Shown here one piece after another: positions 1-64,000 of a stretch of DNA of 64,000 nt. Position 1 is the stretch's first letter; each line of letters begins with the position of its first letter. The stretch comes from Streptomyces lincolnensis. Lineage in GTDB: Bacteria > Actinomycetota > Actinomycetes > Streptomycetales > Streptomycetaceae. A model generated the notes under the pieces. That model saw only the letters and a program-made list of their open reading frames with translations. It was not told where the DNA came from and did no database searches. The stretch is taken from assembly GCF_001685355.1 (NCBI RefSeq), contig NZ_CP016438.1, positions 1,488,001 through 1,552,000 of the forward strand. Direction: 5' to 3'. The position numbers and the translations under genes are program-made.

Positions 1-30
1 CGCTCACGCGCCCTCTGCCAGGAGAACCTC

Positions 31-1035
31 GTGGATCCCGTGCCCTCGCCGTCCCCGCCCCCTGCCGCCACCGGCCCGGTCCCGGTGGCCGACGTCGTGT
101 GCGTCGGCGAGACGATGGCCGTGCTCAGTCCGCCGGACGCCCGTCCGCTGGGCGAGCAGAACACGCTCCGGATGGCCGTCGGCGGCGCCGAGTCCAACGT
201 CGCCTGCGGACTGGCCGGCCTCGGGCACCGGGCGGCCTGGCTGAGCCGCGTGGGCGACGATCCGTTCGGCCGACGCATCATGGCCGATCTCGCCGCGCGG
301 GGCGTGGACGTGAGCGCCGTGGAGACCGACCCGGAACATCCGACCGGGGTCTACTTCAAGGACCCCGGCCCCGACCGGACCCGTACCTACTACTACCGCG
401 GCGGATCGGCCGCGACCCGGATGGGCCCGGAGCTGGCCCGGGACCCCGTCCTCCGGCAGGCCCGCATGGTCCACCTCTCGGGGGTCGCCGCGGCGCTCTC
501 CGACAGCTGCGCACGGCTGCTCCGGACACTGCTCAGCGGTCCCGCCCGCAAGCCGGCGGTCTCCTTCGACGTGAACCACCGTCCCGCGCTGTGGCGCGGC
601 GCCGACGCGGCGCGGAGTCTGCTGGTGCTCGCCCGCTGCGCCGACATCGTGTTCGTCGGACGGGACGAGGCCGAGACCCTCTGGGGCACCGCCTCCTGCG
701 ACGCCGTCGCGGACCTGCTGTCCCCCGCGCCCGTCGTGGTCGTCAAGGACGCCGAGCACGGGGCGACGTCGTACGCGAACGGCGTGCGGACGTTCGTCCC
801 CTCCCTGCCGACCAAGGTCGTCGAACCGGTCGGTGCCGGGGACGCGTTCGCCGCCGGTTACCTGGCCGCCGTCCTGGAGAACCGCGACGAACGCTCCCGG
901 CTGCGCCTCGGCCACCTGGCGGCCGCCGCCGCACTCCGCACCAGGGACGACGTCCCCGTCATGCCGCCCCGCGCCGAGACCGACCGCCGGCTCGCCCTGG
1001 ACGACGACGCGTGGGCCGCGGCGGCACCGCGCTAG
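31..1035 (+). CDS. PfkB-family sugar kinase, KDG kinase-like
   Basis: Cytosolic ribokinase-fold kinase of 334 residues. The N-terminal PfkB glycine motif GGAESNVA is at residues 51-58 and the C-terminal PfkB motif VGAGDAFAAGY begins at 267, with D271 as the expected catalytic base. The stretches YYYRGGSAA (120-128) and FDVNHRPALW (179-188) are typical of 2-keto-3-deoxygluconate kinases, so phosphorylation of KDG or a related 2-keto sugar acid is the likely reaction; this is inference from family motifs. The GTG start is preceded by CAGGAG at good spacing. The gene lies at the left edge, so any upstream partner such as a KDPG aldolase is not visible. The next gene starts about 100 bases downstream and is unrelated. 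Confidence 0.85.
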   Translation: MDPVPSPSPPPAATGPVPVADVVCVGETMAVLSPPDARPLGEQNTLRMAVGGAESNVACGLAGLGHRAAWLSRVGDDPFGRRIMADLAARGVDVSAVETDPEHPTGVYFKDPGPDRTRTYYYRGGSAATRMGPELARDPVLRQARMVHLSGVAAALSDSCARLLRTLLSGPARKPAVSFDVNHRPALWRGADAARSLLVLARCADIVFVGRDEAETLWGTASCDAVADLLSPAPVVVVKDAEHGATSYANGVRTFVPSLPTKVVEPVGAGDAFAAGYLAAVLENRDERSRLRLGHLAAAAALRTRDDVPVMPPRAETDRRLALDDDAWAAAAPR

Positions 1036-1136
1036 GTGTGCTGTTTCCGGCGGACAGGGCCGCACCCCGGGGCCATGATGGTGGGGTCAGGGACAGGCAC
1101 TCGGCGCCTCCGGGACGAGCCGAAGGAGACCAGGTC

Positions 1137-1970
1137 ATGACCATCCATCCGTCGCACCCCTCCCATCCCGCGCTCCCGGCGGCGCGGGGCATCCGTACGA
1201 CGCCGGAAGGGCTCGCGTGGGAGCCCAGTGAGCGCTGGGTGCGCGGGGTCAAGGGCGAGGTCACCGTCGTCGACAGCCGGCATCCCGTACTCGTGTGGGA
1301 ACCGGATGTGCCCGTGCCGCTGTACGCCTTCCCGCGCGAGGAGGTCCGCGAGGACCTGCTCCGGCCGGCCAAGAACCCGCCGACGGGCGCCCACACGGGA
1401 TCGAGCGTCTTCTACGACCTCGACGTCGACGGGGCGGTCGTGGAGAACGCGGCCTGGACCTTCCCCGCCGAGGACCTGGCCGGGCACATCGCGTTCGAGT
1501 GGTTCCGGCACTGGCACAGCGGCCTCGACCATTGGTACGAGGAGGAGCAGGAGATCTTCATCCACCCCCGTGATCCGCACAAGCGGGTCGACGCCGTGCC
1601 CAGCAGCCGTCACGTCCAGGTCGAGGTCGGGGGCATGCTCGTCGCGGACACCCGCAAGCCGGTGCTGGTGTTCGAGACGAGCCTGCCGACGCGGTACTAC
1701 ATCCCCCGCGAGGACGTCCGCCTCGACCTGTTCGTGCCCACCGACCACAGCACCGGCTGCCCCTACAAGGGCACCGCCCGGTACTGGGCCTGGCGCGGCG
1801 AGGGGGACGTGCCGCGCAACATCCTGTGGAGCTATCCGGCTCCGCTGCCCCAGGTGGCCGCCGTGCAGGGGCTGCTCGCCTTCTACAACGAGGCCGTGGA
1901 CATCACCGTGGACGGCGAGCGGTTGCCGCGGCCGGTCACGCCGTTCACCGAGTCCCTCAAAAAGAGCTGA
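1137..1970 (+). CDS. DUF427 domain protein, two tandem copies
   Basis: A 277-residue cytosolic protein with two copies of the DUF427 beta-rich fold. The cores repeat as HPVLVWEPDVPVPLYAFPREEV (around 49-70) and KPVLVFETSLPTRYYIPREDV (around 179-199), each followed by a Tyr/Trp-rich segment. DUF427 proteins have no settled biochemical role. ATG 1137 is preceded by GAAGGAGACC, a good ribosome binding site; the open frame extends much further upstream only because of GC bias and overlaps the kinase gene, so the longer version is rejected. Promoter elements were not obvious in the 101 bases before it. Confidence 0.85.
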   Translation: MTIHPSHPSHPALPAARGIRTTPEGLAWEPSERWVRGVKGEVTVVDSRHPVLVWEPDVPVPLYAFPREEVREDLLRPAKNPPTGAHTGSSVFYDLDVDGAVVENAAWTFPAEDLAGHIAFEWFRHWHSGLDHWYEEEQEIFIHPRDPHKRVDAVPSSRHVQVEVGGMLVADTRKPVLVFETSLPTRYYIPREDVRLDLFVPTDHSTGCPYKGTARYWAWRGEGDVPRNILWSYPAPLPQVAAVQGLLAFYNEAVDITVDGERLPRPVTPFTESLKKS

Positions 1971-2054
1971 CAGACCGAGAGTGGAGGAGTTACGCTCCCC
2001 GGCGATGACTACTCCTTCTGGTTTCAGATCGGGGGTCCCATCCGCGCAAGGTGA

Positions 2055-3461
2055 GTGCTGATGCTCACTTCTGTCGCGAACGGGGACACCCGACTTCCCT
2101 CCTGGCGTCTTTCCTTCTGGCTGCGCGTGCGCGAGTTCGCCGTGCCGCCCTCGATGATCGAGACCGCCACCGCCCGCCGCCTCGCCGGGGACTGGGCAGG
2201 AGCCTGCGCCGCCGCCGGCATCGACGTCGATCTCGCCCCACGGGCCCTGGCACGTTCCCACGGCCATGAGCTCGCCGCCCAAGTCCGGGACGATCTACGG
2301 CACTTGGCTCCCGACCTGCTGCGCTGGCACATGCCGAGGATCGCCCCCGACGGCCTGCTGCGCCCGGGGCTGACGCTCTCGCTCGCCCGGTACGGCGTGC
2401 TGGGGCGCGGGAGGGGCGGCCCGGTGCATCTCGTGGCCCGGACCCCGCCCGCCTGGGCGGACGCGGGCCAGCGGATCAGCCTCGCGCTGTGGGACGGCTC
2501 CCGCTCCGAGGCCGACACCCGCCGGTATCCGCATCCCCGGCCCAACCGGCGGTTCCGTCTCGATCTGCACCGGCATCTGTGGGACGCGCGCAGGGCCCAC
2601 GAGCTGCGGATCAGGGCCGGGACCGTCGCCGACGGTCCTCCCCCGGCCGACCCGGATTCGCTGCACGAGGTGCCCCAAGGGCTCCCCTGTGCCGTCGACC
2701 GGTGGGCGGCCGAGGCCCGGACACTGCTGCGCGCGGAAGGGCGGCCGAGTCACGCCGGTGCGGTACTGGTGCGGCTCGGGGGCCGGCACCGGCTGGTCCT
2801 GGAACTCCCGTCCGACGAGTCGCCCGGGATGCGGATCTCGGCGGGGCGCGGCGGTTCCTCGCTGCCCGTGCTGCCCGACGCGGCGACCTGGGTGCCGCCC
2901 GACCTGGATCTGCTGCGCAAGCGGGCGATCGACGCCGAGCGGCTGCATCCGCTGGTCGCCTCGGCCCTCGTACCGGGATGGTCACCGCCCGGCCCGTCGC
3001 GGGCGGCACCGGATCCGGCGAAGCAGCCACGGATCGTGGAGTGCCGGGGTTCCCGGCACCGCATCGGTCTGGTCGACGGGGTCCTGGTCCCGCTGGACCA
3101 CGATCCGGCCGAGATCCGGCGCGAGGAACTCCTGGCCGAGCTGACCGGCACCCCGCTGCCCTGTCTGCGGGAGATCGACGAGGCCCACCGCCGGCCGGAC
3201 TGCCTCACCGGGGTCCGCGAACGCCTGGACCACGGTGACATCGCCGGTGCCCTGGCCGTCGTGGAGGGGCTGTTGGGTCCGGAAGCGCTGCTGCGTGAGG
3301 GCGCGTTGCGGGACGAGCTGGAGGCGGCGGCCCAACGGCGGCTGACCTACGGGCTGTTCAGGGCGGGACTGATCGGGCACGGCCCGGATCGCCTCCCTAC
3401 GGACGACCGGCGCCGTCCGCTGCGGCGCCGGTGGCGCCTCAACAGCCTGACGTTCTACTGA
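2055..3461 (+). CDS. conserved hypothetical protein upstream of MoxR/VWA pair
   Basis: A 468-residue protein I cannot assign to a named domain. It is rich in Arg, Leu and Ala, has no signal peptide or membrane segment, and shows repeated blocks around R-H-L-V-x-E and charged helices near the C terminus. It precedes a MoxR ATPase and a VWA/metallopeptidase gene in the same orientation, separated by about 170 bases, so it may be a partner or client of that pair; this is inference from position. Start is either GTG 2055 or ATG 2061; AAGGTGAG just upstream fits ATG 2061 slightly better. Codon use matches neighbouring genes, so I believe it is expressed. Confidence 0.75.
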   Translation: MLMLTSVANGDTRLPSWRLSFWLRVREFAVPPSMIETATARRLAGDWAGACAAAGIDVDLAPRALARSHGHELAAQVRDDLRHLAPDLLRWHMPRIAPDGLLRPGLTLSLARYGVLGRGRGGPVHLVARTPPAWADAGQRISLALWDGSRSEADTRRYPHPRPNRRFRLDLHRHLWDARRAHELRIRAGTVADGPPPADPDSLHEVPQGLPCAVDRWAAEARTLLRAEGRPSHAGAVLVRLGGRHRLVLELPSDESPGMRISAGRGGSSLPVLPDAATWVPPDLDLLRKRAIDAERLHPLVASALVPGWSPPGPSRAAPDPAKQPRIVECRGSRHRIGLVDGVLVPLDHDPAEIRREELLAELTGTPLPCLREIDEAHRRPDCLTGVRERLDHGDIAGALAVVEGLLGPEALLREGALRDELEAAAQRRLTYGLFRAGLIGHGPDRLPTDDRRRPLRRRWRLNSLTFY

Positions 3462-3518
3462 CGTTGCCTGTCTTCCTAACTTCCTACTGACGTCGCCCTT
3501 CCTCCTACTGACGTCGCC
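3455..3518 (+). repeat. three direct repeats CTACTGACGTYGCC
   Basis: Copies start at 3455, 3484 and 3505. The first spans the stop codon of the hypothetical gene, the other two lie in the downstream spacer before the MoxR gene. Each contains TGACGT(C/T)G. They may reflect slippage or duplication of the gene end, or binding sites for a regulator of the MoxR operon; the sequence alone does not decide. Confidence 0.7.
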
Positions 3519-3630
3519 TTCTTCCGGCGTGACCTTCCTCTGACCGGGGCCGATCCCCGTTTCCCTGTCTCCGCCGCGCCTTCACGCACCCCTCCACCCG
3601 GCACACTCCTGACCTCAAAGGTGATCACAC

Positions 3631-4896
3631 ATGGCCACATGCACCCCGTTCGCTCCCACCACCACCGAACCCGCCGCGCAACTCGACGTCGCCGGTGACC
3701 TGTTGGCCCTGCTGCGCGACGCCGGCACCGAACCGCGTGCCGACGTCCAGCTGGAGGCCCTGACCCTGGCCGTCGCCGCCGACCTGCCCGTCCTGCTGTG
3801 GGGCGAGCCCGGTATCGGCAAGACCGCGGCCCTCACCCAGCTCGCCGCGGCCCTGGATCTCCCGCTGACGACGGTGATCGCCAGCGTGCACGAACCGTCC
3901 GACTTCTCGGGGCTGCCGATCGTCGGCGACGACCCGGCGGCCCAGGGCGTCCCGATGGCACCCCCGGACTGGGCCGTACGCCTGGTACGGGCCGGCCGGG
4001 GACTGCTGTTCCTGGACGAACTGTCCACCGCGCCGCCCGCCGTGCAGGCGGCCCTGCTCCGGCTGGTGCTGGAGCGGCGGATCGGCGCCCTGCAACTGCC
4101 GCCCGGCGTAAGGATCGTGGCCGCCGCCAACCCGCGCTCCTCGGCCGCCGACGGCTGGGAGCTGAGCCCGCCGCTGGCCAACCGGTTCGTCCACCTCCAG
4201 TGGGCCCATGACCACGAGGTGGTGGTCCGCGGCCTGGGCGGCACCTGGCCCCGGGCGACACTGCCCCGGCTCGATCCGCGCAGGCTCCCTGAGGCCGTGG
4301 ACTTCGCGCGCCGCGCGGTGTGCGGGCTCCTGTCCGCCCGGCCCACGCTCGTGCACCGGCTCCCCACCAACGAGACGCGCCGGGGCGGGCCCTGGCCGTC
4401 GCCGCGGAGCTGGGAGATGACCCTGCATCTGATCGCCTTCGCGACCGCGGCCGGATCCTCCCGGGAGGTGCTGTCCCTGCTGGTCCGGGGCACCGTAGGA
4501 GACGGTCCGGGGCTGGAGCTGCTGGCGAGCCTGGACCGGATGGACCTCCCCGATCCCGAAGACGTGCTCGCCGACCCGGCCGGTGCCGTCCTGCCCGAAC
4601 GGGGCGATCTGCGCCAGGCCGTGCTCGACGGCGTGGTGGCCGCGGTCCGGGCCCGTCCCGACCGCTCCCGCTGGGACGCGGCCTGGTCCCTGCTCGTGCG
4701 GGCACTGGAGACCGGCGCCCCCGACCTGGTCGTCGTTCCGGCGACCACCCTCGCCTCCCTGCGCCAGGAGGACTGGGACGTGCCCGACACCATCGAGCGG
4801 CTCGCGGGCGTGGTCTCCCTGTCCCGGCGCGCGGACCAGGCAGCGGCCCGCACCACGGCCGCCGCCGCGAAGACCGGCCGGAGGAACGCCCGATGA
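3631..4896 (+). CDS. MoxR-family AAA ATPase
   Basis: A 421-residue AAA+ ATPase. Walker A is GEPGIGKT at residues 58-65, Walker B is LLFLDE at 125-130, and an AANPRSS sensor-1-type segment follows. MoxR ATPases act as chaperones or remodelers for partners that usually carry a von Willebrand A domain, and exactly such a gene follows, overlapping by ATGA at 4893-4896. ATG 3631 is preceded by AAAGGTGATC at suitable spacing. The C-terminal region after about residue 260 is less conserved in general and probably contacts the partner. Cytosolic; no signal peptide or membrane segment. Confidence 0.9.
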   Translation: MATCTPFAPTTTEPAAQLDVAGDLLALLRDAGTEPRADVQLEALTLAVAADLPVLLWGEPGIGKTAALTQLAAALDLPLTTVIASVHEPSDFSGLPIVGDDPAAQGVPMAPPDWAVRLVRAGRGLLFLDELSTAPPAVQAALLRLVLERRIGALQLPPGVRIVAAANPRSSAADGWELSPPLANRFVHLQWAHDHEVVVRGLGGTWPRATLPRLDPRRLPEAVDFARRAVCGLLSARPTLVHRLPTNETRRGGPWPSPRSWEMTLHLIAFATAAGSSREVLSLLVRGTVGDGPGLELLASLDRMDLPDPEDVLADPAGAVLPERGDLRQAVLDGVVAAVRARPDRSRWDAAWSLLVRALETGAPDLVVVPATTLASLRQEDWDVPDTIERLAGVVSLSRRADQAAARTTAAAAKTGRRNAR

Positions 4897-6221
4897 GCGC
4901 GGACACGCGGGAGGACATGCCCGCGAACGCGGCCGCGCCGGAGTCCAGACAGTCGGCCGGGGACGCGCGCGGGTCCCTCCGGCCGCTGGATCTCGACAAG
5001 CTGTTCACGGCCCGGCTGCAAGCCGCCCGGGCCCGGCCGTACCTGGCGACGGCCCTGTTCGCGCTGCACATCGTCGAGTCACGGCAGGTGCCGACGATGT
5101 CCGTCGACCGGCACTGGCGGTGCTACGCCTCGCCGGCCTTCGTGGACCGGACGCCGGTGGAGGAACTGGCCGGCGTGTGGGTGCACGAGGTGTCGCACCT
5201 GCTGCGCGACCACCACGGCCGCAGCGACCGGCTCGCGCGGGAACAGGGGCTGACCGGTCCCGGGGAGCGGCTGCGGATGAACATCGCCGCGGACTGCGAG
5301 ATCAACGACGACGTGTACGGCGACGGGCTGGCCGAACCCGAGGGCGTGGTCCGTCCGGACACCCTGCGCCTGCCCGAGGGGCAGCTCATGGAGGAGTACC
5401 TCAGCCGCTTCCGGCTCGGGCCGTGGATGCAGGACCTGGCCTGGCTGGACTGCGGCAGCGGCGCCGACGGGCTGGAGCGGGAGTGGGAGCTGGGCCCGGA
5501 CGGCGCCCGCGGTCTCAGCGCCCAGGAGCGGGACGCGGTGCGGTTCCGGGTGGCCCAGGGCATCAGAGCCCGCCCCGGCAGGACTCCGGAGGGGTGGCGG
5601 CGGTGGGCCGAGGACGCCTTCCATCCGCCGCAGCCCTGGCGGGAGTTGCTGGGCGCGGCGGTCCGCTCGGCGGCCTCCGGTTCCGGCGCGGGCGAGGACT
5701 ACACCTACGGCCGTCCCGCGCGCCGCTCGGCCGGCGTACCCGGGGTGGTGCTGCCGAGCCTGCGGCGCAGGCCGCCCCGGGTCTGCGTGGTCATCGACAC
5801 CTCGGGGTCGGTCAGCGACGCCGAGCTGGGCAGCGCGCTCCTGGAGGTCGCCGCGATCTCGCAGGCCGTGGGCGGCCGCCGGGATCTCGTCACCGTGGTG
5901 CCGTGCGACGCGGCGGCCCGGATCGTGCACCCGCTCTGCCGTGGTGAGGGCATCCCGCTGATGGGCGGTGGGGGCACGGATCTGCGCACCGGCTTCGCCA
6001 AGGCGCTGCGGGCCCGGCCCCGCCCCGATGTCGTCGTGGTCCTGACCGACGGCCAGACGCCCTGGCCGGAGTCACGGCCGCCGTGCCGGACGGTGGTGGG
6101 GCTGTTCCCGCGGGGCTTGGCGAGCGGGGCGTACGACGAGAACGATCCCGACTACGTGCCGGACGCACCGCCCGAGTGGGCCCGCGTGGTCGAGATCGGG
6201 TCGGCCTCCCCCTCGCGGTGA
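4893..6221 (+). CDS. VWA-like protein with HExxH metallopeptidase-type domain
   Basis: A 442-residue protein combining an N-terminal putative metallopeptidase-like region (HEVSH zinc motif at 98-102, followed by D-H-H) with a C-terminal VWA fold whose MIDAS motif DTSGS is at 302-306. This two-part architecture is the DUF2201/VWA-like family commonly paired with MoxR ATPases. The start overlaps the MoxR stop (ATGA), indicating translational coupling. The likely job is a metal-dependent activity or scaffold remodelled by the ATPase; no substrate can be read from the sequence. Its 3' end abuts, and in the opposite strand is overlapped by, the remains of a protein kinase gene. Confidence 0.88.
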   Translation: MSADTREDMPANAAAPESRQSAGDARGSLRPLDLDKLFTARLQAARARPYLATALFALHIVESRQVPTMSVDRHWRCYASPAFVDRTPVEELAGVWVHEVSHLLRDHHGRSDRLAREQGLTGPGERLRMNIAADCEINDDVYGDGLAEPEGVVRPDTLRLPEGQLMEEYLSRFRLGPWMQDLAWLDCGSGADGLEREWELGPDGARGLSAQERDAVRFRVAQGIRARPGRTPEGWRRWAEDAFHPPQPWRELLGAAVRSAASGSGAGEDYTYGRPARRSAGVPGVVLPSLRRRPPRVCVVIDTSGSVSDAELGSALLEVAAISQAVGGRRDLVTVVPCDAAARIVHPLCRGEGIPLMGGGGTDLRTGFAKALRARPRPDVVVVLTDGQTPWPESRPPCRTVVGLFPRGLASGAYDENDPDYVPDAPPEWARVVEIGSASPSR

Positions 6222-6556
6222 GTGGCCTGGTCCTTGGCGACCACGCTGTGCAGATCCGGGCCCGGGACGTAGCCGGTGGCGACCCAGGGAGTGGCGGCGT
6301 CGGTGTCGGCGTCCAGGACGGGGGCGGTCCATCGCCCGCCGACGCGTCTGGCCGCGGCCACTTCCAGCGCGAACCTCCGCCGGAACTCCGGGTGCTCGGC
6401 GAACTCGGCCTGCACCACCTTCACGGCGACGGTGCGCCCGCCCTCGGAGCGCGCCAGGTACACGCGGCCCATGCCCCCCGCACCCAGACGTGCGAGCATC
6501 CGGTAAGGGCCTATGCGGGGCGGATCTTCAGTTGTCAACGCGTCCACCCGAGCCAC
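6152..6556 (-). pseudogene. truncated Hanks-type Ser/Thr kinase N-lobe
   Basis: The frame starts at GTG 6556 and encodes a clear kinase N-lobe: the glycine loop LGAGGMGRVYLA, the catalytic lysine segment VAVKVV, and the hinge WVATGYVPGPDL. Similarity ends at about residue 108 (near 6230); the catalytic loop HRD and the DFG motif are absent. The last 25 or so residues are an artefact of reading into the complement of the VWA gene. An intact kinase would need at least 170 further residues, so this is a decayed fragment left by a deletion or rearrangement whose breakpoint is close to the VWA stop codon. Confidence 0.8.
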
Positions 6557-6651
6557 CCTGGACCAGACGGTGCGGGGTGATTGTGGGGAGACGGAGGAGA
6601 TCGCGAGCCCGCGCGACGGCCGGCCCGATGTCCGTGTGTGGGAGGAACGGC

Positions 6652-7554
6652 ATGACCGAGGTCGATGTGCACCAGCACCTGTGGAGCCCCGAGTTGGTGG
6701 CGGCCCTGCGGTCCCGCCGCGAACCGCCGTACCTGGACGGCTGGACCCTGTTCCTGGACGGGGAGCCGCCGTACGAGATCGCTCCCGCCGACCACGACCC
6801 GGCGCGGCGGGCCGAGCTCGCCGCCGCCGACGGGCTCGGCCTGGCGCTCGTGTCGCTGTCGTCCCCGCTGGGCATCGAGTGGCTGCCCGGGGGCCGGGCG
6901 CGGCCTCTGCTCGACGCGTACCACGAGGGCGCCGCCGCGCTTCCGGAGCCGTTCGGGGCGTGGGCCGCCGCGTGTGTCAGGAACGTCGACGCACGCGCGA
7001 CGGCCGCCGTGCTCGACCAGGGCTTCGTCGGGCTCCAGCTCCCGGCGAACGCCCTTGCCGACGCGGCCGGTTACGCGCGCTGCGCCCCGCTCCTCGATCT
7101 GCTGGAGGAGCGCGATCTGCCGCTGTTCGTGCACCCCGGTCCGGCGCCCGGTGGGTCCGAGGGCCCGGGCTGGTGGCCCGCGATGGTCCCCTACGTCCAG
7201 CAGATGCACGCCGCCTGGTTCGCGTTCCGTGTCTTCGGCAGGCCGCGCCATCCGCGGCTGCGGGTGTGTTTCGCGCTGCTGGCCGGGCTCGCCCCGCTGC
7301 ACGGGGAGCGGTTCGCCGCCCGGGGCGACGGGGGCGAACCCGTGGTGGATCCTGAGGTGTTCGTCGAGACGTCGTCGTACGGTCCGCGTGCCGTCGAGGC
7401 GATCGTGCGCGAACTGGGCGCGGGAGCCGTGGTCCAGGGTTCGGACCGCCCGTACGCGCGGCCGCCGCGGCAGCCCGGCTTCGGTCTGGGCGAGGCCGCC
7501 GCGCACGCCTTGCGCGTCACCGGTCCGAGGCGGCTGCTCACCGGGAAGGGGTGA
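6652..7554 (+). CDS. amidohydrolase-family metal-dependent hydrolase
   Basis: A 300-residue TIM-barrel type hydrolase of the amidohydrolase-2 group. The N-terminal metal-binding HxH is in VDVHQHLW, a second histidine is in LPLFVHPGP, and a terminal acidic residue is in QGSDRPYA. The family hydrolyses or decarboxylates small cyclic or carboxylated compounds; the substrate is unknown here. ATG 6652 is preceded by GGAGGAA and is preferred over the longer frame beginning at 6490, which would overlap the kinase remnant. It is convergent with the downstream aminotransferase gene, 38 bases apart. Confidence 0.82.
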   Translation: MTEVDVHQHLWSPELVAALRSRREPPYLDGWTLFLDGEPPYEIAPADHDPARRAELAAADGLGLALVSLSSPLGIEWLPGGRARPLLDAYHEGAAALPEPFGAWAAACVRNVDARATAAVLDQGFVGLQLPANALADAAGYARCAPLLDLLEERDLPLFVHPGPAPGGSEGPGWWPAMVPYVQQMHAAWFAFRVFGRPRHPRLRVCFALLAGLAPLHGERFAARGDGGEPVVDPEVFVETSSYGPRAVEAIVRELGAGAVVQGSDRPYARPPRQPGFGLGEAAAHALRVTGPRRLLTGKG

Positions 7555-7592
7555 GCGCTCCTCGGGGTTCACCGGCACAGTGCGCCGGGGTC

Positions 7593-8795
7593 TCACCCCA
7601 GGAACTCGGACAATCCGGCGAGCAACCGGTCGACGTCCTCCGAGTTGTTGTAGGGCGCGAGTCCGATCCGCAGGCCACCGGTGTCGCCGAGGCCGAGCCG
7701 GCGCGAGGTCTCGATCGCGTAGAAGGTACCCGCCGGTGCCTGGATGCCCCGCTCGGCGAGGAAGCGGTAGGCGTCCGCCGTCGCCCGGTGCTCGAAGGTC
7801 ATCAAAACGGTGGGCGTGCGGTCGGCGGCGTGGGAGTGGATCCTGATCCCGCGGAGTGCGGCCAGCCCCTTGTCGATCTGTGTGCGCAGCGTCTGCTCGT
7901 GCCCTTCGAGCGCGGCGAAGCCCGCGACGAGCCGCTGCCGTCGCGTCCCTTCGGCCGCCGTGTCGAGCCCGGCGAGGAAGTCCACCGCCGCCGTGCTTCC
8001 GGCGAGGAACTCATAGGGCAGTGTGCCCAGTTCGAACCGCTCGGGGACCACGTCGGTGGACGGCAGGAGCTTGTCCGGGCGCAGCGTCCGAAGCAGCTCC
8101 GGCCGCGCGGCGAGCACTCCGTGGTGCGGTCCGAGGAACTTGTACGGCGAGCAGACGAAGAAGTCGGCGCCGAGCCCTTCCAGGTCGACGAGCGTATGGG
8201 CGGCGTGGTGGACGCCGTCGACGTGGCTGAGCGCACCGGCCTCGCGGGCGAGTGCGCAGATCTCGGCGATCGGGGGCCGCGTGCCGATCAGGTTGGAGGC
8301 GGCGGTGACGGCGACCAGCCGTGTGCGGTCGGACAGCACGCCGCGGATGTCGTCGGCGGTCAACTCCCCGGTGGCGGGGTCGAAGTCGGCCCAGCGCACG
8401 GTGGCACCGGCCCGCTCGGCGGCCTGGACCCACGGGCGGATGTTGGCGTCGTGGTCGAGCCGGGTGACGACCACCTCGTCCCCGGGCGCCCAGTCCTTGG
8501 CGAGGGTGCGGGAGAAGTCGTAGGTGAGCTGGGTGGCGCTGCGGCCGAAGACGATCCCCTCCGGGCTCGCGCCCAGCAGGTCGGCGAGCGCCTGCCGGGC
8601 CCCGGTGACGATGGCCTCGGCGTTGCGCTCGCCGAGCGTCTCCCGGCCCCGGTTGGACAGCGGCTGTGCCAACGCGTCGGCGATGGCCCGGATGACGGGT
8701 TCGGGCGTCTGGGTGCCGCCGGGCCCGTCGAAGTGGGCGGTTCCGGCGCGCAGGGCCGGGAACCGGGAGCGGATGGCGGTGATGTCGTACGTCAC
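7593..8795 (-). CDS. class V aminotransferase, cysteine desulfurase-like
   Basis: A 400-residue PLP-dependent enzyme of the NifS/CsdA-like fold. The pyridine-nitrogen aspartate is in HVDGVHHAAH (D193) and the Schiff-base lysine is K219 in SPYKF. It lacks an obvious catalytic cysteine loop of housekeeping IscS, so it belongs to the 'cysteine desulfurase-like' group whose substrates are mostly unknown. GTG 8795 is chosen because CAGGAG lies five bases upstream; an in-frame ATG at 8834 is in the repeat region and has no ribosome binding site. Cytosolic, monocistronic, divergent from the secreted protease gene. Confidence 0.85.
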   Translation of the reverse strand: MTYDITAIRSRFPALRAGTAHFDGPGGTQTPEPVIRAIADALAQPLSNRGRETLGERNAEAIVTGARQALADLLGASPEGIVFGRSATQLTYDFSRTLAKDWAPGDEVVVTRLDHDANIRPWVQAAERAGATVRWADFDPATGELTADDIRGVLSDRTRLVAVTAASNLIGTRPPIAEICALAREAGALSHVDGVHHAAHTLVDLEGLGADFFVCSPYKFLGPHHGVLAARPELLRTLRPDKLLPSTDVVPERFELGTLPYEFLAGSTAAVDFLAGLDTAAEGTRRQRLVAGFAALEGHEQTLRTQIDKGLAALRGIRIHSHAADRTPTVLMTFEHRATADAYRFLAERGIQAPAGTFYAIETSRRLGLGDTGGLRIGLAPYNNSEDVDRLLAGLSEFLG

Positions 8796-8814
8796 GGAAT
8801 CTCCTGTCGGCGTT

Positions 8815-8890
8815 CCTGCCAGGGCCTTCTCCATCGCACGTCAGCCTGCCACGGCCGTCTCCGTCGCACGTCAGCCTGCCACGGCCCACC
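8815..8890. repeat. 30-bp tandem repeat, about 2.5 copies
   Basis: Two nearly identical 30-bp units (8831-8860 and 8861-8890, sharing TCGCACGTCAGCCTGCCACG) and a partial third (8815-8830). It lies 20-95 bases upstream of the aminotransferase start, in its 5' leader or promoter, within the divergent spacer shared with the protease gene. A repeated operator or a simple slippage product are both possible. Confidence 0.8.
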
Positions 8891-9082
8891 GAGCAGGCGA
8901 TCGTGCCGCCTCCGTGACGCCGCCCACGAGCCAGGAGCGCCCCTTTTCGGCCATCGTCCTGATGTGCACCTGCCCAACTGGGTTTCCGGGTGACACGCTG
9001 CCTTCCGGACCGCACGCACCACACCCCTGCCTGCCCGGGCGGATGACCCGACCGCCCGGCCCCCACCGCAGAAGGAGACCGC

Positions 9083-10099
9083 GTGATAGCCAGCTTCCGC
9101 AGAGTTCGCGCATCCGGCGGCACCCCCGTGCGCCGCACCGTTCTGGCCGCCCTCACCGGCGTCGCCGCCCTGCTGACCACCGCGGTCGTCGCCGCGCCGG
9201 CGAGCGCCGCAGGGACGGACCCGGGCGCGGTGACGCTCGCCGCGCAGGAGGACGCCCGTGACTTCTGGACGCCGGAGCGGATGCGCCAGGCCACTCCGCT
9301 CGACGTCCTGTCCCTCGACCGCGCCGAGGCGTCCGAGGTGCGGGCGTCCACCCCGCGCAAGGGCAAGGAGACCCTCGTCGCGCCCAGCGCGCCGGCCGCC
9401 GAGGCCGGGATCCTGGCGTTCCCCAGCGGTGGTGCTCCCTGGACCGGCGGCGGGGCCGTCGTCCAGACCGCGGGGCGGGTGTTCTTCACCTACGACGGCC
9501 GTACCGCCTCCTGCTCCGGCAACGCGGTCACCAGCGCCAACAAGAGCACGGTCATCACCGCCGGGCACTGCGTGAAGCTGGAGGGCGCCTGGCACACCGA
9601 CTGGGTCTTCGTCCCCGGCTACCACGACGGCCAGGCCCCGCACGGCACATGGGCGGCCGCCAAGACCCTGTCCACCCCGCAGTGGACGGCCAGTGAGGAC
9701 ATCAACTACGACATCGGCGCGGCCGTCGTCGCCCCGCTGAACGGCAAGAACCTCACCGACGTCGTCGGCGGTCAGGGCCTGGCCTTCAACACCGGCTACA
9801 ACAAGGCCATGTACGCCTTCGGCTTCCCCGCGGCCGCCCCCTACGACGGCCAGAAGTTCATCTACTGCAGCGGCACCACCTACCGCGACTTCCTGCTGTC
9901 CAGCGACCACGGCCTGACCTGCAACATGACCGGCGGCTCCAGCGGCGGCCCCTGGTTCACCCAGTTCAACGAGACCACCGGCACCGGCCTCCAGTCCTCG
10001 GTGAACAGCTTCAAGTACAACTTCCTGCCCAACGCCATGTACGGCCCGTACTTCGGCGCGGACGCCCAGAACCTGTACCAGTCGGCGCAGACGTCCTGA
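9083..10099 (+). CDS. secreted trypsin-like serine protease
   Basis: A 338-residue exported chymotrypsin-fold protease. A Sec signal peptide is visible (basic start, hydrophobic LAALTGVAALLTTAVVAA at about 21-38, cleavage near ASAAG at 43). The catalytic triad is H162 in TAGHC, probably D210 in DINYDIG, and S287 in GGSSGGPW; cysteines at 144/163 and 262/280 could form disulfides. Residues 44-115 look like a propeptide. GTG 9083 follows AGAAGGAGACC. Similar enzymes in Streptomyces hydrolyse external protein or act in morphological turnover; the specificity pocket cannot be assigned from sequence alone. Confidence 0.9.
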   Translation: MIASFRRVRASGGTPVRRTVLAALTGVAALLTTAVVAAPASAAGTDPGAVTLAAQEDARDFWTPERMRQATPLDVLSLDRAEASEVRASTPRKGKETLVAPSAPAAEAGILAFPSGGAPWTGGGAVVQTAGRVFFTYDGRTASCSGNAVTSANKSTVITAGHCVKLEGAWHTDWVFVPGYHDGQAPHGTWAAAKTLSTPQWTASEDINYDIGAAVVAPLNGKNLTDVVGGQGLAFNTGYNKAMYAFGFPAAAPYDGQKFIYCSGTTYRDFLLSSDHGLTCNMTGGSSGGPWFTQFNETTGTGLQSSVNSFKYNFLPNAMYGPYFGADAQNLYQSAQTS

Positions 10100-10116
10100 G
10101 CACCGCCTGACGCACC

Positions 10117-10154
10117 GACGCGTCCCACGGCCGCACCGGCCCGTGGGACGCGTC
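10117..10154. terminator. bidirectional stem-loop terminator
   Basis: Perfect 14-bp stem GACGCGTCCCACGG / CCGTGGGACGCGTC with a 10-base loop between the convergent protease and Lrp-type regulator genes; its right arm overlaps the regulator stop codon. No U-run, as is usual in Streptomyces. Confidence 0.8.
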
Positions 10155-11133
10155 ACTCCGACGGCATCCCGCCGCGCTTCAGCGTCCCGAGGACCATCGA
10201 CACGTCCACCGAGACGACGTCACGCAGCCAGTCGGAGCCCGTGACGAAGTCGTGCAGCGCCCCCTCGTCCGGGAACGCGGTCAGTGCCAGCAGGTGCCGT
10301 TCGCCGGTGACGAAGCTGGCGTAGCGGACGTGGGTGGAGCGGGCGAGGGCCGTCGTCACGGATGCGACCGCGGCCGGGGCGGGGCGCACCCACAGCACGG
10401 CCTCCACCGGCAGGGCGAGGAGCGCCGGTTCGATGACGGCGCGGACGCGGACGCGTCCCTGCCGCCGCAGGGTGCCCAGACGGCGGCGGGCAGTGGCCTC
10501 GGACACGCCGCAGACGCGGGCGAGTTCGTCGTAGGTGCAGCGTCCGTCCTCGGCGAGGGCGTGCAGCAACAGCCGGTCGGCGCGGGTGAGTTCACGCGGG
10601 CCCTCGGGCGGTGGCATCACATCGGCCGAGGCGGGGACGGAGCCGCCGTCGGTGAGCGCCGAGATCTCCTCCTCGGTGAGCAGGCCCGCGTGCCACTCCC
10701 GGATCGTCCGCACATGGCGCAGCACCGGGAGGGTCGACGTCCGTACGACACCCGGCAGCCCCGGGAGCTCGTCCATGACGAGTCCCGGAAGACGGTCCCG
10801 GGGGCACTGGATCTCCGCGACGCAGTCCCAGTCTCCGGTCAGCACATGCGCGAACACGCAGTCGGGGCGGCGGGCCAGCGCGGTGGCGGCGACGCGGGCC
10901 TGGCCGGGCGTACAGCGCACGGCGACCACGGTGCTGCGTCCGCGCACGGCCATCGCGCCGATGCGGACGAGCCCGGACTCCAGCAGTCGGGTGCCCCGCC
11001 GGACGACGGTGCGTTCCGGTTCGCCGAGCGCGGTCGCGATGCGGTGCCAGGAGGCTCGGCCGTCGATCTGGAGTGCGCTGATGATGCGCCGGTCCAGCGA
11101 ATCGGCCACCGGGCCGGTCTGCGGTGCGTCCAT
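10153..11133 (-). CDS. Lrp/AsnC-family transcriptional regulator, tandem double unit
   Basis: A 326-residue regulator built from two Lrp-like halves: an N-terminal AsnC-type helix-turn-helix (SLDRRIISALQIDGRAS) with a ligand-binding RAM-like segment, then a second HTH (TRADRLLLHALAEDGRC ... VSEATARRRLGTLR) with another ligand-binding segment. Fused double Lrp proteins are common in Streptomyces and sense amino acids or related metabolites. It is divergent from the transporter-amidase-oxidoreductase operon, with a 138-base spacer that should carry both promoters and its operator, so it probably controls that operon. ATG 11133 is the first plausible start; the frame upstream is open only from GC bias. 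Confidence 0.87.
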   Translation of the reverse strand: MDAPQTGPVADSLDRRIISALQIDGRASWHRIATALGEPERTVVRRGTRLLESGLVRIGAMAVRGRSTVVAVRCTPGQARVAATALARRPDCVFAHVLTGDWDCVAEIQCPRDRLPGLVMDELPGLPGVVRTSTLPVLRHVRTIREWHAGLLTEEEISALTDGGSVPASADVMPPPEGPRELTRADRLLLHALAEDGRCTYDELARVCGVSEATARRRLGTLRRQGRVRVRAVIEPALLALPVEAVLWVRPAPAAVASVTTALARSTHVRYASFVTGERHLLALTAFPDEGALHDFVTGSDWLRDVVSVDVSMVLGTLKRGGMPSE

Positions 11134-11271
11134 CGGCCTGAGCGTATGGCCGATTCCGTCATTTTCCCAGGGGTTCTTGTTCCCTTCCGTCAGCGTCCTC
11201 GACGCTGACACGGAGACGCCGCCCGCACGCGCCGCACGATCCATGACTCCCGTGACTTTCCGGCAGAGGAG

Positions 11272-12588
11272 ATGGCCGACGTGACCGCGACTCCCGACAG
11301 TCCCCCTCGGCGGCAGACGGCCGCCCCCTTCCACGCCCCCGCCACGCGACGCGGTCGGCTGACGGTCCTCGGCCCCGGGCTGGTCCTGGCGGCCGCCAGC
11401 GTGGGCGCCGGCGACATGGTGACGTCCCTCGCGGGCGCCGCCGGGTACGGCATGGCCCTGATGTGGGCGATCCTCGTCGGCGTCGTGATGAAGTACGCAC
11501 TCACCGAGGCGGTGGGCCGGCTGTACCTGGCCACCGGGCACACGGTGATCGCGAGCCTGCGGTCGGCGGGGCGCTGGCTGCCGTACGCCTTCTTCGTCTT
11601 CGTGCTGGTCATCGGGCTGCTGTACGGGGCCGCTCTCAGCTCGGTGGCCTCGCTGGCGCTGTCCACGCTGTTTCCCGCGCTGCCGCTCAGGCCGGTGGCC
11701 GTGGTGATCGCGCTGGTGTCGGCCGGGCTGGTGTACGTGGGCCGCTATGCGCTGTTCGAGCGGGTGATGAGCGGGTTCATGCTGGCCAAGTTCCTCGGCA
11801 TGGTCGTGCTGGCGGTGGCCACGCTCGTCACCATGGACGACCCGTCGGCCGTCGTGACCTCGCTGCGGCCGCGGCTGCCCGAGGGCGACATGATCACCGT
11901 ACTGGCGCTGGTCGGCGGGGTGGGCGGTACGGCCGGTGTCGCCTCGTACAGCTACTGGGTGCGGGAGAAGCGCTGGCAGCACCGCAGCTGGCTGCCCGTC
12001 ATGCGCGCGGACGCGGGCGTGAGTTACGCCGTCACGTTCCTGTTCGTGGTGTGCACCTCGATCGTCGGCACAGGTCTGCTGTACGGCACCGGCCGCACGA
12101 TCACCGGCAACGACGGGCTGGCCGCGCTGGCCGAACCGCTCGGCGCGGACCTGGGGTCGGTGGCGCGCGTGCTGTTCCTGGGCACGTTCTTCCTGGTGAC
12201 GCTGAGCGCGCTGGTCGGCGGCTTCAACGCGCTGTGCTATCTGCTGTCCGACTCGCTGCGCACCCTGCGCGGTGTCCCGGACGCGGACGCCGAGCGGCAC
12301 ATGGGCCAACGCAGCCGTCCGTTCCGCGCGTTCGTGCTGTACTGCGCGGTCACGTCCGTGGCGGTCACCTTCATGGGACGCCCGGTCCGTCTGGTGCTCA
12401 CCTACGCCGCCGTCGGCTCACTGATCCTGCCGCTGCTGTCCGGGGCGCTGCTCGTGCTCCTCAACCGGCGGGGCGTCGAGAAGCCGTACCGCAACAAGCT
12501 GTTGTCGAACGTGCTGCTGTCGGGCTCCTTCGTCCTGTTCGGAGTGCTGGCCGTCGTGCAGCTCAAGGAAACCCTGGGAGGACTGTGA
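11272..12588 (+). CDS. Nramp-related membrane transporter
   Basis: A 438-residue integral membrane protein with about 11 hydrophobic segments and the Nramp/LeuT-like start LGPGLVLAAASVGAGDM. The metal-binding DPGN of true Mn/Fe Nramp transporters is replaced by GAGD (45-48), and the TM6 segment reads GGTAGVASYSYW instead of carrying the usual metal-liganding Met-Pro-His. It therefore is unlikely to move Mn or Fe in the canonical way. It is the first gene of an operon with an amidase and a DadA-like enzyme (GTGA overlap at 12585-12588), suggesting an organic amide or amino acid derivative as substrate; that is inference. Confidence 0.82.
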   Translation: MADVTATPDSPPRRQTAAPFHAPATRRGRLTVLGPGLVLAAASVGAGDMVTSLAGAAGYGMALMWAILVGVVMKYALTEAVGRLYLATGHTVIASLRSAGRWLPYAFFVFVLVIGLLYGAALSSVASLALSTLFPALPLRPVAVVIALVSAGLVYVGRYALFERVMSGFMLAKFLGMVVLAVATLVTMDDPSAVVTSLRPRLPEGDMITVLALVGGVGGTAGVASYSYWVREKRWQHRSWLPVMRADAGVSYAVTFLFVVCTSIVGTGLLYGTGRTITGNDGLAALAEPLGADLGSVARVLFLGTFFLVTLSALVGGFNALCYLLSDSLRTLRGVPDADAERHMGQRSRPFRAFVLYCAVTSVAVTFMGRPVRLVLTYAAVGSLILPLLSGALLVLLNRRGVEKPYRNKLLSNVLLSGSFVLFGVLAVVQLKETLGGL

Positions 12589-14024
12589 ACCCCGCCGAGC
12601 TGTGCTTCCGCACCGCCACCGACCTCGCCGCCGCCGTGCGGCGCCGCGAGATCTCCGCCCGCGAGGTGGTCACCGCCCACCTCGAACAGATCGAGCGGGC
12701 CAACGCGTCGGTGAACGCGATCGTCACCCTCGTCGCCGACCAGGCGCTGGAGGAAGCCGCCGCGGCGGACGAGCGGCTGGCGTCGGGAGCGGAACCAGGT
12801 CCTCTGCACGGGCTGCCCGTCGCGCACAAGGACCTCCACGACACCGCGGGCATCCGCACGACATACGGCTCACCCCTGTTCGCCGACCACGTACCGGGCC
12901 GGGACCATCTGGTCGTCGAGCGCCTCAAGTCGGCCGGGGCGATCACGATCGGCAAGACCAACGTGCCCGAACTCGGCATGGGTTCGCACACCGTCAACCC
13001 CGTCTTCGGCGCCACCCGCAACCCCTACGACCTCTCCCGCAGCGCGGGCGGCAGCAGCGGCGGCGCGGGAGCCGCCCTCGCCTGCGGCATGCAGCCGATC
13101 GCCGACGGCAGCGACACCGGCGGGTCACTGCGCAACCCGGCGTCCTTCAACAACGTCGTCGGGCTGCGCCCCTCCCCCGGCCGGGTCCCGTCCTGGCCCG
13201 ACAAGGCGCCGTGGGGACAGCTGTCGGTCAAGGGCCCCATGGCCCGCACGGTCGCCGATGTCGCCCTGACCCTGTCCGTGCTGGCCGGCCCCGATCCGCG
13301 CAGCCCGCTCGCCCTGGAGACGCCGGGTTCCGCCTTCACCGGGGGCCTGGACAGCGACGTCCGGGGTCTGAGGGTCGCCTGGTCGCCCGACCTGGGCGGG
13401 GGCGTGCCGGTCGACCCCGAGGTGCGGGACGTGGTGCGCGGCGCGGTGGAGGTGTTCGCCGAGCTGGGCTGCGAGGTCGAGGAGGCCTGCCCCGATCTGT
13501 CCGGCGCCGACGAGGCGTTCCTGATCCAGCGCGCCTGGCAGATGGAGCTGGCCTACGGGCCCCTGCTCGACGAGCACCGGCAGCACATGTCCCCCGACGT
13601 GGTCTGGAACATCGAGGAGGGCCGCAAGCTCACCGGCCCCGACCTGGGCCGCGCCCAGCTCCTCCAGGCCCAACTCTTCCACCGTGTACGGGAGTTCTTC
13701 CGGACGTACGACCTTCTGCTGCTGCCGGTGAACCAGGTCGCGCCCTTCGACGTCGAACTCGCCCATCCCGCTTCCGTGGACGGCATCCGCATGGAGACCT
13801 ATCTGGACTGGATGCGCTCGGCCTACCTGATCACGATGACCGGCTGCCCGGCGCTGTCGGTCCCGGCCGGCTTCACCCCGGCGGGGCTGCCGGTCGGGGT
13901 CCAGGTGGTGGGGCCGCACCGGCGGGACCTGTCGGTCCTGCGGGCCGGGTACGCCTTCGAGCAGGCGACGCTCGTCGGGGAGCGCAGGCCCGCCGTGGCG
14001 CTGGCGGACGGGGTCCGTCCGTGA
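12585..14024 (+). CDS. amidase, amidase-signature family
   Basis: A 479-residue Ser-cisSer-Lys hydrolase. The triad is readable: K82 in VAHKDL, cis-serine S157 in GGSSGG, and nucleophile S181 in DTGGSLRNPAS. The family cleaves C-N bonds of amides to acids and ammonia or amines. Full-length and intact. GTG start overlaps the transporter stop, and its stop overlaps the start of the following FAD enzyme, so the three are one translationally coupled operon. Placement suggests it opens an imported amide whose product is then oxidised. GatA of tRNA amidation is excluded by context: no gatB or gatC nearby. Confidence 0.88.
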   Translation: MNPAELCFRTATDLAAAVRRREISAREVVTAHLEQIERANASVNAIVTLVADQALEEAAAADERLASGAEPGPLHGLPVAHKDLHDTAGIRTTYGSPLFADHVPGRDHLVVERLKSAGAITIGKTNVPELGMGSHTVNPVFGATRNPYDLSRSAGGSSGGAGAALACGMQPIADGSDTGGSLRNPASFNNVVGLRPSPGRVPSWPDKAPWGQLSVKGPMARTVADVALTLSVLAGPDPRSPLALETPGSAFTGGLDSDVRGLRVAWSPDLGGGVPVDPEVRDVVRGAVEVFAELGCEVEEACPDLSGADEAFLIQRAWQMELAYGPLLDEHRQHMSPDVVWNIEEGRKLTGPDLGRAQLLQAQLFHRVREFFRTYDLLLLPVNQVAPFDVELAHPASVDGIRMETYLDWMRSAYLITMTGCPALSVPAGFTPAGLPVGVQVVGPHRRDLSVLRAGYAFEQATLVGERRPAVALADGVRP

Positions 14025-15262
14025 GCCCGCGCAGCGCCGTCGTGGTCGGCGCGGGCATGGCGGGGCTGGCGACGGCCTGGTTCCTCCAGGAGGCGGGTGT
14101 CGAGGTCACCGTGGTCGACCGCGAGGGCGTGGCGGCCGGGGCCTCGTGGGGCAACGCGGGCTGGCTGTCCCCCGCCCTGACCGTCCCGCTCCCCGAACCG
14201 GCCGCCCTGAAGCTGGGCGCGCACACCCTGTTCTCCCCCGCGTCCCCGCTCTACATCCCCCCGCGCGCGGATCTCCGGCTGGCCCGCTTCCTGCTGGCGT
14301 TCACCCGCAACTGCACCCACCGGCACTGGCGGGTGGCCATGTCCGCGCTCGCCGCGCTCAACCGCGGGGCGCTCTCGGCGTACGACGAACTGGCCGAGGG
14401 CGGGATCACCGAGCCGACCCGTGCGGGCGACCCGTGCCTGCTCGCCTTCACCTCCCCGGCCGGCCGGGCCGCGCTCGTCGCGGAACTGGACGCGGTGCGC
14501 GCGGCGGGCCAGGACGTCGCCTACGACCTGCTCACCGGGGCCGAGGCACGCGAGCAGGAGCCGGCGCTCTCGGCCCGCGTCGACGCGGCCGTCCTCCTGC
14601 ACGGCCAGCGGCACCTGAATCCCGGGGCGTACGTCGCGGCGCTGGCCGACGCGGTCCGCGACCGGGGCGGCAAGGTCCTCACGGGCCTGGAGGTCTCCCG
14701 GGTACGGGATCTGGGCCCGGACGTCGTCGTCCTGGGCTCCGACGGCACCTCTCTGCGGGCCGACACGGCCGTCCTGGCCCCGGGTGCCTGGCTCGACCGG
14801 CTCGCGGCGCCCTTCGGCGTGCGGACCCCGGTGCAGTCCGGCCGCGGCTACAGCTTCAGCCTGCCGCCGGAGGGGCTGCCCGGCCGGCCCACGTACTTCG
14901 CCGAGCAGCGGGTGGTCTGCTCGCCGCTCGGGGACCGGGTGCGGGTGGCGGGCATGATGGAGTTCACGGCGCCCGACCGGCCCGCCGATCCCCGTCGCAT
15001 CGAGGCGATCGTCGCCGCGGCCCGTGGCCTACTCCCGGCGGCCGACTTCGACCGCCGTACCGACGTCTGGGCCGGCCCGCGTCCGTGCACCGCCGACGGC
15101 CTGCCCCTGGTCGGCCCGACCCGCTCGCCCCGCGTCCACGTCTGCGGCGGCCACGGTATGTGGGGCATCGCCCTGGGGCCCCTGAGCGGCAAGCTCCTGG
15201 CGGAGTCGATCGTGACCGGCCGCCCGGCCCCCGAACTGACGGCGCTGCATCCCCTGCGGTGA
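14021..15262 (+). CDS. DadA-like FAD-dependent D-amino-acid dehydrogenase/oxidase
   Basis: A 413-residue DAO-superfamily flavoenzyme. The Rossmann FAD motif VVGAGMAGLATA is at residues 8-19, WGNAGWLSP (43-51) is typical of DadA, and the C-terminal GPRPCTADGLPLVGPT and GHGMWGIALGPLSG blocks complete the FAD site. It should oxidatively deaminate an amino acid, often a D-isomer or an imino acid, passing electrons to quinone or oxygen. Coupled to the upstream amidase by GTGA overlap. Combined with the Lrp-type regulator this suggests catabolism of an amide-derived amino acid. A weak 5-bp hairpin at 15300-15313 is the only terminator candidate after it. Confidence 0.87.
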   Translation: MSPRSAVVVGAGMAGLATAWFLQEAGVEVTVVDREGVAAGASWGNAGWLSPALTVPLPEPAALKLGAHTLFSPASPLYIPPRADLRLARFLLAFTRNCTHRHWRVAMSALAALNRGALSAYDELAEGGITEPTRAGDPCLLAFTSPAGRAALVAELDAVRAAGQDVAYDLLTGAEAREQEPALSARVDAAVLLHGQRHLNPGAYVAALADAVRDRGGKVLTGLEVSRVRDLGPDVVVLGSDGTSLRADTAVLAPGAWLDRLAAPFGVRTPVQSGRGYSFSLPPEGLPGRPTYFAEQRVVCSPLGDRVRVAGMMEFTAPDRPADPRRIEAIVAAARGLLPAADFDRRTDVWAGPRPCTADGLPLVGPTRSPRVHVCGGHGMWGIALGPLSGKLLAESIVTGRPAPELTALHPLR

Positions 15263-15435
15263 GCAGCCCGACGGGAGAGTGAGAAACCCGACGGAGGGCC
15301 GCCCAACCGGGCGCCGGGCAGGGGCAGTTGGGGCAGATGATTCACATGAGCCGCTCTCCGGGGCATAACGTGGGCTTCCACGACTGGTGTTCGACGGTTT
15401 CGGGGTTCTCCCCCTACGTACACGCAGGAGCGTCC

Positions 15436-16251
15436 ATGACTGATGAGGCAGCCGACTCCACGCAGGAGGCGTTCGCCAAGATCGACACCTCGGTGCCGCA
15501 GTCGGCCCGGATCTGGAACTACTGGCTGGGAGGGAAGGACAACTACGAGGTCGACCGGGTGGCCGGCGACGCCTTCCGCGAAATCTTCCCCGGCATCGAG
15601 ACCGGAGCCCGTGCCGCCCGGTACTTCCTCGCCCGCGCGGTCCGTCACCTGGCCGCCGAGGAGGGCATCCGGCAGTTCCTGGACATCGGCACCGGGCTGC
15701 CCAACGTCGACAACACCCACCAGATCGCCCAGCGGGTGGCCCCGGACAGCCGGATCGTCTACGTCGACAACGACCCGTTGGTGCTGGCCCACGCCCGCGC
15801 GCTGCTCACCAGCACACCGGAAGGCGTCACCAACTACGTCGACGCCGACCTGCGCGACCCGGGCACCATCCTGCGGGAGGCCGCGAGGACGCTGGACTTC
15901 GACCGCCCCGTCGCCCTCATGCTGATGGGCATCCTCGGCCACATCGAGGACGACGACGAGGCGTCCTCCATCGTGCGGCAGCTCGTGGCCGGCCTGCCCC
16001 CCGGCAGCTTCCTCGTGCAGTACGACAGCACGAACACCAGCGAGGCCTACGTCACGGCCATCCATCAGTACAACGAGGGCGGTTCGATCCCGTACATCCT
16101 GCGCAGCCCCGAGCAGATCGCCCGCTTCTTCGACGGGCTGGAACTGCTCGAACCGGGCGTGACGTCGTGCTCGCGCTGGCGTCCCGACACCGCGGCCCTG
16201 GACCTGCCCGCGGAGGTGCACCAGTACGGCGGTGTGGCCCTCAAGCGCTGA
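15436..16251 (+). CDS. SAM-dependent methyltransferase, DUF574 type
   Basis: A 271-residue class I methyltransferase of the DUF574/Methyltransf_19 family, abundant in Streptomyces and without assigned substrate. Family marks: SARIWNYWLGGKDNY near the N terminus, the SAM loop FLDIGTGLP, and acidic loop VYVDNDPLV. ATG 15436 with GCAGGAGCG upstream is preferred to the longer frame from 15328. In many actinomycetes this family sits beside XRE/DUF5753 regulators, as here with the convergent gene 32 bases downstream. Cytosolic. Confidence 0.87.
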   Translation: MTDEAADSTQEAFAKIDTSVPQSARIWNYWLGGKDNYEVDRVAGDAFREIFPGIETGARAARYFLARAVRHLAAEEGIRQFLDIGTGLPNVDNTHQIAQRVAPDSRIVYVDNDPLVLAHARALLTSTPEGVTNYVDADLRDPGTILREAARTLDFDRPVALMLMGILGHIEDDDEASSIVRQLVAGLPPGSFLVQYDSTNTSEAYVTAIHQYNEGGSIPYILRSPEQIARFFDGLELLEPGVTSCSRWRPDTAALDLPAEVHQYGGVALKR

Positions 16252-16282
16252 GCACGGCCGCCCGGACCGCTCGGCCCGGGGG

Positions 16283-17188
16283 TCAGGTCTCCTGGAGGAT
16301 GCGGTGGAGGATCGTCGGGGTCTCGTCCGGTGACTCGGCCTCGACGACCAGTCGGTTCATGACGTCCCAGTAGCACTCGATCTCGGCCGGCCGGTCGGGA
16401 TAGAGAGCGGTGGTGAGTTGTTCGAGGTAGACCACGTCGGGCAACTCGCCGCCGGGCAGCCGCAGGATGGTGACCGGACCGGCCTCGCCCGCGTGGGCGC
16501 CGGCGTGGAACGGCAGGACCTGGACGGAGACCTGCGGGAGCCGGCAGCACTCGATCAGATGCCTGAGCTGGTCGCGCATGACGCCGGTGCCGCCCACCGG
16601 CCGACGCAGCGCCGCCTCGTCGATCACCGCCCAGAGCCGGGTCGGTGACGGCCGGTCCAGGATCCGCCGGCGTGTCGTGCGCAGGGTGACCCGCCGGTCG
16701 ATCTCCCGCGCGGAGGCGTCCGGGTGGGCGAGCCGGATGGAGGCGCGCGCGTAGTCGGAGGTCTGGAGCAGGGCGGGGACGCGCTGCACCTCGAAGCAGC
16801 GGATGAGGCTCGCCGCCTGTTCGGCCCCGAGGTAGGTCTGCATCCAGGCGGGCACCACGTCGTTGTAGTACTGCCACCAGGCAGGGGTGTTGGCCTGGTC
16901 CACCAGCGCCATCAGGGTGGCGCGTTCGGCGTCGTCGGTGACTCCGTAGAGGGTGAGCAGATCGGCCACGTCACGCGGTTTGAACCGGTGGCGGCCCGCC
17001 TCCATGCGGCTGATCTTGGACCGGGAGGCCCGGATGACCTGCCCCGCGGCCGTTCGGGAGACATCCCGTTCCTCCCGCAGTCTGCGCAACCGGGCCCCCA
17101 GGACCAGGCGCGGCACCGTGGGACCGGCCGACCGGCCGTCCAGGGCGTCGTTGAGGAAGGGTGTACGTGCGGCCTCTTTGGTGCCCAT
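16283..17188 (-). CDS. XRE-family HTH regulator with DUF5753 domain
   Basis: A 301-residue DNA-binding protein. The N-terminal HTH (RLRRLREERDVSRTAAGQVI, about 33-52, then SRSKISRMEAGRH) is followed by a DUF5753 effector region containing YLGAEQAASLIRCFEVQRVPALLQT. These Streptomyces regulators often pair with tiny DUF397 partners; no DUF397 gene is visible here. ATG 17188 follows GAAAGAAGG; the extended frame to 17230 lacks a ribosome binding site. Lies 60 bases downstream of another XRE gene in the same direction, but probably has its own promoter. Confidence 0.87.
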   Translation of the reverse strand: MGTKEAARTPFLNDALDGRSAGPTVPRLVLGARLRRLREERDVSRTAAGQVIRASRSKISRMEAGRHRFKPRDVADLLTLYGVTDDAERATLMALVDQANTPAWWQYYNDVVPAWMQTYLGAEQAASLIRCFEVQRVPALLQTSDYARASIRLAHPDASAREIDRRVTLRTTRRRILDRPSPTRLWAVIDEAALRRPVGGTGVMRDQLRHLIECCRLPQVSVQVLPFHAGAHAGEAGPVTILRLPGGELPDVVYLEQLTTALYPDRPAEIECYWDVMNRLVVEAESPDETPTILHRILQET

Positions 17189-17248
17189 GGGCCTTCTTTC
17201 CGCGACGAACGCAACGCTGTACACATACAAGCACGGTGACCGGACATC

Positions 17249-18103
17249 CTAGAAGCTGTCCTGTACATGATCTTGATGCGTGGAGGTGATGGAGGCGAGC
17301 AGCGCCAGTCTGTCGGCGCTGTCGGTGCCGGGATCCGGGTGGTGGACGACCAGCGTCCGGCCCGCCGTGCCGCCGATGCCGAGCCGCTCCCTGTTCAGCC
17401 GGAGGCGACCGACCTGCGGATGGTCGAGGTACTTGGCCGCGCCTTCGCACGCCTCCACGTCGTGGCGGGCCCAGAGCCGGCTGAAGTGGGGGCTGGCCAG
17501 GGAGAGTTCGCCGACGAGTTCGATGAACCGGGGGTCGTCGGTGTCGGTACCGACGGACTGGCGGAAGCCGGCGACCATGCCTCCGGCGGCTTTCGCCCAG
17601 TCCGGGTGGAGTGCCTGCTCGGCGGGGTCGAGGAACATGTCCCGCAGGCGGTTGGCTCCCGGCGCGAGGCGCGGTGACAGGGCGGTCGCCAGGGCGTTGG
17701 CGGCGAGCACGTCGAAGTAGCGGCCCTCGACGATCGCCGGCAGCGGGAGGGCGGCGACGAGCTTGGCGATGCCCTCGGGCACGGTCTCCTTCCGGCGCCG
17801 GGGCCCGGCGCGGCGCCGACGGGAGGTGTCGGTGCCGAGGCGCACCAGGTGAGCCGTCGCGTCGCCGTCGAGTCGGAGCGCGCGGGCGAGGGATTCCAGG
17901 ACCTGCACGGAGGGGTTGCGGTCGCGGCCCTGCTCCAGGCGCAGGTAGTAGTCGGCGCTGATGCCGGCGAGCATCGCGACCTCCTCCCGGCGCAGGCCCG
18001 GTACCCGCCTCGTCCCCACCGCCGGTATGCCGGCCTGCTCCGGAGTGACGAGTTCACGGCGGGCGCGCACGTAATCGCCCAGCGGGTTCGGTTCGCCGGT
18101 CAT
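17249..18103 (-). CDS. XRE-family HTH regulator with MmyB-like ligand domain
   Basis: A 284-residue regulator: HTH region LGDYVRARRELVTPEQAG ... RRVPGLRREEVAMLAGISADYY at the N terminus, and a C-terminal MmyB/MltR-like PAS-type ligand-binding domain (for example AIVEGRYFDVLAANALA and the terminal LVVHHPDPGT). This family typically regulates a divergently transcribed enzyme gene, and here an alpha/beta hydrolase starts 180 bases away on the other strand, so that gene is the likely target. ATG 18103 selected as the first residue of the conserved N terminus. Confidence 0.87.
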   Translation of the reverse strand: MTGEPNPLGDYVRARRELVTPEQAGIPAVGTRRVPGLRREEVAMLAGISADYYLRLEQGRDRNPSVQVLESLARALRLDGDATAHLVRLGTDTSRRRRAGPRRRKETVPEGIAKLVAALPLPAIVEGRYFDVLAANALATALSPRLAPGANRLRDMFLDPAEQALHPDWAKAAGGMVAGFRQSVGTDTDDPRFIELVGELSLASPHFSRLWARHDVEACEGAAKYLDHPQVGRLRLNRERLGIGGTAGRTLVVHHPDPGTDSADRLALLASITSTHQDHVQDSF

Positions 18104-18283
18104 CGCTCCACCGTAGTGCGCGCGACCGACCGCGTGCCTGGTCCTGCCACCCCCAGGATCACGGGGGCCCTGGCTCGGCCGGGGTGCGCACGACGAGCCT
18201 GGTCGACGACCCGCCGAGCGGACGCCGGACCGCTCACCGACCGTCGAGGCCGGACACGGTGGAGCACAGCGAGGAGCGCAGTC

Positions 18284-19009
18284 ATGTCGACGTATCTGTT
18301 GGTTCACGGCGCCTGGCACAGCGGGCAGTGCTGGGAGAGGGTGGTCCCGTTGCTGGCCTCGGCCGGACACCGGGTGGTCGCGCCGTCGTTGACCGGCTAC
18401 GGGGACAAGGCGCATCTGCTCGGCCGCGACGTCGGACTCGACACGCACGCCGACGACATCGTCGATCTGATCGACGCGGAGGACCTCACCGAGGTGATCC
18501 TCGTGGGACACAGCTACGCCGGGCTGGTCATCTCCGCCACGGCCAACCGTGTCCCGGACCGGATCGCGCACCTGGTCCACCTCGACGCGATGGTCCCCGA
18601 GGACGGCGAGAGCGCGGCCGATGTCATGCCCGTGACGCAGGACCTGATCGACCTCGCCGAGAGGTCCGAGAGCGGCTGGCGGGTTCCGCCGCTCCCCGAA
18701 CTGCCGCCGCCCTCGGGCCTGTTCGGCGTCACCGACCCGGCGGACATCGCGTGGCTGCGCTCGATGCTGTCGGACCATCCGGTGCGCTGCCTCCGGCAAC
18801 CGGTACGGCTGGGCAACCCGGCGGTGCGCACGATCCCCCGGACGCACATCCACTGTGTCCTCGGCAGGCCCGACGGCTTCGCCCGGCGCCCCGTGCCCGC
18901 GCTCCAGCCCAACGGCGCCCCGGCGCAGGTGTGGGAACTGCCGACCGGCCACGACTGCATGATCACCATGCCGGCCGAGCTCACCGAACTCCTGCTCAGG
19001 CTCGGGTAG
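18284..19009 (+). CDS. alpha/beta hydrolase
   Basis: A 241-residue esterase/hydrolase of the salicylate-esterase/hydroxynitrile-lyase-like group. The N-terminal LLVHGAWHSGQCW oxyanion segment is at 5-17, the nucleophile elbow is GHSYAG with S77, and the catalytic histidine is in TGHDCM. Cytosolic. Divergent from the MmyB-type regulator, the arrangement commonly seen for regulator-controlled hydrolases that detoxify small esters; the substrate is not evident. ATG 18284 is preceded by GAGGAG at workable distance. Confidence 0.85.
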   Translation: MSTYLLVHGAWHSGQCWERVVPLLASAGHRVVAPSLTGYGDKAHLLGRDVGLDTHADDIVDLIDAEDLTEVILVGHSYAGLVISATANRVPDRIAHLVHLDAMVPEDGESAADVMPVTQDLIDLAERSESGWRVPPLPELPPPSGLFGVTDPADIAWLRSMLSDHPVRCLRQPVRLGNPAVRTIPRTHIHCVLGRPDGFARRPVPALQPNGAPAQVWELPTGHDCMITMPAELTELLLRLG

Positions 19010-19021
19010 GGAGGCGCGGGC

Positions 19022-19047
19022 GGTGACCGGTCCGGGCGTCGGTCACC
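19022..19047. terminator. stem-loop between convergent genes
   Basis: GGTGACCG / CGGTCACC, 8-bp stem with a 10-base loop, located between the alpha/beta hydrolase stop and the flavin monooxygenase stop, partly overlapping the latter. Likely bidirectional terminator. Confidence 0.55.
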
Positions 19048-20194
19048 CTCGGGCCGGGGCGGCTTTCCACTGTCGCAGCAGGGCGTTGACCGCCTGGCGG
19101 CCGGCGCGGTTGGAGCCGACGGTGGACTGGGACGGGCCGAACCCGACCAGGTGCACGCGGGGTTCGCCGGTCACCTGGGTGCCGCGCAAAGTGATCCCGC
19201 CGAGTTCGTTGCGCAGCCGCAGGGGGTCCAGGTGCGCCAGGGCGGCCTTGAAGCCCGTGGCCCACAGGATGACGTCGACCGGCGTGAAGGAGCCGTCCGC
19301 CTCGCGGACGCCGTCGGGCTCGACGGCGGTGAACATGGGGCGCCGCCGGAGTGCCCCGCGCTCCTTCGCCGCCAACGCGTACGGTGTCCAGGCCAGTTCG
19401 GTGTACGAGACGACGCTGCCGGTGGGCCTGCCCGCCTCGACGTCGGCGGTGACCTTGGCGATGATCTGGCGGCCCTCGACCTCGGGCGCGAACCCGCCCT
19501 CCCGGAAGACGGGTTCGCGCCGCGTGTACCAGTACGTGGTGGCCACCCGGGAGATCTCCTCCAGTTGCTGGAGAGCCGAGATGCCGCCACCGACGACGGC
19601 GACCCCGAGACCCGCGAACCGGTCGGCGGAGACGTAGTCGCGGGTGTGCAGTTGGAGGCCGGTGAAGGTCTCCTGCCCGGGGTAGTGGGGGCGCACGGGG
19701 TTGGTCCAGGTGCCGGTGGCGTTGATGACGGCCCGGGTGGTCCAGGTCCCCGCGCTGGATTCCACCGTCAGCTCTCCGTCCGGCCGGGCGTCCACAGGCC
19801 GTACGACACTGACGGTCACCGGTCTCAGGATCGGCAGGTCGGTCGCCTGCTCGAAGGCGGCGAAGTAACGCGGCACCGCCGTACGGCTGGGCTCGTCGGG
19901 GTCGACGGGCGGCTGCGGGAAGTCGGGCAGGTCGAAGATGCCGTTCACGGTGCTCATCCGCAGCGACTCCCAGCGATGCCGCCACGCCCCGCCGGCGGCC
20001 GGTTCGGCGTCGAGCACCACGAAGGTCCGGTCGCCGTCCGGGTTGGTCAGAGCGCTGGTGAAGCCGCGCCGCTTGAGGTGGTGACCGGCCGAGAGCCCCG
20101 ACTGCCCGCCGCCGATGACCACCACCGTCGCGCGCCCACCCGCTCGCTCGGGTTCGGCCCGTCCGTGTGCCGGGGCGAGGGTGTCAGCGTGCAT
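19043..20194 (-). CDS. flavin-containing monooxygenase (paralogue 1)
   Basis: A 383-residue group B-type flavoprotein. FAD Rossmann motif VVVIGGGQSGLSAG is near 24-37, a second NADPH-binding Rossmann motif VAVVGGGISALQQ is near the middle, and the family marks NATGTW and WATGF are present. It should oxygenate a nitrogen, sulfur or carbonyl centre of a small molecule using NADPH and O2. It is clearly paralogous to the enzyme at 27601-28725, sharing blocks such as YPGQETF and GPSxSTxGxNRAGR. ATG 20194 follows AAGGAGGGG. Apparently monocistronic; 150 bases upstream is the stop of the ferredoxin gene. Confidence 0.85.
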   Translation of the reverse strand: MHADTLAPAHGRAEPERAGGRATVVVIGGGQSGLSAGHHLKRRGFTSALTNPDGDRTFVVLDAEPAAGGAWRHRWESLRMSTVNGIFDLPDFPQPPVDPDEPSRTAVPRYFAAFEQATDLPILRPVTVSVVRPVDARPDGELTVESSAGTWTTRAVINATGTWTNPVRPHYPGQETFTGLQLHTRDYVSADRFAGLGVAVVGGGISALQQLEEISRVATTYWYTRREPVFREGGFAPEVEGRQIIAKVTADVEAGRPTGSVVSYTELAWTPYALAAKERGALRRRPMFTAVEPDGVREADGSFTPVDVILWATGFKAALAHLDPLRLRNELGGITLRGTQVTGEPRVHLVGFGPSQSTVGSNRAGRQAVNALLRQWKAAPARG

Positions 20195-20346
20195 CGGCCC
20201 CTCCTTGAGGGCATGCGCCGCCGGCGGTGGCGAGCAGCGTGAGGTCGGGCCCGGACGCGACGGCCCGGTGGAGGTCAGGGGGGGGCAGGGGCCGGTGGAG
20301 TCATCGCCAGGTCGAGGTCATGGCCAAGCGGAGGTCATCGCCGCCG

Positions 20347-20757
20347 TCACTGGCCGCAAGGGCCCGAGTGGTCGCAGTACGGCTGGAGTCGGCTGCGCGA
20401 GCAGCCGCACAGCACGGCCCGGGTCTCGGTACGCCGGCCCTCGTCCGTCTCCAGAGCCAGATCGCCCCGTATGATCAGCTGCCCCGCGGGCGTCGGGGTG
20501 ATCCGGGTGGGCCGCTCCGGGCCTTCCGCTTCGCCTTCGGCCAGTTCGTACTGAAGCGCCCCCGTCGGACAACGGCGTACGACGTCCGCCAGCCGGTCCG
20601 CCGGAGCGCCGTCCGGCTGGATCCACGGACGCCTGCTCGTGTCGAAGACCTCGGGCAGGCCCCTGACGCACTCCGTGGCGTGCAGGCAGCGCCTGGCCTC
20701 GAAGCTCACGGTGATGTCCTGGGCCGTGTAGGCCTTCTTGTGTGCCGTGCCGCTCAT
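20347..20757 (-). CDS. ferredoxin-like protein fused to CDGSH-type iron-sulfur domain
   Basis: A 136-residue two-domain Fe-S protein. The N-terminal divergent mono-cluster domain (Fer4_19 type) has C24, C30 and C63 in RRCLHATEC and RRCPTGAL. The C-terminal domain has the CDGSH-like set C117, C119, C128, but the usual C-D-G-S-H reads C-D-H-S-G, so the histidine is at +2 rather than +4 from the last cysteine. Likely an electron carrier; a partner oxidoreductase is not obvious, although the flavin monooxygenase lies just downstream in the same direction. Cotranscribed with the GNAT gene 31 bases upstream. Confidence 0.85.
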   Translation of the reverse strand: MSGTAHKKAYTAQDITVSFEARRCLHATECVRGLPEVFDTSRRPWIQPDGAPADRLADVVRRCPTGALQYELAEGEAEGPERPTRITPTPAGQLIIRGDLALETDEGRRTETRAVLCGCSRSRLQPYCDHSGPCGQ

Positions 20758-20788
20758 GTCCGACCTCTCTCGCCGCCCGCGCGACCGC

Positions 20789-21097
20789 TCAGTCGGCGAC
20801 CTTGCTCCGGGCCTGGTACAGCAGGTCGGCGTACTCGGGGTGCCGTGCGATCCACCCCGCGTAGAAGGGGCAGGTGGCCAGCACTCGAAGCCCGGCGGCG
20901 CGCGCCTCGTCGAGCGAGGTCCGGGCCAGCGCGGAGCCGATGCCCTGCCCCTCGTACTCCGGTGCCACCTCCGTGTGCACGAACGCGATCAGCTCCGCCG
21001 TCCGGATGTACTGCGCGAATCCCGCGACTTCACCCTGTCCGCCGACCCGGGCCTCGTACCGGCGCTCCTCGGGCACGTCGACGACCTTGACTGTCAC
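20789..21097 (-). CDS. small GNAT-type N-acetyltransferase (YjdJ-like)
   Basis: A 102-residue single-domain acetyltransferase of the COG2388 group. The acetyl-CoA loop is VAPEYEGQGIGSALA, followed by CPFYAGWIARHPEY, the hallmark of this small subfamily. Targets are unknown; such proteins sometimes accompany Fe-S CDGSH genes, as here. GTG 21097 with GGAGAACAG upstream. First gene of a two-gene unit driven by the promoter at 21173-21201. Confidence 0.85.
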   Translation of the reverse strand: MTVKVVDVPEERRYEARVGGQGEVAGFAQYIRTAELIAFVHTEVAPEYEGQGIGSALARTSLDEARAAGLRVLATCPFYAGWIARHPEYADLLYQARSKVAD

Positions 21098-21172
21098 CTG
21101 TTCTCCTTGAAGCCGGCGGATGCGACGGGACGCCGGCCCGACTCACTCGCAAGTCTGCCTGACGCATCAACT

Positions 21173-21201
21173 AAATTAGCCAGCCGATGTTGACCTGTCA
21201 A
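21173..21201 (-). promoter_or_regulatory. housekeeping-type promoter with overlapping palindrome
   Basis: Read on the minus strand: TTGACA (21201-21196), a 17-base spacer, then TAATTT (21178-21173), close to the HrdB consensus. Expected start of transcription near 21166, about 70 bases before the GNAT start. GTTGAC-CT-GTCAAC (21189-21202) overlaps the -35 and could be an operator. The AT-rich segment is conspicuous in this genome. Confidence 0.7.
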
Positions 21202-21239
21202 CTATCGGAGAAGGTGAGGGATGCGGCGCCGACGGGGGC

Positions 21240-22343
21240 TCAGTCTCCGGACGCCCGTCCAAGGTGCGGCACCTGGGGTGACGTCGCGGCCGCGGCCTCC
21301 GCCTTGGCGTCGCTCACCGCCTCGGCGGCCTGCCTCTCGGCCTCGTCGGCGGCCGCGGCGGCGTCGAGGGCGACCGTCGAGCCCGCGGCGAGCTCCGGAG
21401 TCCGGCCTTCGTCCGACGTGGCGTCGGTGGCGGTCGCCTTCTCGGGTTGCGCGGGTTGGGGAGGGCCGGCCGTCGACTGGTCACCGAACGCGGTGGTGAC
21501 GGTCCGGATCGCCTCGGTCAGCTCACCCGGGATCACCCAGAACGTGTTGTTGTCGCTGTTCGCCAAGTGCGGGAGCGTCTCAAGGTACTTGTAGGCCAGG
21601 ATCTTCGCGTCGGCGTTGTTGCGATGGACGGCCTGGAAGACCAGCTCCACGGCCTTCGCCTCGCCGTCCGCCCGCAGGATCATGGCCTGCTGCGTGCCCT
21701 GTGCCTCCAGGATGTCCTTCTGCCTCGTTCCCTCCGCGGTGAGGATCTTGGCCTGCCGCTCGCCCTCGGCGTGCAGGATGGCCGCGCGCTTGTCCCGCTC
21801 GGCCCGCATCTGCTTCTCCATCGCCTCCTTGATGCTGTGCGGTGGATCGATGGCCTTGATCTCGACGCGGTTGACCCGGATGCCCCACTTGCCGGTGGCG
21901 TCGTCGAGGACGGCACGGAGCCGGGAGTTGATCTCCTCACGCGAGGTGAGCGTCTCCTCCAGGTCCATGCTGCCGATGACGTTCCGCAGCGTGGTCACGG
22001 TCAGCTGGTCGATCGCGTGGAGGTAGTCGGCGACCTCGTAGGCCGCCGCCCGCGGGTCCGTGATCTGGTAGTAGAGCACCGTGTCGATGTTCACCACGAG
22101 GTTGTCCTCGGTGATCACCGGCCTGGGGTCCGACGAGTAGACCTGCTCGCGCACGTCGAGCTTGGTGTTGATGCGGTCCGCCACCGGCAGGACCAGGTTC
22201 AGGCCGGGTTGCAGCGTCCGGCGATACCGGCCGAACCGCTCGATGTTGTAGCGGCGCGCCTGCGGGACGATCCGCACAGTGGAGGCCACGAGGAAGACGA
22301 CGACCAGGGCCGCCACGAGAAGGGGGATGACAACTGGATCCAC
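21240..22343 (-). CDS. SPFH/Band 7 (stomatin-like) membrane protein
   Basis: A 367-residue membrane-anchored protein. One N-terminal membrane segment (VVIPLLVAALVVVFLVAS, 4-21) is followed by an SPFH domain (about 23-180), a long charged helix with E-A/K repeats (about 180-245) that forms the oligomerising coiled coil, and an Ala/Glu-rich disordered tail. Partners of NfeD proteins; together they organise membrane microdomains or assist FtsH-type quality control. The NfeD gene lies 29 bases upstream in the same direction. ATG 22343. Confidence 0.9.
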   Translation of the reverse strand: MDPVVIPLLVAALVVVFLVASTVRIVPQARRYNIERFGRYRRTLQPGLNLVLPVADRINTKLDVREQVYSSDPRPVITEDNLVVNIDTVLYYQITDPRAAAYEVADYLHAIDQLTVTTLRNVIGSMDLEETLTSREEINSRLRAVLDDATGKWGIRVNRVEIKAIDPPHSIKEAMEKQMRAERDKRAAILHAEGERQAKILTAEGTRQKDILEAQGTQQAMILRADGEAKAVELVFQAVHRNNADAKILAYKYLETLPHLANSDNNTFWVIPGELTEAIRTVTTAFGDQSTAGPPQPAQPEKATATDATSDEGRTPELAAGSTVALDAAAAADEAERQAAEAVSDAKAEAAAATSPQVPHLGRASGD

Positions 22344-22372
22344 AGTGCCTCCGTTGCTGTGCGTTCAGCCGT

Positions 22373-22810
22373 TCACGGAAGGAGCTCGCGGGGGTAGACG
22401 ATGGCCGTGGCGCCTTCGATCTCCATGACGTCCACCAGCGCTCCCACCGGGATCACCAGTGTCTCGTCAAGTGCACGGGCGGACCACTCCTCACCGGAGA
22501 GCTTGATCAGGCCGCGGGTCGCGGTGACCTCCTGCATGACCTCCGCCCGCTTGCCGATCAGCGCATCGGTGCCGTCGCGCGTGAGGGGCTGCTGCGCCAT
22601 GCTCCGCAGCGCGACAGGACGGACGAGGAGAAGTCCCGCGGCCGACGCCACCGCGAGGGCCACCACCTGGCCCAGGACGCCGATGCCCACACCGGCGACG
22701 ACGGCGGCCACCAACGCGGCACCCGCCAGCAGTCCGAAGACCAAGGTCAGGGTGAAGAACTCGGCGACACCCAGCGCTGCGGCGGCGAGCAGCCATGCGA
22801 ACCACGCCAT
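22373..22810 (-). CDS. NfeD-like membrane protein
   Basis: A 145-residue protein: hydrophobic segments cover about residues 2-72, then an OB-fold domain (NfeD1b type) containing GKRAEVMQEVTATRGLIKLSGEEWSA. Lacks the ClpP-like protease part of long NfeD. ATG 22810 is selected because GAGGAGGG precedes it; the frame up to 22882 has no signal. Forms an operon with the stomatin-like gene, with which it is expected to interact in the membrane. The 213-base spacer to the divergent esterase gene must carry its promoter, but I could not pick convincing -35/-10 boxes. Confidence 0.85.
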   Translation of the reverse strand: MAWFAWLLAAAALGVAEFFTLTLVFGLLAGAALVAAVVAGVGIGVLGQVVALAVASAAGLLLVRPVALRSMAQQPLTRDGTDALIGKRAEVMQEVTATRGLIKLSGEEWSARALDETLVIPVGALVDVMEIEGATAIVYPRELLP

Positions 22811-23023
22811 CGAACCGCCCTCCTCGAGGGGCCTGCCCCACCAAGCTACCTCCCGGAACGCCGGGCAGACAGAGACGGGCACGGTCGACTACGGGGAGGT
22901 GAAGCCTCCGCTGGGCGGTCCCCACCGCACAGTCGACGGTCCCCCCTCTTGCGCAGTACGGGGCAGGGGTCCCATTATCAGGAATCCTGTTAGTTCAACC
23001 TTGCAACGATAGGTGCCCGCGCC

Positions 23024-23917
23024 ATGCCGTTCAGTCCCGGAATCAAGGCCAGAGCCGTCCAACTGCTGCTCGGCCGCGTGATGAGCCGCGTCCATGCGGA
23101 CCTGCGCTTCACCGACATCCCGAAGCGCACCGAGGCACTTCGGGTGGAGACCGGCGCCGGACCGGTGGCCTGCACCGTCTACCGCCCGCCCGCGGCCACC
23201 GAAGCGCCCGCTCCCGTGTACATCAACTTCCACGGCGGCGGTTTCGTGGTCGGCCGCCCCGAGCAGGACGACCACATCTGCCGCTACATCGCGGCCACGG
23301 CCGGCTGCGTGGTCATCAACGTCGACTACGCCGTCTCCCCGCAGCGGCGGTACCCCGCAGCCGTCACCCAGGCCTACGACGTCACCGCGTGGGTCGCGGC
23401 GAACGGCCCCGCGAACGGCTGGGACGGTGCACGACTCGCCGTGGGCGGACACAGCGCCGGAGCCAACCTGACGGCCGCGGTCTGCCGTACGGCCCGCGAC
23501 CGCGGCGCCTTCACGCCCCGCCTCCAGATCATCGACTCGGCACCGCTCGACCAGCAGGCCGACCCGGCCACCAAGCGGTCCCTCATCGCCAAGCCGCTGC
23601 TCACCCCGCAACTGATGCGGATCTTCACCGCGGCCTACGTCCCGGACCCCGCCGACCGCGCCCATCCGCTCGTCTCCCCCGGCCTGGCCGACGACCTCGC
23701 CGGACTCCCTCCGGCCCTGGTCATCACCGCGGAGAACGACCGCCTGCGCGACGAGGGCGACGCCTACGCCAAGGCCCTGGAAGCCGCCGGCGTTCCGGTC
23801 ACCCACCGCGTCTTCGAGGGCGTCGACCACTACTTCACCCACACCGGCCCGGTACCGGAGGGAAAGGAGGCCATCGACCTGATGGCCACCACCCTGCGCA
23901 CGGCACTCGGCGACTGA
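23024..23917 (+). CDS. alpha/beta hydrolase of the hormone-sensitive-lipase family
   Basis: A 297-residue esterase. The oxyanion-hole motif HGGG is at 70-73, nucleophile S144 lies in GGHSAGAN, the acid is in ENDRLRDEG, and the histidine in VDHYFTH. HSL-family enzymes prefer short acyl esters. No signal peptide, so cytosolic. ATG 23024 has only a weak ribosome binding site (GATAGGTG). Divergent from nfeD and convergent with the yjbQ-like gene. Confidence 0.87.
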   Translation: MPFSPGIKARAVQLLLGRVMSRVHADLRFTDIPKRTEALRVETGAGPVACTVYRPPAATEAPAPVYINFHGGGFVVGRPEQDDHICRYIAATAGCVVINVDYAVSPQRRYPAAVTQAYDVTAWVAANGPANGWDGARLAVGGHSAGANLTAAVCRTARDRGAFTPRLQIIDSAPLDQQADPATKRSLIAKPLLTPQLMRIFTAAYVPDPADRAHPLVSPGLADDLAGLPPALVITAENDRLRDEGDAYAKALEAAGVPVTHRVFEGVDHYFTHTGPVPEGKEAIDLMATTLRTALGD

Positions 23918-23975
23918 CATCGCCCGCCCGGGCCGGCGCGAGGAGACGCGGCGGCCCCCTCCGGGACGAGCTTGC

Positions 23976-24398
23976 TCAGCCCAGGAAGCTCAGGCGCACC
24001 TTGCGGTCGGGGTTGTCCCTGTTCGTGTCGACCAGACACACCGACTGCCACGTCCCCAACTCCAGTCGCCCGCCCACCACGGGCAGCGTCGCGTGGGGCG
24101 GGACGATTGCCGGGAGGACGTGGTCGCGGCCGTGGCCCGGGCTGCCGTGGCGGTGCTGCCAGCGGTCGTCGGCGGGGAGGAGGGTGTGGAGGGCGGCGAG
24201 GAGGTCGTCGTCGCTGCCGGCGCCGGTCTCCAGGATCGCGATGCCGGCGGTGGCGTGCGGGACGAAGACGTTCAGCAGGCCGTCCCGGCCGGCGGCGGCC
24301 TCCCGCAGGAAGGACTCGCAGTCGCCGGTGAGGTCGACGACCCGCTCCGTGGAGCCGGTGGCCACGTTCAGGACTCGGGTGGTGAAGGCGTCTGACAT
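23976..24398 (-). CDS. YjbQ-family protein (UPF0047)
   Basis: A 140-residue protein of the widespread YjbQ family. Typical blocks are FVPHATAGIAILETG, HRHGSPGHGRDH and LELGTWQSVCLVDTN with conserved His/Glu residues around a proposed metal or phosphate site; some members show weak thiamine-phosphate synthase activity, but the true function is unresolved. Start taken as ATG 24398; ATG 24407 is possible. Divergent from the sulfur-type operon beginning at 24486. Confidence 0.85.
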   Translation of the reverse strand: MSDAFTTRVLNVATGSTERVVDLTGDCESFLREAAAGRDGLLNVFVPHATAGIAILETGAGSDDDLLAALHTLLPADDRWQHRHGSPGHGRDHVLPAIVPPHATLPVVGGRLELGTWQSVCLVDTNRDNPDRKVRLSFLG

Positions 24399-24485
24399 GC
24401 CTTCCATCCTGACCCACGGCTCCCTGTTCAGCCACGAACCCCCGGCCGCGTCCCGCCACGAGGGGTCCACTTAGCGAGACGCCCG

Positions 24486-24515
24486 TTGACCATGGCCACG
24501 CCACATGGCTACGTT
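24486..24515 (+). promoter_or_regulatory. promoter of the sulfonate uptake operon
   Basis: TTGACC (24486-24491), an 18-base spacer and TACGTT (24510-24515). The predicted start of transcription, six to eight bases on, falls on or immediately before ATG 24523, so the leader peptide would be translated from a leaderless mRNA. No Shine-Dalgarno precedes that ATG, which agrees. Confidence 0.65.
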
Positions 24516-24522
24516 CAGCCGT

Positions 24523-24606
24523 ATGTTGCGTTCAGCCCTGCTCACCACGCGCGGTCACATCGACCTGCTGCGGGTGGCTTCCGCCGCGTGTCGCCGCGGC
24601 TGCTGA
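24523..24606 (+). CDS. cysteine-ending putative leader peptide
   Basis: A 27-residue peptide with the motif HIDLLRVASAACRRGC just before the stop. R-x-H-(I/V)-D-L-x-R-x-x-S-A-x-C is the signature of the 'putative leader peptide' group that actinomycetes carry upstream of sulfur assimilation and sulfur uptake operons. In mycobacteria a Cys-containing leader has been shown to regulate translation of the following genes in response to cysteine. Here two Cys codons (TGT at 24589-24591, TGC at 24601-24603) close the frame, 222 bases before the permease gene. The leaderless start and context support a real gene although it is far below usual length limits. Confidence 0.8.
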   Translation: MLRSALLTTRGHIDLLRVASAACRRGC

Positions 24607-24823
24607 CGCCTCGCGTCTCACGCGTCCTTCGCGCTTCTCGCGTCTCTCGCGTCCGAACAGCTTCTCCTCCAGCGCTCTTCAGCGTCTGATCCGCGCCGAG
24701 CACGCGTCCGTCCGTCTCATCCCCGACCGTCCCTGACGATCCGTCCGAAGGTCCGGTCCGTTCCTGAGGTCTGACGGCGCGCGCCCACGCGCGTCTCCCC
24801 CGCCGGCCGCTCTCCCCGTGGAG
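24607..24823 (+). promoter_or_regulatory. candidate cysteine-responsive attenuator leader
   Basis: The untranslated stretch between the leader peptide and the permease. It has iterated CGCGTC/TCTCGCGTC motifs at 24609-24653, a bulged hairpin GACG(G)CGCG...CGCGCGTC at 24773-24795, and a small hairpin CTCC-CCGT-GGAG (24812-24823) in which the right arm is the ribosome binding site for ATG 24829. Other CTCCCC tracts at 24794-24800 could also mask that site. Such pairing would let ribosome stalling at the leader Cys codons control permease translation. Structure was drawn by eye only. Confidence 0.45.
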
Positions 24824-24828
24824 CACCC

Positions 24829-25731
24829 ATGAGCATCAGCCATGCCCCACCCAGCTCTCACGAGCCCGATATTTCAGATATATCGGGCCCCGAACTCGCC
24901 AAGGGCGAGACGTCCGACCGGACCTCCCTCGCCCTCGAACCCCTCGTCCCCGCCTCTTCCCACCGCACCCGCGTCCCCCGCTGGCTGCGCCGCACCACCG
25001 GCCCCCTCCTGCTGCTGGCGTTGTGGCAACTGCTCAGCAGCACGGGCGTGTTGACCCCGGACGTGCTCGCCTCGCCGGGGCGGATCGCCGAGGTCGGGCG
25101 GGAACTCGTCGCCGACGGTTCGCTGCCCGGCGCCATGGCCACCTCGCTGCGCCGCGTGGCGGGCGGGCTGCTGCTCGGCACCGTCATAGGAACCGGACTC
25201 GCCCTGCTGTCGGGGCTGTTCCGGGTCGGCGAGGACATCGTGGACGCTCCCGTGCAGATGCTGCGGACCGTGCCCTTCGTGGGACTCATTCCGCTGTTCA
25301 TCATCTGGTTCGGGATCGGCGAGGCACCCAAGGTCGCCATCATCACGCTCGGCGTGACCTTCCCGCTCTACCTCAATGTCTACGCCGGGATCCGCGGCGT
25401 GGACGCCCAGCTGATCGAGGCCGGGGAGTCCCTCGGGCTCTCGCGGTGGGGACTCGTGCGGCATGTGATCCTGCCGGGTGCGCTGCCCGGAGCCATGACC
25501 GGCCTGCGCTACTCGCTCGGCATCGCATGGCTCGCGCTCGTGTTCGCCGAGCAGGTCAACGCGGACTCCGGCATCGGCTTCCTCATGGTGCAGGCACGGG
25601 ACTTCCTGCGCACCGACGTGATCGTGGTCTGCCTGATCGTCTACGCCTTCCTCGGCCTGCTGGCCGACTTCATCGTCCGCTCCCTCGAAAGGCTGCTGCT
25701 GCAATGGCGACCGACGTTCACCGGCCGGTGA
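24829..25731 (+). CDS. ssuC: ABC transporter permease, sulfonate/nitrate/taurine type
   Basis: A 300-residue inner-membrane permease of the SsuC/TauC/NrtB group with six hydrophobic segments from about residue 56. The coupling EAA loop reads EAGESLGLSRWGLVRHVILPGALPGAMTGLR (about 197-227). First structural gene of a three-gene uptake operon, overlapped by the ATPase start. ATG 24829 follows GTGGAG with six-base spacing. The N-terminal 50 residues are hydrophilic and include a DNA palindrome (24864-24888). The Cys leader upstream points to a sulfur source such as an alkanesulfonate rather than nitrate; exact substrate is inference. Confidence 0.85.
   Translation: MSISHAPPSSHEPDISDISGPELAKGETSDRTSLALEPLVPASSHRTRVPRWLRRTTGPLLLLALWQLLSSTGVLTPDVLASPGRIAEVGRELVADGSLPGAMATSLRRVAGGLLLGTVIGTGLALLSGLFRVGEDIVDAPVQMLRTVPFVGLIPLFIIWFGIGEAPKVAIITLGVTFPLYLNVYAGIRGVDAQLIEAGESLGLSRWGLVRHVILPGALPGAMTGLRYSLGIAWLALVFAEQVNADSGIGFLMVQARDFLRTDVIVVCLIVYAFLGLLADFIVRSLERLLLQWRPTFTGR
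24864..24888. promoter_or_regulatory. AT-rich palindrome inside the permease 5' end
   Basis: GCCCGATAT-TTCAGAT-ATATCGGGC: 9-bp perfect arms with a 7-base spacer, starting 36 bases into the permease coding region. Its AT-rich core is unlike the surrounding codons (it encodes D-I-S-D-I-S). May be an operator for an unidentified repressor or an mRNA hairpin close to the start codon. Confidence 0.5.
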
Positions 25732-26444
25732 CCACCACCTCGGCCGTACGGGTCGAGGGGCTGACCCGGGCCTTCGACGGCCGTGCCGTCATCGACGACC
25801 TCCGACTCGACGTCCGCCAGGGTGAGTTCGTCGCCCTGCTGGGCCGCAGCGGCTGCGGGAAGTCCACGCTGCTGCGCATCCTCGCCGGTCTCGACCGGGA
25901 CATCGAGGGCACCGTCCTTGTCCCGCGCCGCAAGGCGGTGGCCTTCCAGGCGCCCCGGCTGATGCCGTGGAAGAAGGTCTGGCGCAACGTCCTGCTGGGC
26001 CTGCCCGGCAAGCCCGAACGCGCCCTCGCCGACAGGGCCCTGGAGGAGGTCGCTCTCGGTCACCGTTCGGACGCCTGGCCCAAGACCCTCTCCGGGGGTG
26101 AGGCCCAACGCGCCTCGCTGGCCCGGGCGTTGGTCCGCGAGCCCGATCTGCTGCTGCTCGACGAGCCGTTCGGCGCGCTCGACGCCCTGACCCGGATCAA
26201 CGCCCAGCGTCTGGTGGGCGAGTTGTGGCAGCGCCGTGGCTGCGCGGTCCTGCTCGTCACGCACGACGTCGAGGAGGCCGTCCTGCTCGCCGACCGCGTC
26301 CTGGTGATGGACGACGGAGTCATCGCGCACGAGCAGGAGATCGACCTCGACCGCCCGCGCCACATCGCCGACCCCCGGTTCGGCGAGCTGCGCGCCGCGC
26401 TCCTGGAACGGCTCGGTGTCGACACGGCCGCCGAAGCCGCCTGA
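25704..26444 (+). CDS. ssuB: ABC transporter ATPase, sulfonate/nitrate type
   Basis: A 246-residue ATP-binding subunit. Walker A GRSGCGKS at 47-54, Q-loop FQAPRLMPWKKVWRNV, signature LSGGE at 129-133, Walker B LLLLDE at 149-154, and H-loop THDVEEAV. The short Q-loop region with APRLMPW is typical of SsuB/TauB. ATG 25704 overlaps the end of the permease gene by 28 bases; GTG 25728 is an alternative. Energises uptake with the permease and the lipoprotein that follows. Confidence 0.87.
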   Translation: MATDVHRPVTTTSAVRVEGLTRAFDGRAVIDDLRLDVRQGEFVALLGRSGCGKSTLLRILAGLDRDIEGTVLVPRRKAVAFQAPRLMPWKKVWRNVLLGLPGKPERALADRALEEVALGHRSDAWPKTLSGGEAQRASLARALVREPDLLLLDEPFGALDALTRINAQRLVGELWQRRGCAVLLVTHDVEEAVLLADRVLVMDDGVIAHEQEIDLDRPRHIADPRFGELRAALLERLGVDTAAEAA

Positions 26445-26523
26445 ATCCCCCCTCCCACTCACCTCGCTCGCCCACCTCTCACCCGCCTCGAAGACACCCC
26501 TCGTGCACAAGAACGGATCCGTC

Positions 26524-27549
26524 ATGCGACGTCGTCTCGTCCCCGCCGCGCTGCTTCTCCCGCTCGCCCTGCTGCTGTCCGCCTGCGGAGGCAGCTCGTC
26601 GGCCTCGACCGGCGACGGCACCGACGGCTCGGGCTCCCTCACGCTCGACGTCGGTGACCAGAAGGGGGGTTCGGAGGCCATCCTGCGGGCCGCCGGAGAA
26701 CTCGACCATCTCGACTACAAGATCAAGTGGTCCACCTTCACCTCCGGCCCGCCCCTGCTGGAGGCCGTCAACGCCAAGGCCGTCGACATCGGCGGGGTCG
26801 GCAACACCCCGCCGGTCTTCGCCGCGGGCGCCGGCTCGAAGATCACGGTGGTGGCCGCCTGGCACGGTACGTCCAAGGGCGACGCCATCCTCGTACCGAA
26901 CGACTCGAAGCTGACCGGTACCGCGCAGCTCAAGGGCCGGTCCGTCGCCGTGGCCCAGGGGTCCTCCGCCCACTACCAGTTGGTCGCCTCGCTGGAGAAG
27001 GCCGGGCTGAGCCTTGGCGACGTGAAGGTCAAGTACCTCCAGCCGGCCGACGCGCTGGCCGCGTTCACCTCCGGGAAGGTCGACGCCTGGGCGGTGTGGG
27101 ACCCGTACACCTCGCAGATCCTCAAGGGCGGGCAGGGCCGCGTGCTGACCACCGGCGACGGCATCACCAACGGGCTGACCTTCCAGGTGGCGGCGCCGAG
27201 TGCGCTCAAGGACGGGAAGAAGGCCGCGGCGATCAAGGACTACCTTGAGCGGCTGCGGCGGGCCTACACCTGGGTGGCCTCCCACCAGCAGGAGTGGGCG
27301 AAGGTCTGGGCGAAGGAGACCGGGCTGCCCGAGGACGTGGCGCTGGCCGCGGTCGAGCGCACGTACGCCGGCCGGGTTCCGGTGGCCGTCGACAAGCCGC
27401 TCATCGCCTCCGAACAGAAGATCGTCGACACCTTCGCCGAGCTGAAGCTCATCCCGAACAAGGTCGACTTCGGCGGCTTCACCGACACGCGGTTCAACGG
27501 CGGTCTGCCGCCGTCGACGACCGCGCCGCGTCCCTCGAAGGCGGGGTGA
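26524..27549 (+). CDS. ssuA: sulfonate-type ABC substrate-binding lipoprotein
   Basis: A 341-residue exported lipoprotein: hydrophobic signal with lipobox LLLSAC and lipidated C21, then an NMT1/SsuA-like solute-binding domain. GGVGNTPPVFAAGAGSKITVVAAW and GKVDAWAVWDPYTSQI are typical of SsuA proteins that bind aliphatic sulfonates. ATG 26524 chosen; GTG 26503 is in frame but would extend the signal sequence with polar residues. Last transporter gene, 51 bases before the flavin monooxygenase gene. Confidence 0.87.
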   Translation: MRRRLVPAALLLPLALLLSACGGSSSASTGDGTDGSGSLTLDVGDQKGGSEAILRAAGELDHLDYKIKWSTFTSGPPLLEAVNAKAVDIGGVGNTPPVFAAGAGSKITVVAAWHGTSKGDAILVPNDSKLTGTAQLKGRSVAVAQGSSAHYQLVASLEKAGLSLGDVKVKYLQPADALAAFTSGKVDAWAVWDPYTSQILKGGQGRVLTTGDGITNGLTFQVAAPSALKDGKKAAAIKDYLERLRRAYTWVASHQQEWAKVWAKETGLPEDVALAAVERTYAGRVPVAVDKPLIASEQKIVDTFAELKLIPNKVDFGGFTDTRFNGGLPPSTTAPRPSKAG

Positions 27550-27600
27550 CCTGGCCGTACACCGGGGAAGATGCCGGACCGCCGTACGGTTAGTAGAAAT

Positions 27601-28725
27601 GTGAACAACACGCGTGAGGTCGAGGTCGTCGTCATAGGCGCCGGGCAGGCGGGTCTGTCCAGCGCCTATCACCTGCGCCGCACCGGTTTCGAGCCGGAGC
27701 GGGACTTCGTGGTGCTGGACCACTCCCCCGGACCGGGCGGCGCCTGGCAGTTCCGGTGGCCGTCCCTGACGTACGGCAAGGTCCACGGGATGCACTCGCT
27801 GCCCGGCATGGAACTCACGGACGCCGATCCGGCGCGGCCGTCCTCGCAGGTCGTCGCCGAGTACTTCACGGCGTACGAGAGCGCCTTCGGCCTTCGGGTA
27901 CGGCGGCCCGTCGACGTGCGAGCCGTCCGGGACGGGGGCGAGGGCGGGCGGCTGCTCGTGGAGACCTCGGACGGCACCTGGTCGACACGGACGCTGATCA
28001 ACGCGACCGGCACCTGGGACCGGCCGTTCTGGCCGCGCTACCCCGGCCAGGAGACCTTCCGGGGACGGCAGCTGCACACCGCGCGGTATCCGGGGCCCGA
28101 GGCCTTCGCCGGGCGGCGGGTGGTCGTCGTGGGCGGCGGCGCGTCCGGGACGCAGCACCTCATGGAGCTCGCGCCGTACGCGGCCGCCACCACGTGGGTG
28201 ACCAGGCGCCCGCCGGTGTTCCGCGAGGGGCCCTTCACCGAGGACGTGGGCCGGGCGGCGGTCGCGCTCGTGGAGGAGCGGGTACGGCGGGGGCTGCCGC
28301 CGAGGAGTGTCGTCTCGGTGACCGGGCTGCCGCTCGACGACGCGGTGCGGCAGGCGATCGCGGACGGGGTCCTGGACCGGCAGCCCATGTTCGACCGGAT
28401 CACGCCCGACGGCGTGCAGTGGCGGGACGGGCGGCGCGTCGAGGCGGACGTCATCCTGTGGGCGACCGGCTTCCGGCCCGCCGTCGACCATCTGGCGCCG
28501 CTGAAGCTGCGCGAGCCGGGCGGCGGGATCCGCGCCGAGGGCACCCGCGCGGTCGCCGACCCGCGGATCCATCTCGTCGGCTACGGCCCGTCGGCGAGCA
28601 CCATCGGCGCCAACCGTGCGGGCCGCGCCGCCGTACGGGACATCAGGCGACTGTCGGCGGCAGAGCCTGCCCGCGCCGCGCAGCGGGCCGACACGGCTCG
28701 GCCGACCGTGTCGGTCGCCGCCTGA
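27601..28725 (+). CDS. flavin-containing monooxygenase (paralogue 2)
   Basis: A 374-residue FAD/NADPH oxygenase. FAD motif VVVIGAGQAGLSSA at 8-21, NADPH motif VVVVGGGASGTQ in the middle, and NATGTW plus WATGF as in the paralogue at 19043-20194. It sits 51 bases after the sulfonate-type transporter, so it is probably in the same transcript and may oxidise the imported compound or its product; unlike SsuD it is not a luciferase-fold desulfonating enzyme. Start is uncertain: GTG 27601 lies just before the FAD motif, while ATG 27571 adds ten residues. Confidence 0.82.
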   Translation: MNNTREVEVVVIGAGQAGLSSAYHLRRTGFEPERDFVVLDHSPGPGGAWQFRWPSLTYGKVHGMHSLPGMELTDADPARPSSQVVAEYFTAYESAFGLRVRRPVDVRAVRDGGEGGRLLVETSDGTWSTRTLINATGTWDRPFWPRYPGQETFRGRQLHTARYPGPEAFAGRRVVVVGGGASGTQHLMELAPYAAATTWVTRRPPVFREGPFTEDVGRAAVALVEERVRRGLPPRSVVSVTGLPLDDAVRQAIADGVLDRQPMFDRITPDGVQWRDGRRVEADVILWATGFRPAVDHLAPLKLREPGGGIRAEGTRAVADPRIHLVGYGPSASTIGANRAGRAAVRDIRRLSAAEPARAAQRADTARPTVSVAA

Positions 28726-28737
28726 CGTCCCCTCGGG

Positions 28738-29586
28738 TCAGCCCGCCTTCGCCGGACGCTGCTGGTTCCGGTTGAACTCGGCGACATTGCGCTGGTGTTC
28801 CGCGTAGTCGGCGGTGAAGCGGGTGTCGCCCGGTTTCACCGTGACGAAGTACAGCCAGTCGCCCGGTGTCGGGCTGATGGCGGCGCGCATCGCCTCCTCG
28901 CCCGGGTTGGAGATCGGGGTGGGCGGCAGGCCCATGCGCTGGTAGGAGTTGTACGGGCTGTCGATCCGGGTGTCGGCGGTCGTCGTCCTCAGCGTGGCAC
29001 GGTTCAGCGCGTAGTTGAGGGTGGAGTCCATCTGGAGCGGCATGCCGCGCTCCAGACGGTTGAAGACGACCCGGGCCACCTTGCCCATGTCGGCCTTGGT
29101 GGCCGCTTCCGCCTGCACGATGCTGGCGATCGTGACCGCCTGATAGACGTTCATGGCGTTGCGCTGCGCGCCTGCGGCGATCGGGGCGCCGTTGAACTTC
29201 CGGTTCGCGGTGTCGACCATGAAGGACAGCAGTGACTCGGGTGTCGCCTTCTTCTCGTGCTGTTCGAGCGGATAGGTCGCCGGGAAGAGGTACCCCTCCG
29301 GGTTTCCCTCCGCGTCGTTCGGCAGCTTCAGGTTGGCCTTGCCCAGGGACTTTCTGGTGGAACCGGCGGGCAGGGCGAGGGCCTTGTCGACGGCCTCGTA
29401 GACCTGCCCGGCGCGCCAGCCCTCCGGGATCAGCAGCGTGGTGGGCTTCTTCTCGGCGTCGCTGTCCATGCTCAGCAGCGGCACCGCCACGGCGGTGCCG
29501 GCCACGACGGCCCCGGTCGCGATGAGGGCGAGACGGCCCCGGCGCGTCAGTCGAATCGTGCTCCGTGGCGGAGTGTTCGTGTACAT
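28738..29586 (-). CDS. short MltG/YceG-like endolytic transglycosylase
   Basis: A 282-residue membrane-anchored protein. One N-terminal membrane segment (LALIATGAVVAGTAVAVPLL, 19-38) precedes a YceG domain with GYLFPATYPL, ASIVQAEA and VFNRLERGMPLQMDSTLNYAL. The retained glutamate E160 in QAE is the likely catalytic acid; the first glutamate of the common IVExE motif is a glutamine here. MltG enzymes cleave nascent glycan strands and set peptidoglycan length. It is much shorter than the main Streptomyces MltG, so a paralogue is likely. Convergent with the monooxygenase gene with only 12 bases between the stops. Confidence 0.82.
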   Translation of the reverse strand: MYTNTPPRSTIRLTRRGRLALIATGAVVAGTAVAVPLLSMDSDAEKKPTTLLIPEGWRAGQVYEAVDKALALPAGSTRKSLGKANLKLPNDAEGNPEGYLFPATYPLEQHEKKATPESLLSFMVDTANRKFNGAPIAAGAQRNAMNVYQAVTIASIVQAEAATKADMGKVARVVFNRLERGMPLQMDSTLNYALNRATLRTTTADTRIDSPYNSYQRMGLPPTPISNPGEEAMRAAISPTPGDWLYFVTVKPGDTRFTADYAEHQRNVAEFNRNQQRPAKAG

Positions 29587-29597
29587 GCGGGCACGGT

Positions 29598-29627
29598 AAC
29601 CCGCATATCGTCACAAACCCGGCATAT
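29598..29627. repeat. direct repeat AACCCG(G)CATAT upstream of mltG-like gene
   Basis: AACCCGCATAT (29598-29608) and AACCCGGCATAT (29616-29627), within 45 bases upstream of the MltG-like start and at the end of the ABC exporter operon. No Shine-Dalgarno is visible before ATG 29586. Possible operator pair; AT content is unusual for the area. Confidence 0.5.
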
Positions 29628-29648
29628 TTTCAGTTTGTCGGTTTCGGT

Positions 29649-31493
29649 TCAGCTGGTCGGTTCCAGATGAGGGACACGGCCGGTTCCCGTCGGTTCCAGT
29701 TGTGCGTCCCGACGGACGAGAGCCGTGTACCGGCCGTCCCGCTCCAGCAGTTCCTCGTGCGTACCCCGTTCGACCACGCGCCCCGAGTCGAGGACCACGA
29801 TCTGGTCGGCGCCGCGGATGGTGGACAGGCGGTGCGCGATGGTGAGGGTGGTGCGGTGGGCGGAGAGCGCGTCGATCGCCTTCTGGACGGCGTGTTCGGT
29901 GCCGGTGTCCAGGGCGCTGGTCGCCTCGTCCAGGATGAGGACCGGCGGGTCTCGCAGAATGGTCCGGGCGATGGCCAGGCGCTGCTTCTCCCCGCCGGAG
30001 AAACGGTGCCCACGCTCGCCGACGACCGTGTCGTAGCCGTCGGGCAGCGACACGATGTGCTCGTGGATCTGAGCCGCCTTAGCCGCCTGGTGCAGTTCCT
30101 CCTCGGTCGCGTCCGGCTTCGCGAAGCGCAGGTTCTCGGCCACCGAGGCGTGGAAGAGGTACGTCTCCTGGGAGACGACGCCGACGGCCCGCGCGAGCGT
30201 GTCGAAGTCGAGGTCGCGCACGTCGACGCCGTCGAGGGTGACGCGGCCGCCGGTCACGTCGTAGAGCCGGGGCACGAGGTGGCCGAGGGTGGACTTGCCG
30301 GCGCCGGTCGGGCCGACGACCGCCAGGCTGCCGCCCGCGGGGACCGTGACGTCGATGCCGTCGAGGACGGCGCCCTGCCTGTCGTCGTCGGCGTCGTACC
30401 GGAACTCCACGTTCTCGAAGCGGACCTCACCCTTGACGCGGTCGAGGTGGACCGGGTTCTGCCGTTCCGTGATGTCGATGGGCAGGTCCAGGTACTCGAA
30501 GATGCGCTGGAAGAGCGCGAGCGAGGTCTGGATCTGGACACCGGTCGACAGCAGGCTCACGGCCGGGCGGAACAGGCCCTGCTGGAGCGAGACGAAGGCG
30601 ACGATGGTGCCGATGGAGATGTCGGGGCCGCCCGTCTGGAGGGCGAGACCGGCGGTCCAGTAGATGACCGCGGGCATGGCGGACATGACGATCGAGATGA
30701 CGGCCATGCGCCAGCGCCCGGCCATGTTCGAGCGCACTTCGAGGTCGACCAGCTGCTCGGACTCGTCGGCGAAGGACCGGGTGAGCGAGTCGGAGCGGCC
30801 CATGGTGCGGCCCAGCAGGATCCCGCTGACGGAGAGCGACTCGGTGACGGTCGCGGCCATCGCGGCCATCTGCTTCTGGCGCTGGGTGACGATCTTCTTG
30901 CGCTCGCTGCCGACCCGGCGGCTGATCCACACGAACACCGGCAGCAGGAGCAGCGAGACGACGGTCAGCCGCCAGTCGAGGGCGAGCATCGCGGCGACGG
31001 TGGCTATCACGCTGGTCAGGTTGGAGACCAGGGAGGTCGCGGTCGAGGTGACGGTGGCCTGCATACCGCCGATGTCGTTGGCGATACGGGACTGCACCTC
31101 GCCGGTCCGCGTGCGCGTGAAGAAGGCCAGGGACATGCGCTGGAGGCGGCCGTAGACCGCGGTGCGCAGGTCGTGCATGACGCGCTGGCCGACCGTCGTG
31201 GAGATGAGGGTCTGCAGGACGCCGAAGATGCTGGTGAGGACGGCGCTCAGGATCATGCCGAGCGCGAGCAGGCTCAGCAGTCCGGTGCGGCCCTGGGGGA
31301 TGGCGACGTCCAGCGTTTCCTTCAGCAGGAACGGGGTCGCGACGGTGACCAGGGAGGAGGCGCCGACCAGCACGCCGACGACGGCGAGACGGGCCCGGTA
31401 GGGCTTGAACAGTCGGAGGATACGGCGCACCTGCCGGGGTTGCTCGGGCGAGGTGCCGGACGACGGGGTCCATTCGATGTGATCGCGGGGCAT
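29649..31493 (-). CDS. ABC exporter, fused membrane and ATPase domains
   Basis: A 614-residue type I (MsbA/LmrA-like) exporter half-transporter. Six transmembrane segments span about residues 35-320; the ATPase domain has Walker A GPTGAGKST, Q-loop VSQETYLF, signature FSGGEKQR, Walker B LILDEATSALD and H-loop AHRLST, all intact, so it can act as a homodimer. It probably expels drugs or lipids. Divergent from a MarR repressor gene with shared operators in the 95-base spacer, so induction by the exported compound is likely. Confidence 0.9.
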   Translation of the reverse strand: MPRDHIEWTPSSGTSPEQPRQVRRILRLFKPYRARLAVVGVLVGASSLVTVATPFLLKETLDVAIPQGRTGLLSLLALGMILSAVLTSIFGVLQTLISTTVGQRVMHDLRTAVYGRLQRMSLAFFTRTRTGEVQSRIANDIGGMQATVTSTATSLVSNLTSVIATVAAMLALDWRLTVVSLLLLPVFVWISRRVGSERKKIVTQRQKQMAAMAATVTESLSVSGILLGRTMGRSDSLTRSFADESEQLVDLEVRSNMAGRWRMAVISIVMSAMPAVIYWTAGLALQTGGPDISIGTIVAFVSLQQGLFRPAVSLLSTGVQIQTSLALFQRIFEYLDLPIDITERQNPVHLDRVKGEVRFENVEFRYDADDDRQGAVLDGIDVTVPAGGSLAVVGPTGAGKSTLGHLVPRLYDVTGGRVTLDGVDVRDLDFDTLARAVGVVSQETYLFHASVAENLRFAKPDATEEELHQAAKAAQIHEHIVSLPDGYDTVVGERGHRFSGGEKQRLAIARTILRDPPVLILDEATSALDTGTEHAVQKAIDALSAHRTTLTIAHRLSTIRGADQIVVLDSGRVVERGTHEELLERDGRYTALVRRDAQLEPTGTGRVPHLEPTS

Positions 31494-31540
31494 GGTCTCC
31501 TACGGAGGGTCGGGGAGGTGAGGACTGACGGAGCCTAGCT

Positions 31541-31582
31541 CATTGTTACCTATGCTCACAATGAATGTGATCCTGATATTGT
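31541..31582. promoter_or_regulatory. candidate MarR operators between exporter and repressor
   Basis: CATTGT (31541-31546) and ACAATG (31558-31563) form an inverted repeat with an 11-base spacer; ATTGT recurs at 31578-31582, giving a second pair with ACAAT. The -10-like GATATT (31575-31580) of the repressor gene lies inside the second pair. AT-rich and exactly between divergent genes, as expected for MarR autoregulation. Confidence 0.6.
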
Positions 31583-31588
31583 TCCCAC

Positions 31589-32044
31589 ATGACCACCCCC
31601 GATTCCGACGGTCTGCTCCCCGAGCAGTTGCTGCGGCTGACCCGCCGCGTGCACCGCATCCAGAAGCGACAGCTGGAACAGCGCGGCCTCGGTGTCACCC
31701 CCGCGCAGTCCCGGCTGCTGCGCACCCTCGCCCACTACGACGCACCCCCTCGCATGGCCGACCTGGCCGAGCGCCTGGAGGTGGTACCCCGGGCCGTGAC
31801 GACGCTGGTCGACGGGCTGGAGGCGAGCGGCAAGGTGCGGCGGGTGCCCGATCCGGCCAACCGCCGGGTGATCCGCATAGAGCTCACCGACGACGGGCTC
31901 AAGGCCCTGCGGGAGCTGCACGACGTACGACGGTCCGCGGCCGAGGAGATCCTGACCCCCCTGACGGACCAGCAGCGCGAGGTGCTCGGCGGGCTGCTGG
32001 ACACGCTGGTGGACGGGATGCCGCCTCAGGGACGCGACTGCTGA
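31589..32044 (+). CDS. MarR-family transcriptional regulator
   Basis: A 151-residue winged-helix regulator. The DNA-binding region is RMADLAERLEVVPRAVTTLVDGLEASGKVRRVPDPANRRVIRIELT with the typical wing DxxNRR. ATG 31589 has no Shine-Dalgarno and lies eight bases after GATATT, so the mRNA is probably leaderless. Likely represses itself and the divergent ABC exporter until a ligand binds. Ends before a strong terminator shared with the symporter gene. Confidence 0.88.
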   Translation: MTTPDSDGLLPEQLLRLTRRVHRIQKRQLEQRGLGVTPAQSRLLRTLAHYDAPPRMADLAERLEVVPRAVTTLVDGLEASGKVRRVPDPANRRVIRIELTDDGLKALRELHDVRRSAAEEILTPLTDQQREVLGGLLDTLVDGMPPQGRDC

Positions 32045-32055
32045 CGTGAAACGGA

Positions 32056-32096
32056 CCGCGGCCGCCGCTCCGGGAGAAACGGAGCGGCGGCCGCGG
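32056..32096. terminator. strong 16-bp stem-loop terminator
   Basis: CCGCGGCCGCCGCTCC / GGAGCGGCGGCCGCGG, 16 perfect pairs around a 9-base loop, 12 bases after the marR stop and before the symporter stop on the other strand. Bidirectional terminator. Confidence 0.9.
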
Positions 32097-32103
32097 TGTG
32101 TGC

Positions 32104-32145
32104 GGAGCGGTGCGCGTGGGGCGGTGTGCGTGGAGCGGTGTGCGT
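32104..32145. repeat. three tandem 14-bp repeats
   Basis: GGAGCGGTGCGCGT, GGGGCGGTGTGCGT, GGAGCGGTGTGCGT in direct succession, ending at the stop codon of the symporter gene and directly next to the 32056-32096 terminator. Looks like replication slippage in non-coding DNA. Confidence 0.8.
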
Positions 32146-33590
32146 CAACTCACCTCGGGGGCGGGCTCCTTGGCCTGAGCGGGTACGGCCGCGAGTTGGT
32201 CGTCCTTGTCGTCGGCCGCGGAGACGGCCGGCGCCTTCGGAGTCTTGGACGCGTCCGGCTCACCCCGGCTCTCGTCGTCGTCCTCGTCGGTCGGGACGAT
32301 CTCACGGTCCAGGACCTTCTTCGCCCGCTCGGTGTCCAGCGCCCCCTCCCAGCGGGAGACGGCGAAGACGGCCACGCAGTTGCCGAGCAGGTTGGTCACG
32401 ACGCGCATCGAGTCCATGATGCGGTCCACGCCGAGGAGCAGCGCGACGGCTCCGGCGGGGATGGCGCCGAGCGAGGAGGCCGTCGCGGACAGGGCGAGGA
32501 AGGCCGAGCCGGGGATGCCCGCCATGCCCTTGCTGGTGAGCATGAGCACCAGAACCACGGTGATCTGCTGGCTCAGGCTCAGGTCGACGCCCACGGCCTG
32601 GGCGATGAACAGCGTGCCGATGGACAGGTAGAGCGAGGCACCGTCGAGGTTGAAGGAGTAGCCGGTGGGCAGAACCAGGCCGACGGCGTCGTCACGGGCA
32701 CCGGCCTTGCGCAGCTTCTGCATGACGCGCGGCATCACGGACTCGGTGGAGGCGGTACCCAGCGCGAGCAGCATCTCCTCGCGGATGTAGCGCAGGAACT
32801 TCCACAGGCTGAGACCTGTGACCATCTTCAGGGCGACGGCGAGCAGCGCGATGAAGAAGGCCGCGGCCGCGTAGCACAGGATGATCAGCTTGGCGTAGGT
32901 CTCGATGACGCCGAGTCCGTACTGGCCGATCAGGACGGCCATCGCGCCGAAGACCGCGATCGGGGCCAGGCGCATGACGAAGCCGACGATCGAGAAGATG
33001 ATCTCCTGGGCCTGCTCGATGGCGGGCAGGACCTGCGGCACCTTGGTGTGTCCGAGGTGCAGCAGGGCCGCGCCGACCAGACAGGCCAGGATCAGCACCT
33101 GGAGCAGGGAGTTCTCCGCGAACGCGCCGATGAAGCTGGTGGGCAGCGCTTCCACGATGAACTGGGTCGTCGAGGGCAGGTGCCCGCCACCGGTCTTGGC
33201 GTCCACCGCCGCGGTGTTGAGCGTGGCCGGGTCGACGTGCATGCCCGAACCCGGCTGGACGATGTTGGCGGCGAGCAGCCCGATGATCAGGGCGAGCGTG
33301 CTCGCCACCTCGAACCAGATCAGGGCCTTGAGGCCGATCCGGCCGAACGCCTTCAGGTCACCGGCCTTGGCGATACCGACGACGACCACGCAGAACACGA
33401 GCGGCGAGATGATCGTCTTGATCAGGCGGGTGAAGCCGTCGCCGAGCGGCTGAAGGTCCGAGGCGAAGCCGGGCCACAGCTTGCCGACGACGATGCCGAG
33501 CACGAGCGCGCAGGCGACCTGCGCGAACAGAGAGGTACGCAAGATGCGTGCGACGCGTCGTGGCAGGGACGGAACGACGGACGGCGACAC
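32145..33590 (-). CDS. dctA: C4-dicarboxylate:cation symporter (DAACS family)
   Basis: A 481-residue membrane transporter of the DctA/GltP family. Conserved blocks: IISPLVFCVVVVGIA in the early helices, the serine-rich reentrant loop LGTASTESVMPRVMQKL, and GYSFNLDGASLYLSIGTLFIAQA with the Na+/substrate residues. Imports succinate, fumarate or malate, or possibly glutamate/aspartate. A charged C-terminal tail of about 60 residues is longer than in Escherichia coli DctA. GTG 33590 is chosen because TAGGAG lies at proper distance; GTG 33596 is too close. No DctBD-type sensor pair is adjacent. Confidence 0.88.
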   Translation of the reverse strand: MSPSVVPSLPRRVARILRTSLFAQVACALVLGIVVGKLWPGFASDLQPLGDGFTRLIKTIISPLVFCVVVVGIAKAGDLKAFGRIGLKALIWFEVASTLALIIGLLAANIVQPGSGMHVDPATLNTAAVDAKTGGGHLPSTTQFIVEALPTSFIGAFAENSLLQVLILACLVGAALLHLGHTKVPQVLPAIEQAQEIIFSIVGFVMRLAPIAVFGAMAVLIGQYGLGVIETYAKLIILCYAAAAFFIALLAVALKMVTGLSLWKFLRYIREEMLLALGTASTESVMPRVMQKLRKAGARDDAVGLVLPTGYSFNLDGASLYLSIGTLFIAQAVGVDLSLSQQITVVLVLMLTSKGMAGIPGSAFLALSATASSLGAIPAGAVALLLGVDRIMDSMRVVTNLLGNCVAVFAVSRWEGALDTERAKKVLDREIVPTDEDDDESRGEPDASKTPKAPAVSAADDKDDQLAAVPAQAKEPAPEVS

Positions 33591-33642
33591 GGGCACTCCT
33601 AGGGGACGGTGAACGCACAGAAGCCTGAACGGGGACTTCTGC

Positions 33643-33666
33643 GATACGGAAAGCGGCTTCCGTGTC
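33643..33666. promoter_or_regulatory. stem-loop upstream of dctA / downstream of PNGase A gene
   Basis: GATACGGAA-AGCGGC-TTCCGTGTC, nine pairs including one G.U wobble with a 6-base loop. Could terminate the PNGase A transcript or act as an operator for dctA, whose start is 50 bases away; a second short palindrome CACT-CCAA-AGTG lies at 33670-33681. Confidence 0.4.
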
Positions 33667-33758
33667 GATCACTTTGGAGTGGACGTTGATCCCGCACAAG
33701 ACCGCCGCGTTTCAGCCAGGTAAATCCCGCCACGTGTGACGCATCGCACACAACTCCC

Positions 33759-35387
33759 TCAGCAGCCGCGGCGGTCCTTGGTGAGCACCCCCTGCGCGGT
33801 GGTCAGCGCGCGGTCGTAGCAGACGCCCGAACCGCGGATCCGGTAGCGCTCGCTCGACGTGCCGACCGCGTGCCGCTGGTCGCGCGGGACGTTGACGGTG
33901 TACGTGGCGTCGCCCGCGTAGGTGTCGTCGAGCAGCCGCCGGCCCGTGCGCCGCCCGTCGCGCGACTCGGTGACCGCGGCACGGTCGCCGAGGGTCAGCT
34001 CGGTCCGCAGCCGGTCGGCCGCGCCGAGCGTGGTGGTGCCGTCCATCGTGTACGTCCGCTGCGTGCGCGTCGTCCGGGCCGGTCCGCGTCCGTCGACAGT
34101 GACCGACTCGTCGTCCGACCACACGGCGTCGAGCGCGTCCATGGTCTCGCCGTCGGTCCAGCGGTGCACGGAGGTGTTCGCCAGCGCGCGCGTGACGGTG
34201 GTCGCCACCCGGCCGTGCGAGGTGTCGACATACCCCGCGACGGTCAGCCGGTGGCCGCCCTCGGTGTCCACGCGGTGCTCCGAACCAGGCGTGTACGTCG
34301 AGGTGTCGGTCAGGTCGCCGCTCCTGTGGAGGGTGAGCTTCCCGCCGACGTGCGCGCTCTTCGCGTCCTGCCAGACGAGCACGTTGACGGGGGTGCTCCA
34401 GCCGCTCTGCCCTTCGGGCACGCCGACCACGGAGACCTCCACGCGGTGCGGGCGGCCGTCGTTGAGAAGTCCGGCGAAGGGCGTCAGGTCGTATTCGATC
34501 GGCTTGATGTCGAAGGCGCGCGGTCCGGGAACGACGTACCAGAGGAAGGGGTTGGACCAGCCGCCGGTCCACACGGTCGGGAACGGGGCGGCGATGCCCG
34601 CGAGTTGCCCGTCGACCTTGATCTGCACCTCGCGGTAGGGGCCCTCGTCGGCCTTGCAGGAGTAGGGGGCCGTGGCGGGCACCGTCAGATACCAGTACTC
34701 CTCGCAGCCGCCCCCGGAGCCGGTGGCGTACACCTCGGCGACGATGCGCTCGCTGTTGCGGGGCGTGGTGAGGGTCGAGTCGCCCCCGACCGTCAACACC
34801 CGGTCAGGGGTGGCGGCTTGGCGTCCCGCATAGAACGTCAGCGTGACCTTGACGTCGATGATCCCCGTGTACGTGTCGTCGACGACGTTCCCGATGAGCA
34901 TCTCGACGTCCTGGCTGCCCCGGAAGGCGTCGCTGTAGCGCGTGACGTCCTTCTCGACGGACCACTCGATGCCGTCGGGCGAGGGCTGCGGCGTGGACGT
35001 ACGGAAGATCTCGACGCCGCCGACATGCACGTATCCGAGCCGGTCGAACTGCCGTCCCTTGACCTTGCCCTCCAGACGCAGCACGACCTTGCTCCACTTG
35101 TCGCCGCACCCCCGGGGCGGCGCGTAGGTGCCCTTGTACGGCGTGAAGTCGCGGAACCGCGCCTCGGCCAGCGTGACCCGGCAGGACGGGCCGGCGGGCT
35201 TGGGGACGGGCGGGGCGGCCGTGAGGGGGTCGTGCCAGTCGCTGCCGAACTCGGCGGGGACGTCGGCTGCGGTGCCGGTTGCGGCTTCGGCTGCGGCGTC
35301 GGCCGACTGTGCCGGGGCCGCCCCGAACAGGGTGCTCGCCAGGAGGGTCGCTCCGGCGAGCATGGACATGATGATCCGTCTCTTCAT
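33759..35387 (-). CDS. secreted PNGase A-like glycoamidase
   Basis: A 542-residue exported protein of the peptide-N4-(N-acetyl-beta-glucosaminyl)asparagine amidase A family. Signal peptide at 1-29 (MKRRIIMSMLAGATLLAS, cleavage near AQSA). Family blocks include DKWSKVVLRLEGKVKGRQFDRLGYVHVGGVEIFRTSTPQP and IEYDLTPFAGLLNDGRPH. PNGase A enzymes release N-glycans from glycopeptides, including those with core fucose from plants. A role in feeding on plant or fungal glycoproteins fits a soil organism but is inference. Intact, monocistronic; 56 bases after the transpeptidase gene in the same direction. Confidence 0.85.
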   Translation of the reverse strand: MKRRIIMSMLAGATLLASTLFGAAPAQSADAAAEAATGTAADVPAEFGSDWHDPLTAAPPVPKPAGPSCRVTLAEARFRDFTPYKGTYAPPRGCGDKWSKVVLRLEGKVKGRQFDRLGYVHVGGVEIFRTSTPQPSPDGIEWSVEKDVTRYSDAFRGSQDVEMLIGNVVDDTYTGIIDVKVTLTFYAGRQAATPDRVLTVGGDSTLTTPRNSERIVAEVYATGSGGGCEEYWYLTVPATAPYSCKADEGPYREVQIKVDGQLAGIAAPFPTVWTGGWSNPFLWYVVPGPRAFDIKPIEYDLTPFAGLLNDGRPHRVEVSVVGVPEGQSGWSTPVNVLVWQDAKSAHVGGKLTLHRSGDLTDTSTYTPGSEHRVDTEGGHRLTVAGYVDTSHGRVATTVTRALANTSVHRWTDGETMDALDAVWSDDESVTVDGRGPARTTRTQRTYTMDGTTTLGAADRLRTELTLGDRAAVTESRDGRRTGRRLLDDTYAGDATYTVNVPRDQRHAVGTSSERYRIRGSGVCYDRALTTAQGVLTKDRRGC

Positions 35388-35443
35388 GGCCGTGTTCTAC
35401 GTCCGGTCGGGCACTGGCCGCAATGACGCCTCCCGCAGGAGTC

Positions 35444-36226
35444 TCAGGATTTCAGGTCGGCCCTGTCCCCCATCACCACGACAGGATGCCGGTCCGGATC
35501 GAGCGTGCGCAGCAGGTACCGCATGGCCGGCCTGGACAGACTGACGCAGGCCGAGGTACCGCTGCCGTGGTCCATATGCAGCCAGATCCCGCCGCCCTTG
35601 GCGTATCCCCCGGGGCGGGTCTGGTCGTTCGGCGGGGTCCCCTTGACGCGGTTGTAGTCGATGGCGATGACGTAGTCGAAGTCGTGCCAGTACGACTTGG
35701 CCCACCAGCGGGGCGCCGCGAAGGCGGCGGAGCGGGTGTACGGGAGCCTGGCGCCCGGGTCCGGGAGCACCCCGCCCGCGTCGCTGAGCGTGAACACGCC
35801 GACCGGGCTGCGCTTGTCGCCCTCGCGGTGGTCGGGGGTCCAGCCCTTCCTGCCGTTGTGCGCGGGCCATGCACGGGTGCGGTCCCAGGTGGATTCCCGC
35901 GTGGATCCCTGCTTCGTGTACAGCGCGACCGTGGACCGGGCGGAGTTCCTGCTCTCGCCGTAGACCGCCAGGACCTGGCGGGAGTCGGCGGGGATGCGGC
36001 GCTGCCAGCGGTCGCCGAGGCCTGGGATACGTGTGGGGTCGGTGGTGGCCGGGGCTGTGGGGGCGGTGGAGGCGGGTTGGCCCGCGGTCGCGGTGTCCGT
36101 GCCGTTGCGCTTTGTCGGCCCCGGGCCGCCGCAGCCCGCGAGGACGGTCAGGAGACACGCGAGGGCCGCTGTCTTGATCACTGCGCGCCGTGTGTCGCCA
36201 TGCCATGTGTCGCCACCGCTTCGCAT
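35444..36226 (-). CDS. L,D-transpeptidase (YkuD-type) lipoprotein
   Basis: A 260-residue exported protein with a lipobox LAGC (C32) after a hydrophobic helix. The YkuD catalytic core is near the C terminus: H217/H220 in LHMDHGSGT and nucleophile C227 in TSACVSL. Such enzymes form 3-3 cross-links or trim peptidoglycan stem peptides; the sequence resembles the L,D-transpeptidase branch with GGGIWLH rather than the ErfK branch with SHGC. ATG 36226 chosen, though a GTG 45 bases further in could start the signal peptide. Divergent from the ABC pair. Confidence 0.82.
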   Translation of the reverse strand: MRSGGDTWHGDTRRAVIKTAALACLLTVLAGCGGPGPTKRNGTDTATAGQPASTAPTAPATTDPTRIPGLGDRWQRRIPADSRQVLAVYGESRNSARSTVALYTKQGSTRESTWDRTRAWPAHNGRKGWTPDHREGDKRSPVGVFTLSDAGGVLPDPGARLPYTRSAAFAAPRWWAKSYWHDFDYVIAIDYNRVKGTPPNDQTRPGGYAKGGGIWLHMDHGSGTSACVSLSRPAMRYLLRTLDPDRHPVVVMGDRADLKS

Positions 36227-36382
36227 CGCTCCATGGTCGCATCGCGTCGTCCGGGGGCCGGTTCTGTGCGTCGGAGTGGAAAACCGGTTGCCTCCGAGCA
36301 CGGTCCGACGCGAACCTTTCACGGTTTGCTGCCGCCATGTCGCGGCTCCTCCCACCCCCCTGACACGAGCCACTGGGACGTC

Positions 36383-38227
36383 ATGCAGATTCAAGACCTT
36401 CCGTATCCCGACCCGGGTGTGCCGGACGCTCGTTCGGGTCCCCGATTCCTGTGGTGGCTCTTCAGAAACCAACTGGGCGGACAGCTCAGATCGCTGATCT
36501 GGGGGCTGCTGCACTTCGGGTCCATCTCCATGATCCCGTTCTGTGTCGGCCTCGCCGTCCAGGCGGTCGTCGAGCACTCCGGCTCCCGCCTCGCCCTCGC
36601 GGGCGGCCTGCTGGGTCTGTGCTGCGTCGGCAACGCGGTCGGAGAGACCTTCCTGCACCGCTCCGCGGTCACCAACTGGATCACGGCGGCCGCGCGCGTC
36701 CAGCAACTGCTGGCCCGCAAAGCGGCCCTGCTCGGCTCGGCGCTGACCCGACGGGTCGCCGCCGGCGAGGTGGTGGCCGTCTCCACCGGCGACGTCGAGA
36801 AGATCGGCTGGTTCGTGGAGGCCTTCTCCCGCTTCACGGCGGCGGTGCTCACCCTCGTGCTGGTCTGCGTCGGCCTGGTCGTCTACGAGCCCTCGCTCGG
36901 CGTGGTCGTCGCCGTGGGCCTGCCGGTCCTCGCGCTGGCCGTGCTGCCGCTGCTGCCCCGCGCCACCCGGCGCGCGGACTTCCAGCGGGAGAAGGCCGGG
37001 CGCGCCACCGAACTGGCCTCGGACACCGTCGCCGGTCTGCGGGTCCTGCGCGGCATCGGCGGCGAGGAACTCTTCCTCGACCGCTACCGCGGCGCCTCCC
37101 AGGAGGTCCGCCACGCGGCCGTGCGCAGCGCCCGCATGTGGTCGCTGATCTCCGCGATCCAGGTCCTGCTGCCGGGGCTGCTGCTGATCGCGGTCGTCTG
37201 GTACGGCGTCAACCTGGCCCGCGACGGCCGGATCGGCGTCGGCGAACTGGTCGCCGTGTACAGCTCGGTCATGATCCTCACGTATCCGTTGCGGCACTTC
37301 GAAGAGATCGCGATGGCCTACTCCTTCTCGCGCCCCTCGGCCCGGCGGGCCGCGCGGGTGCTGGCGCTGGAGCGGGCCACGGACACCGAGGGGATTCTCG
37401 CCGCCGAGGTGCCGACCGGGGACCTGTACGACCCCGCGACCGGTCTGCTCGCGCCCGCCGGCCGGCTCACCGCCGTGGTGTGCGGCGACCCGGACGCGGC
37501 GGGAGTGCTGGCGGAGCGGCTGGGCGGGCACCCCTCGGAGCAGAGCACGTCGGTGCTGCTGGGCGGTGTCGCGCTCGACGACCTGCCGCTCGACTCCGCC
37601 CGTACCGCCGTCCTCGTCCAGGACAAGGACCCGGTACTGCTGTCCGGCACGCTGCGTGAGCTGCTCGACGTTCCCGCGTCGGGCGAGGTCGGCGCCGAGG
37701 AGGCGCTGGCGGCCGCGCAGTGCGAGGACGTCCTGGCGGCGCTCGCCCAGGGCTCGCTCGGCGCCGAGGACGCGATGGACGCCCGCATCACCGAGCGCGG
37801 CCGTTCCCTGTCCGGCGGTCAGCGCCAGCGCCTGGCCCTGGCACGGTCGCTGATGACGGACCCGGAGGTGCTCGTCCTGGACGAGCCGACCTCCGCCGTC
37901 GACTCGCACACCGAGGCCCGGATCGCCGTCGGGGTCCGGGAGCTGCGCGAAGGCCGCACGACCGTGGTCTTCACCTCCTCTCCCCTGCTCCTGGACCGGG
38001 CCGACCGGGTCGTGCTGGTCCACGAGGGCGAGGTCACGGCGGTCGGCGTGCACCGCGAACTGGTGCGCAAGGACCCGCGGTACCGGGCGGTCGTGACCCG
38101 TGAGACCGCCGAGGAGGCGGCCCTGAACGGCGCTCGGGACGGCGCTTTGAACGACCTGCACCAACTGGAAGAGATCGAAGAAATCGAAGCCATCGAAAAG
38201 ATCGAAGAAGTCGAGGAGACAGCATGA
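36383..38227 (+). CDS. ABC exporter subunit 1 with degenerate Walker A
   Basis: A 614-residue type I half-exporter: six membrane segments (about 30-320) and a C-terminal ATPase domain. Walker A is destroyed (CGDPDAAG at 367-374 instead of GxxGxGKS) and the H-loop histidine is replaced (VFTSSPLL), but signature LSGGQ (476-480) and Walker B VLVLDE are intact. It therefore should not hydrolyse ATP with its own P-loop but can complete the site of a partner. The C terminus ends in an E-I-E repeat tail. The following gene overlaps by ATGA and supplies the complementary half. Confidence 0.87.
   Translation: MQIQDLPYPDPGVPDARSGPRFLWWLFRNQLGGQLRSLIWGLLHFGSISMIPFCVGLAVQAVVEHSGSRLALAGGLLGLCCVGNAVGETFLHRSAVTNWITAAARVQQLLARKAALLGSALTRRVAAGEVVAVSTGDVEKIGWFVEAFSRFTAAVLTLVLVCVGLVVYEPSLGVVVAVGLPVLALAVLPLLPRATRRADFQREKAGRATELASDTVAGLRVLRGIGGEELFLDRYRGASQEVRHAAVRSARMWSLISAIQVLLPGLLLIAVVWYGVNLARDGRIGVGELVAVYSSVMILTYPLRHFEEIAMAYSFSRPSARRAARVLALERATDTEGILAAEVPTGDLYDPATGLLAPAGRLTAVVCGDPDAAGVLAERLGGHPSEQSTSVLLGGVALDDLPLDSARTAVLVQDKDPVLLSGTLRELLDVPASGEVGAEEALAAAQCEDVLAALAQGSLGAEDAMDARITERGRSLSGGQRQRLALARSLMTDPEVLVLDEPTSAVDSHTEARIAVGVRELREGRTTVVFTSSPLLLDRADRVVLVHEGEVTAVGVHRELVRKDPRYRAVVTRETAEEAALNGARDGALNDLHQLEEIEEIEAIEKIEEVEETA
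38168..38218 (+). repeat. 9-bp tandem repeat encoding an EIE tail
   Basis: About five and a half units of GAAGARATC-type sequence (for example GAAGAGATC, GAAGAAATC, GAAAAGATC) coding E-E-I / E-A-I / E-K-I / E-E-V. AT-rich compared with the neighbours, at the very end of exporter subunit 1 and just before the start of subunit 2. Likely variable in copy number between strains. Confidence 0.85.
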
Positions 38228-40005
38228 TCGGCGTGGCGCCACCGGCGTACGACCCGGCCGCCCCGACGACGGCGAACACCCTGCCCGTCGGCGCCACCGC
38301 GACCGTACGCGCCTACGTGGCCGAACTGTTCCGCCGGCACCGGCGTGCCTTCCTGCTCCTCGTCGGTGTCAACACGGTGGCCGTCATCGCCTCGATGGCC
38401 GGTCCGTGGCTGCTGGGCGGGCTCGTGGAACGCGTCTCGGAGGAGGCTCGTGAGCTTCATCTGGGCCTGACGGCCGGGCTGTTCCTGCTCGCGCTGACCA
38501 TTCAGGCCGTGTTCGTCCGGGAGGTGCGGCTGCGCGGGGCGATGCTCGGCGAACGGATGCTGGCCGATCTGCGCGAGGACTTCCTCGTGCGCTCGGTCGG
38601 CCTGCCGCCGGGCGTCCTGGAGCGGGCCGGCACCGGCGACCTGCTGTCCCGGATCACCACGGACGTCGACCGGCTGTCCAACGCGATGCGCGAGGCCGTG
38701 CCCCAGCTGGCGATCGGTGTCGTGTGGGCGGCCCTCCTGCTGGGCGGGCTCGTGATCACCGCGCCACCGCTGGCGGCCGCGGTGCTGTTCGCCGTGCCCC
38801 TGCTGGTGGTCGGCTGCCGCTGGTACTTCAAGCGGGCGCCGTCGGCCTACCGCTCGGAGTCCGCCGGGTACGCCGCCGTCGCGGCCGCGCTCACGGAGAC
38901 CGTGGACGCGGGGCGCACCGTCGAGGCCCACCGTCTCGCCGCGCGCCGCATCGCCCACTCGGAGCGCCGGATCAAGGAGTGGACGGCCTGGGAGCGCTAC
39001 ACCCTCTGGCTGCGGTCGGTGCTCTTCCCGGTCGTCAACATCACCCATGTCACCGTCCTCACCTCGGTGCTGATGGTCGGGGGCGTCTTCGTGCTCCAGG
39101 GCTGGATCGACGTCGGGCAGCTGACGACGGGCGCCCTGATCGCACAGATGCTCGTCGACCCGGTCGGCCTCATCCTGCGCTGGTACGACGAGCTCCAGGT
39201 GGCGGAGGTGTCGCTGGCCCGGCTGGTCGGCGTGCGGGACATCGAACCGGACGCCGGTGACGACACGCTGGCCCCCGACGGTCGCCACGTGCACGCGGAC
39301 ACGGTGCACTTCGGCTACCTCGAAGGCGTCGACGTGCTGCGCAAGGTGTCCCTGGAGGTCGCCCCCGGCACCCGGATGGCGCTGGTCGGACCCTCCGGTG
39401 CGGGCAAGTCCACCCTCGGCAGACTGCTCGCCGGAATCTACGGGCCCCGGACCGGCCGCATCACCCTGGGCGGCGCCGATCTCTCCCGGATGCCGGCCGA
39501 ACGCGTGCGCTCGCACGTCGCGCTGGTCAACCAGGAGCACCACGTCTTCGTGGGCTCCCTGCGCGACAACCTGCTCCTCGCCCGCACGGACGCGGACGAC
39601 GCCGAGCTGTGGGCCGCGCTGGGCGCGGTGGACGCGGACGAGTGGGCGCGCGCCCTGGACGAAGGTCTGGACACCGAGGTCGGCTCCGGGGGGCTGGCCC
39701 TCACCCCGGCCCAGGCCCAGCAGATCGCCCTGGCCCGGCTGGTGCTCGCCGACCCGCACACCCTCGTCCTGGACGAGGCGACCTCCCTCCTCGACCCCCG
39801 AGCGGCCCGCCACCTGGAACGCTCCCTGGCCCGCGTCCTCGACGGCCGCACAGTGATCGCCATCGCCCACCGCCTCCACACCGCCCACGACGCCGACGTC
39901 ATCGCCGTCGTCGAGAACGGCCGCATCAGCGAGCTCGGCAGCCACGACGAACTCGTCGCGGCGGATGGCGCGTATGCGGCGCTTTGGCGGTCGTGGCATG
40001 GGTGA
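38224..40005 (+). CDS. ABC exporter subunit 2 with degenerate signature motif
   Basis: A 593-residue half-exporter. Walker A GPSGAGKS (389-396), Walker B TLVLDEATS and H-loop AHRLH are intact, but the signature that should be LSGGQ reads LTPAQ (493-497). With subunit 1 it can form one full ATP site (its own P-loop with the LSGGQ of subunit 1), while the second site has neither motif. This is the pattern of an asymmetric heterodimeric exporter. ATG 38224 overlaps the previous stop. Substrate unknown; no biosynthetic genes are adjacent. Confidence 0.87.
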   Translation: MIGVAPPAYDPAAPTTANTLPVGATATVRAYVAELFRRHRRAFLLLVGVNTVAVIASMAGPWLLGGLVERVSEEARELHLGLTAGLFLLALTIQAVFVREVRLRGAMLGERMLADLREDFLVRSVGLPPGVLERAGTGDLLSRITTDVDRLSNAMREAVPQLAIGVVWAALLLGGLVITAPPLAAAVLFAVPLLVVGCRWYFKRAPSAYRSESAGYAAVAAALTETVDAGRTVEAHRLAARRIAHSERRIKEWTAWERYTLWLRSVLFPVVNITHVTVLTSVLMVGGVFVLQGWIDVGQLTTGALIAQMLVDPVGLILRWYDELQVAEVSLARLVGVRDIEPDAGDDTLAPDGRHVHADTVHFGYLEGVDVLRKVSLEVAPGTRMALVGPSGAGKSTLGRLLAGIYGPRTGRITLGGADLSRMPAERVRSHVALVNQEHHVFVGSLRDNLLLARTDADDAELWAALGAVDADEWARALDEGLDTEVGSGGLALTPAQAQQIALARLVLADPHTLVLDEATSLLDPRAARHLERSLARVLDGRTVIAIAHRLHTAHDADVIAVVENGRISELGSHDELVAADGAYAALWRSWHG

Positions 40006-40723
40006 GGTGCGGTGAGGTGAGCGCGGGGGTCGGGTGAGGGCGGAGGTGTGATGCGGGGGGGGGCGGTGCGATGCGGAGGGGCGGTGTGTTGTGGCTGCAC
40101 CGCCCGGACGGCGACGCGGCCCTTGCCGATGTCCTGGGCTGAGCTGAGCGCGTCCAGCCTGGGCCGGGTTGTCGTGTGGTGGGCGCCGCTCGGGGGTCGC
40201 TGCCTTGGCTGGCCGGGGCAGCTCGGGCAGCGGTTCCCTGCGGGGGCATCGCTGGGCGGCTGTCGGCCTGGGTGTCGTGGGCGCCGGTTCTCGGCGGGGC
40301 ATCGCGCCCGGCGGCGGCTGCCGCCAGGGCTGTCGCTGCCGACGAGAGCCGTCGTACCGCAGCAGATCCCGGCCCGCAACGTCGCGCGCCGGCTGTCGAC
40401 CGGGGCAGCTCGTCGGCCCTCGCCATCGTGGTCCGGCCCCGCTGGGCGAGGGCCGCGGGCATCCGCCGCTCGCGGGTGCCTGACCTCGGTCCGGGCCGTG
40501 GCGCGCGGAGGTGAGGCCGGGGTCGGTCCTCGTGGTGCCGGGTCTCTCCTTGCTCCGTGCCGTTGCGCGGTCCTGAAAAGGGGTGGAAGGCTGGATATCG
40601 GCACCGGCTCGGGGAGTGCCCGGGGACGGTCGGGTTCCCCGGGTGCGGTCTGTGCCCCGTGCCCCGGCGGTCCACCGCCGAGCGCGGCGAGACCGGGCCC
40701 GTCCCCACCACCTGGAGGTACCC
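40006..40723. other. 718-bp gene-free region with G-tract and hairpins
   Basis: No frame here has acceptable codon use; translations on either strand are low-complexity Arg/Pro/Gly. It holds G-rich direct repeats and a 10-base G run near 40055-40064 followed by more G blocks, which could form a G-quadruplex, the terminator at 40079-40105, and a hairpin CCCGGGGA...TCCCCGGG at 40619-40643 in the presumed leader of the DUF5709 gene. I see no tRNA or known RNA family. It may contain decayed coding sequence. Confidence 0.6.
40079..40105 (+). terminator. stem-loop after ABC exporter pair
   Basis: GGGCGGTG / CACCGCCC, 8 bp with an 11-base loop, 74 bases after the stop of exporter subunit 2. Likely terminator of that operon. 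Confidence 0.5.
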
Positions 40724-41194
40724 GTGAACAGCGCCGACGGTTGGGGAGACGACGTCTACCAGCCCGACGGATCCGAGATCCAGGACGACGCCGGTCTGCT
40801 CGACGCGGAGGACACCCTGGACAACGACGGCGTCGACGACCCTCTCGACCGGGGCTGGTCCCCTCCGGAACGGCCGTGGGCGGTGGAGCACACCGGCGTG
40901 ACGGCCGCCGAACGCCGGCGGGGCGAGTCCCTGGACCAGCGGCTCGCCGAGGAGCAGCCGGAGCTGGTCGCGCCCGACGGTGACGGGATCGGCGACTGCG
41001 AGGGCACCGACGGCGAGCTCCTGGACAACGAGGTCGGCACCGTCCGCTCCGGCCGTCTCGTCGCCCCCGACGAAGGAGCCCACGAGGACGAGGAGAGCGG
41101 GCTCGTCGCCACCGACGTGGGCATCGACGGCGCCGCCGCCTCCGCCGAGGAGGCCGCGATGCACATCGTCGACGAGGACGCCCTGTCCGGCTGA
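40724..41194 (+). CDS. DUF5709 family protein
   Basis: A 156-residue very acidic cytosolic protein of the actinobacterial DUF5709 family, with the typical N terminus GDDVYQPDGSEIQDDAGLLDAEDTL and paired Glu/Asp blocks to the end. No catalytic or binding residues can be named and the family has no known role. GTG 40724 follows TGGAGG at correct spacing. The gene for ribosomal protein L31 begins 48 bases downstream and could be cotranscribed. Confidence 0.82.
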   Translation: MNSADGWGDDVYQPDGSEIQDDAGLLDAEDTLDNDGVDDPLDRGWSPPERPWAVEHTGVTAAERRRGESLDQRLAEEQPELVAPDGDGIGDCEGTDGELLDNEVGTVRSGRLVAPDEGAHEDEESGLVATDVGIDGAAASAEEAAMHIVDEDALSG

Positions 41195-41242
41195 CCTTCC
41201 CCACCCCACGCCACCGACCCCGACGCCGCACGAGGAGCACGT

Positions 41243-41512
41243 ATGCAGCAGGACAAGCACCCCGACTATCGCCCGGTCGTCTTCCGTGACCGCGTCGCCG
41301 GCTACGCCTTCCTGACCCGGTCCACCGCGACCAGCGAGCAGACCATCGACTGGGACGACGGCGAGACCTACCCCGTGGTGGATGTGGAGATCTCCTCCGA
41401 GAGCCACCCCTTCTACACGGGCAAGGCGCGCACGGTGGACTCCGAGGGCCGTGTCGCCCGGTTCGAGCGGCGGTACGGCGACGGGGCGGGCCAGGGTTCC
41501 GGCGGTTCCTGA
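41243..41512 (+). CDS. rpmE2: ribosomal protein L31, type B (zinc-independent)
   Basis: An 89-residue L31 paralogue: [44 protein letters not shown] and [10 protein letters not shown] are the family landmarks. It lacks the CxxC zinc ribbon of the primary L31, so it belongs to the C-minus type that replaces the zinc form when zinc is scarce and is usually under Zur. I see no Zur-like AT-rich palindrome in the 48 bases upstream, so regulation here may lie before the DUF5709 gene or be absent. ATG 41243 follows GAGGAG. Confidence 0.88.
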
Positions 41513-41577
41513 GCGGCCGCCCCGGTCCGGGGCGTGCGTAAGGCGCCGTTCGGGACGGGCCCGACCGGGCGGGCCGG

Positions 41578-42372
41578 TCAGATGAAGTTGAGCGCCGCCG
41601 CGCAGCCCACTCCGCCGAGCAGCATGAACGCCGGCATCAGCACCTTCAGCTCCACCCAGCTGCCCGCCCGGAACCGCATGACCTTGGGCGGGCCGATGGG
41701 GTACCAGCGCTTGCGGCCCACCGGGATCGGCCACAGGATCGGGCAGCCGGAGACCGTCAGGGCGTCCCCGATGTCGTGGACGAGCGCCCCCAGCAGGATC
41801 GGCAGCCCCAGCCACAGGTACTCCTGCCCGGGCGCCGTGAACAGCCAGTCCGAGCCGTTGCCCGGCTTGTCCAGGACGCCGGCGATGATCCACGCGCTGG
41901 TCGCGGCCAGCAGCCAGACCAGGACGTCGGCGCTGGAACCCCGGGTGGCCCGCCACAACAGGCCTTCGATGGCCAGCACCATGTGGACGAACAGGATCGC
42001 GAGCACCGCCCAGCGGCCGCCGGTGATCGCCGCCGCCGAGGCGCCCGCACCGATCAGGACGGCCCACAGCCAGGTGTGCGTGAGCGTCCGGTGCCCGCCG
42101 GAGCGGCGCGGGTCGCCCTGCTTCTTGGTGGCCTTGTAGACGGCGTAGGAGAGCTTGTCGACGATCTCGCACAGCCCTCGGGAGATGGGACCGAAGGCGC
42201 GCGAGATGGTGGCCGCCTTGTGATCGAGGTCGGGGGCGAGCGCGGCGCCCGCACAGATCAGGGCTCCGGCCAGCAGAACCGGCCAGGGCATGGTGTGCCC
42301 GGTCGCGGCGGCCGCCGCTCCTACGCCGAGCCAGGCGGCGGCCCCCGACAGTGAGTGTGCTGGTCCCATCAT
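41578..42372 (-). CDS. YdjM-like membrane metal-dependent hydrolase family
   Basis: A 264-residue membrane protein of the PF04307 group. Conserved acidic/His blocks are GPAHSLSGAAAW, APDLDHKAATISR, HRTLTHTW and HDIGDALTVSGCPILWPIP, which together form the likely metal site; hydrophobic helices lie between them. Function in actinobacteria is unknown. Start taken as ATG 42372 (GGGGCGG upstream); ATG 42369 and 42390 are alternatives. The longer frame to 42528 overlaps the helicase gene and is rejected. Confidence 0.82.
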   Translation of the reverse strand: MMGPAHSLSGAAAWLGVGAAAAATGHTMPWPVLLAGALICAGAALAPDLDHKAATISRAFGPISRGLCEIVDKLSYAVYKATKKQGDPRRSGGHRTLTHTWLWAVLIGAGASAAAITGGRWAVLAILFVHMVLAIEGLLWRATRGSSADVLVWLLAATSAWIIAGVLDKPGNGSDWLFTAPGQEYLWLGLPILLGALVHDIGDALTVSGCPILWPIPVGRKRWYPIGPPKVMRFRAGSWVELKVLMPAFMLLGGVGCAAALNFI

Positions 42373-42517
42373 TGCCGTTGCCCGCCCCATTCCTCGTGTG
42401 CCGCTGTCCAGTTGACCGGGTTCGCTGACGTGTCGTCGGCGACACAGCGTAGCGTTCGCGATCTTCCTGCCCGCATCCGATTCCCCTGTCAGGCGTCGGG
42501 GCAGGCAAGATGGGTGG

Positions 42518-45031
42518 GTGACCCTCATCGATCAGCTGCCGCCGACCGCCGACCCCGACGCCCTCTACGAAGCCTTCGAGGCGTGGGCCGGGGAGCGCGG
42601 GCTCACGCTCTACCCCCATCAGGAGGAGGCGCTGATCGAGGTCGTCTCGGGTGCGAACGTGATCGTGTCGACGCCCACCGGCTCCGGCAAGAGCATGATC
42701 GCGGCGGGCGCCCACTTCGCCGCGCTCGCCCGTGACGAGGTCACCTTCTACACGGCACCGATCAAGGCGCTGGTGTCGGAGAAGTTCTTCGAGCTGTGCA
42801 AGCTCTTCGGCACGGAGAACGTCGGCATGCTGACCGGTGACGCGTCCGTCAACGCCGACGCCCCCGTCATCTGCTGCACCGCCGAGGTGCTGGCGTCGAT
42901 CGCCCTGCGCGACGGCAGGAACGCGGACGTGGGCCAGGTCGTCATGGACGAGTTCCACTTCTACGCGGAGGCCGACCGCGGCTGGGCCTGGCAGATCCCC
43001 ATCCTGGAGCTGCCGCAGGCGCAGTTCATCCTGATGTCGGCCACGCTCGGCGATGTCTCGATGTTCGAGACGGACCTCACCCGGCGCACCGGCAAGCCGA
43101 CCTCGGTGGTCCGCTCGGCGACCCGCCCGGTGCCGCTCTCCTACGAGTACAAGCTCACCCCGCTCACCGAGACGCTGACGGAGCTGCTGGAGACCAAGCA
43201 GGCGCCGGTCTACATCGTGCACTTCACGCAGGCGCAGGCCGTGGAGCGGGCGCAGGCACTGATGAGCATCAACATGTGCACGCGCGAGGAGAAGGACCAG
43301 ATCGCCGAGCTGATCGGCAACTTCCGCTTCACCACCAAGTTCGGCCGCAACCTCTCCCGTTACGTACGGCACGGCATCGGCGTCCATCACGCCGGCATGC
43401 TGCCCAAGTACCGGCGCCTGGTGGAGAAACTCGCCCAGGCCGGTCTGCTGAAGGTCATCTGCGGCACGGACACGCTCGGCGTGGGCGTCAACGTGCCCAT
43501 CCGGACCGTGCTGTTCACCGCTCTCACCAAGTACGACGGAACGCGCGTGCGCACGCTTCGCGCGCGTGAGTTCCACCAGATCGCGGGCCGTGCCGGACGC
43601 GCGGGCTTCGACACGGCGGGCTTCGTGGTCGCGCAGGCCCCCGAGCACGTGGTCGAGAACGAGAAGGCGCTCGCCAAGGCCGGCGACGACCCCAAGAAGC
43701 GCCGGAAGGTCGTCCGCAAGAAGGCGCCCGAGGGTTTCGTCGCGTGGACGGAGAACACCTTCGAAAAGCTCATCACCTCCGACCCGGAACCGCTGACGTC
43801 CCGCTTCCGGGTGACGCACACCATGCTGCTGTCGGTGATCGCCCGTCCCGGCAACGCCTTCGAGGCGATGCGGCACCTGCTGGAGGACAACCACGAGCCG
43901 CGCAAGCAGCAGCTCAGGCACATCCGGCGGGCCATCGCGATCTACCGCTCGCTGCTGGACGGCGGCATCGTCGAGAAGCTCGACGAGCCGGACGCCAGCG
44001 GCCGCATCGTCCGTCTCACGGTCGACCTCCAGCAGGACTTCGCGCTGAACCAGCCGCTGTCCACCTTCGCGCTGGCCGCGTTCGAACTGCTCGACCCCGA
44101 ATCGCCGTCCTACGCCCTGGACATGGTGTCCGTCGTGGAGTCCACGCTGGACGATCCCCGGCAGATCCTCGCCGCCCAGATGAACAAGGCCAAGGGTGAG
44201 GCCGTGGCCGCGATGAAGTCGGACGGCGTCGAGTACGAGGAGCGCATGGAGCGCCTCCAGGACATCACCTACCCCAAGCCGCTGGAGGAGCTGCTCTTCC
44301 ACGCGTACGACACCTACCGCAAGAGCCACCCCTGGGTCGGCGACCATCCGCTCTCCCCGAAGTCCGTCATCCGCGACATGTACGAACGGGCGATGTCCTT
44401 CACGGAGTTGGTCTCCTTCTACGAGCTCGCCCGCACCGAGGGCATTGTCCTGCGCTACCTCGCCAGCGCCTACAAGACTCTCGACCACAACATCCCGGAC
44501 GACCTGAAGTCCGAGGATCTCCAGGACCTGATCGAGTGGCTGGGCGAGATGGTGCGCCAGGTCGACTCCAGCCTGCTGGACGAGTGGGAGCAGCTCGCCA
44601 ACCCGGAGGTGATGACCGCGGAGGAGGCCCAGGAGAAGGCCGACGAGGTCAAGCCGGTCACCGCCAACGCGCGCGCCTTCCGCGTCCTGGTCCGCAACGC
44701 CCTGTTCCGCCGCGTCGAGCTGGCCGCCCTGGACCAGGTCGAGGAGCTGGGCGAGATGGACGCCGAGTCCGGCTGGGACGCCGATGCCTGGGGCGAGGCG
44801 ATGGACAAGTACTGGGACGAGTACGACGACCTCGGCACTGGTCCGGACGCCCGCGGCCCCAAGCTGTTGATGATCGAGGAGGAGCCGCAGCACGGGCTGT
44901 GGCGCGTCCGCCAGATCTTCGACGACCCGAACGACGACCACGACTGGGGCATCAGCGCGGAGATCGACCTCGCGGCCTCCGACGCGGAGAGCCGCGCCGT
45001 CGTCCGTGTCACCGATGTCGGCCAGCTGTGA
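42518..45031 (+). CDS. Ski2/HelY-like DEAD-box RNA helicase with DUF3516
   Basis: An 837-residue superfamily 2 helicase. Motif I TPTGSGKS is at 52-59, motif II DEFH at 144-147, motif III SAT at 174-176, and motif VI QIAGRAGR near 355. The C-terminal half is the DUF3516 region found in actinobacterial members. The related Ski2-like enzymes unwind RNA for turnover or processing. GTG start at 42518. The thioesterase gene follows after 19 bases, so the two may be cotranscribed without an obvious functional link. Confidence 0.9.
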   Translation: MTLIDQLPPTADPDALYEAFEAWAGERGLTLYPHQEEALIEVVSGANVIVSTPTGSGKSMIAAGAHFAALARDEVTFYTAPIKALVSEKFFELCKLFGTENVGMLTGDASVNADAPVICCTAEVLASIALRDGRNADVGQVVMDEFHFYAEADRGWAWQIPILELPQAQFILMSATLGDVSMFETDLTRRTGKPTSVVRSATRPVPLSYEYKLTPLTETLTELLETKQAPVYIVHFTQAQAVERAQALMSINMCTREEKDQIAELIGNFRFTTKFGRNLSRYVRHGIGVHHAGMLPKYRRLVEKLAQAGLLKVICGTDTLGVGVNVPIRTVLFTALTKYDGTRVRTLRAREFHQIAGRAGRAGFDTAGFVVAQAPEHVVENEKALAKAGDDPKKRRKVVRKKAPEGFVAWTENTFEKLITSDPEPLTSRFRVTHTMLLSVIARPGNAFEAMRHLLEDNHEPRKQQLRHIRRAIAIYRSLLDGGIVEKLDEPDASGRIVRLTVDLQQDFALNQPLSTFALAAFELLDPESPSYALDMVSVVESTLDDPRQILAAQMNKAKGEAVAAMKSDGVEYEERMERLQDITYPKPLEELLFHAYDTYRKSHPWVGDHPLSPKSVIRDMYERAMSFTELVSFYELARTEGIVLRYLASAYKTLDHNIPDDLKSEDLQDLIEWLGEMVRQVDSSLLDEWEQLANPEVMTAEEAQEKADEVKPVTANARAFRVLVRNALFRRVELAALDQVEELGEMDAESGWDADAWGEAMDKYWDEYDDLGTGPDARGPKLLMIEEEPQHGLWRVRQIFDDPNDDHDWGISAEIDLAASDAESRAVVRVTDVGQL

Positions 45032-45050
45032 GCACAGGAGAATCCCACCC

Positions 45051-45917
45051 ATGACGAACCCGGCGGAGAAGCTGGTCGACCTGCTCGACCTGGAGCCGAT
45101 CGAGGTCAACATCTTCCGGGGCCGCAGTCCCCACGAGTCGCTGCAACGGGTCTTCGGCGGCCAGGTGGCCGGCCAGGCGCTGGTCGCCGCCGCCCGCACC
45201 ACCGAGGGCGACCGGCCGGTGCACTCGCTGCACGCGTACTTCCTGCGTCCCGGCCGACCGGGCGTGCCGATCGTGTACCAGGTCGAACGGGTGCGGGACG
45301 GCAGGTCGTTCACGACCCGCCGGGTCACCGCCGTGCAGCAGGGCCGCACGATCTTCAATCTCACCGCCTCCTTCCACAAGCCTGAACAGGGGAGCTTCGA
45401 GCACCAGTTGCCGCCGGCCCGGGAGGTCCCGGACCCGGAGTCGCTGCCCACGGTCACGGACGAGATCCGGGAGCACATGGGCGCACTGCCCGAACACCTG
45501 GAGCGGATGGCGCGCCGCCAGCCCTTCGACATCCGGTATGTGGACCGGCTGCGCTGGACCTCGGAGGAGGTCAAGGACGCCGAGCCGCGCAGCGCGGTGT
45601 GGATGCGCGCGGTCGGGCCGCTCGGCGACGACCCGGTCGTGCACACCTGCGCGCTGACGTACGCCAGTGACATGACCCTCCTGGACGCCGTCCGCATTCC
45701 GGTCGAGCCCCTGTGGGGCCCGCGGAGTTTCGACATCGCCTCGCTGGACCACGCCATGTGGTTCCACCGGCCGTTCCGCGCGGACGAGTGGTTCCTGTAC
45801 GACCAGGAGTCACCGATCGCGACGGGCGGTCGGGGGCTGGCCCGCGGCCGGATCTACGACCTGGAGGGGCGGCTTCTCGTGTCGGTCGTCCAGGAAGGGC
45901 TCTTCAGGGAGCTGTAG
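45051..45917 (+). CDS. tesB: acyl-CoA thioesterase II
   Basis: A 288-residue double hot-dog thioesterase. N-terminal half contains LQRVFGGQVAGQALVAAARTT and HSLHAYFLRPG; the C-terminal half contains SLDHAMWFHRPFRADEWFLYDQESP, with the Asp/Gln/Thr catalytic set of TesB (D in SLDHA). Hydrolyses medium to long acyl-CoA to free acid and CoA. ATG 45051 follows CAGGAG at good spacing. Convergent with the next gene, with 19 bases between stops. Confidence 0.9.
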   Translation: MTNPAEKLVDLLDLEPIEVNIFRGRSPHESLQRVFGGQVAGQALVAAARTTEGDRPVHSLHAYFLRPGRPGVPIVYQVERVRDGRSFTTRRVTAVQQGRTIFNLTASFHKPEQGSFEHQLPPAREVPDPESLPTVTDEIREHMGALPEHLERMARRQPFDIRYVDRLRWTSEEVKDAEPRSAVWMRAVGPLGDDPVVHTCALTYASDMTLLDAVRIPVEPLWGPRSFDIASLDHAMWFHRPFRADEWFLYDQESPIATGGRGLARGRIYDLEGRLLVSVVQEGLFREL

Positions 45918-45936
45918 GGGCAGCGGCGGCCGTGGT

Positions 45937-46842
45937 TCAGAGCCCGCCGGCCCGGTGGTTGCGGCGTCGCAGCCAGCCGAGCAGTCGGCGGGGCGGTCGC
46001 GGCACCGGAACCTGGGGGACCGATGCCGCGGGTGCCGTCGCGGCCCGGGTCTCCTTCGGCGCGGGGCGAGGTGCCGGCCGGTTTCTGCGTGCCTCCTCCA
46101 GCGTCGCGGTCAGCTCGGCCCTCAGCCAGGCGACCTCGTCCGGGTCGTTCGCCGTCATGATCCGCGCGGCGAGCTGTGCGGCGGGCGAGCCCGGAGCGCC
46201 GTGGGCCGGTGGCGCGGGGCGGAAACGGTTCAGGTGGGAGCGTTCGTAGGGGTCCAGGACGAGCTGCGAGATGTGCGCCGTGTCGAGGAAGCCGGCCAGG
46301 ACACCGGCGCGCTGCCACGGGTCGTCCGTCTGCCGCAGCAGGAAACCCCGGTGGCGGCCGCGCCAGTTGCGCGGTCGCAGGTCCACGCCCGCCTCCAGTT
46401 GGCCGCGCAGGCTCTCGGGCATCCGGGCGTTCAGCAGGGTGGTGTTCTTCTCGTCCGCCGCGAACTGCCGTAGTTCTTCGGCCAGATACAGCCAGACCAC
46501 GGCGCGGTAGCGGTTGAGGTAGTAGGCCACCGGTGCCACCAGGCCCAGTCGGGCGAGGCGGGCGAACCTGCCGACGGGGACGTCCATGAGGGCCGCGCCC
46601 TCCGTGGTGCCCACCGTTTTCACGCGGGCCCGCAGAGAGTCGGGGAAGTCTTTGTCGGCGCGCAGACGCTCGATCTCGGAGCGTGGGACGCGGCGGCCTC
46701 CGCCTCCCTCGTCGGGCAGGGTCCGGATGAGTCCGAGATGCGTGGCGAGGTCGAACTCGACTCGTTTCAGCCCCAGTTCGCGGGCGGCGCGGCTGGGTGT
46801 ACAGGAAACGAGGTGCGGTGTGGTGATGGTGCCGGTCGGCAT
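45937..46842 (-). CDS. uncharacterised actinobacterial protein, DUF6397-like
   Basis: A 301-residue protein, possibly of the DUF6397 group seen only in Streptomyces relatives; that name is from memory and not certain. The N-terminal part SRAARELGLKRVEFDLATHLGLIRTL resembles a winged-helix or excisionase-like fold, the centre has RYRAVVWLYLAEELRQFAADEKNT, and the C terminus is Pro/Arg-rich. No signal peptide. ATG 46842 follows GGGGGAG. Lies between TesB and the Roadblock gene; role unknown. Confidence 0.7.
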   Translation of the reverse strand: MPTGTITTPHLVSCTPSRAARELGLKRVEFDLATHLGLIRTLPDEGGGGRRVPRSEIERLRADKDFPDSLRARVKTVGTTEGAALMDVPVGRFARLARLGLVAPVAYYLNRYRAVVWLYLAEELRQFAADEKNTTLLNARMPESLRGQLEAGVDLRPRNWRGRHRGFLLRQTDDPWQRAGVLAGFLDTAHISQLVLDPYERSHLNRFRPAPPAHGAPGSPAAQLAARIMTANDPDEVAWLRAELTATLEEARRNRPAPRPAPKETRAATAPAASVPQVPVPRPPRRLLGWLRRRNHRAGGL

Positions 46843-46967
46843 GGTCGTCTCCCCCGTGGAGTTGGTGCTCACGCTGTGTGCGTTCGCCGTGACAAGAACC
46901 GTAGCCGGTTCGGCGAATCGCGTGGCGAGCCTGTGGATAACTCCACTCGGGGCGACGAAGGCGCAGG

Positions 46968-47381
46968 TCAGCTGTCCGTGACCGGGCTTCGCTCGGGCTG
47001 TCGGGCGTCCACGTCGAGGTGCTCGCCGACCCGGTTGACGAGGAGGGTCATCTCGTAGGCGATCTGGCCTATGTCGGCCTCCGCGCCGCTGAGCACGCAC
47101 AGACAGCTGCCGGTGCCCGCGGCGGTGACGAACAGGACCGCGTCGTCGAACTCGATCATCGTCTGGCGCACCCTGCCCGCGCCGAAGTGCCGTCCCGACC
47201 CCTTGGCCAGGCTGTGCAGTCCGGACGAGACGGCCGCGAGGTGTTCCGCGTCCTCGCGGCGCAGTCCTGTGCTCGATCCCGTCACCAGCCCGTCGTTGGA
47301 CAGGACCAGTGCGTGTCGCACATGTTCGACGCGTTCGGTCAGGTCGTCCAGCAGCCAGTCGAGTCCCTGGTTCTGCGCCAT
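46968..47381 (-). CDS. Roadblock/LC7 protein, second copy near the conservon
   Basis: A 137-residue Roadblock-fold protein closely resembling the conservon CvnB at 49119-49556; identical blocks include LRREDAEHLAA and SLAKG. The family dimerises and regulates small GTPases of the CvnD/MglA type. ATG 47381 with GGGGAAAC upstream. It is separated from the conservon by a gene on the other strand, so it is either a duplicated cvnB or the remnant of a second conservon. Confidence 0.85.
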   Translation of the reverse strand: MAQNQGLDWLLDDLTERVEHVRHALVLSNDGLVTGSSTGLRREDAEHLAAVSSGLHSLAKGSGRHFGAGRVRQTMIEFDDAVLFVTAAGTGSCLCVLSGAEADIGQIAYEMTLLVNRVGEHLDVDARQPERSPVTDS

Positions 47382-47479
47382 GTTTCCCCTGCTCCCCGTG
47401 TGACGTCTCCTCCTGTCCGGAGGATCACCCCCCCGCAAGCCTTCCCCACGACCGGCGTGCGGGCAAGGAGGATAGGGGC

Positions 47480-47908
47480 ATGGCACAGAAGATGACCGAC
47501 ATGGAATGGCGGGAGTTCGTCTCGCACGGCACCCGCACCGGGAAGCTGTCGACCGTCCGGGCCGACGGGAGTCCGCATGTGGCTCCGATCTGGTTCCTGC
47601 TGGACGGGGACGACCTGGTGTTCAACACCGGCAAGGCCACGGTCAAGGGGCGCAATCTGATCCGGGACGGGCGTGTCGCGCTGTGCGTGGACGACGACCG
47701 GCCGCCCTTCGACTACGTGGTGCTGCAAGGCAGTGCGCGGATCTCGGAGGATCTCGACGAGGTCCGCCACTGGGCGGGCCGGATAGGAGCGCGGTACATG
47801 GGCGAGGAACGGGGCGAGGAGTTCGGCGCCCGCAACGGCGTCCCGGGCGAACTCCTCGTCCGCGTGAAGATCGACAAGGTGCTGGCGCAGAAGGCCGTCG
47901 CGGACTAG
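47480..47908 (+). CDS. PNPOx-like, F420-dependent-class oxidoreductase
   Basis: A 142-residue split-barrel flavin/F420 protein: TGKLSTVRADGSPHVAPIWFLLDGDDLVFNT is the typical N-terminal block, and RPPFDYVVLQGSARI the second strand set. Members reduce or bind F420, FMN or heme; the exact cofactor cannot be called. ATG 47480 follows AAGGAGGATAGGG. Convergent with cvnD and divergent from the Roadblock gene. Confidence 0.82.
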   Translation: MAQKMTDMEWREFVSHGTRTGKLSTVRADGSPHVAPIWFLLDGDDLVFNTGKATVKGRNLIRDGRVALCVDDDRPPFDYVVLQGSARISEDLDEVRHWAGRIGARYMGEERGEEFGARNGVPGELLVRVKIDKVLAQKAVAD

Positions 47909-47956
47909 GAACGGTCCGGCGAGCACCGGAGGTGGGCCGACCCCCGAGTCCTGTGG

Positions 47957-48562
47957 TCAGCCCACCGAGTCGAGCAGCCGGGCGGTGTGCATCCGCCCGG
48001 CGTACTCGACCAGCCGGATCAGTACCTCCTTCCCCGAGTCGCGGTCACGTGCGTCGCAGAGCACCACGGGTGTGCCCTGGTCGAGATCGAGGGCACGACA
48101 GACGTCGTGCGCGCCGTACGTCCGGGCGCCGGTGAAGCAGTTGACGGCCACCACGAACGGGATGTGGCGGTGCTCGAAGTAGTCCACCGCCGGGAAGCAG
48201 TCCTCCAGGCGGCGGGTGTCGGCGAGGACCACGGCACCGAGAGCTCCCTGCGACAGCTCGTCCCACAGGAACCAGAAGCGGTCCTGGCCGGGTGTGCCGA
48301 AGAGGTACAGGGAGAGTCCGGAGCGGATGGTGATGCGGCCGAAGTCCATGGCTACCGTCGTGGTTACCTTCTGGTCCACACCGTCGGTGTCGTCCACCGA
48401 CTGGCCCGCCTCACTGAGGAGTTCCTCGGTGCGCAGCGGCCGGATCTCGCTGACGGCGCCGACCAGGGTTGTCTTGCCCACGCCGAAACCGCCGGCGACC
48501 AGTATCTTCAGCGCGAGGGCGGTCGTGTCGTCGCCCGGGGCGTCGGAGTGCTCGGAGACCAT
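47957..48562 (-). CDS. cvnD: conservon GTPase CvnD
   Basis: A 201-residue Ras-like/MglA-like small GTPase of the conservon. P-loop GGFGVGKT at 24-31, switch region with TTTVAMDFGR, DxxG-type LFGTPGQDRF, and a NxxD-like VAVNCFTG. In Streptomyces, CvnD hydrolyses GTP and receives signals from the membrane kinase CvnA with CvnB/CvnC, affecting antibiotic production and morphology. Last gene of the conservon; a cytochrome P450 that follows some conservons is not present here. ATG 48562. Confidence 0.92.
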   Translation of the reverse strand: MVSEHSDAPGDDTTALALKILVAGGFGVGKTTLVGAVSEIRPLRTEELLSEAGQSVDDTDGVDQKVTTTVAMDFGRITIRSGLSLYLFGTPGQDRFWFLWDELSQGALGAVVLADTRRLEDCFPAVDYFEHRHIPFVVAVNCFTGARTYGAHDVCRALDLDQGTPVVLCDARDRDSGKEVLIRLVEYAGRMHTARLLDSVG

Positions 48563-48565
48563 CGT

Positions 48566-48682
48566 TCACTTCTCTCGGGAGGGCCGGCAACGGTCGACGT
48601 CGGTGTGCGAAGGCAGCATCATGGCAATTGGGGCTCCCCTTCGGGGTGTTGGACCGCTTTTTTCCTGGTTCTGACCGTTCAT
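48566..48682 (-). other. cvnC-cvnD spacer with possible 38-residue ORF
   Basis: In most conservons cvnC and cvnD overlap or nearly do; here they are 120 bases apart. The spacer holds an ATG frame starting immediately after the cvnC TAG and ending four bases before the cvnD ATG, 38 codons long. Its third positions are much poorer in G/C than real genes in the window (about a dozen A/T endings), so I treat it as unproven and more likely spacer DNA with an A-run and a hairpin CCCC-GAA-GGGG. Confidence 0.3.
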
Positions 48683-49096
48683 CTACAGCGCCCGCAGTCC
48701 TTCGATCACCTCGCGCAGAATCCGTTCGTCGGGAAGTTGCGCGGGCGGCACGGGGCGGCTGACGGTGACGCAGCCGATCTCCAGGAGATCGCCGAGGAGC
48801 ACCCTGACCACGCCCACGGGCAGGTCGGCTCCGGCGGCCAGTTCCGCGACCGACTGCGTCTCCGTGCGGCACAGGTCGATCAGGCACCGGTGTTCCGGCC
48901 CGAGGCCGGTGTCGTCGTCGGCGCCGGGCGCGCCCGCGTCCAGCGTGACGAGAGCGATCAGGTCGAAGCGCACCCCGGTGGGGCCGGGTTTGGTGCGTCC
49001 GCCGGTCATGGCGTACGGACGCACCAGGGGGCCGGCCTCGCCGTCGTACCACTGGCTGCCCGGCTCGCGCGGGGCGCCTGTCATGTCGTCGGTCAT
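48683..49096 (-). CDS. cvnC: conservon protein CvnC (DUF742)
   Basis: A 137-residue DUF742 protein. The helix-turn-helix-like core LIDLCRTETQSVAELAAGADLPVGVVRVLLGDLLEIGCVTV is present. CvnC is thought to relay signals between the kinase and the GTPase. ATG 49096 lies 22 bases after the cvnB stop; its own stop is separated from cvnD by the unusual 120-base spacer. Confidence 0.92.
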   Translation of the reverse strand: MTDDMTGAPREPGSQWYDGEAGPLVRPYAMTGGRTKPGPTGVRFDLIALVTLDAGAPGADDDTGLGPEHRCLIDLCRTETQSVAELAAGADLPVGVVRVLLGDLLEIGCVTVSRPVPPAQLPDERILREVIEGLRAL

Positions 49097-49118
49097 GAGC
49101 GTGGACCGCCTTCGTGCC

Positions 49119-49556
49119 TCATCCGGCGGCGGGCGGCCGCGCGCCGACGCGCGTCGGGGTGTACAGGTGCTCGCCGACGCGCTTGACCAGTCGTGCCATC
49201 TCGTAGGCGACCAGGCCGATGTCGGCGGTCACCGCGGTCAGAACGGCCAGACAGGAGCCGTCACCTGCGGCGGCCACGAACAGGAAGCCGTCGTCCATCT
49301 CCACCAGGGTCTGCCGTACGCCTCCGGCGCCGAAGTGCCGGCCGGCGCCCTTGGCCAGGCTGTGGAAGCCGGAGGCGACCGCGGCCAGGTGCTCGGCGTC
49401 CTCGCGGCGCAGGTCGGTCGAGGCGCCGACGGCCAGGCCGTCGTTGGACAGCACCACCGTGTGCCGTACCTCGCTCACCCGCAGCACCAAGTCGTCCAGC
49501 AGCCAGTCGAGTTCGCCGGACCGCCCGGCGGCCCTCATGCTCGGGTCCTGGATCAT
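49119..49556 (-). CDS. cvnB: conservon protein CvnB (Roadblock/LC7)
   Basis: A 145-residue Roadblock/LC7 protein: LDWLLDDLVLRVSEVRH, LSNDGLAVGAST and GAGGVRQTLVEMDDGFLFVAAAGDGSCLAVL are characteristic. It overlaps the cvnA stop by ATGA, so it is translationally coupled to the kinase. Expected to dimerise and bind CvnD. The gene at 46968-47381 is a near paralogue. Confidence 0.92.
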   Translation of the reverse strand: MIQDPSMRAAGRSGELDWLLDDLVLRVSEVRHTVVLSNDGLAVGASTDLRREDAEHLAAVASGFHSLAKGAGRHFGAGGVRQTLVEMDDGFLFVAAAGDGSCLAVLTAVTADIGLVAYEMARLVKRVGEHLYTPTRVGARPPAAG

Positions 49557-52117
49557 GCGCGGTCTCCTTCGCTGCTGTCTCTGCCCGCTGGGGCTTCCGG
49601 TGTGGCGCCGCGTCCTGGTTGCCGCCCGCCGCCACGGGCCCAGCCCTCGCGGTACGCCGCCATGCGATCCCGTACGAGTTCGGGGGTGCGCTCGTCGTCG
49701 CCGTCGGCGGCGGGTGCCTGGGCCGGTTGCTCCGAGGGCCGCTCGCGCAGTTGGGGAGCGAGGCTCGCCTGTCGCACCCGGCGGGGCAGGTCCTCGGAGT
49801 CCTCCGGAGGGTCCACGGGGCCCGAGGGGGCCGGGGGGGCCGGGGAGTCGTCCGGGGAACGGTGCAGGCGCAGGGTGGCGACCGCGGGGGGCGGGTGCTC
49901 GTCCCTGCTGTCGGCCACCGCGCCGGACGCGGGGCCCACCAGGGCGGGGCGTTCCGCCGCCGAGGGGACGGACTCCTGGTGCCGGGCGGCGGACACGCGC
50001 GCGTACTCGCGTTCCGAAGGCCGTCGGGCGTCCGCCGGTTTGCGGAGGGAACGTTCCGCCGCGGCGGCGTGCAGCAGGGCCGTGGGCAGCAGGACGACCG
50101 CGGTGGTGCCGCCGTAGGGCGAGGTGCGCAGGTGCACCTTGATGTCGTGCCGGGCGGCGAGCCTGCTGACCACGAAGAGGCCGAGCCGGTCGCTGTCGAA
50201 CAGGTCGAGCGCCTCGGACTGTTCGATGCGCCGGTTGGCCTCGGCGAGGGTCTCCTTGCCCATGCCGAGGCCGCGGTCCTCGACCTCGACGGCGTAGCCG
50301 TTGCCCACCGGCTCGCCGGTGACGCGCACACGCGTGTGCGGCGGCGAGAACTGGGCGGCGTTCTCGATGATCTCCGCCAGGAGGTGGGTGAGGTCGGCGA
50401 CGGCCGCGCCGATGACGGACGCGTCGGGGAGCTGTCGTACCTCCACGCGCGCGTAGTCCTCGACTTCGGAGACGGCAGCGCGGACCACGTTCGTCAGGGA
50501 GACCGGCATGCGCCAGGCGCGGCCGGGCGCGGCCCCGGAGAGGATGATCAGGCTCTCGGCGTGGCGGCGCATCCGGGTGGTGAGGTGGTCGAGCCGGAAG
50601 AGGTCGCTGAGCTCGTTCGGGTCGTCGGAGCGACGTTCCATGCTGTCGAGGAGGCTCAGCTGCCGGTGGACGAGGACCTGGCTGCGGCGGGCGAGGTTGA
50701 CGAAGACACCGGAGATGCCGCTGGCGAGCTCGGCGCGCTCGACGGCGGCGCGCAGAGCCGCCCTGTGGACGGTGCCGAGTGCCTCGGCGACCTGCCCGGC
50801 CTCGTCCTCCGCCGCCGGCCCCGCAGGGGCCTCCGCGCGGACGTCGATCTCCTCGCCCGCGCGCAGTCTCCGCATGGCCTCGGGGAGTTTGCGACGGGCG
50901 ATCTCCAGCGCGCTGTTGCGCAGGCTGACGAGTTCGACGACCAGCCCGCGTCCGATGCGTACGGAGATCACCAGGGAGGCGGCCACGGCGACGAGGCCGA
51001 GGAGCACGGCGGCACCGGCCGCGGTGAGCAGACCCCGGGTGAAGGGATCGGCCCGGTCGGCGACACCGCGTCCCGCGTCCTCCGCGATCGTCCGCATGCC
51101 GTCCTGCACGCGCGCGTGGGAGCCCGCCCAGGCGGCTTCCCCTACGGCGTGGACCGCGCGGCCGCCCGATCCGACGGCGAGGATCTTGTCCTCCGCGGTG
51201 CGCACCGCCGCGTAGGCGCTGCCGTCGGCGAGCCTGTTCCAGGCGGCGCGTTCGGAGCCGCGCAGGTCGGCCACCGCGGACTGGGTCAGGGCGCGGCGGG
51301 TGTCGACGGCGCCGGTGAACAGCCGCAGTCGCTCACCGGACAGGGAACCGGCGAGGCGCGCGCTGCCGAGGACGACGTCCTCCTGGGCCAACGCCTCGCT
51401 CGCGCGGGAGAATTCGAGCAGTACGCGCGCGTCGGAGCCGAGTTCGGCGTCCTGGATGCCGGTGAGGGCACCGCCCACCCCGAAGGCGCTCGCGATGGTC
51501 ACCGTGTACCGCCCGTACGTCTCGTCCCAGCCCGCCCTGTGATCGAGTACGGCGGTCCGCAGCGGGCGCAGTTGCTCGGCGCCGGTGACGAACGTCCTGA
51601 GTCGCTGGGCCACTCCGGCGGGCAGTTCCTCGCTGTCGGCGATGGTGCTGTCGTCACCGAGCCGCAGGGCGGCCACGGCGCGGTCCGTGCGCTGGGCGAG
51701 TGTCTTCAGGTCGCCGCTGGTGGTGGAGGACGGGTCGGTCGCGTAGCGGACGGCGGCCGTCCGTTCGTTCTGGAGCGCGGCCACGGCCCCGGCGACGGGG
51801 GTGCGGATCGTGGAGTCCACGCGCTGGAGCTGCCGCAGCCGGGAGACGTCCTGGGCGGTGGTGACGGTGGCGTACGCCCACAGGGCGAGCAGGGAGACGA
51901 CCGGCACCATCAACAGGCAGACGATCTTGGCTCGAACGGTGCGCGGCCGCAGGTGCCACTGTCCCGCCTGCGTGGGTGTGTCGTCCGGTGTCGTGTCCAC
52001 CGGCTCGTCCGGGTGTTCGTCGGCGGCCGGTGGCCCGGCGTGGGCGCGGCGACCGCGCGCGGGGGGCTGATGTGGCGTCTCGGCGCCTGCTGTGGGGGTC
52101 CTACGCGGTGTACGCAT
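49553..52117 (-). CDS. cvnA: conservon sensor histidine kinase CvnA
   Basis: An 854-residue membrane sensor kinase. A long Pro-rich N terminus precedes TM1 (about 65-85), an extracytoplasmic nitrate-sensor-like region (about 86-345), TM2 (near 350-372), a HAMP-like linker, and a HATPase with N-box EIIENAAQFSPP and G-box DRGLGMG. The dimerisation segment includes RLDHLTTRMRRHAESL. The C-terminal 150 residues are disordered, Pro/Ala-rich. Conservon kinases signal to CvnB-D rather than to a normal response regulator, and none is adjacent. Confidence 0.92.
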   Translation of the reverse strand: MRTPRRTPTAGAETPHQPPARGRRAHAGPPAADEHPDEPVDTTPDDTPTQAGQWHLRPRTVRAKIVCLLMVPVVSLLALWAYATVTTAQDVSRLRQLQRVDSTIRTPVAGAVAALQNERTAAVRYATDPSSTTSGDLKTLAQRTDRAVAALRLGDDSTIADSEELPAGVAQRLRTFVTGAEQLRPLRTAVLDHRAGWDETYGRYTVTIASAFGVGGALTGIQDAELGSDARVLLEFSRASEALAQEDVVLGSARLAGSLSGERLRLFTGAVDTRRALTQSAVADLRGSERAAWNRLADGSAYAAVRTAEDKILAVGSGGRAVHAVGEAAWAGSHARVQDGMRTIAEDAGRGVADRADPFTRGLLTAAGAAVLLGLVAVAASLVISVRIGRGLVVELVSLRNSALEIARRKLPEAMRRLRAGEEIDVRAEAPAGPAAEDEAGQVAEALGTVHRAALRAAVERAELASGISGVFVNLARRSQVLVHRQLSLLDSMERRSDDPNELSDLFRLDHLTTRMRRHAESLIILSGAAPGRAWRMPVSLTNVVRAAVSEVEDYARVEVRQLPDASVIGAAVADLTHLLAEIIENAAQFSPPHTRVRVTGEPVGNGYAVEVEDRGLGMGKETLAEANRRIEQSEALDLFDSDRLGLFVVSRLAARHDIKVHLRTSPYGGTTAVVLLPTALLHAAAAERSLRKPADARRPSEREYARVSAARHQESVPSAAERPALVGPASGAVADSRDEHPPPAVATLRLHRSPDDSPAPPAPSGPVDPPEDSEDLPRRVRQASLAPQLRERPSEQPAQAPAADGDDERTPELVRDRMAAYREGWARGGGRQPGRGATPEAPAGRDSSEGDRA

Positions 52118-52181
52118 GGCCTCCTCGCTCGGGAGTGGGTCGGGGGGCGTGCCGTCCGGGCAGTGGTGGGTCCGGGCCGTG

Positions 52182-52955
52182 TCAGGGGGCCGCGCTCTCG
52201 ACCGGACGTTGGGCGGAGGCGGACGCCTGGCGCTCCCCCGTCGTGGGCGACAGCGCGACGAAGGCGGAGGTCAGGAAGAGGTAGGAGCCGAGGCCGACGG
52301 CGAGGGGAAAGATGAACTGCATCGCCGTGGCCCCGGGAAGGGATGCGTCACTGGGCGCCACCCGCACGCTCACCGCGAACATCCCGGTGTAGTGCATGCT
52401 GCTCACCGCCGCCCCCATGATCAGGGAGGCGATGGTGACGGCGACGGGTGACTTGATGTTGAGGGCCGCCCACAGGGCCGCTGTGGCCGCGACGACGGCG
52501 ATCACGACGGAGAGTCCGACGAGGGCGGGGTCGTAGTCGACGTCGCCGTGCAGGCGGACGGCCGCCATGCCGAGGTAGTGCATGCTGGCCACCCCGATCC
52601 CGGTGGTGAGTCCGCCGAGGAAGAGGGCGCGCGAGCGGTCGTGGCCGTAGCCGACGGCGAAGACACCGGCACAGACGACGACCATGGCGACGAGAAGGCT
52701 CACGACCGTGAGCGGCACGTCGTAGCGGATGTCGGTGCCGGTGACGCTGAAGCCCAGCATGGCCACGAAGTGCATGGTCCAGATGCCGGTGCCGATCGCG
52801 GAGGCCGCCGTGATGAGCCAGTTGCGGCGCGAGCGTCCGGTGGCGCCGAGCGCGCGCACGGTGCAGCGCAGCCCGAGTGCGGCCCCTATGCAGGCCATCA
52901 CGTACGAGAGTGCGGGGGTCAGCCACCCCAAGGCGGCGTGGTCCAGGTGTCCCAT
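52182..52955 (-). CDS. MHYT-domain membrane sensor
   Basis: A 257-residue integral membrane protein with seven helices and the three-fold MHYT motif: TMHFVAM (60-66), SMHYLGM (124-130) and SMHYTGM (186-192). MHYT domains are proposed to sense O2, CO or NO through copper held by these Met/His residues. No C-terminal GGDEF, EAL or kinase domain is fused, so its output partner is unknown. It lies 64 bases upstream of cvnA in the same direction and could feed into the conservon; inference only. Confidence 0.85.
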   Translation of the reverse strand: MGHLDHAALGWLTPALSYVMACIGAALGLRCTVRALGATGRSRRNWLITAASAIGTGIWTMHFVAMLGFSVTGTDIRYDVPLTVVSLLVAMVVVCAGVFAVGYGHDRSRALFLGGLTTGIGVASMHYLGMAAVRLHGDVDYDPALVGLSVVIAVVAATAALWAALNIKSPVAVTIASLIMGAAVSSMHYTGMFAVSVRVAPSDASLPGATAMQFIFPLAVGLGSYLFLTSAFVALSPTTGERQASASAQRPVESAAP

Positions 52956-53107
52956 GGCTCCGGGACGCTAGTCCGGGCAAGGGCGCGCAAAGGGGGCGCA
53001 TTTCGAAAGGTGTTGGAATATGACGCAGAGAGGTACCGGAACGATCGCGTCACGCTCGAACATGTGCACCGAGGCGTCATCCTCGCCGGTGCGGGATCAT
53101 GCGAAGC

Positions 53108-53707
53108 ATGAGCGACGACCACACACGCGTGCAGGAGTTCTTCGCGGCCCGCGCCGCCGACTGGGACAGCCGCTTCCCCGACGACGGCCCGGCCTACGCC
53201 GCCGCGGTCGCCGAACTCGGGCTGCGCGAGGGTGACCGCGTGCTCGACGCCGGCTGCGGCACCGGGCGTGCCCTGACGCCGCTGCGGGCGGCCGTGGGGG
53301 CGTCCGGAGTGGTCGTCGGGGCCGATCTGACCCCGGCGATGCTCCAGGCCGCCGTACGGGCCGGACGCGACCGCGACGGGCGGCTGGTGCTGGCCGACGT
53401 CGCGGCCCTTCCGCTGCGCTCCGCGTCGCTGGACGCGGTGTTCGGCGCCGGGCTGATCTCCCACCTGCCCCACCCGGGCGAGAACGTGCGGGAGTTGGCC
53501 CGAGTGGTGCGTCCCGGCGGCGTCCTGGCCCTGTTCCACCCGATCGGCAGGGCCGCTCTCGCCGCCCGCCAGGGCCGGCGGATCACACCGGACGACCTGC
53601 GCGCCGAGCCCCATCTCCGTCCGCTGCTGGCCGGTTCCGGGTGGCGCATGACGTCCTACGTCGACGAGGACGACCGTTTTCTGGCACTGGCGGTCCGCGA
53701 AGGCTGA
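53108..53707 (+). CDS. class I SAM-dependent methyltransferase
   Basis: A 199-residue methyltransferase with SAM motif I VLDAGCGTGRAL, motif II acidic VVVGADLTP, and later VLADVAALPLRSASLDAVFG and VVRPGGVLALFHP. Substrate unknown; the fold is the UbiE/MenG-like class but no quinone genes are nearby. ATG 53108 or ATG 53099 are both possible; neither has a strong ribosome binding site. Confidence 0.82.
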   Translation: MSDDHTRVQEFFAARAADWDSRFPDDGPAYAAAVAELGLREGDRVLDAGCGTGRALTPLRAAVGASGVVVGADLTPAMLQAAVRAGRDRDGRLVLADVAALPLRSASLDAVFGAGLISHLPHPGENVRELARVVRPGGVLALFHPIGRAALAARQGRRITPDDLRAEPHLRPLLAGSGWRMTSYVDEDDRFLALAVREG

Positions 53708-53843
53708 CGTCCGCCCTTGCCTCACTCGCTCCAAGTCGCCTCGCGGCACCTTCCCCCTTCTGCCGCCAAGACTCCAACCCTACGTTGAACAGCAGGAGAT
53801 GAACGGTCAGCCATGGCAACCACACAGGGGGAAGGTGGTCAGC

Positions 53844-54140
53844 ATGTTCGGCAGGGTCCGCAAGTCCGGTACCAGATTCCTCAACTCCTTGCGCTCCGAG
53901 ACGAAGACCGGCCGGGAGGCCCGCCCGCACAATCTCTTCGAGGCCGCCGCGGCGTATGTCTCGGCCTGCGCGGAGGACGACCAGGAGCGGATCGACGAGG
54001 CGGCCGGCTGGGTCTCGCCGGAGGCGCTGTCGTTCGGGGTGAACGAGCTGGCGTGCCGGGCCGTGATCGCACTCGCACGGGAGCGCGACGAGTCACCTCG
54101 GACGGTGGCGCGTGCCCTGCTCGGGCTTCCGGCGGCCTGA
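53844..54140 (+). CDS. small conserved hypothetical protein
   Basis: A 98-residue helical protein with LFEAAAAYVSACAEDDQERIDEAAGWVSPEALSFGVNELACRAVIALARERDESPRTVARALLGL, no signal peptide or membrane segment. I do not recognise a family. ATG 53844 is chosen because GGGGAAGGTGG precedes it; the frame extends to 53799. Codon use is normal for the window, so it is likely expressed. Confidence 0.65.
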   Translation: MFGRVRKSGTRFLNSLRSETKTGREARPHNLFEAAAAYVSACAEDDQERIDEAAGWVSPEALSFGVNELACRAVIALARERDESPRTVARALLGLPAA

Positions 54141-54275
54141 CCGACGGCGGCGAGATGGCCGTTTCGCCCCGACCGGCCGGATAACGGCAGCTCGGGGTGG
54201 ACTGGGGAGCCGTGACAAGCGCCTTCCGGGCGCACTAGGGTGCGCGCCGTTGGACGAACCGATGGGGAGGCTGGG

Positions 54276-55145
54276 ATGGCCGGGACGGACGAGGACACCG
54301 TCGCCGCCGCGGAGGACGCGCTCTATGTGCTGACGGCGGCGCTGCTGACGCCGGCGAAGTTCCCGAGCGTGCTGGGCGACGACTATCCGGAGGCCTGCGC
54401 GGCGCTGGGGCTCGCGCCTCTGGCCGACGGGTACGGCCTGGTGCTCGGCCAGGACGGTGAGGGTGCCCGCTGGACGGTCGTCGTCGACGACGTCTCCCTG
54501 GTCGCCGTCGCCATCGCGTCGTGGGACTGCGGCATGGAGCACGATCTGTCGCCGGACGAGCGCACGGTGGTCGCCGCCCTGCCCGGCTGGCCCCTCGACG
54601 TCGCCGTCGCGGCCCCGGGCGTGCCCGCGCCGCACGACCCCTCCCCGGAGATCGCGGAGTGCGAGCCGCTGACGCCGCCGGACACCTCCACGTGGGGCCC
54701 GGCCCAGCGGCGGCTGGGGGCCGACGAGATCGCGCTCCAGTGGGCGGTGTGGCGGGAGCAGATCGACGACTCGGCCTTCGCGACCGCGTCCGGTGGGTCC
54801 GACGTGGGGACGCCCGCCGTCGGTGACTCCTCCGGAACCCTCGGACAGGAGGGCCAGCAGGGGGCACCCAAGGGCGGTCACAGCGGGATCCGGCGGGTTC
54901 TCACGGAGGCCCGTGCCTATGTGGACGCGCCGCCGCCGCTCGGCCGTGTCCGGTCGTCGTTCGCGCCGGGCGACGCACGGACTCTGCGTGCCGACGGCCC
55001 CGGTTGGTCACTCGTGGCCAGGACCGACGACATCGCGTTCGTCCTGCTCGACGACGAGCCCGGCGAGGTCCTGCCGGTGGGCCGGGGGCCGGAGCTGCCG
55101 GGTCTGCTGGAGGCGCTCGACAAGATGGCCGTACGCCCGCTGTGA
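54276..55145 (+). CDS. uncharacterised conserved protein
   Basis: A 289-residue acidic, Ala/Pro-rich protein I cannot assign. The N-terminal part EDALYVLTAALLTPAKFPSVLGDDYPEACAALGLAPL looks folded, the middle is disordered, and a C-terminal segment GPGWSLVARTDDIAFVLLDDEPGEVLPVGRGPELPGLLEALDKM resembles the start of a small beta domain. ATG 54276 follows GGGGAGG. Monocistronic, with a strong terminator after it. No function inferred. Confidence 0.7.
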   Translation: MAGTDEDTVAAAEDALYVLTAALLTPAKFPSVLGDDYPEACAALGLAPLADGYGLVLGQDGEGARWTVVVDDVSLVAVAIASWDCGMEHDLSPDERTVVAALPGWPLDVAVAAPGVPAPHDPSPEIAECEPLTPPDTSTWGPAQRRLGADEIALQWAVWREQIDDSAFATASGGSDVGTPAVGDSSGTLGQEGQQGAPKGGHSGIRRVLTEARAYVDAPPPLGRVRSSFAPGDARTLRADGPGWSLVARTDDIAFVLLDDEPGEVLPVGRGPELPGLLEALDKMAVRPL

Positions 55146-55166
55146 GGCTTTGAGGAGCGGTGCCGC

Positions 55167-55210
55167 ACGCCCCTGCCCGGGAAGGTGTTCCCTCTCGCGG
55201 GCGGGGGCGT
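55167..55210. terminator. compound stem-loop terminator
   Basis: ACGCCCCTGCCCG / CGGGCGGGGGCGT, 13 pairs with one T.G, enclosing an inner hairpin GGGAA-GGTG-TTCCC. Lies between two convergent genes and can serve both. Confidence 0.75.
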
Positions 55211-55227
55211 TCCGCCATGGTGGTGCG

Positions 55228-55410
55228 TCAGCGGCCGAGCTCCTTGCGTGTGACACGGCGCAGCCTGCGCCGCTGCGAGGGGTCGAGCGTGAGGTACGCG
55301 GCGGCCGGAACTCCCAGGACGATCAGGAGCGCCGCCCACCACGGCAGCCAGATCAACAGGAGCAGTCCGACCGCCACACCTCCTGCGGCGATCTTCGCGT
55401 TCTTCGACAT
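55228..55410 (-). CDS. small two-helix membrane protein
   Basis: A 60-residue protein: Lys-rich start, two closely spaced hydrophobic helices (IAAGGVAVGLLLLIWLPWWAALLIVLGVPAAAYLTL), and a basic C terminus RRRLRRVTRKELGR. Resembles small cell-envelope proteins of unknown function. ATG 55410 follows AAGGAGG with eight-base spacing, which is why the longer frame to 55434 is not used. Confidence 0.75.
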   Translation of the reverse strand: MSKNAKIAAGGVAVGLLLLIWLPWWAALLIVLGVPAAAYLTLDPSQRRRLRRVTRKELGR

Positions 55411-55526
55411 GTGCGTCGCCTCCTTCGCGGCCACTGCCGCTCTCTGTCCAGCAAAACGGGTCCGCGCCTCTCACAGTTCCGAATCGCGACCCTGAGACAC
55501 CCCTGAGACATCCCCGACATCCACCC

Positions 55527-56582
55527 CTATCCGGCACGCAGGGGCTCCCCCACCTCGTGCATGTGGCCCAGTGCCTGCCGGTAGGAGTCGACGAGCCCGG
55601 TCTCCGCGTAAGGGATACCCAGTTCTCGGCAGTGGGCGCGCACCAGCGGACGGGCGAGCCGCAGATGGGGCCGGGGCATGCTGGGGAAGAGGTGGTGCTC
55701 GATCTGGTAGTTGAGGCCGCCGAGGAACCAGTCGGTCACGGCGCCGCCCCGGACGTTGCGCGAGGTGAGTACCTGGCGGCGCAGGTGGCCCCAGGAGACG
55801 CCGTCCGGATCGGGCATCTCCATGCCCTTGTGGTTGGGCGCGAAGGACAACCCCAGGTGCAGGCCGAAGAGGGCCTGATGGAGGACGGCGAAGACGAGGG
55901 CCTTCCCGGGAGACATGGCCGTGAGCAGGAGAGCCGCGTAGCCGACGACGTGGCCGATCAGCAGGAGGGCCTCGACGGAGCGCTCCCTCGGCGACTGCCG
56001 GCGCAGGTCCCGGAAGCCGTGGATCTTCAGGGCGATGCCTTCGAGGAGGGTGAGCGGGAAGAACAGCCATGCCTGATGGCGGGTGAGCCAGCGCCTGAAG
56101 CCCGTCCGCACCTTGGCCTGCTCTCCGGTGAACACGAGCACGTCGGCGGCCACATCGGGGTCCTTGTCGATGTGGTTGGGGTTGGCGTGGTGGCGGTTGT
56201 GCTTGCGGTTCCACCAGGAGAAGCTCATGCCCAGCAGCAGATTGGCGTGGACGAGGCCGATGAGACGGCCGACCGCCTTGTCGCCGGCGATCTGCGCGTG
56301 GCCGGCGTCGTGGCCTATGAAGGCCGTGCGCGCGCAGACCACCGCCAGCACGGGCGCGAGCAGTAATGTCCACCAGGAGTTGCCGGCCAGGACGATCCCC
56401 GTGCCGACGGCCGCCAGAGTGAGCGCGTTGAGGGCGATGACGCGGGCGTACCAGCCGTGGCGGCGCTCCAGAAGGCCCTGGCCCTTCACCGCGCGCAGGA
56501 GAGGCGTGAACTCGCTCCCGCCCGGTGGTGAGCCGGATGTTCCGCGCGGGCGGGCGGCGAGGGCTGGGGTGGTCTGGGACAT
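55527..56582 (-). CDS. fatty acid desaturase, bldA-dependent candidate
   Basis: A 351-residue membrane di-iron desaturase. The three histidine boxes are HDAGH (91-95), HNRHH (128-132) and QIEHH (293-297), with two hydrophobic pairs of helices between. QIEHH at the third box suggests a front-end or acyl-CoA/lipid desaturase. Codon 73 is TTA (56364-56366), the only leucine TTA I found in a coding frame of this window; in Streptomyces TTA needs the developmentally controlled tRNA encoded by bldA, so production may be delayed. Divergent from the SNF2 gene. Confidence 0.88.
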   Translation of the reverse strand: MSQTTPALAARPRGTSGSPPGGSEFTPLLRAVKGQGLLERRHGWYARVIALNALTLAAVGTGIVLAGNSWWTLLLAPVLAVVCARTAFIGHDAGHAQIAGDKAVGRLIGLVHANLLLGMSFSWWNRKHNRHHANPNHIDKDPDVAADVLVFTGEQAKVRTGFRRWLTRHQAWLFFPLTLLEGIALKIHGFRDLRRQSPRERSVEALLLIGHVVGYAALLLTAMSPGKALVFAVLHQALFGLHLGLSFAPNHKGMEMPDPDGVSWGHLRRQVLTSRNVRGGAVTDWFLGGLNYQIEHHLFPSMPRPHLRLARPLVRAHCRELGIPYAETGLVDSYRQALGHMHEVGEPLRAG

Positions 56583-56831
56583 GTCCGGTCTCCGGCTCTC
56601 TCAGGAAAAGGCGCTGACCTGAGGAAACGTACGGACTGGTGACCTGCCGCGACCATGAGGGCACCCCCCGTGTCCCGGCGGGGGCCAGCACCGCGCGGCA
56701 GGGGGGTTGACGACACCTCACCCGCGGCGTGACGTGGATCACGCCCTGCCCATGCCGGACAGGTCGCCTGGGTGATGTACCCTCGGCGACTCCGTCTCGC
56801 GGTAGTCAAACTTGAGGAGTAGGGCATCCCT

Positions 56832-59705
56832 GTGCAGAGGATCCCCCTGGCCACGTCGTCCGAGCTCTCCGAACTCGCCGACTGCTGTGCCGTGTTCGTA
56901 CCCGGCGATCCGGCCCGGACCGGCACCGTCGCCTTCTGGCGGCCCGACGGCGACCCGCCGCCCCCTGTCGCGGCGGGGCGGATCACGGACCTGACCGTCG
57001 TCGTGCCCGGCGACGACGGTGTCGACCGGGTGAGCGTGCCCGCCGTCGCGGTGCCCGTGCGCGCCGCCCTGCCGGCCCTCACACGCGCGCGTGCCCTCGG
57101 GCACGCGGACCGCAGCACCGCCTTCTGGAGCTCCGCGGCCGTGCTGGCGCTGCACTTCGTCGCGCGTGGGCTGCTGCTGCCCGGCCTGTCCGCGGACGAC
57201 CACGACGCCTGGCGCGTGGGTCCCCTCGGGCCCGAGGACGTCGAGGACATCCGCCGACTCGCCGCGGCGATGCCGCCCGAGGCGCACGCCGTGCCGCTGG
57301 AGAGCGCCGGGCCGCCCCGGCTGCCGGAGCCGGAGGAACTGCTGCGCGTCTTCCTGGACGCGGTGGCCGACTCCCTGCCCCGCTCACCCGCCGCGCCCTT
57401 GGCCACGGGCGGTCCCGCCTACGCGGCACCGGAACCGCGCCGGCTGCCCGAGCAGCGCGCCTGGGCAGCCGATGTCGCCGCCGGTCACGACGCGGGCGTA
57501 CGGCTCTCCCTGCGGGTCGAGGTAGGGGGTCTGCCCGACGGGTCGGACGAGACGCAGGACGACACCGCGCTCGCGTTCCGGGCCGTGCTCCAGGTGCACA
57601 GCGTGAGCGATCCGACGCTCGTCGCGGACGCCGCCGAGGTGTGGGCAGGCTCCGGAGCCGCGAGCGGGGGCTTCGGTCCGCGCGCGCGGATGGACGCCCT
57701 GCTCGCGCTGCGCCGCGCGGCCCGCGCCTGGCCGCCGCTCGCGCCGCTGCTGTCGGCGGCCGTGCCCGACGCCGTCGATCTGGCCGACGAGGAAGTCACC
57801 GACCTGCTCGGAGAGGGCACCCGGGCCCTGTCGGGGGCAGCGGTGGAGGTGCACTGGCCGAAGGAGCTGGCCCGCGAACTGACCGCCCGCGCGGTGGTCG
57901 GTCCCCCGGACGAGACGGCGAGGCCCGACAGATTCTCGTCGGACACACCGTCGTTCCTGTCCGTCGACGCGCTCATCGCCTTCGACTGGCGGTTCGCCCT
58001 GGGCGACCGGCACCTGACCCGCGAGGAACTGGACCGTCTCGCCGAGGCCGGCCGTCCCGTCGTACGGCTGCGCGACCAGTGGGTCCTGGTCGACCCTCAC
58101 GCGGTGCGCCGGGCCCGCGCCCAGCAGGACCGCAAGGTGACGCCCATCGACGCGCTGAGCGCCGCCCTGACGGGCTCGACGGAGGTCGACGGCCGCCGGG
58201 TCGAGGTGGAGCCCACGGGCTGGCTGGCGGCCCTGCGGGAGCGCCTCGCGGACCCCGAGGCCCAGGAGCCGGTCGGTCAGCCGGCCGCGCTCGACGCCAC
58301 GCTGCGGGACTACCAGCGGCGCGGACTGAGCTGGCTGGCCCGGACGACCTCCCTGGGCTTGGGCTGCTGTCTGGCCGACGACATGGGACTGGGCAAGACG
58401 ATCACCCTGATCGCGTTGCATCTGCACCGGCAGACCGAGGCCGGGTCCGCCGGTCCCACGCTCGTGGTGTGCCCCACGTCCCTGATGGGCAACTGGCAGC
58501 GCGAGATCGAGAGGTTCGCGCCCGGCACGCCGGTGCGCCGCTTCCACGGGGCGCGGCGCGGCCTGGACGCCCTGGCCGACGGGGAGTTCGTGCTCACCAC
58601 GTACGGCACGATGCGCCTGGACGCGCCCCGGCTCGCCGAAGTGCCGTGGGGCATGGTCGTGGCGGACGAGGCCCAGCACGTGAAGAACCCGTACTCGGCA
58701 ACCGCCCGTGAGCTGCGTTCCATCGGCGCACGCGCCCGCGTGGCGCTCACCGGCACACCGGTCGAGAACAACCTGTCGGAGCTGTGGGCGATCCTCGACT
58801 GGACGACCCCCGGACTGCTGGGACGGCTCGGCACCTTCCGCACGCGGTACGCGCAGACCGTCGAGAGCGGGCAGGATCCGGCCGCCGCCGAACGGCTCGC
58901 CCGGCTCGTGCGCCCCTTCCTGCTGCGCCGCCGCAAGTCGGATCCGGGGATCGCCCCGGAACTGCCGCCGAAGACCGAGACCGACCGCGCCGTCTCTCTC
59001 ACCCCCGAACAGGCGGGGCTGTACGAGGCGGTGGTGCGCGAGACGCTCGCGGAGATCTCCGGCGCGGACAGCATGGCCCGCCGCGGCCTGATCGTGAAGC
59101 TGCTGACGGGGCTGAAGCAGATCTGCAACCACCCGGCGCAGTTCCTCAAAGAGGACCGGCCGAGAATCGCCGGGCGCTCGGGGAAGCTGGAACTCCTGGA
59201 CGAACTGCTCGACACCATCCTCGCCGAGGGCGCGGGCGTGCTGGTCTTCACGCAGTACGTGGCGATGGCCCGCCTGATCGAGCAGCATCTCTCGGCCCGC
59301 GGCGTGGCCTCGCAGTTCCTGCACGGAGGGACGCCCGTGCCGCAGCGGGAGGCGATGGTGCGCCGGTTCCAGGACGGTGAAGTGCCGGTCTTCCTGCTGT
59401 CGTTGAAGGCCGCGGGCACAGGGCTGAACCTCACCCGGGCCGAACATGTCGTGCACTACGACCGCTGGTGGAACCCGGCCGTCGAGGCCCAGGCCACGGA
59501 CCGCGCGTACCGCATCGGCCAGACCCGGCCCGTACAGGTGCACCGGCTGATCGCCGAGGGGACCATCGAGGACCGCATCGCCGCCATGCTCGACCGCAAG
59601 AGGCAGCTGGCGGACGCGGTACTGGGTGCGGGCGAGGCGGCGTTCACGGAACTGACGGACGCGGAGCTGGCCGATCTGGTCGCGCTGCGAGGGGGAGAGC
59701 GATGA
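56832..59705 (+). CDS. SNF2-family helicase-like ATPase
   Basis: A 957-residue DNA translocase/remodeler. The C-terminal half has the SNF2 set: motif I DDMGLGKT (about 516), DEAQH (about 613), SAT-like LTGTP, and the helicase C part with [12 protein letters not shown] and RAYRIGQ. The N-terminal 480 residues contain the SNF2-associated region with [41 protein letters not shown]. Overlaps the SWIM-domain gene by ATGA, so the two act together. GTG 56832 after GAGGAGTAGGG. Confidence 0.9.
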
Positions 59706-60964
59706 ACGAGTACACGGATACAGAAACAGAACGGACATTCGCCGCGTTGCCGCCCGCGCAGGGGCGGGGCTTCGCGCAGACGTGGTGGGGCCGGGCCTGG
59801 CTGAAGGCCCTGGAGGACACGGCCCTGGACTCGGTGCAGGTGAAGGCGGGCCGCCGGCTCGCGCGCGCGGGAGCGGTCGGCGCGGTGTCCGTGCGGCCGG
59901 GACGGATCACGGCCGTGGTCCAGGACCGCGACGGCGCGGCGCACCGGGCCGACGTGCTGCTCGCGGAGCTGTCCGACGAGCAGTGGGACCGCTTCCTCGA
60001 CATGGCGGTGGAGCGGGCCGGGCACGTCGCGGCGCTGCTGGACCGTGACATGCCGCCGCACCTGGTCGAGGACGCGGCGGCGGCGGGCATCGACCTGCTG
60101 CCGGGCATGGGCGAACTGGAGCCGGAGTGCGACTGCGGCGCCTGGGACCACTGCGGGCACACGGCCGCCCTCTGCCACCAGGTGGCGCGCCTGCTGGACC
60201 AGGATCCCTTCGTCCTGCTGCTGATGCGGGGACGCGCCGAACGTCCCCTGCTGGACGCTCTCCAGGAGCGCAGCGCCACACCCGGGACGCCAACTGCCGA
60301 GCCCACGGGAGTGGACGCGGCCGAGGCCTACGCGGTCGGCGACATCCTGCCGCCGCTGCCCGCCCCCGCCGGGCTGCCCGAACGGCCGGGCGTACCGCCG
60401 TCCCTGGACACCGAGGCTCCGCCCGCGCCCGGCATCGACGCGGCCGCGCTGGAGTTCCTGGCCGCGCGCACCGCCGCGGAGGCGCACCGGCTGCTCGCCG
60501 ACGCCCTGCGGGCCGAAGCGGCGCCGGAGACGGAGTTGACGATGGCCCAGGACGCCGTCCGCCTGGCCGCGGGCGATCCCGAGGCGGCCGTGGCCGTCCG
60601 GCTCGCCGACGGCTCCGGGCGCGACCGGGAACAGCTCTCCCGGGCCGTGCGCGCGTGGCGGCTGGGCGGCGCCGCCGCGCTGGCGGTGTGCGAGGAGGAG
60701 TGGGCCGTCGAGGGCGAAACGCTCGCACGCGCGCGTGCCGCTCTGGACTCGGCCTGGGAGGAGGACGAACGGCCGACCCTGCGGGCGACGGCCAACCGGT
60801 GGACGGTCGTCGGCGCGCCGAGCCAGCTCCGCCTGGGACGGGACGGCCGCTGGTGGCCGTACCGGAAGGAACAGGGCCGCTGGACCCCGGCGGGCGGGGC
60901 GGCCCAGGATCCCGCGACGGCGCTCGCCTCCGTGGAGGCCTCCGGGACCGAAGAGGCCGTCTGA
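59702..60964 (+). CDS. SWIM zinc finger protein
   Basis: A 420-residue protein with a SWIM zinc finger C143-x-C145 ... C151-x-H153 ([12 protein letters not shown]). The N-terminal segment [19 protein letters not shown] is the usual leader of SWIM partners of SNF2 ATPases. SWIM fingers bind DNA or proteins. The remaining 250 residues are Ala/Arg-rich. Translationally coupled to the SNF2 gene; the pair is a conserved actinobacterial arrangement, perhaps in DNA repair or chromosome remodelling. Confidence 0.87.
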
Positions 60965-61082
60965 ACCGGCGAGTTCTGCTCGACGAGCGGTCGACGCCCC
61001 GCGTTCACCCGGCAGTCGTACGGCGTTCCGCGCGGGGCCCAAATCTGGCCGCTGTCACCGAACCCGCCCCTCAGGAGGCCCG

Positions 61083-62423
61083 ATGTCCCCGTCTGCCGGC
61101 GGTCGACGCCCCATCGCACGCATTGCCGCGGCGGGAGTGCCCCTCGCCGTGATCGCCGCCTTGATCACGGCGGTCCCCGCCGCGGGCACGCCCTCCGGGA
61201 AGGCGCACGTCGTGCGTACGGCGACGCTCGGTGACATCCCGCTCGGCGCGTTCAGCGACGCGCTGCTGCCGGGCACGGTGGGCGACGACCGGGGCGTGGA
61301 CCTCGGCGGCATCGGCAGCGACATCTACCCCGCGGGCCGCAAGGACGAGTTCTGGACGGTGACCGACCGCGGCCCCAACGGCCAGATCAAGGTGGACGGC
61401 AGCAAGCGCCGCACGTTCCCGGTGCCGGGATTCGATCCGGCGATCGTGAGGATCCGCGTGTCCGGCGACACGGTGAAGGTGCTGGACGCGATGGCGGTCA
61501 CCACCGCCTCCGGCAAGGCGGTCACCGGGCTGTCGAACCAGGCGGGGCGCGACGAGGCGCCGTACACGTACGACGCGACGACCCCACTGGCGTACAACCC
61601 GAACGGGCTGGACACCGAGGGCATCGTGCGCGCCGGGGACGGGAGTTTCTGGCTCGTCGACGAGTACGGGCCGAGCCTGGTCCACGTCTCCGCGCGCGGG
61701 AAGGTCCTCACGCGGTACGTGCCCAAGGGGCTCCACCTCAGTGGTGCGGACTACCCGGTGGTGGAGGCCCTACCGTCCGTCTACCTGCACCGGAAGATCA
61801 ACCGCGGTTTCGAGGGGCTCGCCCAACTGCCGGGCGGCGACCTGGTGATCGCTCTTCAGAGCCCGCTGTCGGTGCCGGACACGGACGCCGGTGAGGCCTC
61901 CCGGACCACGCGGCTGCTGCGCTTCTCGCCGAAGAAGAAGGCGGTCACCGCCGAGTACGCGTACCGCTTCGACCCGGTGGACGTGGTGGATCCGGGCGAG
62001 GACGACACCTCCGAGCTGAAGATCTCCTCCGTGGTCGCCGTGGGCGGTGACCGGCTGCTGGTCGAGGAGCGCACCGACAAGGCCGCGCGGCTCCAGCTCG
62101 TACGGCTGGACCGCACCGCGAACATTCTGGGCGGCCGCTGGGACGACGACACGACGTCTCCGTCGCTGGAACAGCTGGCGGACCCGGCGGCCTCGGGCGT
62201 ACCGGTGCTCGACAAGCGGCTCGTCGTCGATCTGGGGACGGTCGCCGGAGTGCCCGGGAAGATCGAGGGCGTCGCGCGCGTGGACCGTGACATGCTCGCC
62301 CTGATCAACGACAACGACTTCGGGATGACGGACGGCGCGGGCGCGTTCGACGCGCGGGGCCGGCTGGTCGACAGCGGGGTGGAGACGACGGTGACGTACG
62401 TGCGGCTGCCGCACGGCATCTGA
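61083..62423 (+). CDS. secreted esterase-like phytase-domain protein
   Basis: A 446-residue exported beta-propeller protein of the esterase-like activity of phytase family (PF13449). Signal peptide spans about 1-34 (RIAAAGVPLAVIAALITAVPAAG). Typical repeats include GVDLGGIGSDIYP, FWTVTDRGPNGQ, FWLVDEYGPSLVHVSARGKVL, EGLAQLPGGDLVIALQSPL and ALINDNDFG with calcium-type Asp clusters. Likely an extracellular phosphoesterase or esterase; substrate unknown. ATG 61083 after CAGGAGGCCCG. Confidence 0.85.
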   Translation: MSPSAGGRRPIARIAAAGVPLAVIAALITAVPAAGTPSGKAHVVRTATLGDIPLGAFSDALLPGTVGDDRGVDLGGIGSDIYPAGRKDEFWTVTDRGPNGQIKVDGSKRRTFPVPGFDPAIVRIRVSGDTVKVLDAMAVTTASGKAVTGLSNQAGRDEAPYTYDATTPLAYNPNGLDTEGIVRAGDGSFWLVDEYGPSLVHVSARGKVLTRYVPKGLHLSGADYPVVEALPSVYLHRKINRGFEGLAQLPGGDLVIALQSPLSVPDTDAGEASRTTRLLRFSPKKKAVTAEYAYRFDPVDVVDPGEDDTSELKISSVVAVGGDRLLVEERTDKAARLQLVRLDRTANILGGRWDDDTTSPSLEQLADPAASGVPVLDKRLVVDLGTVAGVPGKIEGVARVDRDMLALINDNDFGMTDGAGAFDARGRLVDSGVETTVTYVRLPHGI

Positions 62424-62437
62424 CGCGGATCCGCGCC

Positions 62438-62467
62438 CAGGGCCCGTCCGGCGGACGACGGGCCCTG
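62438..62467. terminator. stem-loop between convergent genes
   Basis: CAGGGCCCGTC / GACGGGCCCTG, 11 bp with an 8-base loop, after the phytase-like gene and before the stop of the Pro-rich membrane protein on the other strand. Confidence 0.75.
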
Positions 62468-62491
62468 CGGCCGAGAAGGGTCCACCAGGAT

Positions 62492-62944
62492 CTAGGGGAA
62501 CACCTCTTCCGGCAGCGACGGGATCAGCGATTCGAGATCACTGGGCAGGTCGCTCGGGAATCCGCTCGGCAGCTCCGTGGGTAGCTGCGAGGGCAGCTCG
62601 CTGGGGAGTTCGGTCGGGAGGCTGAACGACGGCTTGGGAGAGCCGCTGCTGCTCTCGGGGGCCGGCTTGTCGTCGCGTGAGTCCTCGCTGCCCGATGCCA
62701 TCAGGACCACGACGCCGATCGCCACCGCGGCCACGATCACGGCCAGCAGGGCGAAGAGCGGGTTCCGGCGCCTTCTGGGACGGTCCGGGCCCGGATCGCC
62801 GACCGGGCTCATCGGCTGGGTCGGCGGCGTCCCGCCGTACGAGGTGCGCCCGTGGTCGTCGGGAGGTGGTCCGAAACCGCCGCTCTGAGGCGGCGTGTCA
62901 CCCGGTGGTCCGGGCGGCTGAGGGGGTACCGGCGGGATGCCCAT
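62492..62944 (-). CDS. Pro-rich membrane protein with LPxx repeat tail
   Basis: A 150-residue protein: Pro/Gly-rich cytosolic N terminus, one membrane helix (LFALLAVIVAAVAIGVVVLMAS, about 64-85), then a Ser-rich linker and an outside tail of L-P-(T/S)-x units (LPTELPSELPSQLPTELPSG...). No enzyme motif. The start is uncertain: ATG 62944 fits the Pro-rich segment, but the frame is open to 63055. Probably envelope associated. Confidence 0.65.
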   Translation of the reverse strand: MGIPPVPPQPPGPPGDTPPQSGGFGPPPDDHGRTSYGGTPPTQPMSPVGDPGPDRPRRRRNPLFALLAVIVAAVAIGVVVLMASGSEDSRDDKPAPESSSGSPKPSFSLPTELPSELPSQLPTELPSGFPSDLPSDLESLIPSLPEEVFP

Positions 62945-63103
62945 GCCGTCCAGAGTCGCCTCGAAGCGGTCAGGCCGCGACCCCCGCACGGGAGTTGATT
63001 CCGGCTCATGCCGTGGACCGCATGATTCCGGAACATTCCGTGCGAGGGCCGCCACAGGGCATCACTCACGAACCGCGCGAGGCGAGTGCACGCGCACGCG
63101 TGG

Positions 63104-64000
<897 letters not shown>

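Follow-up and report, generated by a model that had tools for sequence, protein, structure and literature searches.

Mycobacterial leaderless polycysteine leaders were reportedly described by Canestrari et al. in 2020, together with translation attenuation in the cysteine genes of M. smegmatis. For mycobacterial cys leaders, Rho-dependent attenuation has been suggested as well, in its own words weakly, in the available part of PMC1262725, while the portion of the S. lividans reannotation at hand (PMC8079986) gives eight leader peptides, none of them Cys-dependent. Two NCBIfam profiles are relevant to such frames, NF042934 (cis_reg_atten, "putative leader peptide") and NF042936 (the Ms4527A Cys-rich leader).

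The leader considered here lies in a window of 64,000 nt (the whole stretch of DNA that was analysed; G000:C1:1488001-1552000 of a 10.3-Mb genome), and the features under discussion are collected in Table 1. Its 27 codons encode MLRSALLTTRGHIDLLRVASAACRRGC. Against NF042934, for which the cut-off is 27, the peptide scored 30.4 bits (29.1 when the whole genome was scanned); against NF042936 it reached 21.8 bits, below the cut-off of 45. It sits directly upstream of a sulfur-related operon comprising an SsuC-like permease, an ABC ATPase and a binding protein, a placement that is our own yardstick, taken from other copies of the family and not part of the NF042934 output. The leader is therefore one more member of a family already catalogued, and its kind is known. 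The best NCBIfam match of the permease was SsuC at 236 bits, which does not reach the equivalog cut-off of 347, so that sulfonate is a likely rather than a proven substrate. We would read the binding lipoprotein from its ATG at 26524 (the ORF was listed from GTG 26416). The monooxygenase-like frame directly 3' of the binding-protein gene shares its Pfam families (Pyr_redox_3, FMO-like) with a second frame of the window, at 19043-20194 on the minus strand.

Table 1. Features of the leader region and of the genes that follow it; positions are those of the window.
Feature	Position	Strand	Basis or remark
Promoter: -35 TTGACC (24486-24491), 18-nt spacer, -10 TACGTT (24510-24515)	24486..24515	+	Read from sequence
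Leader peptide frame, 27 aa, apparently leaderless; ATG 24523, TGA 24604-24606	24523..24606	+	NF042934.1 match; 77/77 orthologs
Motif LxxRxHIDLxRxASAxC, residues 7-23	24541..24591	+	Aligned leaders
Cys23 codon UGU, proposed regulatory codon	24589..24591	+	Conserved UGU in all sets
Cys27 codon UGC, not conserved	24601..24603	+	Cys in 51/78
C-rich, G-poor spacer, possible Rho-accessible region	24607..24828	+	222 nt; composition
Local CTCC-CCGT-GGAG hairpin at permease RBS: CTCC 24812-24815, GGAG 24820-24823	24812..24823	+	Present, 4-bp
SsuC-like ABC permease	24829..25731	+	PF00528; ATG start 24829
ABC ATPase, SsuB-like by position	25731..26444	+	PF00005; start codon not settled
NMT1/SsuA-like binding lipoprotein	26524..27549	+	PF13379, PF09084
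FAD/NAD(P)-binding monooxygenase-like protein, possible fourth operon gene	27571..28725	+	PF13738, PF00743

To place the leader in context we fetched 80 Streptomyces loci with related permeases. The three without upstream sequence (L076, L100 and L101) were left out, and the leader was found in all of the remaining 77. Its start codon is ATG in 77 of the 78 sequences (the window plus 77 loci) and ACG in L065. Conservation to this extent, along with the profile score, takes the 27-residue frame of the original prediction beyond chance. The promoter proposed there is also present and is backed by the comparison, although a strict sigma-70 scan did not list it: TTGAC occurs in 78/78 sequences and TANNTT, at -13 to -8 from the leader ATG, in 75/78. 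In the window the -10 element ends 7 nt ahead of the ATG and, because this distance is fixed, the transcript appears to be leaderless, with transcription starting at the leader ATG itself. With this qualification on the start, the profile match and the genes after the leader support the claim of a leaderless-type leader peptide in cis to a sulfonate-type ABC operon. Adjoining the -35 element upstream, CGAGAC.CC (24475-24485) is conserved in at least 60% of the 78 orthologs and is a possible regulator site. The two Cys codons that had been pointed out in the terminal region of the frame are true of the window, but only one of them is conserved: Cys23 is found in 78/78 sequences, whereas position 27 is Cys in 51, Arg in 23, His in 3 and Leu in 1.

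It is in the choice of codon that this cysteine stands apart. Among the 20 motif positions tabulated, the codon at position 11 after the histidine, which is Cys23 in the ssu leader, deviates most from background usage (3.27 bits vs 0.48 expected), and it is UGU in all 78 ssu sequences. We also assembled a Streptomyces-centred set of 138 distinct leaders (144 loci minus the unparsed L186, L222 and L226 and the duplicates L213, L218 and L225) and a class-wide set of 64 distinct leaders (68 loci minus the unparsed L276, L279, L294 and L309), which does not overlap the first set; the loci used here and for the Ms4527A-type leaders below are mostly the top-scoring entries of long, capped lists and not random draws. 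In the first set 137 leaders have Cys at position 11, encoded by UGU in 136 and by UGC in one (L221), whereas their remaining Cys codons, from motif position -5 to the end, comprise 139 UGC and 22 UGU. In the second, position 11 is UGU in 63/64 and UGC in one (L324), against 94 UGC and 33 UGU at the remaining Cys positions. The background share of UGU among Cys codons in genes is approximately 10-15%, as judged from long ORFs delimited by crude ORF calling and filtered on GC3 (48/474 in the ortholog loci, 11/78 in the window, 41/330 in the class loci and 47/319 in the loci of Ms4527A-type leaders).

Clustering at 80% nucleotide identity leaves this pattern in place. The 234 rows, which include L252 (in frame) and still contain 3 duplicates and one leader twice (G135: L220 = L240), fell into 70 clusters, with UGU at position 11 in 67, UGC in 2 and GGG in 1. 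Thus 67 of the 69 Cys-bearing representatives use UGU at this position, compared with 20/75 at other Cys positions (UGU 20, UGC 55). The cleanest evidence for the UGU rule is the contrast within the same leaders of two groups: in those of the cysteine dioxygenase (CDO) group position 9 is UGC in 31/31 and position 11 is UGU in 31/31, while in those of the MoaD group position 4 is UGC in 32/32 and position 11 is UGU in 32/32. Position 11 is likewise UGU in 29/29 Ms4527A-type leaders, from one other genus, but there the one-position contrast fails because other Cys codons are often UGU too (position 9, 26/26; position 7, 13/29; position 10, 9/20). The invariance of UGU cannot form part of a protein profile such as NF042934, the output of which also names no mechanism.

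These counts bear on the original prediction that cysteine scarcity stalls ribosomes near the end of the leader. A constrained cysteine codon is borne out, while "near the end" has to be narrowed to the UGU at codon 23; since the distance from UGU to stop varies between 0 and 12 codons among leaders, it is the UGU and not the stop that is the fixed point. The conserved UGU is, on this comparative evidence, itself the likely cysteine sensor codon. No statement on UGU was found in the available portions of the literature searched on such leaders, though Canestrari 2020 may mention it, and as far as that literature goes the UGU codon rule is the new part of our finding.

A single synonymous codon could also be retained for reasons other than decoding, for instance as part of a DNA or RNA element (a protein site or an RNA helix) that overlaps it. 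Other synonymous sites are frozen in the ssu group as well, and the base after UGU is C in 56/70 clusters, both of which would fit such an element. However, none of the flanking bases from -12 to +17 of the UGU exceeds 1.22 bits over the 70 clusters, as opposed to 1.71 to 2.00 within the codon, and the next-base context does not explain UGU, as only 22/175 Cys codons before C are UGU in ordinary ORFs; we consider an overlapping element improbable. Even less credible, to the point of being very nearly dismissible, is a trans-acting role for the peptide as a small functional protein, whose place before sulfur genes would reflect operon membership. Such a protein would fit the high conservation of the peptide in orthologs, but leaders before different operons have differing N-termini and tails with only the motif in common, and product function leaves the synonymous constraint on one codon unexplained. 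A trans-acting product should not distinguish UGU from UGC; sensing by the ribosome at the UGU is the simplest reading.

The remainder of the motif is constrained in a different manner. All 138 distinct leaders have Arg at motif positions -2 and 5, spelled by differing codons, and 135 of them have Leu at position -5. Because a protein profile selected the loci, and the finder demanded Asp at position 2 and favoured Cys, though no particular codon for it, at position 11, part of this motif conservation arises by construction. The motif arginines are thus constrained at the amino-acid level and the Cys at the codon level, as far as aligned sequences can tell. All of these residues lie within 16 positions of the Cys, the range from a stall site in which known arrest peptides act. 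A dedicated arrest peptide, in which the nascent chain itself would detect free cysteine or some other sulfur metabolite, with the Cys codon marking no more than the place where the arrest is set, would therefore find its tunnel residues conserved at the amino-acid level, with the same proviso on how the loci were chosen. A pure nascent-chain sensor would need Cys but not UGU, however, and the codon-level constraint favours decoding, which makes such a peptide distinctly unlikely as the whole explanation; a contribution of the nascent chain to stalling at the UGU may nevertheless exist.

Some nucleotide-level constraint extends beyond the UGU, group by group, and is not explained by the UGU reading. 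The leader itself is nearly invariant among ssu orthologs: over 75 sequences, a single codon accounts for at least 97% of cases at 16 of its 19 amino-acid-conserved positions, vs 15/96 in a block of the permease, and the rare codons TCA and GGT are each invariant (78/78). The cysteine dioxygenase group keeps the rare codons AGG (29/31), CAT (29/31) and TAT (24/31), and the sulfite reductase group TTG and AGT (12/12).

Two tRNA-Cys genes with anticodon GCA (L336 and L337, 74 and 75 nt) were found in the genome by an anticodon-loop pattern, and the same pattern with ACA gave no match there; genes whose anticodon loop differs could escape these patterns. The 3-kb locus around the second of the two genes gave no further tRNA. 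Since GCA was found and ACA was not, UGU would be read by G-U wobble as far as these patterns show, and such reading may be slower and more easily starved. In the available part of a quantitative theory of attenuator codons (PMC1183508), codon choice is explained by competing isoacceptors (selective charging); since the theory concerns such competition, it would not predict a strict choice between the two codons of one tRNA.

Downstream of the leader, the ssu spacers hardly align in either length (104-377 nt) or sequence. What they share is composition. The window spacer contains 101 C and 57 G, and C-over-G skew is positive in 78/78 ssu spacers, with a mean of 0.315 vs 0.079 in 186 control upstream regions taken from the same crude ORF calling with its GC3 filter. 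In the 80 nt after the stop, which for short spacers extends into the next gene, skew is positive in 137/138 leaders (mean 0.255 vs 0.061 in the same 186 control regions). A simple scan of 24400-24900 found no intrinsic terminator with a T-tract before the first gene, and Rfam gave no match at gathering score in the whole window. Because no intrinsic terminator was found, a Rho gene is present and the C-rich spacer is shared, we prefer Rho-dependent attenuation as the platform for the read-out; it is the least certain step of the proposal, and we put its chances a little short of even. Speaking against it, the C-richness of the spacer may reflect only low structure, about 10% of the ssu spacers exceed the 95th percentile of the controls over their last 130 nt, and the spacer of one paralogous leader (L007), at 44 nt, is short for Rho. 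Besides its Rho gene the genome contains a second Rho-like frame (L339, G000:C1:961480-962565) of 439 aa, scoring 485.8 bits, below the cut-off of 509.

The original prediction assigned the read-out to structure instead, with a ribosome stalled by cysteine scarcity opening a hairpin that hides the permease ribosome binding site. Of this mechanism the Cys leader peptide and the constrained Cys codon stand, whereas the hairpin finds no support as a conserved working part. The 4-bp hairpin exists in the window, but upstream of GGAG the sequence CTCC (65/78) is barely more frequent than its same-composition isomers (TCCC 58, CCTC 57, CCCT 47) and the stem is hardly ever extended (GCTCC 0/78, CTCCA 1/78), for which reason it was dropped as a conserved element. 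Similarly, the 222 bases described as structured leader are present as a spacer whose structure is unexceptional (folding z is -1.76 in the window, and the 40 sequences folded out of the 78 average -1.30, with one in four falling below -2). In the same 40 sequences the SD has a mean accessibility of 0.12 vs 0.15 after shuffling and ranks at 0.47 among shuffles, so that neither accessibility nor spacer folding gave a consistent signal as a conserved feature.

Translational attenuation as in the mycobacterial polycysteine leaders, where a stalled ribosome breaks a structure hiding the permease RBS, has to be weighed beyond this local hairpin. The available parts of PMC13236596 and PMC9031893, both citing Canestrari 2020, state this mechanism for the cysteine genes of M. 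smegmatis. In the predicted ensemble of the window, leader nt 19-24 (codons 7-8) pair with the SD at P 0.84, and CCGTGGAGC is found around the SD in 46/78 sequences. Over 38 of the 78 sequences, though, this long-range pairing shows a weak excess (mean 0.35 vs 0.21 with shuffled leaders; mean rank 0.39), and we retain it as a rival rather than as a conserved feature. The spacers argue in the same direction: in the 100 nt after the stop only 4/190 alignment columns are at least 90% conserved in the ssu loci, compared with 39/135 in Ms4527A-type leaders (L239-L267), and near the permease conservation is mainly that of the SD and the start. On balance translational attenuation is possible at this operon, but we lean against it.

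Taken together, the leader is probably a cis-acting cysteine sensor of the NF042934 family, likely leaderless, that senses at the UGU and is read out through the C-rich spacer. In this proposal the transcript would begin with the ATG of the leader, and the 27 codons would be translated by a ribosome. As it arrives at codon 23, the LxxRxHxDLxRxASAx segment would occupy the exit tunnel, and the UGU would be decoded by Cys tRNA with anticodon GCA via G-U wobble. With ample Cys-tRNA, the ribosome would pass the UGU and release at UGA, leaving a long C-rich spacer exposed to Rho, the action of which would lower transcription of the permease. With scarce Cys-tRNA, the ribosome would wait at the UGU and cover the start of the spacer, and the operon would be read.

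The leader is one of several in its own genome, where nine NF042934 copies exceed the cut-off (one of them without Cys) and one falls just below it. These are the best 10 of the 24 matches with E no higher than 10, and E is at least 0.5 for the remaining 14. The genes next to the nine copies encode a ThiS-family protein, a cysteine dioxygenase, two luciferase-like monooxygenases, a sulfite/nitrite reductase, the SsuC-like permease, a flavin reductase, a rhodanese and a glutathione-transferase-like protein, so that in this genome the family is set mostly before sulfur-related genes. The copy without Cys (L009, G000:C1:8763607-8763660), which precedes the glutathione-transferase-like gene about 1.1 kb ahead of another leader (L003), is the sole one of the 138 leaders to lack Cys at position 11; it keeps the motif, with Gly (GGG) in place of the UGU Cys. 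The sub-threshold copy (L010, G000:C1:2258355-2258411; 22.9 bits) keeps the UGU and precedes a sugar-type periplasmic binding protein. A long inverted repeat, GGTGAGACGACGAC...GTCGTTGTCTCACC, is visible by eye in the region upstream of this copy.

NF042934 matches were present in 41/41 Streptomyces genomes searched, with 3 to 13 in each. Across the class, at least 229/394 genomes have a match over the cut-off, and at E 1e-4 at least 233/394 genomes and at least 83/137 genera do; these are lower bounds, as at most 22 candidates per genome were scored. In a phylum-wide draw 10/149 genomes matched at E 1e-3, four of them Streptomyces. Leaders of the Ms4527A type were matched in 29/31 genomes of one other genus, and the protein encoded after one of these leaders (L220) looks, by eye, similar to the sulfite/nitrite reductase next to L004.

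We also raise, tentatively and with rather more doubt than confidence, the idea of a class-wide ribosomal sulfur sensor, in which a nascent LxxRxHxDLxR would condition the ribosome and a single UGU, wobble-read by tRNA-Cys(GCA), would report cysteine supply, or the sulfur-dependent modification state of that tRNA, to many separate operons of one cell. If so, a single codon and not a run of codons might control some nine leaders in one genome without a repressor. The UGU rule also provides a handle on what the leaders sense and on where the ribosome stops: since UGC encodes the same peptide, this one synonymous base change would tell codon sensing apart from nascent-chain sensing.

The proposed sensor resembles several described systems in part. 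The classical Streptomyces trp and leu attenuators, according to the available text of PMC1262725 and PMC8079986, likewise have a leader peptide with codons for the amino acid concerned and are often leaderless; they differ from the present case, where no terminator hairpin with a T-tract was found and where one conserved rare codon takes the place of a run. The Rhodobacterales cysS motif uORFC-8-2, as presented in the available part of PMC8632094, is likewise a short frame with regulatory Cys codons and proposed ribosome-mediated control, but it has two tandem Cys codons, with UGC dominant, and a U-run consistent with an intrinsic terminator, none of which is found here. The mycobacterial leaderless polycysteine leaders of the Ms4527A type carry several Cys, in contiguous codons, whereas in the ssu leader Cys23 and Cys27 are separated, only Cys23 is conserved and the score stays below the NF042936 cut-off; the two nevertheless share the same motif frame (RRHVDFKRVC.CCC in the mycobacterial leaders), with UGU at the same position.
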